Source: a virus. Taken from it: a stretch of 27,328 bases of DNA. Below the pieces are notes generated by a model that saw nothing but the letters and a program-made list of their open reading frames with translations, searched no databases and was not told where the DNA came from. Made by a program: the position numbers and the translations under genes. Positions 1-27,328 of the stretch are shown here, in pieces. Location of the stretch: the IMG/VR virus record IMGVR_UViG_3300006750_003312, positions 1 through 27,328 of that record; one strand, written 5' to 3'. Every line of letters begins with the position of its first letter. Position 1 is the stretch's first letter.

Positions 1-5
1 AATAA

Positions 6-67
6 CGGTGAGTCACAGTGCAGGTGGCAAGGCCTGCAATAGTAAGAGTTTTATTTTGATACGATAG
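6..67 (+). repeat. Leader repeat copy 1, upstream of the first small gene
   Basis: This stretch holds CGGTGAGTC (6-14), then a 21-nt block starting CCTGCAATAGTAAGAG (33-53), then GATACGATAG (58-67). All three blocks recur in the same order at 337-381. Copy 1 carries 18 extra bases between the first two blocks, and these form a small hairpin, GCAGG (20-24) with CCTGC (33-37). Copies 1 and 2 lie just upstream of small genes starting at 86 and 391, so I infer a duplicated promoter or leader element. No standard -35/-10 pair is obvious. Confidence 0.6.
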
Positions 68-85
68 TTATAAAAAGGGCATTAT

Positions 86-331
86 ATGCATGAGTTAAAC
101 GGTAACATAGAAAAGGCTAAGAAGCAAATCATGGAAATGAGCAAGAAAAGACCCACAAAATATTTTACCCTATATGCGTGTTTCGGCTTATTTGTACAAG
201 AATCCAACAGTATTGGTGTGCATACCCCATCAGATAGTATCGGGGGTGTGTATTGGAAGGCTGGCAAAGAAAGGCAATTTACTGAATGCCAAATAATTAT
301 AGATCAAGTTAATACACCAACGATGTATTAA
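86..331 (+). CDS. Small hypothetical phage protein (81 aa)
   Basis: I do not recognise the family. The N-terminal 20 residues are lysine-rich and helical; the rest is mixed, with aromatic residues and a TLYACFGLFVQ stretch too short and polar at its ends to be a clear membrane segment. Start ATG 86 follows a weak purine run (AAAAAGGG); an internal ATG at residue 16 or 18 is possible. It sits behind leader repeat copy 1 and is followed by copy 2, so it may be a self-contained cassette. Base use here is more A+T-rich and less purine-biased than in genes after about 1060, which suggests separate acquisition. Confidence 0.6.
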   Translation: MHELNGNIEKAKKQIMEMSKKRPTKYFTLYACFGLFVQESNSIGVHTPSDSIGGVYWKAGKERQFTECQIIIDQVNTPTMY

Positions 332-336
332 GAAAT

Positions 337-394
337 CGGTGAGTCCTGCAATAGTAAGAGTTTTAAATACAGATACGATAGGATATAGAAATGA
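337..394 (+). repeat. Leader repeat copy 2, upstream of the second small gene
   Basis: It repeats CGGTGAGTC (337-345), the 21-nt CCTGCAATAGTAAGAG block (345-365) and GATACGATAG (372-381) seen at 6-67. It continues into the 20-nt string ACGATAGGATATAGAAATGA (375-394), which recurs exactly at 812-831. The ATG in that string is the start codon of the downstream gene in both places. The element thus links a transcription or leader signal with a translation start region. Confidence 0.65.
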
Positions 395-600
395 CTAAAC
401 GAGATTACGTCAAATTAGCAGCAAGCCTGAGAAAGTTGAGAAAAGAAAGTGAAGCAGAAGATGAAGCTCATGATTTTTTTCGTGGGTTTCATGCAACATA
501 TGAAATAATCGTTGAAACATTGAGAGAAGACAACATTTCTTTTGATGCTTTACGATTTCATGATGCTGTTTTTAATATCGGCATTGATGATGTTAAATAG
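391..600 (+). CDS. Small hypothetical phage protein (69 aa)
   Basis: A charged helical protein beginning MTKRDYVKLAASLRKL with a central acidic stretch (EAEDEAHDF). This resembles short early phage proteins that begin with a TKxDY motif and occur in many unrelated phages, but I cannot assign a function. The start is ATG 391, placed at the end of the repeated leader. The stop is 12 nt before the next gene, so it is probably co-transcribed with 613-825. Confidence 0.7.
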   Translation: MTKRDYVKLAASLRKLRKESEAEDEAHDFFRGFHATYEIIVETLREDNISFDALRFHDAVFNIGIDDVK

Positions 601-612
601 TGGGAGTATCTA

Positions 613-825
613 ATGGATACCAACACAGACAAATATCGATTTGATGACGCCTACAGAACGGTCTACAAACTCGAAGAGGATGGCTACTGGTTCTTTTGCA
701 CGTACGTAGCTTGCGGAATAACTGCAAAAATGAGCGACTCTAAAAAACTACAGAAAGTCGGGATTTTGGAAAATTGGCGCGAAGGCAAGGACATCCCTAG
801 AGAGTTTCTCCACGATAGGATATAG
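613..825 (+). CDS. Small hypothetical phage protein (70 aa)
   Basis: Unrecognised. It contains an aromatic patch, EEDGYWFFCTYVACGI, around residues 21-36, and a basic C-terminal half. ATG 613 lies behind GGGAG (602-606) at normal spacing. The 3' end of this gene carries the 812-831 copy of the leader repeat, so the start region of the next gene is embedded in its last codons. Confidence 0.65.
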   Translation: MDTNTDKYRFDDAYRTVYKLEEDGYWFFCTYVACGITAKMSDSKKLQKVGILENWREGKDIPREFLHDRI

Positions 826-831
826 AAATGA
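812..831 (+). repeat. Third copy of the short leader element spanning a start codon
   Basis: ACGATAGGATATAGAAATGA is identical to 375-394 and again ends with the start codon of the downstream gene (ATG 828). Only this proximal part is duplicated; the upstream CCTGCAATAG block is missing. It points to gene cassette duplication or to a shared translation-initiation element. Confidence 0.7.
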
Positions 832-1058
832 TAACACTGAACGAAGCTAAACAATTACGTGTAGGTGATATTTTATATCATACTGCGTATTTAAACGCGA
901 ATGGCACAAGTCAACGGTGGAAAGTCAACGGCATGGTGAAAACATGGAAAAGAGACTCGAACCGAATCTCAATTCCTGTGAAACATGGCTTGTACTCATA
1001 TGATTATATCACTGAAAACGATCTTCATTTAGTATCGTTAACGGAAGTTAAAAAATAA
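828..1058 (+). CDS. Conserved small phage protein (76 aa)
   Basis: The sequence pattern is LNEAKQLRVGDILYHT, then N-NGTSQRWKVNG-VKTWKRDSNRI, then VKHGLYSYDYITENDLH. From memory this matches a small conserved protein found in many phages, with the recurring RWxVNGxVKTWK and KHGLY blocks; its function is unknown. It is probably a compact beta-rich domain. The start ATG 828 sits in the repeated leader, 2 nt after the previous stop. The next gene begins 1 nt after its stop (ATG 1060). Confidence 0.75.
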   Translation: MITLNEAKQLRVGDILYHTAYLNANGTSQRWKVNGMVKTWKRDSNRISIPVKHGLYSYDYITENDLHLVSLTEVKK

Positions 1059-1059
1059 T

Positions 1060-1224
1060 ATGAATAATACCGAGGAACAGATAGAGGATCTGAATAGTTA
1101 TGAACACCTAATAGGGATGCTTAGTACTGTAGGGGGTGAGGTGAGTGAGACAGTATTAAAGACGGTAATAGAGTTTATGGAAAACGAAGCGAATGAGCTC
1201 AAGGTAGAATTAGCACATCAGTAG
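1060..1224 (+). CDS. Small acidic helical protein (54 aa)
   Basis: A 54-codon frame begins MNNTEEQIEDLNSYEHL and ends ELKVELAHQ. It is acidic and entirely helix-prone. The stop at 1222-1224 overlaps the strong AGGAGG site of the next gene, a typical phage arrangement that supports this frame. ATG 1060 follows the previous stop after 1 nt. From here rightward the purine-rich codon style (GTA, ATA, GAG, AGG) becomes obvious. No family is recognised. Confidence 0.65.
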   Translation: MNNTEEQIEDLNSYEHLIGMLSTVGGEVSETVLKTVIEFMENEANELKVELAHQ

Positions 1225-1232
1225 GAGGAATC

Positions 1233-1403
1233 ATGGAGTGGTATGTAGACATTGTAAAAGTAGAGCAGGATGGGAGTAGCAAGGTAGGGAAAACCCACGG
1301 ACCCTTTGCTGAAGAATACCAAGCAAGAAGGAGGATGTGGTCTATAGGACATAACTTGGATCATGATAGGTATAGCGTAGAAATAAGGGAGGAAGAAATA
1401 TGA
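1233..1403 (+). CDS. Small hypothetical protein (56 aa)
   Basis: This 56-residue frame has one of the best ribosome-binding sites in the window: AGGAGG at 1223-1228, 4 nt before ATG 1233. It begins MEWYVDIVKVEQDGSSKVGK and ends SVEIREEEI. It reads like a small beta-alpha-beta protein of the kind that often starts with a short strand containing Trp-Tyr-Val. The last codons overlap the next gene as ATGA (1400-1403), implying translational coupling. Function unknown. Confidence 0.7.
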   Translation: MEWYVDIVKVEQDGSSKVGKTHGPFAEEYQARRRMWSIGHNLDHDRYSVEIREEEI

Positions 1404-1639
1404 GAGATCCATTAGCTGTGTATGAGGTTACGTATGTCGTAGGCCCGGATCATGGGATGCCTACAAACAAGCTAACGCTTGCTGTTACTGGTAAGGGGAG
1501 ATTCTGGGAAATAGAAAGCACCTTGAAGGCTATGCATAAGCCAGAAGAAGCAGCAGAAGAAGAGGAAAGAGAGGAGGTAGAGATCACGTTGGTTGATATG
1601 AAGTTTGTAATGTCAGTAGTGAGGGGGTTGTATCTGTGA
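1400..1639 (+). CDS. Small hypothetical protein with acidic tail region (79 aa)
   Basis: Start ATG 1400 overlaps the previous stop (ATGA) and follows GGGAGGAAG (1388-1396). The N-terminal half appears beta-rich (VYEVTYVVG, KLTLAVTGKG). Residues about 48-59 form an acidic run of Glu and Ala, and a hydrophobic end follows (VDMKFVMSVVRGLYL). Its stop overlaps a GTG start for a tiny membrane peptide. I recognise no family. Confidence 0.65.
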   Translation: MRDPLAVYEVTYVVGPDHGMPTNKLTLAVTGKGRFWEIESTLKAMHKPEEAAEEEEREEVEITLVDMKFVMSVVRGLYL

Positions 1640-1719
1640 CAGTGGTAGTAGGGGTAGTAGGGGCGGTTATTATCATAGCCTTGATAAGTTTGTTACCAAA
1701 AAAGGGGAAAAGGAAATGA
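1636..1719 (+). CDS. Tiny single-pass membrane peptide (27 aa)
   Basis: GTG 1636 overlaps the previous stop as GTGA, and the stop at 1717-1719 overlaps the next ATG as ATGA. The product is 27 residues: about 20 hydrophobic residues (Val/Ile/Gly/Ala/Leu-rich, no charge) followed by a basic tail, KKGKRK. That is the pattern of a single-pass membrane peptide with a cytoplasmic basic end. The double stop-start overlap is the main reason to believe it. Its role could be inhibition of a host membrane function, but that is a guess. Confidence 0.55.
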   Translation: MTVVVGVVGAVIIIALISLLPKKGKRK

Positions 1720-2063
1720 CCTATAACGAGCAGCAAAGGATAGTAGATATCACCTTAGACACCTGCCCGGGAGTAAGGGATAGGGTAGATAGAATCTATT
1801 GGGGGAATGTGGACCCGGACCTGATATACATCATCAATGCCCTTAAGGAGGTGGCAATAGGGGCAGAGGATAAGATAGAGAGAGCATTAGAGGATCAGGA
1901 AGCCAAGTTAGACCTAGTACGAGACAGGTTAGAGGAGATCAGTAATGAGGGATATAGATTCGAGAGCATAGTAGAGGATGTAGAGGGGGCAAGGGCTTTC
2001 ATCGAGACGCAAATAGAGGAGATCACTGAGGAACTAGATAAACGCGATGAAGGAGATAGTTAG
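1716..2063 (+). CDS. Coiled-coil protein (115 aa)
   Basis: Acidic, with heptad-like helical stretches from residue about 48 to the end (ALEDQEAKLDLVRDRLEEI and EEITEELDKRDEGDS). The N-terminus (MTYNEQQRIVDITLDTCPG) may be a short helical cap. Start ATG 1716 is coupled to the tiny membrane peptide by ATGA overlap, and the next gene starts 17 nt before this stop. It is probably an oligomeric accessory protein; the family is unknown. Confidence 0.7.
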   Translation: MTYNEQQRIVDITLDTCPGVRDRVDRIYWGNVDPDLIYIINALKEVAIGAEDKIERALEDQEAKLDLVRDRLEEISNEGYRFESIVEDVEGARAFIETQIEEITEELDKRDEGDS

Positions 2064-2229
2064 AAGGAGGTGGAGGTTAGAGTGCAAAGTCTGCCGGCAT
2101 ACATGGGTTACAAGAGGAACCTTTAGCTGGGAAGACTTACATAGTCAGTTAGATAGGCTTGTTTCGCTGGAGTGTGGACACTCCGATTGGGGAGGATTAA
2201 GGAACATAGTAGAAATCACCAAGGAGTAA
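2047..2229 (+). CDS. Zinc-ribbon-like small protein (60 aa)
   Basis: Cys13 and Cys16 (CKVC) and Cys43 with His45 (ECGH) form a plausible CxxC...CxH zinc site, with a short amphipathic helix between. The N-terminus is strongly basic (KEIVRRRWRLE), consistent with nucleic acid or protein binding. Start ATG 2047 lies inside the end of the preceding gene. Small zinc-ribbon proteins are common in phage early regions; the specific target cannot be deduced. Confidence 0.65.
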   Translation: MKEIVRRRWRLECKVCRHTWVTRGTFSWEDLHSQLDRLVSLECGHSDWGGLRNIVEITKE

Positions 2230-2232
2230 GGG

Positions 2233-2466
2233 ATGTATGTAAATGTAGATATAGAGATGCAAGATATCGCAAATTGTCTTGAAAGAGGCGAGGTAGAGAC
2301 CTTGATGGGGTTGATGGGTATCGAGAACCGAGCAAGGGCAAGGAAGTGCTTGGTAGAGAGCAGTACAAGTAGATTTATTGAGAAGTTCGAAACCTTGAGC
2401 CAGATGAAAAAGGAAATCATTATCAAGATCATTGTATTGTTAGATATGGATAATATCCCTGAGTAA
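2233..2466 (+). CDS. Small hypothetical helical protein (77 aa)
   Basis: ATG 2233 follows AAGGAG (2220-2225) at good spacing. The product is predicted helical throughout: MYVNVDIEMQDIANCLERG, then a region with two Cys in unrelated positions, then a hydrophobic/charged C-terminal helix (KEIIIKIIVLLDMDNIPE). No motif or family is recognised. Confidence 0.65.
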   Translation: MYVNVDIEMQDIANCLERGEVETLMGLMGIENRARARKCLVESSTSRFIEKFETLSQMKKEIIIKIIVLLDMDNIPE

Positions 2467-2508
2467 CATGCATGTTTCGCTTGACACAACAAAACCGGAG
2501 GTAGTATT

Positions 2509-2949
2509 ATGAACACCGTGGAAAAAAAACCAAAAAAGCTGGGAGAATTCATGAACGAGATCCCCTTAGCACAACGTGAGGCAGTTATTCAAGAACTAAT
2601 GAGAGACACTGTGAAAGAAATCGCGTTAGATTCCTACAAGAGCATGCAGGATAGAGGCATGGAGAAGTCTATCCAAGTGTTGCGCTCCATGCCGGTTATA
2701 CCACAGATAGTGGTTGATTGGGATGATGAAGACGACCCTTCCTTAGTCCGAACCATTTGGAATGTGTATGGGTTTACAAAGATCACTCCTTTTGTAGCAC
2801 CAGCTACTTGTGTCAGAGCCTTTGCGGTTATAGGGGAGTTTTTGTTAAACGTCTTAAATAAGGACCCAGTGTCTCCGAAGGATGGGTTTGCGTTGCAGTG
2901 GGGATTGTATGATGCATTGATACGGGAGGTAGGGAATGCCAGCATCTAG
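2509..2949 (+). CDS. Hypothetical protein upstream of the nuclease (146 aa)
   Basis: Preceded by a strong GGAGG site (2496-2500) ahead of ATG 2509. The N-terminal 60 residues are helical and Lys/Glu-rich. The middle has an acidic segment (VVDWDDEDDPS) and the C-terminal half is hydrophobic and aromatic but not clearly membrane-spanning. Its last 14 nt overlap the start of the Cas4-like nuclease, so the two are probably translated together and may act together. No known family is recognised. Confidence 0.7.
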   Translation: MNTVEKKPKKLGEFMNEIPLAQREAVIQELMRDTVKEIALDSYKSMQDRGMEKSIQVLRSMPVIPQIVVDWDDEDDPSLVRTIWNVYGFTKITPFVAPATCVRAFAVIGEFLLNVLNKDPVSPKDGFALQWGLYDALIREVGNASI

Positions 2950-3892
2950 TAGAGAGAGTTCAGCAGGGAGTCATTTCTATGGGACATATCGGGACTGCGG
3001 GAGAAAGTTTTTCCTAAAGTATGTATTAGGATACAGACCTACCCGGACAGCCAAAGCCTTGATCTTTGGAGGGGTGATGCATGAGGCCATTGCAGCCTAT
3101 TACCTGAGTATGCAAAGAGACATTGAAGCAACCATTGAGTTCTTCCTACGGGAGCTAGCAGGTAGAGAGGAGGAGTTTCTTAAAGAGGAGGACTTGATTA
3201 CAAGCCGAACCCTTGGACCGGCATACTTGAAGAGCTGGCATACCACCTGGGGAGAGTATGATGAGAGGATCTATGATGTAGTCGAGGTAGAGGAACCGTA
3301 TGAGATTAAACTTGGACCGAATGAAGATTACATATTCACAGTAAGGCTAGATAGAGTGATGAGAGAGAAGGCCACGAAAAGGTATGTAGTGTTTGATACC
3401 AAGACCACGGGATGGAGTCTAGACGGGACCTTTAAGAGTGTGAATGCCATGGATCAGATGACTAGTTACATATGGGCTATTAATAAGGTGCATCCGGAAT
3501 GGAATGTAACAGACGCTATACCGGATATCATCTACGGAAGAGCAAGCAAAGTAGAAGGTAGAGCACCAAGTGTGAAGTGCGAAAGACCCGGAGAGATATA
3601 CCGAGACTCCTATAGCCAAGCACAGTTTGAGATAGGGATCTTTGGAACCATCCTAGAAGTAAGCCAAAAGGTAGATAACCTAGATGAATATCCGGGAGAG
3701 ATGTTGTTCCCTAGAAACGGGAGCACCTGCGCGAAGTTCGGATGTGAGTACCTGGATATATGTAGAACAAAAGTAGACCCAAACCGAGTACCAGTTACCT
3801 TCGATAGAGACCCTTGGGTAGAGGATGATCTCGAGGACCTGAGGAAGATCAGACCCCTAGAGGATCAAGTAGAGGATCAAGCACCCTTCTAA
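2936..3892 (+). CDS. Cas4/RecB-like PD-(D/E)XK nuclease with Fe-S cysteines (318 aa)
   Basis: A RecB-family nuclease of the Cas4/AddB type. An early Cys21 (YRDCGRKF) is followed by a conserved HE pair (His49-Glu50), Asp139 in the second strand (VRLDRVM), the DxK motif Asp154-x-Lys156 (VFDTKTT) and the Q-x3-Y motif Gln174-Tyr178. Cys265, Cys270 and Cys276 lie near the C-terminus. With Cys21 these make the four-cysteine set that binds a 4Fe-4S cluster in Cas4 and AddB. In phages such enzymes process DNA ends for recombination. It stands three genes before a Sak4-like ATPase and an SSB-like gene, fitting a recombination module. Its acidic C-terminal tail (EDDLEDL...EDQAPF) is extra. Start ATG 2936 overlaps the gene upstream; the stop overlaps the next start (TAATG). 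Confidence 0.88.
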   Translation: MPASSRESSAGSHFYGTYRDCGRKFFLKYVLGYRPTRTAKALIFGGVMHEAIAAYYLSMQRDIEATIEFFLRELAGREEEFLKEEDLITSRTLGPAYLKSWHTTWGEYDERIYDVVEVEEPYEIKLGPNEDYIFTVRLDRVMREKATKRYVVFDTKTTGWSLDGTFKSVNAMDQMTSYIWAINKVHPEWNVTDAIPDIIYGRASKVEGRAPSVKCERPGEIYRDSYSQAQFEIGIFGTILEVSQKVDNLDEYPGEMLFPRNGSTCAKFGCEYLDICRTKVDPNRVPVTFDRDPWVEDDLEDLRKIRPLEDQVEDQAPF

Positions 3893-4092
3893 TGGATGAA
3901 ATAGACGCAGAGGTAGAAAGGGTAGCAGAAAGCTTAGGGATCTTTACTAGTGGGACGTTGATGCAGAAACTACCAGATAGAGGAGAGGTTTATATCCTGA
4001 TGCAGTTAGGAAGGTTGAGGAAAACCGGGAGGATCATGAGGACAACCAAGGGTGTGTATACCTACAAAGGAACAAGGAAGGTAGAGGATTAA
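3892..4092 (+). CDS. Small winged-helix-like protein (66 aa)
   Basis: The order of elements suggests a minimal winged helix: a helix (DAEVERVAESLGI), a turn, a helix (TLMQKLP), a recognition-like helix (EVYILMQLGRLRKTG) and a beta hairpin wing (RIMRTTKGVYTYKG). The final hairpin with a Thr-Lys-Gly turn and a YxY strand is typical of such wings. Start and stop touch both neighbours (TAATG before, ATG immediately after), so it is in an operon with the nuclease and the ATPase. It might be a DNA-binding partner of either; this is inferred from fold pattern only. Confidence 0.65.
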   Translation: MDEIDAEVERVAESLGIFTSGTLMQKLPDRGEVYILMQLGRLRKTGRIMRTTKGVYTYKGTRKVED

Positions 4093-4329
4093 ATGGGAAC
4101 ACGGACTATGAGACAAGTTCAAGCAGGTCATAGGAATTGGCAGAAGGCACAAATCATGGGTTTTATAGCACAAGCGGAGTCTATGATAATGAAGGGGGAG
4201 ACTTTGTATACAAAAGAAGTGAATGAAATAGAAAAGATTCGAAATATAGCAGAAGAGCTTCTTCATTTATGGGAACCATTGATCCCTGATGAGGATGAAG
4301 GTAGACCTCGACAAGGAGATAAAGAATGA
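4093..4329 (+). CDS. Small helical hypothetical protein (78 aa)
   Basis: ATG 4093 directly follows the previous stop. The product is helical, with a basic N-terminus (MGTRTMRQVQAGHRNWQKAQ), an amphipathic central part and an acidic C-terminus (LIPDEDEGRPRQGDKE). The stop overlaps the ATPase start as ATGA (4326-4329). No family is recognised; its position suggests an accessory to the recombination ATPase. Confidence 0.65.
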   Translation: MGTRTMRQVQAGHRNWQKAQIMGFIAQAESMIMKGETLYTKEVNEIEKIRNIAEELLHLWEPLIPDEDEGRPRQGDKE

Positions 4330-5057
4330 GGTTAAAAGATTGGGTAGAGAATCTAGGGATTTACAACAAAGAAGAGAACCCCGCAGTAAGACTGTTGTTA
4401 TACGGTGAACCGGGGGCAGGGAAGACTATGTTTGCTTTGAGCGGACCAAAACCTTTCGTCATAGACACAGAACGAGGGTTGAACACAGCGAATCACATGG
4501 GAGTAACACCCCAGTATCTGTCACTAAGTAAGGAGGATCAGGTATATAAAATCATCTGCGATGTGTTGAATAAAATAAGAGACAAGGAAGATCCATTCGA
4601 GGAACCCCCTGAAACAGTCATCATCGATAGCCTTACAGCGTTGGGGGAAATGATCCTATGGGAAGCTATGAGAAGCCCGGGAGGTACCCGGATGCCAAAA
4701 GACCCCACTAACGACAAGCCTGAGTTTGATGATTGGAACGCTCTCCAGAATCGAATAAAGAAGATCCTTGATATCTTAAAGGACCTATCCTGTCATGTAA
4801 TATGCACCGCGGGAGTTAAGCTAGAAAAAGACGAGATCCGAAACACCTTCGTAGGAAGACCAAACATACTCGGGGGTATAAGAGATGTGATAGGACATTA
4901 TTTTGATGAGTTCTTCTATATGGAACCAAGGGGGAGTGGGGATAAGTTGAAGTATGTAACCTATACCAAACGGCATGAGTATTATGCAGCAAAAAGCAGA
5001 GGGAACAGGCCTGGGAAGATAGAGAACGCAAGTTTCAAAGACTTAGTAACTAGTTAA
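4326..5057 (+). CDS. Sak4/RecA-like recombination ATPase (243 aa)
   Basis: A single P-loop domain of the AAA_24/Sak4 type. Walker A is GEPGAGKT at residues 27-34, preceded by a LLLY strand. Walker B is TVIID at 97-101 (Asp101) followed by SLTALGE. A segment starting FVIDTERG (44-51) is the usual second strand of this family. The length of about 240 residues is normal for these shortened RecA-core proteins. The characterised phage Sak4 is known to promote single-strand annealing with its SSB; here a candidate SSB-like gene is next but one, and a Cas4-like nuclease lies upstream. ATG 4326 overlaps the previous stop. The gene ends at TAA 5055-5057, followed by the tRNA-like region rather than the next gene. 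Confidence 0.85.
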   Translation: MRLKDWVENLGIYNKEENPAVRLLLYGEPGAGKTMFALSGPKPFVIDTERGLNTANHMGVTPQYLSLSKEDQVYKIICDVLNKIRDKEDPFEEPPETVIIDSLTALGEMILWEAMRSPGGTRMPKDPTNDKPEFDDWNALQNRIKKILDILKDLSCHVICTAGVKLEKDEIRNTFVGRPNILGGIRDVIGHYFDEFFYMEPRGSGDKLKYVTYTKRHEYYAAKSRGNRPGKIENASFKDLVTS

Positions 5058-5066
5058 ATGTTACTT

Positions 5067-5166
5067 GCCCATGGCGGGTGCGGGGTTGTACCTACCTCCT
5101 TACCCCCTGTCACCGGAAGCAAACAGCCTCCTGCACCGGAATCGGGTTCGACTCCCGATGTGGGCA
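5067..5166 (+). ncRNA. tRNA-like structure 1 (acceptor and T arm, long helix instead of D/anticodon arms)
   Basis: Pairs read directly: acceptor GCCCATG 5067-5073 with TGTGGGC 5159-5165 (two G-T pairs), discriminator A5166, no encoded CCA. The T arm lies exactly against the acceptor 3' strand: TCGGG 5142-5146 with CCCGA 5154-5158 around the canonical loop TTCGACT 5147-5153. Instead of D and anticodon arms there is one 9-bp helix, 5077-5085 with 5129-5137 (core GGTGC/GCACC plus two G-T pairs), closing a 43-nt pyrimidine-rich loop. I could not fit a normal anticodon arm. The layout recalls tmRNA tRNA-like domains, but the tmRNA 5' consensus is absent. It may be a decayed tRNA, a stable processed RNA, or a novel tRNA mimic. 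Confidence 0.55.
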
Positions 5167-5187
5167 TATCTGATCACCGATCACCTT

Positions 5188-5243
5188 GTACCAGTTAGCA
5201 ACATAACACGGGCTAACATAGGGTTCAGGTCCCTGCTGGTACA
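5188..5243 (+). ncRNA. tRNA-like structure 2 (56 nt, minimal, no anticodon arm)
   Basis: Acceptor GTACCAG 5188-5194 pairs perfectly with CTGGTAC 5236-5242, with A5243 in the discriminator position. One further T-A pair (5187 with 5243) is possible. The T arm abuts the acceptor: TAGGG 5219-5223 with CCCTG 5231-5235, loop TTCAGGT, which keeps TTC but has G where tRNAs have conserved A58. The only other arm is a 5-bp stem TTAGC 5195-5199 with GCTAA 5212-5216, with a 12-nt loop. The result is a closed three-way junction with the same architecture as element 1, 21 nt upstream. At 56 nt it is far too short for a normal tRNA. Confidence 0.5.
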
Positions 5244-5251
5244 TCTCTTAT

Positions 5252-5266
5252 AAAGGCGTTGCCTTT
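5252..5266 (+). promoter_or_regulatory. Short hairpin in the leader of the SSB-like gene
   Basis: AAAGGC (5252-5257), a GTT loop and GCCTTT (5261-5266) make a perfect 6-bp stem, about 20 nt before the ribosome-binding site of the next gene. No T-run follows directly (TTTTT comes 12 nt later at about 5278), so it is a weak terminator at best. It could define the 3' end of the upstream tRNA-like transcript or protect the 5' end of the downstream message. Confidence 0.4.
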
Positions 5267-5296
5267 GGAGATATCAATTTTTCGGAGGTGTTCTAC

Positions 5297-5731
5297 ATGA
5301 GCACAGTTTCAATTTCAGGTCTGAGCGAAGCGAAGGAACGGAGTCCCCTTGATACCGGTATCTATACCCTTGAGGTAGGTGATGATACTAAGGGCATAGT
5401 AAAGGATGATGGGAATATAACCCTACAGGTGCAGAGTGAGGTCATGGAGGGACCAGAGCAGAGAGACGAGAGCCAATCAGAAGGTCGGAAGGTATATGAT
5501 TGGTTTCAAATGACAAACCTGCATTTGCATAGTGATGGTGGGAACTTTGCAAGAGCAAAATTGAATGCTTTTCTACAAGCTAGTGGGGTAGATTTTGATG
5601 AGTCCGCCATAGATGTAGAGGCATTGGCTGAGGATCTGAAGGGATGTAGTTTTATAGCTACTAACAAAGTAAAGAAAAACAAGCTAACCCAGGAACTAGG
5701 GGAGAACTGGAGCAAACACCGAGCTGAATAG
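5297..5731 (+). CDS. Candidate phage single-stranded-DNA-binding (SSB-like) protein (144 aa)
   Basis: The start is chosen at ATG 5297 (MSTVSISGLSE) because CGGAGG at 5283-5288 lies 8 nt upstream; an earlier GTG at 5288 would overlap that site. The N-terminal half reads as beta strands with the pattern SPLDTGIYTLEV...ITLQVQSEVMEG, then WFQMTNLHLHSDGG, then helix NFARAKLNAFLQASGV and a final strand pair with a Lys-rich end. This resembles the DUF669-type proteins that accompany phage recombinases and act as SSB. There is no acidic SSB tail. Position after a Sak4-like ATPase supports the idea. An intrinsic terminator follows, so the recombination operon ends here. Confidence 0.5.
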   Translation: MSTVSISGLSEAKERSPLDTGIYTLEVGDDTKGIVKDDGNITLQVQSEVMEGPEQRDESQSEGRKVYDWFQMTNLHLHSDGGNFARAKLNAFLQASGVDFDESAIDVEALAEDLKGCSFIATNKVKKNKLTQELGENWSKHRAE

Positions 5732-5738
5732 TTAGACC

Positions 5739-5777
5739 GAGGGGGAGTAGGGTAGTACCTGCTCCCTCTTTTTTTAT
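5739..5777 (+). terminator. Intrinsic terminator after the recombination block
   Basis: GAGGG (5739-5743) pairs with CCCTC (5764-5768) and AGTAGG (5746-5751) pairs with CCTGCT (5758-5763, one G-T), with a two-G bulge, followed by TTTTTTT starting at 5769. This is a GC-rich stem plus T-run, 8 nt after the stop of the SSB-like gene. Confidence 0.8.
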
Positions 5778-5791
5778 TATCAGGGGGAGTT

Positions 5792-6076
5792 ATGGGGATA
5801 TGGACTGAGGAACAGAAGGAATATCTAATTAAGAACTTTAGTTTAAAAACCGGAGGGGATATAGGCCAGGCTTTGGGAAAAAGCGCACATGCGGTGTCTA
5901 AGATGGCGAGTAAGATTCGAAAAGAAGAAGGGTTGAAGATGATACCCTTTGATGATTTAAGGGATGATTTTGCTCCTATGGGGGTACCGATAGAGTACCC
6001 GGATGTAGTGGTATGGTGGCAGAGGATAACTCATAGAGATCAGAGGAATCCAATGGAACGGGGGGATAGGGATTGA
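5792..6076 (+). CDS. Small HTH (Myb/SANT-like) protein (94 aa)
   Basis: Residues 1-42 fit a Myb/SANT-like trihelical HTH: WTEEQKEYLIKNFSLKTGGDIGQALGKSAHAVSKMASKIRK, with the usual pattern of an initial Trp, a Gly-Ala-Leu-Gly turn and a basic third helix. The C-terminal half is acidic, then Trp-rich. ATG 5792 is preceded by GGGGGAG (5783-5789). As the first gene after a terminator it may start a new transcription unit and act as a phage regulator, but no target is visible. Confidence 0.65.
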   Translation: MGIWTEEQKEYLIKNFSLKTGGDIGQALGKSAHAVSKMASKIRKEEGLKMIPFDDLRDDFAPMGVPIEYPDVVVWWQRITHRDQRNPMERGDRD

Positions 6077-6354
6077 AAGTAAAGAAGGCTGATGTAAATA
6101 GAAGCCATTGGATAACCTCCTTGAGGAGATGCCCAGGGAGTTGTGGAGCGAAGTTGTTTACAAACCTAAAGGGGAGGTTTGAGTGTAGAGAAGTTGGGTG
6201 TGGGTATAAGGATGAGCAAGATATTGAGAGGTATAAAGATTTGGCCTATCCCTCGATACCCCCACCGCCCATAGCGTTGTATGGAAAGAAGAAGATTATG
6301 AGAAGAGAGTATGATGCGGAATGGGCTGATGTGGGAAACCGCACCGAAGGATGA
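6073..6354 (+). CDS. Zinc-ribbon protein with TTG start (93 aa)
   Basis: Cys20 and Cys24 (CPGSC) plus Cys38 and Cys43 (CREVGC) form a clear four-cysteine zinc ribbon. A Pro-rich linker (YPSIPPPPIALYG) and a basic helix follow. The only start that keeps the ribbon intact is TTG 6073, which overlaps the previous stop as TTGA; no in-frame ATG precedes the cysteines. The protein is probably a nucleic-acid-binding accessory. It is in an operon with the HTH gene. Confidence 0.6.
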   Translation: MKVKKADVNRSHWITSLRRCPGSCGAKLFTNLKGRFECREVGCGYKDEQDIERYKDLAYPSIPPPPIALYGKKKIMRREYDAEWADVGNRTEG

Positions 6355-6391
6355 AAGCAACTGAGACATTGAAGGAGATAGATGCAGATAA

Positions 6392-6604
6392 ATGACTACA
6401 AAAACCATCCTGAAAGATATAGACTACGGTTTCCAATTTGGACCTGTCGAAGTTACTCGGATACATTCTGATGATGACAACGGTTGGGTCGTTCTCGATG
6501 TGAAATCGGCCAAGCAAAACATCCAGATTCGCGTTACAAAAACCGGTAAGATCAGGATGCACACATTTGGGCAAGAGATAGATTTCCCAAGGAAGGAGCA
6601 GTGA
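6392..6604 (+). CDS. Small hypothetical protein, beta-rich (70 aa)
   Basis: ATG 6392 follows GGAG (6374-6377) at long spacing and ends a 14-codon frame (6351-6395) by ATGA overlap. The product looks all-beta: DYGFQFGPVEVTRIHSD, then GWVVLDVKSAKQNIQIRVTKTGKI. This gene and the next two use GCC, CTC, CGC and GTC codons more than neighbours do, suggesting a small acquired cassette. Function unknown. Confidence 0.65.
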   Translation: MTTKTILKDIDYGFQFGPVEVTRIHSDDDNGWVVLDVKSAKQNIQIRVTKTGKIRMHTFGQEIDFPRKEQ

Positions 6605-6798
6605 TGGCTGAGTTAACGTTAACAGTCCCAGAGTTCGGCGAGTATGTGTTCACAAAGACCGACAAGGGCTGGGCTGGTCCGCTCGGCATGGATCAGACAA
6701 GAGTGGACTTTACTCAATGCCTTGAGGTAATAGCCGAAAGAGACAAGCGCATAGCCGAGCTTGAGGGGCAACTCGACTCAGGACCCAGAGCTGTATGA
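6601..6798 (+). CDS. Small protein with C-terminal coiled coil (65 aa)
   Basis: Start at ATG 6604 or the ATG/GTG cluster at 6601, overlapping the previous stop. The N-terminal part is beta-like (LTLTVPEFGEYVFTKTDKGW). Residues about 39-58 (CLEVIAERDKRIAELEGQL) are a textbook short coiled coil, seen in many small phage proteins of unknown role. The stop overlaps the next start (ATGA at 6795). Codon choice differs from the flanking early genes. Confidence 0.6.
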   Translation: MMAELTLTVPEFGEYVFTKTDKGWAGPLGMDQTRVDFTQCLEVIAERDKRIAELEGQLDSGPRAV

Positions 6799-7103
6799 AA
6801 ACACTCACAGTAGCAGGGCAGGAGTATGAAAAGCGAGACTTGAGTTGGTATCGATACTTGCCGCTGAGCGATAGATGGATGTTAGAGCTTAACACCTCGC
6901 ACTTGCTCAACGCCCTTGCCGCAGCGGAGGAGCAGGTTAGCAAGGCAGTAATGCTGATGAGGCAAGTGAATATCAAATCTATTACCGCTGTAGAGGTCAA
7001 GCAAGATTGGAAAAACTTCCTCGCAGCCAAGACATTGGAGGAGATAGAGGATGAAACTGATTCTATTCCTAATAGCGACCATGGCAGTAGCCGATCCGGG
7101 TAG
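6795..7103 (+). CDS. Small hypothetical helical protein (102 aa)
   Basis: ATG 6795 overlaps the previous stop. The N-terminal part (TLTVAGQEYEKRDLSWYRYLPLSDRW) precedes helices rich in Ala, Glu and Lys (LLNALAAAEEQVSKAVMLMRQ). The C-terminal 17 codons overlap the transglutaminase-like gene by 53 nt. It belongs with 6392-6798 in codon style. No family is recognised. Confidence 0.6.
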   Translation: MKTLTVAGQEYEKRDLSWYRYLPLSDRWMLELNTSHLLNALAAAEEQVSKAVMLMRQVNIKSITAVEVKQDWKNFLAAKTLEEIEDETDSIPNSDHGSSRSG

Positions 7104-7461
7104 TGAGATTGCGAGAGCAAGAGAACTAAACATCTGGATACATGAGAGCATTGAGTATGTGGTATCGAAAGATGAGATCCTAGAACCCCTAGATACCATA
7201 CGCCTCGGAGGGGATTGCGCAGATATGAGTAGCCTCCTAGTAACCTTACTCAAGATGGAGGGTATTGAAGCGGAGTTAGTAGTGATAGATCTAAAAAACT
7301 ACCTACCACACCATGCGTATGTAAAGCTATGGGGGATGTACTTTGATCCGGTTACGGGGGTGATGAGTAGTGAAGCCTACCCTTTGCTGCATAAGGTAGC
7401 GTTCTCAGTAACCCTGAAGAACATTCTATTCGGAGAGAGAAGAGAAAGGGATGGGAATTAA
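7051..7461 (+). CDS. Secreted transglutaminase-like (papain-fold) cysteine enzyme (136 aa)
   Basis: Residues 1-14 (MKLILFLIATMAVA) are a short signal peptide with a likely cut before DPGSE. The mature protein is a minimal transglutaminase-like fold: a helix (RELNIWIHESIEYV), the nucleophile block GGDCADMSSLLVTLL with Cys56 at the helix start, a strand (IEAELVVID), the HAYVKLW strand with catalytic His88, and the third position Asp99 in YFDPVTG. The Cys-His-Asp triad is complete. Known members act as proteases, amidases or cross-linking enzymes. Export by a phage early gene suggests action on the host envelope, perhaps a change of peptidoglycan or surface proteins after infection; that is inference. 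Start ATG 7051 follows GGAGG (7038-7042). Confidence 0.75.
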   Translation: MKLILFLIATMAVADPGSEIARARELNIWIHESIEYVVSKDEILEPLDTIRLGGDCADMSSLLVTLLKMEGIEAELVVIDLKNYLPHHAYVKLWGMYFDPVTGVMSSEAYPLLHKVAFSVTLKNILFGERRERDGN

Positions 7462-7621
7462 AATAGAAGGCTTTGGTCCGGATGAAAGGACAAAGAGAGA
7501 TATGGAGAAGGTGTTTTTTGTGGAGTATAACCAGTTCTCCCGTAAGTACAAAGGGATCAAAGGAGAGAAAAGGGAGAAGATATCTATCTGGAGAAGGATC
7601 AAATGGTTTCTCTCAAGATAG
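7451..7621 (+). CDS. Small basic protein (56 aa)
   Basis: ATG 7451 overlaps the previous gene by 11 nt and follows GAGAGAAG. The product is strongly basic (many Lys and Arg), beginning MGIKIEGFGPDERTKRD and ending SIWRRIKWFLSR, an amphipathic cationic helix that could bind membrane or nucleic acid. A terminator follows 35 nt later, so it closes the second operon. No family is recognised. Confidence 0.6.
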   Translation: MGIKIEGFGPDERTKRDMEKVFFVEYNQFSRKYKGIKGEKREKISIWRRIKWFLSR

Positions 7622-7656
7622 ATAAGGTGATGAAGCGTTGCTTCCTCTCCCTTACT

Positions 7657-7704
7657 AGCAAGGTCTGGGGAGGTACCCCCCTTCTCCCCGCCTTGCTTCT
7701 TTTT
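7657..7704 (+). terminator. Strong intrinsic terminator
   Basis: AGCAAGG (7657-7663) pairs with CCTTGCT (7691-7697), and the inner GGGGA (7667-7671) pairs with TCCCC (7685-7689). The stem is followed by TCTTTTT. It separates the HTH-to-transglutaminase unit from the GroES unit. Confidence 0.88.
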
Positions 7705-7763
7705 AGTACCTTATTGGAGATATGATTGGGAGGGGGTGTTGGTATTAATGGAGGATAGAAGAA

Positions 7764-8048
7764 GTGATAGTACCCGTTGGAAGTAGAGTATTAATAAGAC
7801 CCTATAAAGGGAAGGTACAAAAGGGGAGTATTATAGTACCTGAAAGGTTTAGACAGAATCAATTCATTGCGCTAGTTCTAGCAATAGGACCGGATGTGGT
7901 ATCCCCCTCCTTGAAAGTAGGAGAAACAGTTTTATATAACAACTATGTAGGATTGATAGTAGATAAGGAGAAAAATGAAATGCTAATAAAGGAAGATGGA
8001 ATAGTTGGTATCGTAGAAGGAGCTGGTGATGTTTCTATCGGGACTTAG
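7764..8048 (+). CDS. GroES-like co-chaperonin (94 aa)
   Basis: Full-length Cpn10 domain. The first strand VPVGSRVLIRP matches the GroES N-terminus. A short mobile loop carries GSIIVPE (residues 21-27), equivalent to the GGIVL segment that docks on GroEL. Then come FIALVLAIGPDV, the KVGETVLYNNYVG strand, and LIKEDGIVGIVE, which matches the C-terminal E..IL.ivE signature. The expected role is to replace host GroES on GroEL for folding of phage proteins, as with T4 gp31. GTG 7764 is the start, set by GGAGG at 7750-7754; the ATG at 7748 is out of frame. The mobile loop is shorter than in bacterial GroES, which could change GroEL specificity. Confidence 0.88.
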   Translation: MIVPVGSRVLIRPYKGKVQKGSIIVPERFRQNQFIALVLAIGPDVVSPSLKVGETVLYNNYVGLIVDKEKNEMLIKEDGIVGIVEGAGDVSIGT

Positions 8049-8586
8049 TTATGGAACCTTAGAGGGGGGGAGTAGCAATGGCTTACCGGCGTTTACTATC
8101 TGGACCTCAGGGGAGGAGGCAAGTGATGAAGAAATAGCGGATATATTAATAGCAATCAGGAAGCAAAAGAAAGGAGTAGTGAGAGCAGTGCAGTTTCGAG
8201 GAACCTTTACTGAAGCAAATGATATCTCTATCCTGACCTTGATGCAGAGTTTGAAGAACTCAAAGTATATCATTGGAGCGGTAACTGCAGGAAGGAAGTA
8301 CTTCAACTGGATGAAGAGTTGTGATCAAGTAGTAGCTATCACTAGTGAACCAGAATGGCTAGGGTTTGCAGTACATGAGCTTTGGTATGACATGGTTGCA
8401 GATGGGGTAGAGGAAGTTGTGTTCTCAGAAGGAGAAGTTATTCCTAGATTATATCTTGTACCGGGGGAGGCAGTAACCCCAGAAGGTATTCAGGAGTTTA
8501 TACTTCAAGCTAAGTATGGATGGGTGGTACACCTAAAGCCGGAGATAACTCTCGAAACCATAGTCCCTGTAGGGGAACCGGCATGA
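8029..8586 (+). CDS. Unknown protein, possible degenerate radical-SAM-like fold (185 aa)
   Basis: Start ATG 8029 (a GTG sits one codon earlier) overlaps GroES by 20 nt. The pattern of VRAVQFRGTFTEAND, a helix, YIIGAVTAGR, then CDQVVAITSEPE, and finally PRLYLVPGEAVTPEGIQEFI with YGWVVHLKPE, resembles the beta-alpha order of QueE/NrdG-type radical SAM proteins: a GGEP-like strand, an ETnG-like strand, and a C-terminal yLqP strand with a final H-x-K/P. The CxxxCxxC cluster motif is absent, so it would not bind the usual 4Fe-4S centre. This reading rests on pattern by eye and is weak; the gene itself looks real. Confidence 0.6.
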   Translation: MFLSGLSYGTLEGGSSNGLPAFTIWTSGEEASDEEIADILIAIRKQKKGVVRAVQFRGTFTEANDISILTLMQSLKNSKYIIGAVTAGRKYFNWMKSCDQVVAITSEPEWLGFAVHELWYDMVADGVEEVVFSEGEVIPRLYLVPGEAVTPEGIQEFILQAKYGWVVHLKPEITLETIVPVGEPA

Positions 8587-8747
8587 AACTAGGAAAGCTC
8601 ATGTCGATTTTATTATTAGACGTAGGGGTAACGGGAGGATGCTTAATCCCTGCGATTATATTAAATAACTATCTCTGGTTGTTGTTGATCATCCCCTTGA
8701 GGGGGTTGTGGTTTTATACTGTTGCTAAAGAAGGAGGAGTTGAATGA
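8583..8747 (+). CDS. Small two-pass membrane protein (54 aa)
   Basis: The start is ATG 8583, overlapping the previous stop (ATGA), rather than the in-frame ATG 8520, which lies deep within the upstream gene. Two hydrophobic segments (about residues 7-27 and 29-46) flank a short Asn-Asn-Tyr turn. The size and hairpin topology fit a small holin-like or regulatory membrane protein, but it lies in the early arm far from the endolysin. First of three consecutive membrane protein genes. Confidence 0.65.
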   Translation: MKLGKLMSILLLDVGVTGGCLIPAIILNNYLWLLLIIPLRGLWFYTVAKEGGVE

Positions 8748-8995
8748 GTTTTACTAGCTTTGTCTACGGAATCGTAGCGACCGTGATGTTGTATGCGGCT
8801 TTGAGATTAACCGAAGCATGGATAAAAAGAACAAGAAAGGAACAGAACTTCAATAGACCTATGCCCGTAGCAGGTAGGGTAGAGGAAGAGAAAGCAAAGG
8901 TGAAAATAGCAGTAGAAAAGGAAGCAGTAGCAAAGATGAGTAATAAGGAGAAAGCAGAACATGTTACTACCAAGCTGGATAGGTTTAAAAAGTAA
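8744..8995 (+). CDS. Single-pass membrane protein with charged cytoplasmic tail (83 aa)
   Basis: One N-terminal membrane helix (FVYGIVATVMLYAALRL, residues 5-21) is followed by a basic stop-transfer region (KRTRK) and a long Lys/Glu/Ala-rich helical tail (EEEKAKVKIAVEKEAVAK...). This is the topology of a membrane anchor with a cytoplasmic coiled coil. ATG 8744 overlaps the previous stop, and the next gene overlaps its end by 35 nt, so all three membrane genes are translationally linked. Function unknown. Confidence 0.65.
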   Translation: MSFTSFVYGIVATVMLYAALRLTEAWIKRTRKEQNFNRPMPVAGRVEEEKAKVKIAVEKEAVAKMSNKEKAEHVTTKLDRFKK

Positions 8996-9314
8996 ATTAG
9001 CCATTGCGGTTATTTTAACGTCAATAACCAGTAACCTAGGAGCAGTTACTTGGAGTCAGGAAGAAGGGGTGTATCACTACACTGAGCATGACCATGAGGC
9101 AGTGATACTAGCCCTACAGGAATTAGATATCGTGGAGGCCAAGGTTGTGGATAGAGAAGAGCATATTGTAGCGTTAGAACTTTGGGGCCAAGGGCTAGAG
9201 AATAGAATAGTTAACCGAGAAGAAGAGATCAAGGATTTGAAGGTTACGAGCACCTTGCTAGCAGGGGGCTCCTTGATGCTAGCTATAGCCTTGGTTCTTT
9301 CCCTAGTCCTGTGA
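8961..9314 (+). CDS. Membrane/periplasmic coiled-coil protein (117 aa)
   Basis: A hydrophobic N-terminal segment (KLAIAVILTSITSNLGAVTW, about residues 12-31) looks like a signal anchor or signal peptide. A periplasm-like middle follows, with EEGVYHYTEHDHEAV and coiled coil (LDIVEAKVVDREEHIVALELWGQ...LENRIVNREEEIKDL). A C-terminal membrane helix ends the protein (LLAGGSLMLAIALVLSLVL). Two membrane ends around a coiled coil recall spanin-like or envelope-bridging proteins; there is no lipobox cysteine, so a classic unimolecular spanin is not supported. Confidence 0.6.
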   Translation: MLLPSWIGLKSKLAIAVILTSITSNLGAVTWSQEEGVYHYTEHDHEAVILALQELDIVEAKVVDREEHIVALELWGQGLENRIVNREEEIKDLKVTSTLLAGGSLMLAIALVLSLVL

Positions 9315-9326
9315 TGAGTATAGAGG

Positions 9327-11996
9327 ATGCAATTTACAAGATCATTAAGCAAATGCAGTACCTGTCCGTTAGAAGGGAGAAAAAAGGTCCAAGGAATCGG
9401 GAGTATTGGACACAACGGAGTAGTAGCCTTCTATGGTACTGCACCAACAAGGGCAGATGAGGAAAAGGAAGAACCCTTCAACGGGACCTCAGGAACATAC
9501 CTAAACTGGGTATTGCTACATGCAGGTATTGAGAGGAGTAGGCATTGGGTAAGTAATATCCTTCCTTGTAGGCCACCAGAGGGAAACTGGGATAGTTTTG
9601 AAGTCATAGAGGCAATAGAAGCCTGTGGCCCAGGCATAGAGCAGGAATTAAAAGCTCTCGAGAAAGCCGGAGTCAAGGTCATAGTCCCTCTAGGCTGGGA
9701 TGCTGCGAATTACTTTGGCATAACACAAGGGGGGATAGAGAAGACCCGAGGATCGGTATACAAGGTTGGGAATCTATGGGCAGTACCTACCTATCATCCG
9801 AATTATTTCGGAAAAATGAGCAGAAAAAAGGGAGATGACTCGATTCTAGATAAAAAGGTCACATGGGTATCGGATATCCAGAAGGCCATGAAGATAGGAG
9901 AACAAGGCTGGGTACCACCGGAAGAAAACTTTAACCTATTCCCTACTCCGGGAGAGGTAGAAGCCTGGGTGCAGGATGCATTACTAGATGGGGTTGTAGT
10001 TGGGGTGGATATTGAAACCTCAGGACTTAATAGGGAGTACTCAAAGGTCATTGTCATAGGGCTCGCGAGAGATGGGGAGAATGGGATTTCAGTACCGTTT
10101 CTTTCCCAAGGAGGGAAGAGTTATTTTGATTACGACGGTTACTCGAGGGTGCAGCATAGCTTAAATACCCTGTTCAAACAGGGACGGTTGATGTTTCAAA
10201 ATGCCCTATTCGATGTTGGATACCTAAAAGGCAAAGGTTACACCATTAGCTACGAGAATGTAGAGCATGATACCATGTTGCTCCATCACACCATCGTCCC
10301 GGAACAAGCACATAATTTGCAATACATCGTATCTATTTATGGGGATACCCCGGCATGGAAGAGTATCTTCTCCGACCGAGAAGGCCGGGCATTGGATATG
10401 AGTGACGAGGACCTGAGGATATATAATCTACGAGATACCGTAGTGTTACACCAAGTCCTAGGGCCGATGATAGAAGATGCCAAAGAACGAGGGGTGTATG
10501 AGCTATACCAAAACGAAGTCATCCCCCTCTTGGCACCTATCGGGGAAATGATGGAAACAGGCTTAAGGCTAGACACCAAACGGTTAGAGGAAGTGAAAGA
10601 TGAGTATGAGCGAAGGCTCGTTAGATTGGATAAAAAGCTTAGGAGAAGCTCTCTTGGAAAAATCCCCCCCGCCTTTAACTTCGACTCAGCCCATGACATG
10701 CAGTGGCTTGCCTATTCGACACCGCCTAGCAAGTTCAAAAAACTTGAAGCCCTCAAGGAGTATGAGCCAGAAACGTGTACCAAACACACGAAAGATGGCA
10801 AACCTCGTCTACGCAAGAAAGGGACCGCAACGTATGAGAGGCTTGCTGCTCTCAAGGAAATCTCCACAGGAACTCCACACCTTATTATTCCAAAAGGATG
10901 GAAGCCAAGAAAGACTGACAAAGGAGCAGACGGGGCAGATGAGCAAGTTTTCCTCTCTCTTGCCGTCGCCATGGGAAAGCGAAGAACAGACATGGCTAAG
11001 TTCAGAAAACCCAAACAAGCGCATATAGAGGAGTTGAAGGCATATGATAGGCAAGATGCTTGGCTTGAGTTATATCGTGAGTACAGGCAGGTCGGAAAGA
11101 TTCTATCTACCTATACAAGCTACGATACATGGGAGGACGGAAAGGTCCACACGTCATTTATTATCCATGGGACTGCAACTGGGAGGTTATCTTCTCGAGA
11201 TCCAAACTTTCAGAATCTCCCAAAAAAGGACGATGAGGACAGTGTGGGAAAAGAGATCCGTGAGGTATTCACGGCTTCCAAGGGGAAGGTCTTGGTGTCG
11301 TGTGATTATAGCAATCTGGAGGTACGGATCTTAGCCTATACCACCATGGACGCACCCTTGATACGGATGCTAGAGACGGGGGTGAATTTGCATGATGATA
11401 ATGCAAAGACGCTTTTTAACCTAAACGAGAAAGATAAGAAATGGAAACTAGCAAGATCTGCTGCGAAGGTGTTTCAATTCGGGGCCATACAGTACGGAGG
11501 AGGGGATAGGGAGGTGTTTGAGAAGACCAGTATGAAAGCCCCGGCATTAGGGTTGAAGTTTGGAGAGTTTGTCATAGCGAAACAGAGATGGATGGCCGCG
11601 CATCCGGGCTACTCTAGCTGGGCAGCAAAGGTTAAACAACAAGCAATAGACACCCGGATATCAGAAGTCTTCAACGGTAGAAAGAGAGAGCTCATGGGTA
11701 GAGACCGGGATATAGAGAAACAAGCCCTTAATACCCCAATACAAGGAGGAGCAGCAGCAGTCATAAACCGAGCAACGATAGAGATCTATAAGGAGAAACC
11801 GTATAACTGGAGGTTGGTTTTGCAAATACACGATCAGTTAGTTATGGAGGTACCAGAAGGGGATGCCAAAGCCTGTATAGCGTTCATGAAGAAACACATG
11901 GAAGAACCAGTTGTTATTAATGGGGCTATGAGAACCTTCCCGGTAGATACAGAGGTAGGACACAGCCTAGGTACCCTTGAGGAAGTAGAAGTATGA
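9327..11996 (+). CDS. Uracil-DNA glycosylase / 3'-5' exonuclease / family A DNA polymerase fusion (889 aa)
   Basis: Domain 1 (about 1-190) is a family-4-like UDG: Fe-S cysteines 10, 13, 81 and 100, the GTAP motif (37-40; the usual Glu of GE-A/G-PG is Thr38), PFNGTSGTYLN, NILPCRPPEG and VPTYHP (153-158). Domain 2 (about 205-400) is a DEDDy exonuclease: Asp228 and Glu230 (VDIET), Asn292/Asp296, Tyr366/Asp370. Domain 3 is PolA: TGRLSSRDPNFQNLP, motif A Asp660 (SCDYSNLEVR), motif B Arg710, Lys714 and Phe718, motif C His835-Asp836. Motif B reads FGAIQYGGG, one residue longer than the usual FGxxYG. A 60-residue basic insertion lies near 465-525. This is the replicative polymerase. The start is the first possible one after TAG 9321-9323; its ribosome site is weak, so coupling to the gene upstream is likely. 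Confidence 0.93.
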   Translation: MQFTRSLSKCSTCPLEGRKKVQGIGSIGHNGVVAFYGTAPTRADEEKEEPFNGTSGTYLNWVLLHAGIERSRHWVSNILPCRPPEGNWDSFEVIEAIEACGPGIEQELKALEKAGVKVIVPLGWDAANYFGITQGGIEKTRGSVYKVGNLWAVPTYHPNYFGKMSRKKGDDSILDKKVTWVSDIQKAMKIGEQGWVPPEENFNLFPTPGEVEAWVQDALLDGVVVGVDIETSGLNREYSKVIVIGLARDGENGISVPFLSQGGKSYFDYDGYSRVQHSLNTLFKQGRLMFQNALFDVGYLKGKGYTISYENVEHDTMLLHHTIVPEQAHNLQYIVSIYGDTPAWKSIFSDREGRALDMSDEDLRIYNLRDTVVLHQVLGPMIEDAKERGVYELYQNEVIPLLAPIGEMMETGLRLDTKRLEEVKDEYERRLVRLDKKLRRSSLGKIPPAFNFDSAHDMQWLAYSTPPSKFKKLEALKEYEPETCTKHTKDGKPRLRKKGTATYERLAALKEISTGTPHLIIPKGWKPRKTDKGADGADEQVFLSLAVAMGKRRTDMAKFRKPKQAHIEELKAYDRQDAWLELYREYRQVGKILSTYTSYDTWEDGKVHTSFIIHGTATGRLSSRDPNFQNLPKKDDEDSVGKEIREVFTASKGKVLVSCDYSNLEVRILAYTTMDAPLIRMLETGVNLHDDNAKTLFNLNEKDKKWKLARSAAKVFQFGAIQYGGGDREVFEKTSMKAPALGLKFGEFVIAKQRWMAAHPGYSSWAAKVKQQAIDTRISEVFNGRKRELMGRDRDIEKQALNTPIQGGAAAVINRATIEIYKEKPYNWRLVLQIHDQLVMEVPEGDAKACIAFMKKHMEEPVVINGAMRTFPVDTEVGHSLGTLEEVEV

Positions 11997-12193
11997 GCAA
12001 AAGAACCAAACATCTAATAGTTAAGATATACGAAACTAAGGACGGAGATGGGAGTTCTACTCTAGAGATCCACTGGATCAGGACTAAGAGTGTAGTTAGA
12101 AGACTCGGTATTCTAGAATGGGCAAAGTCTATCTGTATAGAATCCCTGAGAATAGAGACTGCAATGAACTTGTATAACTCAGAGGAAGTATGA
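11993..12193 (+). CDS. Small hypothetical protein between polymerase and helicase (66 aa)
   Basis: ATG 11993 overlaps the polymerase stop (ATGA), and its own stop overlaps the helicase start. The N-terminal half is beta-like (KHLIVKIYETKDGDGSSTLEIHWIRTK) and the C-terminal half helical. Tight coupling on both sides suggests a replication accessory protein, but no family is recognised. Confidence 0.65.
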   Translation: MSKRTKHLIVKIYETKDGDGSSTLEIHWIRTKSVVRRLGILEWAKSICIESLRIETAMNLYNSEEV

Positions 12194-21413: not shown

Positions 21414-22201
21414 TAAATCCCCTTCGGCTTCAATGCTCCAAAGATATTAGCTCCAGAACTCAAAGCTCCTGTTATGTTTGTCATTGCATTTGCTGTCCCG
21501 GTTTGATCCAGACTCCAAGCTTCCCTGGGAGACATGAAGAAGGGATTTTGGGTATAGGTTGGAGAGAAGTACTCTGCTTGCCCTATACCCCCGGTTATAC
21601 GCGATGCTCCTTGGAAAGCCTCACTAGCAGAGTTAATATACTGAGAGAGACTTTCATTCCCTGCTTTCATAGCTGCGTTGGTTATATTCTCCTGTGCAGC
21701 CCCGGAGTAAAGAGCATTCCCGGAAGAATAGATATTCCCTGCACTTTGTGCTGCTCTGTCCATTATAGATTGCATAAACTTTGGGGTGTTTCCTGAGAAG
21801 ATATCCTTCAACGCTCCTCCGGAAGCGTCTGCCACCCCGTAAGCATTGCTAAATGCAGTATCAGTATAGGGGTTTACATTTTCAATATCAGAAGCAGAGC
21901 CTACTTTCATATAGGGATCTATATCTCCTCCAACACTATATTCAAGGACTTCTCCAAGGAGAGTTTTAAGGTCTTTATTGTTAAATCCACCAAACCCGGT
22001 GTCTACATTACTGAATTCATAATCACCGGGATTGAAACTATCCTCAGGTTTGATGGGGTAAGTCTCATCAAGAATAGTCTTCACTTGTTCATAAAACTCA
22101 TCGGATGTTGTGGGAATAGACATCGGGCTATAAGACCTTGTACTTCCTCCTCCTCCTCCTCTTCCAAGGTCGCTTCCTATGTCTGTTTCATTCTTAGCCA
22201 T
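21413..22201 (-). CDS. Small internal virion protein, T7 gp14-like by position (262 aa)
   Basis: The N-terminus is flexible and glycine-rich (a run of five Gly near residues 15-19, then Ser/Pro). The centre and C-terminus are Ala/Gly/Ser/Asn-rich helices without charges (SIMDRAAQSAGNIYSSGNAL, TNITGALSSGANIFGALKPKGI). That composition is typical of gp14-like ejected proteins that later insert into a membrane. ATG 22199-22201 lies within the 3' end of the acetyltransferase gene (8 nt overlap). Confidence 0.6.
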   Translation of the reverse strand: MAKNETDIGSDLGRGGGGGSTRSYSPMSIPTTSDEFYEQVKTILDETYPIKPEDSFNPGDYEFSNVDTGFGGFNNKDLKTLLGEVLEYSVGGDIDPYMKVGSASDIENVNPYTDTAFSNAYGVADASGGALKDIFSGNTPKFMQSIMDRAAQSAGNIYSSGNALYSGAAQENITNAAMKAGNESLSQYINSASEAFQGASRITGGIGQAEYFSPTYTQNPFFMSPREAWSLDQTGTANAMTNITGALSSGANIFGALKPKGI

Positions 22202-22673
22202 TAAATATCTCCTCTCTTAGTATAGAATACATCTCTACGTCTCTCCACTCCCCGCGGACCATAGCCCGTTTACGGAGAGTCCCTTCATGTTGAAAACCAA
22301 TCTTAGTAAGAAACCTTCGTACTGCTCGTTGAAATCCATAGATATTCGTCTCAACTCGCCGTAAGTCAAACTCAGTAAAAAGCCAAACAAGCCCTGCTTG
22401 AATATCAGGTATATGCGCCGAGAGTTTATGATCAGTTAAGGGTAGGTGTACTTCTGCTCGATTCCCTTGTTTGATCCGTTCTATTACAAAGTAACCATAG
22501 GAGGATTCTAGTATAACCGAATCTGGTGCAGTGAATACTTTAGTAAAAAATACTGGATCGGAGTATTCACCTTCGCCTAGATACCAACAGAAGTCTTTTA
22601 GTTCTTCCCAGATTTTACCAAGCTTCTCTTTATCAAAAGAAAGAAAGTGTAGATTCGCAGGTAAAGCCATCAT
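22194..22673 (-). CDS. GNAT-family acetyltransferase-like protein (159 aa)
   Basis: The C-terminal half has the RimJ/RimL-type GNAT signature: a strand RVETNIYGFQ, the helix RAVRRFLTKIGF, then HEGTLRKRAMVRGEWRDVEMYSIL, in which GF-x-hEG-x-LR and G-x-W-x-D-h-x-hyxh are the classic end motifs. The N-terminal half is less conserved. GNAT genes are found in the late operon of some T7-like phages next to internal virion genes, and may modify a virion or host protein; the substrate is unknown. The start is one of two tandem ATGs (22671-22673 or one codon later), the first overlapping the upstream stop as ATGA. Confidence 0.78.
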   Translation of the reverse strand: MMALPANLHFLSFDKEKLGKIWEELKDFCWYLGEGEYSDPVFFTKVFTAPDSVILESSYGYFVIERIKQGNRAEVHLPLTDHKLSAHIPDIQAGLVWLFTEFDLRRVETNIYGFQRAVRRFLTKIGFQHEGTLRKRAMVRGEWRDVEMYSILREEIFNG

Positions 22674-24541
22674 CTTCCCTGTACCTCATCTCCGACGAGA
22701 GCAAAGACAATACCAAAACCTCCAAGAGTATAAGGGGTATGGTTTTCAGCTGCTTGAGGGACTAACCGAAACCTTACATGAGCTCCGGTTATACGAAAGT
22801 TTACTTCATCTTCATCTTGTTCTGCGGGGATGACTAAGGTTCCTAGGTCTTTCCAGTTCTTCCCTTTATCTACAGACCCTGATAGGACTATGTTAAGAGA
22901 ATCATCTGATGCGTTAAGGGGGGATTCTAGTTCCAGACTGAAGCTAGTAAAGGTCTTGGTGATATCAGGGGATTCAAAGTCTAGATCCCCTGTAATCACT
23001 TTACCTGTAGGAACTTGTCCTGTATCTGCATCTAATAACCCGGAGTCGTCTTGGTAATAAAAAAGCCGATCCCCAGAGTTAAAAAATAACTGTTGATTCC
23101 ATGCAACCTCAGTAAGTATCGTATTCCAACTAGCAAAATAGGTACCAAACCCCGGCCAAGTATCAGGAGCGATATTCGCTGAAAGATTATCCCAACTAAT
23201 AGTTTCAAGAATAGTATCTGTTTGGATGAAGTTTGTTTCTCGTACCTCATTTGACCAACCTTTAGTTTTGACATTGAATCGCCATAGCTGGGATATCTGA
23301 TTCCCAGACGTAGGAATGCCAAAGACAACAGTAGAGGTGGAATAATCCGTTACCGCTCTCACTGAAGCTTCAGAAGACACAGTAGCTAGCATGTCCTTAA
23401 CAACCGGTGTCCCTACCGGTTGTACCCCTCTTTGCGACACGAAGTATACGTCATCTTGTCCTATGAAGAAATGACCATCCAGATAGGCGGTTACTGCCTT
23501 GGGAGTTACTAATCCCATTCCTCCTGTTTCAAACTTAGTGAATTGCAGGGGGAGAGAAGGGAGATTACTCTGCTGTCCGAACCAGATAGAATCCGTGAGG
23601 TACGCTATAAGAAACTGACTCATAGGCATTAAACGTCTAACAGCCCCGAAGCCATAGGGGAGTTGTAGAAAATCAGTAGCTGTGAAGGTTCCTAAGTTTC
23701 CTACACCTAGATTACTCCAGGCTATTCGTTGTCGATAGCGTAGATCTATTCCCCCTCCAAGATCATCTTCTGGGTCTCTGATATCTGCGGCCCAAAGCCT
23801 ATCACCATGATAAGCAACAGTATAAGGACACCAGTTGTCGTTATTCAATAACCCCCAGGCATTTGCAGGATTATTAGTAACAGTCTGAATAGGCCTTTGT
23901 CCATCTGCAAAGTAAAGAGTATCATTCACATTAACCGGGGTAGCTATGGCACTTGCTCCAACAGAGCGGTAGATGACATATGTAGCACCAGAGGGTGCAT
24001 TTACTAACGGGGTCTCAAGAACTATATTCGTATCATCCGTTACTGCTGCGATTATGTAGGTTTTTATCGCTACGTCATTAGCATTGGTTTCAGTCGTATC
24101 CCCCGTCTCTCCGGTTACAAATATCCTATCCCCAGCAAGAATCCAATTCTGTCCAGTAGACCAAGAGGTTCCACTGCCTACTAGATCATACGCAGTATCT
24201 CCTTCAGTAACTGTACCAACTTCATAGGTCCAATCTATAGCAGTTCTTGTTCCAGTCCTGATTATATAGATCTTCTTATTATCCATGATCACCGAGTAAG
24301 ACGCACCGGTTACTGCTCGTACCGTCCAAAGCCCCTGAATAGGGGCATAGTCTACTTCCCAAGTACCAAACCGGGAGGTAGCTGGACGACGACGAAGCCC
24401 ATAGGGTTGAGCTATGAACCCGTCGATATCTGTAAATGCCCCATCAGGTAACTGAGTAGAGGGCAGATCATTCCGAATACCTTTATTCAGAGGTCGAATG
24501 AATTTTCTTTGCTTTTTCTCTGGAATAAAGGCATCGGACAT
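22670..24541 (-). CDS. Tail nozzle/hub beta-propeller-like protein, T7 gp12-like by position (623 aa)
   Basis: A long all-beta protein. The N-terminus (FIRPLNKGIRNDLPSTQLPDGAF, given here as FIRPLNKGIRND and PDGAFTDIDGF) matches the start pattern seen in podoviral tail nozzle and P22-like tail hub proteins, which begin by binding the portal/adaptor ring and then build a propeller. Repeated strand units with YGDRLWAA, GHFFIGQDDVYFVSQRGVQPVG and LWRFNVKTKGWSNE are typical propeller blades. The C-terminal part (about 540-620) is an immunoglobulin-like or lectin-like sandwich. No catalytic motif. It precedes the GNAT and ejection proteins, as gp12 precedes gp13-16 in T7. Confidence 0.68.
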   Translation of the reverse strand: MSDAFIPEKKQRKFIRPLNKGIRNDLPSTQLPDGAFTDIDGFIAQPYGLRRRPATSRFGTWEVDYAPIQGLWTVRAVTGASYSVIMDNKKIYIIRTGTRTAIDWTYEVGTVTEGDTAYDLVGSGTSWSTGQNWILAGDRIFVTGETGDTTETNANDVAIKTYIIAAVTDDTNIVLETPLVNAPSGATYVIYRSVGASAIATPVNVNDTLYFADGQRPIQTVTNNPANAWGLLNNDNWCPYTVAYHGDRLWAADIRDPEDDLGGGIDLRYRQRIAWSNLGVGNLGTFTATDFLQLPYGFGAVRRLMPMSQFLIAYLTDSIWFGQQSNLPSLPLQFTKFETGGMGLVTPKAVTAYLDGHFFIGQDDVYFVSQRGVQPVGTPVVKDMLATVSSEASVRAVTDYSTSTVVFGIPTSGNQISQLWRFNVKTKGWSNEVRETNFIQTDTILETISWDNLSANIAPDTWPGFGTYFASWNTILTEVAWNQQLFFNSGDRLFYYQDDSGLLDADTGQVPTGKVITGDLDFESPDITKTFTSFSLELESPLNASDDSLNIVLSGSVDKGKNWKDLGTLVIPAEQDEDEVNFRITGAHVRFRLVPQAAENHTPYTLGGFGIVFALVGDEVQGR

Positions 24542-24544
24542 AAT

Positions 24545-24772
24545 CTATGCTCCTGCTTGTTGCCTATTTGCTTGGATAGCCCTCTTGCCTAGATATGCAG
24601 CAGATACCACCCCCGCAAGAGCAACTGTCTCAGCGATAGGAAGCTTGATGTCTATACCAAGTTTGGTAAGAAGAACCTGTGCTGTCATCATAACAGGAAC
24701 CATAGCACTCCAGTAGATAGTAAGCTTCCAAGTTCTACTTTGTCGCTTTGCTATAGCCTCCGGGCTACTCAT
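24545..24772 (-). CDS. Small two-pass membrane protein, possible holin (75 aa)
   Basis: Two hydrophobic segments (WKLTIYWSAMVPVMMTAQVLL at about 15-35, split here as WKLTIYWSAMVPVM and MTAQVLL; and ETVALAGVVSAAYLG at about 48-62) are separated by a short loop, with basic ends (KRQSRTWK and KRAIQANRQQ). Size and charge fit a class II holin. It lies two genes after the M15 endolysin, whereas another holin candidate is immediately before it. ATG at 24770-24772 overlaps the previous stop by 8 nt. Confidence 0.65.
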   Translation of the reverse strand: MSSPEAIAKRQSRTWKLTIYWSAMVPVMMTAQVLLTKLGIDIKLPIAETVALAGVVSAAYLGKRAIQANRQQAGA

Positions 24773-25136
24773 CTTCTAGTAATCCAAGAGCTTCGAGGAT
24801 CTCGATATCATAGGTATTCACACCTTCTACGAATACCAGATCTGCATCGGTTATCTCAGTAGGGGAAGCCGGGAGCTCTATATCCTGATCGCTTATTTCC
24901 TCAAAAAGCTTTGAAGCCGCAGCCCAGTTAGGAGAGTCTTGACTAAGGTTCTCCCCGTCATCTCCGTGTTCTTTGATAACATCATTCCATTGATCTTGGA
25001 TGATTGTTATTTCATCTCCTATAACCTTAAGAAACTTCTTAACACTTCTTCCCTTTTTGATATCTTTCCAGAAAATCGCATTAATCCTCTGAAAGGTACC
25101 ATTCCGAACTCCACCTAGTAACAAACCTGCCTTCAT
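24765..25136 (-). CDS. Acidic hypothetical protein in the lysis region (123 aa)
   Basis: The N-terminal 50 residues are basic and mixed (LLLGGVRNGTFQRINAIFWK); the rest is acidic (DHGDDGEN-like, SDQDIELPASPTEITDADLVF) and ends in a helix (IEILEALGLLEDE). It starts 9 nt after the endolysin stop behind AGGAGAGAG, so translation should be efficient. No known family is assigned; it may be a virion or lysis accessory protein. Confidence 0.65.
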   Translation of the reverse strand: MKAGLLLGGVRNGTFQRINAIFWKDIKKGRSVKKFLKVIGDEITIIQDQWNDVIKEHGDDGENLSQDSPNWAAASKLFEEISDQDIELPASPTEITDADLVFVEGVNTYDIEILEALGLLEDE

Positions 25137-25145
25137 CTCTCTCTC

Positions 25146-25646
25146 CTATAATCCCAACCCTGCTTGAAAGTGCATCCCATCTGGTACAAACCAGTCCCCC
25201 CCATAAGTGAAGCCTCGTTTAACAAAGGCTTCTGTGATGTACTTAGGTTGTTTTGATACTTGTCTAAATCCCCCAAGATGGGGGTTTATGTCTATAGCTG
25301 CTCCGAAACAATGGGTAGACATTTTAGTAGAATCTCCCCGTTGAGGACGGTAGTTGAAACATCCTCCCCATTTATCATGCCCGTTCTCTCGGATATAAAC
25401 TATCCCTTGATTATCGAGCATTTCCTTTAAAGCATCCACTACCACGGGGCCGATACGTCGGTGCATATATCCCCATTCGATCTCCTGCTCATGGTTCCAA
25501 GATAGGAATAGATTAAAAGGTAAGGCAAACCAATCAAGGTTATCCTTTATCCAATCTGTAGAAGCATTATCCCCTTTGCTTCTAGGATCTCCATAGATCT
25601 CAAACCAAGCTTCCTCAGTCTCGGGGACAGTTTCCAGCTTAATCAT
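25146..25646 (-). CDS. M15-family peptidoglycan peptidase, endolysin (166 aa)
   Basis: A zinc D-Ala-D-Ala carboxypeptidase/L-Ala-D-Glu endopeptidase domain. His112 and Asp119 in STHCFGAAIDINP give the H-x6-D zinc motif, and His159 in DGMHFQ is the third ligand; Arg100 and the following region match the substrate side. Trp152 and Asp156 flank the last motif. It cleaves the cross-links or stem peptides of host peptidoglycan to release progeny. No signal peptide, so a holin is needed. I set the start at ATG 25644-25646, overlapping the holin stop (TGATG) with AGGAG upstream; a longer in-frame reading to 25784 would only add codons from the holin gene in another frame. Confidence 0.85.
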   Translation of the reverse strand: MIKLETVPETEEAWFEIYGDPRSKGDNASTDWIKDNLDWFALPFNLFLSWNHEQEIEWGYMHRRIGPVVVDALKEMLDNQGIVYIRENGHDKWGGCFNYRPQRGDSTKMSTHCFGAAIDINPHLGGFRQVSKQPKYITEAFVKRGFTYGGDWFVPDGMHFQAGLGL

Positions 25647-25912
25647 CAAAGAACTCCTACCATAGCCTGGACTAGTTGAATCAACGTATCCGCTGGCATG
25701 ATCCGAAGAAGAAGATATAAAGATCCGGTAAAGAGGGCAATTATAATAAAAGTTCCTCCGGTTTTGAAAAGGAACTTCTGCCATGGAGGTTGGGGAGTTA
25801 GAGCGGTTTCTACTACCTTCTCAATCCTTTCCATTCGGTCTTTTAGTCCGTTATCTAATATCTTCCCATGCCGGATTAGTTCCTTCTCCATTCGGGTTAG
25901 TTGGCTTTCCAT
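25646..25912 (-). CDS. XhlA-like holin or membrane anchor (88 aa)
   Basis: An N-terminal amphipathic helix (MESQLTRMEKELIRHGKIL, then RMERIEKVVETAL) is followed by a basic PWQKFLFK linker, a clear membrane helix (GGTFIIIALFTGSLYLLLRI, about 51-70) and a hydrophobic end (LIQLVQAMVGVL). This is the organisation of XhlA and related haemolysin/holin proteins. It is directly coupled to the M15 peptidase gene, a typical lysis cassette. ATG 25912 follows AGGAG (25925-25921) at good spacing. Confidence 0.75.
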   Translation of the reverse strand: MESQLTRMEKELIRHGKILDNGLKDRMERIEKVVETALTPQPPWQKFLFKTGGTFIIIALFTGSLYLLLRIMPADTLIQLVQAMVGVL

Positions 25913-26032
25913 TTAAAAAACTCCTATACGTCGAGAGCGTCTAAGAAATCGGGATGTTTCTTCCACATAGCGTATGCGTATTCCATGACGTTGCCAGCTG
26001 TTTCTGAACTGACGATCTTTACTTAGAGCCAT
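25913..26032 (-). CDS. Small gene, possibly frameshifted (39 aa as read)
   Basis: ATG at 26030-26032 begins right after the fibre stop and opens a frame of 39 codons, MALSKDRQFRNSWQRHGIRI, extremely basic and unlike neighbours. The alternative frame, without a start codon, encodes a much more protein-like string (KIVSSETAGNVMEYAYAM, then WKKHPDFLDALDV) and ends at TAG 25924-25926, right where the holin ribosome site begins. Joining the first three codons to this second frame by a +1 shift would give MALVKIVSSETAG and so on. So the real product is probably the second frame and a one-base insertion, or a programmed shift, is present. Confidence 0.45.
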   Translation of the reverse strand: MALSKDRQFRNSWQRHGIRIRYVEETSRFLRRSRRIGVF

Positions 26033-27328
26033 TTAATTCTTCCCCTTCCATGAGTCGATTTCTACTTGTGTTTGATATATCATTTGTTTTAGTTGCTGTA
26101 TTTCAGCATTTTTTTGGTCGTTTTCTGCTTTGAGCTCCTTTGTCGCTTCAATCAAAATAGGGATAAAAGAAAGATAACTCACACCCAAATATCCATTTTC
26201 AATATCTATAACTCTTACCGCCTCTGGCACTATAGATTGAACTTCTTGGGCTACTAAACCATACTCTACATTAGTAGTATTTAGCATATTAAAGGTTTTT
26301 CCTTGTAATGCTGTAATAGTATTTAATGCATTAGTTATGTCTGTTATGTTCTCCTTTAGCCTTTCATCTGAAGTGGCTATAAGTGTGCCCGTATATTCAA
26401 TACTTCCTATCACATCAAGCGCAGAAGATGGGGCATTAGTACCTATGCCAACGTTGCCACTGGAGTCAATTCGCATTGCTTCGACGGTATTCGTCCCGAA
26501 CGCCATGAAGTTGTTTGGATGGTTGTAGTACAGAAATCCAACGTCGTTATCATCAACATCCCCAAAGTAAATGTTATTGTTTGAAGTATTGGGACAGAGG
26601 AACTGCATCCCCATGTTGACATTGTCGCTCTCTATAGTCAATTCATCAGCATTGGCATTTGCGGTGACACTTCCAGCGGAGCCTTCGTACACATGAAGCG
26701 TTCCATCAGGACTACTGGTACCTATGCCTACATAGCCATTATCTGAGATAGTTAGCTTGGCATCCGATAACGCCATACTCCCACTATCGGCAGCAATATC
26801 ATTAAGTATGTGAATCTTGCCCACCGCTGCAGACGTGGTCCGCTCAAAAACAATACCTGACTTGCGATAGCTGGTGTTCCCCTCTTCTCTGTATCCAAAA
26901 TGTATCCCTGTGAAGTTATCAACCCCTATTGTCGCTGCTGCAACAGTAGCATACGAGTCACTAGCAGAAACAAAATCTGTGCTGTATTGCGGATTACTGG
27001 TACCTATACCAACGTTGCCGGAGGAGTCGATGGTCACTAAGTCGAAAACGCCATCTGTGCCGAAAGACATATAATCACTATCATGGTCATACCTGATATT
27101 CCCGCTATATCGAGTCGCACCAGTAGTACCATCGGCAAACATGAGCCAGCTGTCATCAGAAGTCCCGCCGACTATAGTAATTCCACCGTCATTACCGTCA
27201 CTTACAACTAGACTTGTGGCGTAATAACTACTAGGACTAAGAGTACCTATGCCAACGTTGCCGTCACTTGCTAAAACAAGTTGATTGGTGTTCTCACCCG
27301 TTGATGAGTATGTCCTTAAGTTCATTGT
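26033..27328 (-). CDS. Tail fibre/spike with C-terminal S74 chaperone, 5' end outside the window (at least 430 aa)
   Basis: The frame is open to the window edge. An internal ATG at 27323-27325 is the first in view, but the preceding codon is ACA and the repeat pattern shows that the protein probably begins further right. Four copies of GNVGIGT (residues 22, 103, 197 and 290 from that ATG) space out a fibre made of beta segments. The last 112 residues are the intramolecular chaperone of endosialidase (peptidase S74): TSDERLKENI with catalytic Ser319 and the nearby Lys324, then YGLVAQEVQSIVPEAV and a C-terminal coiled coil (ATKELKAENDQKNAEIQQLK). The domain helps the fibre trimerise and then cuts itself off. 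It determines host binding. Confidence 0.88.
   Translation of the reverse strand, partial: TMNLRTYSSTGENTNQLVLASDGNVGIGTLSPSSYYATSLVVSDGNDGGITIVGGTSDDSWLMFADGTTGATRYSGNIRYDHDSDYMSFGTDGVFDLVTIDSSGNVGIGTSNPQYSTDFVSASDSYATVAAATIGVDNFTGIHFGYREEGNTSYRKSGIVFERTTSAAVGKIHILNDIAADSGSMALSDAKLTISDNGYVGIGTSSPDGTLHVYEGSAGSVTANANADELTIESDNVNMGMQFLCPNTSNNNIYFGDVDDNDVGFLYYNHPNNFMAFGTNTVEAMRIDSSGNVGIGTNAPSSALDVIGSIEYTGTLIATSDERLKENITDITNALNTITALQGKTFNMLNTTNVEYGLVAQEVQSIVPEAVRVIDIENGYLGVSYLSFIPILIEATKELKAENDQKNAEIQQLKQMIYQTQVEIDSWKGKN
26438..27262 (-). repeat. Four GNVGIGT repeats in the fibre
   Basis: GNVGIGT or GYVGIGT occurs at residues 22-28, 103-109, 197-203 and 290-296, followed by Ser/Asn-x-Pro. The spacings are 81, 94 and 93 residues. 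At the DNA level, on the + strand, each copy shows as variants of ACCTATGCCAACGTTGCC. Such repeats are usual in S74-ending fibres and allow copy-number change by recombination. Confidence 0.75.

Follow-up and report, generated by a model that had tools for sequence, protein, structure and literature searches.

Two tandem tRNA-like elements without an anticodon arm between the sak4 and ssb genes of a viral contig

Stable tRNA-like RNAs of bacteriophages T4 and T5

Stable tRNA-like RNAs have long been known from bacteriophages T4 and T5, and their purpose was never found; the locus described here adds to the puzzle. The T5 record (AY543070) lists RNA1 (144 nt) and RNA2 (125 nt) as 'tRNA-like stable RNA with unknown functions' and RNA3 (73 nt) as 'putative tRNA-like RNA'. 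RNA2 is almost end to end an acceptor and T-arm structure (AUUCUAG / 89 nt / GCAGGUUCGAAUCCUGU / CUAGGAU), and RNA3 folds as an acceptor, one hairpin and a T-like arm. In T4 the counterpart is RNAC (species 1 RNA, rnaC; 139 nt, NC_000866 70908-71046), which was confirmed as an RNA by Northern blot (PMC9697503) and whose role is unknown (PMC3014915). When the T4 tRNA region was scanned, rnaC showed the same kind of T arm (CCGGG-UUCGAAU-CCCGG). Its outer helix, read from the relatives as CGRUUCG/CGUUYCG, joins the two ends of the RNA; it contains two U-U mismatches in T4 and is fully paired in Yersinia phage fHe-Yen9-01. An internal CGGAACG was considered as the RNAC acceptor and rejected since it is broken in relatives and the outer helix both suits the RNA ends and has a two-sided change.

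The initial annotation of the locus studied here had named compensatory base changes in both stems, acceptor and T, as the mark of a real element of this kind. In RNAC the check was passed for the outer helix, the substitute hairpin and the T stem (covariation 0.353 vs 0.176 shuffled): over 22 pairs in seven distinct homologues, 89.6% of the cells are paired and 7 pairs are changed on both sides. The homologues of T5 RNA2 agreed in part: pairs changed on both sides occur in their T stem and in one inner helix but not in the acceptor.

Other unannotated structures were seen in such phages. Proteus phage 1 (L018 1400-1532) and Vibrio phage Vp_R1 (L017 1650-1739) each harbor, inside a tRNA array, a tRNA-like element with good acceptor and T arms and an abnormal middle (102 and 59 nt, respectively); both are without tRNA annotation, and ARAGORN calls that of Vp_R1 a tRNA-Ser. 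In T5 RNAX (719 nt), a complete tRNA-sized acceptor and T-arm structure (L114 19434-19504; GCCGACC ... GGTCGGT) with a 40-nt middle is likewise without tRNA annotation.

Two elements in the sak4-ssb gap

The viral contig under study, called here the window (the whole stretch of DNA analysed, 27,328 bases), carries on its plus strand genes for an exonuclease, a Sak4-like annealing ATPase, an SSB-like protein, a UDG-PolA fusion and a primase/helicase-like protein, and on its minus strand long genes that are probably structural. A gap of 239 nt separates the end of the Sak4 gene (stop at 5057) from the beginning of the SSB gene (start at 5297). Both tRNA-like elements fall within it, on the coding strand of the two genes:

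4326-5057, plus strand: upstream gene, Sak4-like single-stranded DNA annealing ATPase (phrog_124, E 6.5e-41; Pfam AAA_24)
5067-5073, plus strand: element 1, acceptor 5' strand GCCCATG, paired with 5159-5165 (scan and pair probabilities)
5074-5141, plus strand: element 1, middle of 68 nt in place of the D and anticodon arms
5142-5158, plus strand: element 1, T arm TCGGG-TTCGACT-CCCGA, with a T loop that matches UUCRANY (scan and pair probabilities)
5159-5165, plus strand: element 1, acceptor 3' strand TGTGGGC, followed by unpaired A5166 at the discriminator position; CCA is not encoded
5188-5194, plus strand: element 2, acceptor 5' strand GTACCAG, with 7 Watson-Crick pairs to 5236-5242
5195-5216, plus strand: element 2, single substitute helix TTAGC / 12-nt loop / GCTAA (5195-5199 with 5212-5216), present in the minimum-energy fold with pair probabilities of 0.76-0.95
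5219-5235, plus strand: element 2, T arm TAGGG-TTCAGGT-CCCTG, where G replaces A58 (scan and pair probabilities)
5236-5242, plus strand: element 2, acceptor 3' strand CTGGTAC, followed by A5243; CCA is not encoded
5297-5731, plus strand: downstream gene, SSB-like protein (phrog_378, E 2.9e-4), in the same order in relatives

Both strands of the window were scanned for T stems of 5 bp that have a TTC loop and run straight into the 3' strand of an acceptor of 7 bp. This returned exactly two structures, 5067-5165 and 5188-5242, which scored 22.9 and 19.6 (weighted pairs plus T-loop consensus). When the window was dinucleotide-shuffled 400 times, scores of 19.5 or more appeared at 0.03 per window and scores of 22.9 or more at 0.0025 per window; two such elements within 200 nt were found in none of the 400, and even one was found in none of 4000 shuffles of the gap. 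The two tandem tRNA-like elements without an anticodon arm reported by the initial annotation, with perfect 7-bp acceptors abutting 5-bp TTC-loop T arms, are thus beyond what shuffling yields. Of its structural reading, both acceptors, both T arms and the fold of element 2 stood, whereas a 9-bp substitute helix in element 1 did not.

The acceptor of element 1 consists of 5 Watson-Crick and 2 G-U pairs, and acceptor and T arm are firm (pair probabilities of 0.89-1.0) except for the seventh acceptor pair, which is near 0. The 9-bp helix (5077-5085/5129-5137) is not favoured, with pair probabilities of 0.00-0.05; the minimum-energy fold has hairpins 5073-5107 and 5113-5139 instead, and forcing the helix with the rest refolded is ~7-8 kcal/mol worse. 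ARAGORN, run with introns and a lowered threshold, called element 1 a 'tRNA-SeC with intron', a call that was rejected since this mode calls every test region. The structure claimed for element 2, with a 5-bp helix and a 12-nt loop, is essentially its minimum-energy fold (-18.2 kcal/mol, z -2.25); its pair probabilities are mostly 0.75-1.0, with 0.37 for the seventh acceptor pair and 0.63 for the first T-stem pair. The A58 that it lacks is near-universal in tRNA T loops. The proposal that the two elements follow one shared design is weak: the helix of element 1 is not favoured, the middles measure 68 and 24 nt, and the only sequence common to both is 6 nt long, at the T loop.

A normal 5-bp/7-nt anticodon arm with U33 is absent from both elements. 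In keeping with the initial annotation, fold analysis, ARAGORN and Rfam gave neither of them a better fold with such an arm, and a search of the window with the tRNA covariance model (RF00005) had no match. At its usual settings ARAGORN reported neither element, nor T4 RNAC; tRNA finders can overlook elements of this type. The best Rfam match in the window was mascRNA-menRNA (RF01684) over 5188-5242, and the two scores of this model (18.7 bits for that match, and 16.0 bits) are both below its gathering cut-off of 42.5. A tmRNA-like nature, which had also been suggested, is excluded as far as ARAGORN (tmRNA search negative) and size (56 and 100 nt) tell.

ARAGORN reports no tRNA in the window, hence no tRNA cluster. 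Of the annotated relatives, BK063670 (vir526, which bears the label of a Methanomicrobiales virus) is the closest, with the same gene order and 38% PolA identity; its genome is circular and 44 kb long, so the contig is probably incomplete and a tRNA cluster may still lie elsewhere in the genome from which it comes. Regarding the host, a strong intrinsic terminator was observed 3' of the SSB-like gene (5739-5770; 13 pairs, then TTTTTATTAT), which is more in line with a bacterial host than with the Methanomicrobiales label that vir526 carries, and the groS gene of vir526 is another bacterial-looking feature at odds with that label. A PolA search of 84,980 genomes for a prophage or host gave two matches, on a 3-kb Bacteroidia MAG contig and a distant Gammaproteobacteria MAG contig. 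With respect to an attP site bearing a tRNA 3' end, no integrase is annotated in the complete vir526 (the window being a fragment), and an att site does not need a paired 5' acceptor strand. The polymerase itself (9327-11996) is a family A DNA polymerase with an N-terminal uracil-DNA-glycosylase domain (Pfam UDG, residues 33-170).

Related viral contigs

Related viral contigs were gathered through PolA alignments, the nearest being G001 (50% PolA identity to the window), G002 (44%) and vir526 (38%). The two elements are absent between sak4 and ssb in G001, G002, vir526/G004, G013, L007 and L010. Neither BLAST against phage records nor exact searching of viral contigs returned a homologue of either element, and their exact 3' ends had no match in the viral contigs. 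Selection on the two elements is therefore hypothetical. T-arm-like pieces 3' of ssb in L010 were considered and form no convincing element. A hairpin, AAAGGCGTTGCCTTT, lies just downstream of element 2 (window 5252-5266) and is also found in G002 (L020, about 6349-6366), so that the elements were either gained in the lineage of the window or lost in the others. This hairpin, upstream of the SSB-like gene, is kept despite the 44% PolA identity, has no T-run directly after it and may be a regulatory or processing site.

The layout scan of 15 contigs (525 kb) gave 9 matches with a score of at least 20, compared with 1.0 in shuffles, and 6 with at least 22, compared with 0.3. Two of the nine are ordinary tRNAs (G007 36861 and G011 22324), and the match at G001 43283 is probably chance. 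Elements matched elsewhere in the related contigs are unrelated to the two of the window and occur singly or in pairs:

G012, 19844-19956 and 20076-20141, minus strand: two odd tRNA-like elements with good acceptor and T arms and abnormal middles, 120 nt apart
G007, 39823-39903: odd tRNA-like element with good acceptor and T arms and an abnormal middle
G011, 23659-23739: odd tRNA-like element with normal D, T and acceptor arms and an abnormal anticodon arm
G005, about 1208-1296: odd tRNA-like element with good acceptor and T arms and an abnormal middle

That the acceptor and T arms of such elements are better kept than the lower half is partly by construction, because the scan selects these arms. 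The comparison of the G005 element with vir526 bore out compensatory change in part: one T-stem pair went from G-C to A-U, but an acceptor pair is lost and the T loop has changed from TTCGACT to TGCAACT, which looks like decay in the vir526 lineage. The ordinary tRNAs of the related contigs score 63.1 and 43 bits. Beside ordinary tRNAs in G011 (L049, about 1050-1200), a tRNA-like stretch carries a ~70-80 nt insertion after its anticodon arm, with acceptor, D and T regions intact. In three relatives the PolA match is split by about 430-830 nt (L010 10299-11131, L026 5471-5904 and L027 3581-4398) at much the same place in the query (about residue 611-633), which suggests that a conserved motif is interrupted there by an intron, an intein or a homing element.

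Interpretation and comparison with known systems

The two elements of the window are best filed with the T4 and T5 RNAs by architecture and not by sequence descent, which was looked for and not seen. In both, the acceptor helix stands directly on a 3' T arm and other hairpins replace the anticodon arm; a location in a tRNA cluster, which is typical of the T4 and T5 members and was not treated as defining, is not found in the window. The layout was already known from T4 and T5, and the pair is a new example in an unrelated phage family. Because these precedents, which the initial annotation had not named, exist, its reading of tRNA-like elements without an anticodon arm gains support. We give about even odds (roughly 0.5) to the elements encoding small RNAs of the kind represented by T5 RNA2 and RNA3 and T4 RNAC, probably derived from tRNAs and released by host tRNA-processing enzymes. 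What is directly observed is how the elements fold, where and on which strand they lie, and the layout that they have in common with the T4 and T5 RNAs; we infer the tRNA origin, transcription, processing and stability of the RNAs and any role after release, including the roles of RNase P substrate, tRNA mimic or bait put forward by the initial annotation. Against this reading stand the lack of homologues, the absence from the same site in the nearest relatives, the missing A58 of element 2, the decay-like changes in the vir526 lineage, the absence of a tRNA cluster from the window and the negative comparison with T4 RNAC by sequence and model.

The elements probably descend from tRNA genes that lost the decoding half and kept the acceptor-T half, the part by which RNase P, the enzymes of 3' end processing and the CCA-adding enzyme recognise their substrates. 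What RNase P measures is the stack of acceptor and T arms (PMC4919913), and in its bacterial form it accepts substrates in which the rest of the tRNA is extensively truncated (PMC4919922); if the host were archaeal, the argument would be weaker, since it rests on the bacterial enzyme. Co-transcribed with the sak4-ssb operon, the elements would be cleaved by RNase P before G5067 and G5188 and trimmed at about A5166 and A5243, with CCA possibly added, so that RNAs of ~100 and ~56 nt would accumulate and the sak4 and ssb messages would be separated.

The main rival, and a serious one with a real though smaller share of the probability, is functionless decay, in which two host-derived tRNA genes suffered deletions or insertions in their lower halves while acceptor and T arms are still intact. 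Absence from the relatives at this site fits a recent arrival, the ordinary tRNAs of the related contigs offer a possible source, the element in the vir526 lineage is losing T-loop and acceptor features, and element 2 is roughly as long as a tRNA would be without its anticodon arm, besides having lost A58. Decay would nonetheless have removed both lower halves and yet left every one of the 24 pairs in the acceptors and T stems of the two elements in standard form; the same split recurs in several independent elements of the family (though the scan selects for it), and two-sided changes are found in the T stem and substitute helices of the T4 and T5 counterparts. That the two are chance foldings of a noncoding gap is scarcely credible: the loosest definition (all G-U allowed) gives 0.82 acceptor and T structures per shuffled window and element 2 is only modest by score alone, yet the shuffles of window and gap described above argue strongly against it.

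As mere mRNA punctuation, the elements could be processing sites comparable to plant mitochondrial t-elements and serve only for cutting the sak4-ssb transcript, the released RNAs being by-products. Their coding-strand position exactly between two genes would suit this, as would the activity of bacterial RNase P on mRNAs and further substrates that are not tRNAs (PMC4919922). One cut, however, does not need two tandem sites, the relatives do without elements between sak4 and ssb, and the family elements elsewhere sit at other places, which makes the proposal improbable. A role as decoys for host tRNA-acting enzymes (tRNA-targeting defences included), safe from anticodon nucleases for want of an anticodon arm, draws on the layout and appears very unlikely, since many tRNA-targeting defences act on the anticodon arm, and a decoy without it would not be bound. 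It is a speculative and rather doubtful extension of the preferred reading, that of released T4/T5-type RNAs, that unrelated phages (T4-like, T5-like and the small UDG-PolA family) keep such RNAs under selection, the acceptor-T core staying fixed while the arms are freely replaced, and put them to one shared use, for instance to occupy or divert the enzymes that handle tRNA during infection.

Other known RNAs are comparable in part. The tRNA-like domain of tmRNA also combines an acceptor and a T arm without an anticodon arm, but the window elements are far too short for a tmRNA, and the tag reading frame and pseudoknots were not seen. MascRNA/menRNA is a ~60-nt tRNA-like RNA with acceptor, T arm and reduced middle, which element 2 matches over its full length, far below the cut-off; it is the product of an animal nuclear lncRNA, and the match implies no common ancestry. 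A covariance model of T4 RNAC had no match in the window and no credible match elsewhere, and no sequence similarity of the window to the T5 RNAs was found. RNAC likewise comprises an acceptor-like outer helix of both ends, a long substitute region with a hairpin and a T arm, but its middle is about 100 nt and it sits in a tRNA cluster. The T5 RNAs also sit in a large tRNA cluster, unlike the pair in the window, and are annotated as stable, whereas the RNAs of the window are predicted from the DNA. T5 RNA2 and RNA3 likewise close the acceptor directly on a 3' T arm, replace the D and anticodon arms by substitute hairpins and occupy a noncoding position between phage genes. That the same arrangement turns up in a phage family unrelated to T4 and T5, where the window has no other tRNA genes, suggests that the layout recurs. 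Element 2, with a single substitute hairpin as in RNA3, is a minimal form of only 56 nt that lends itself to testing.
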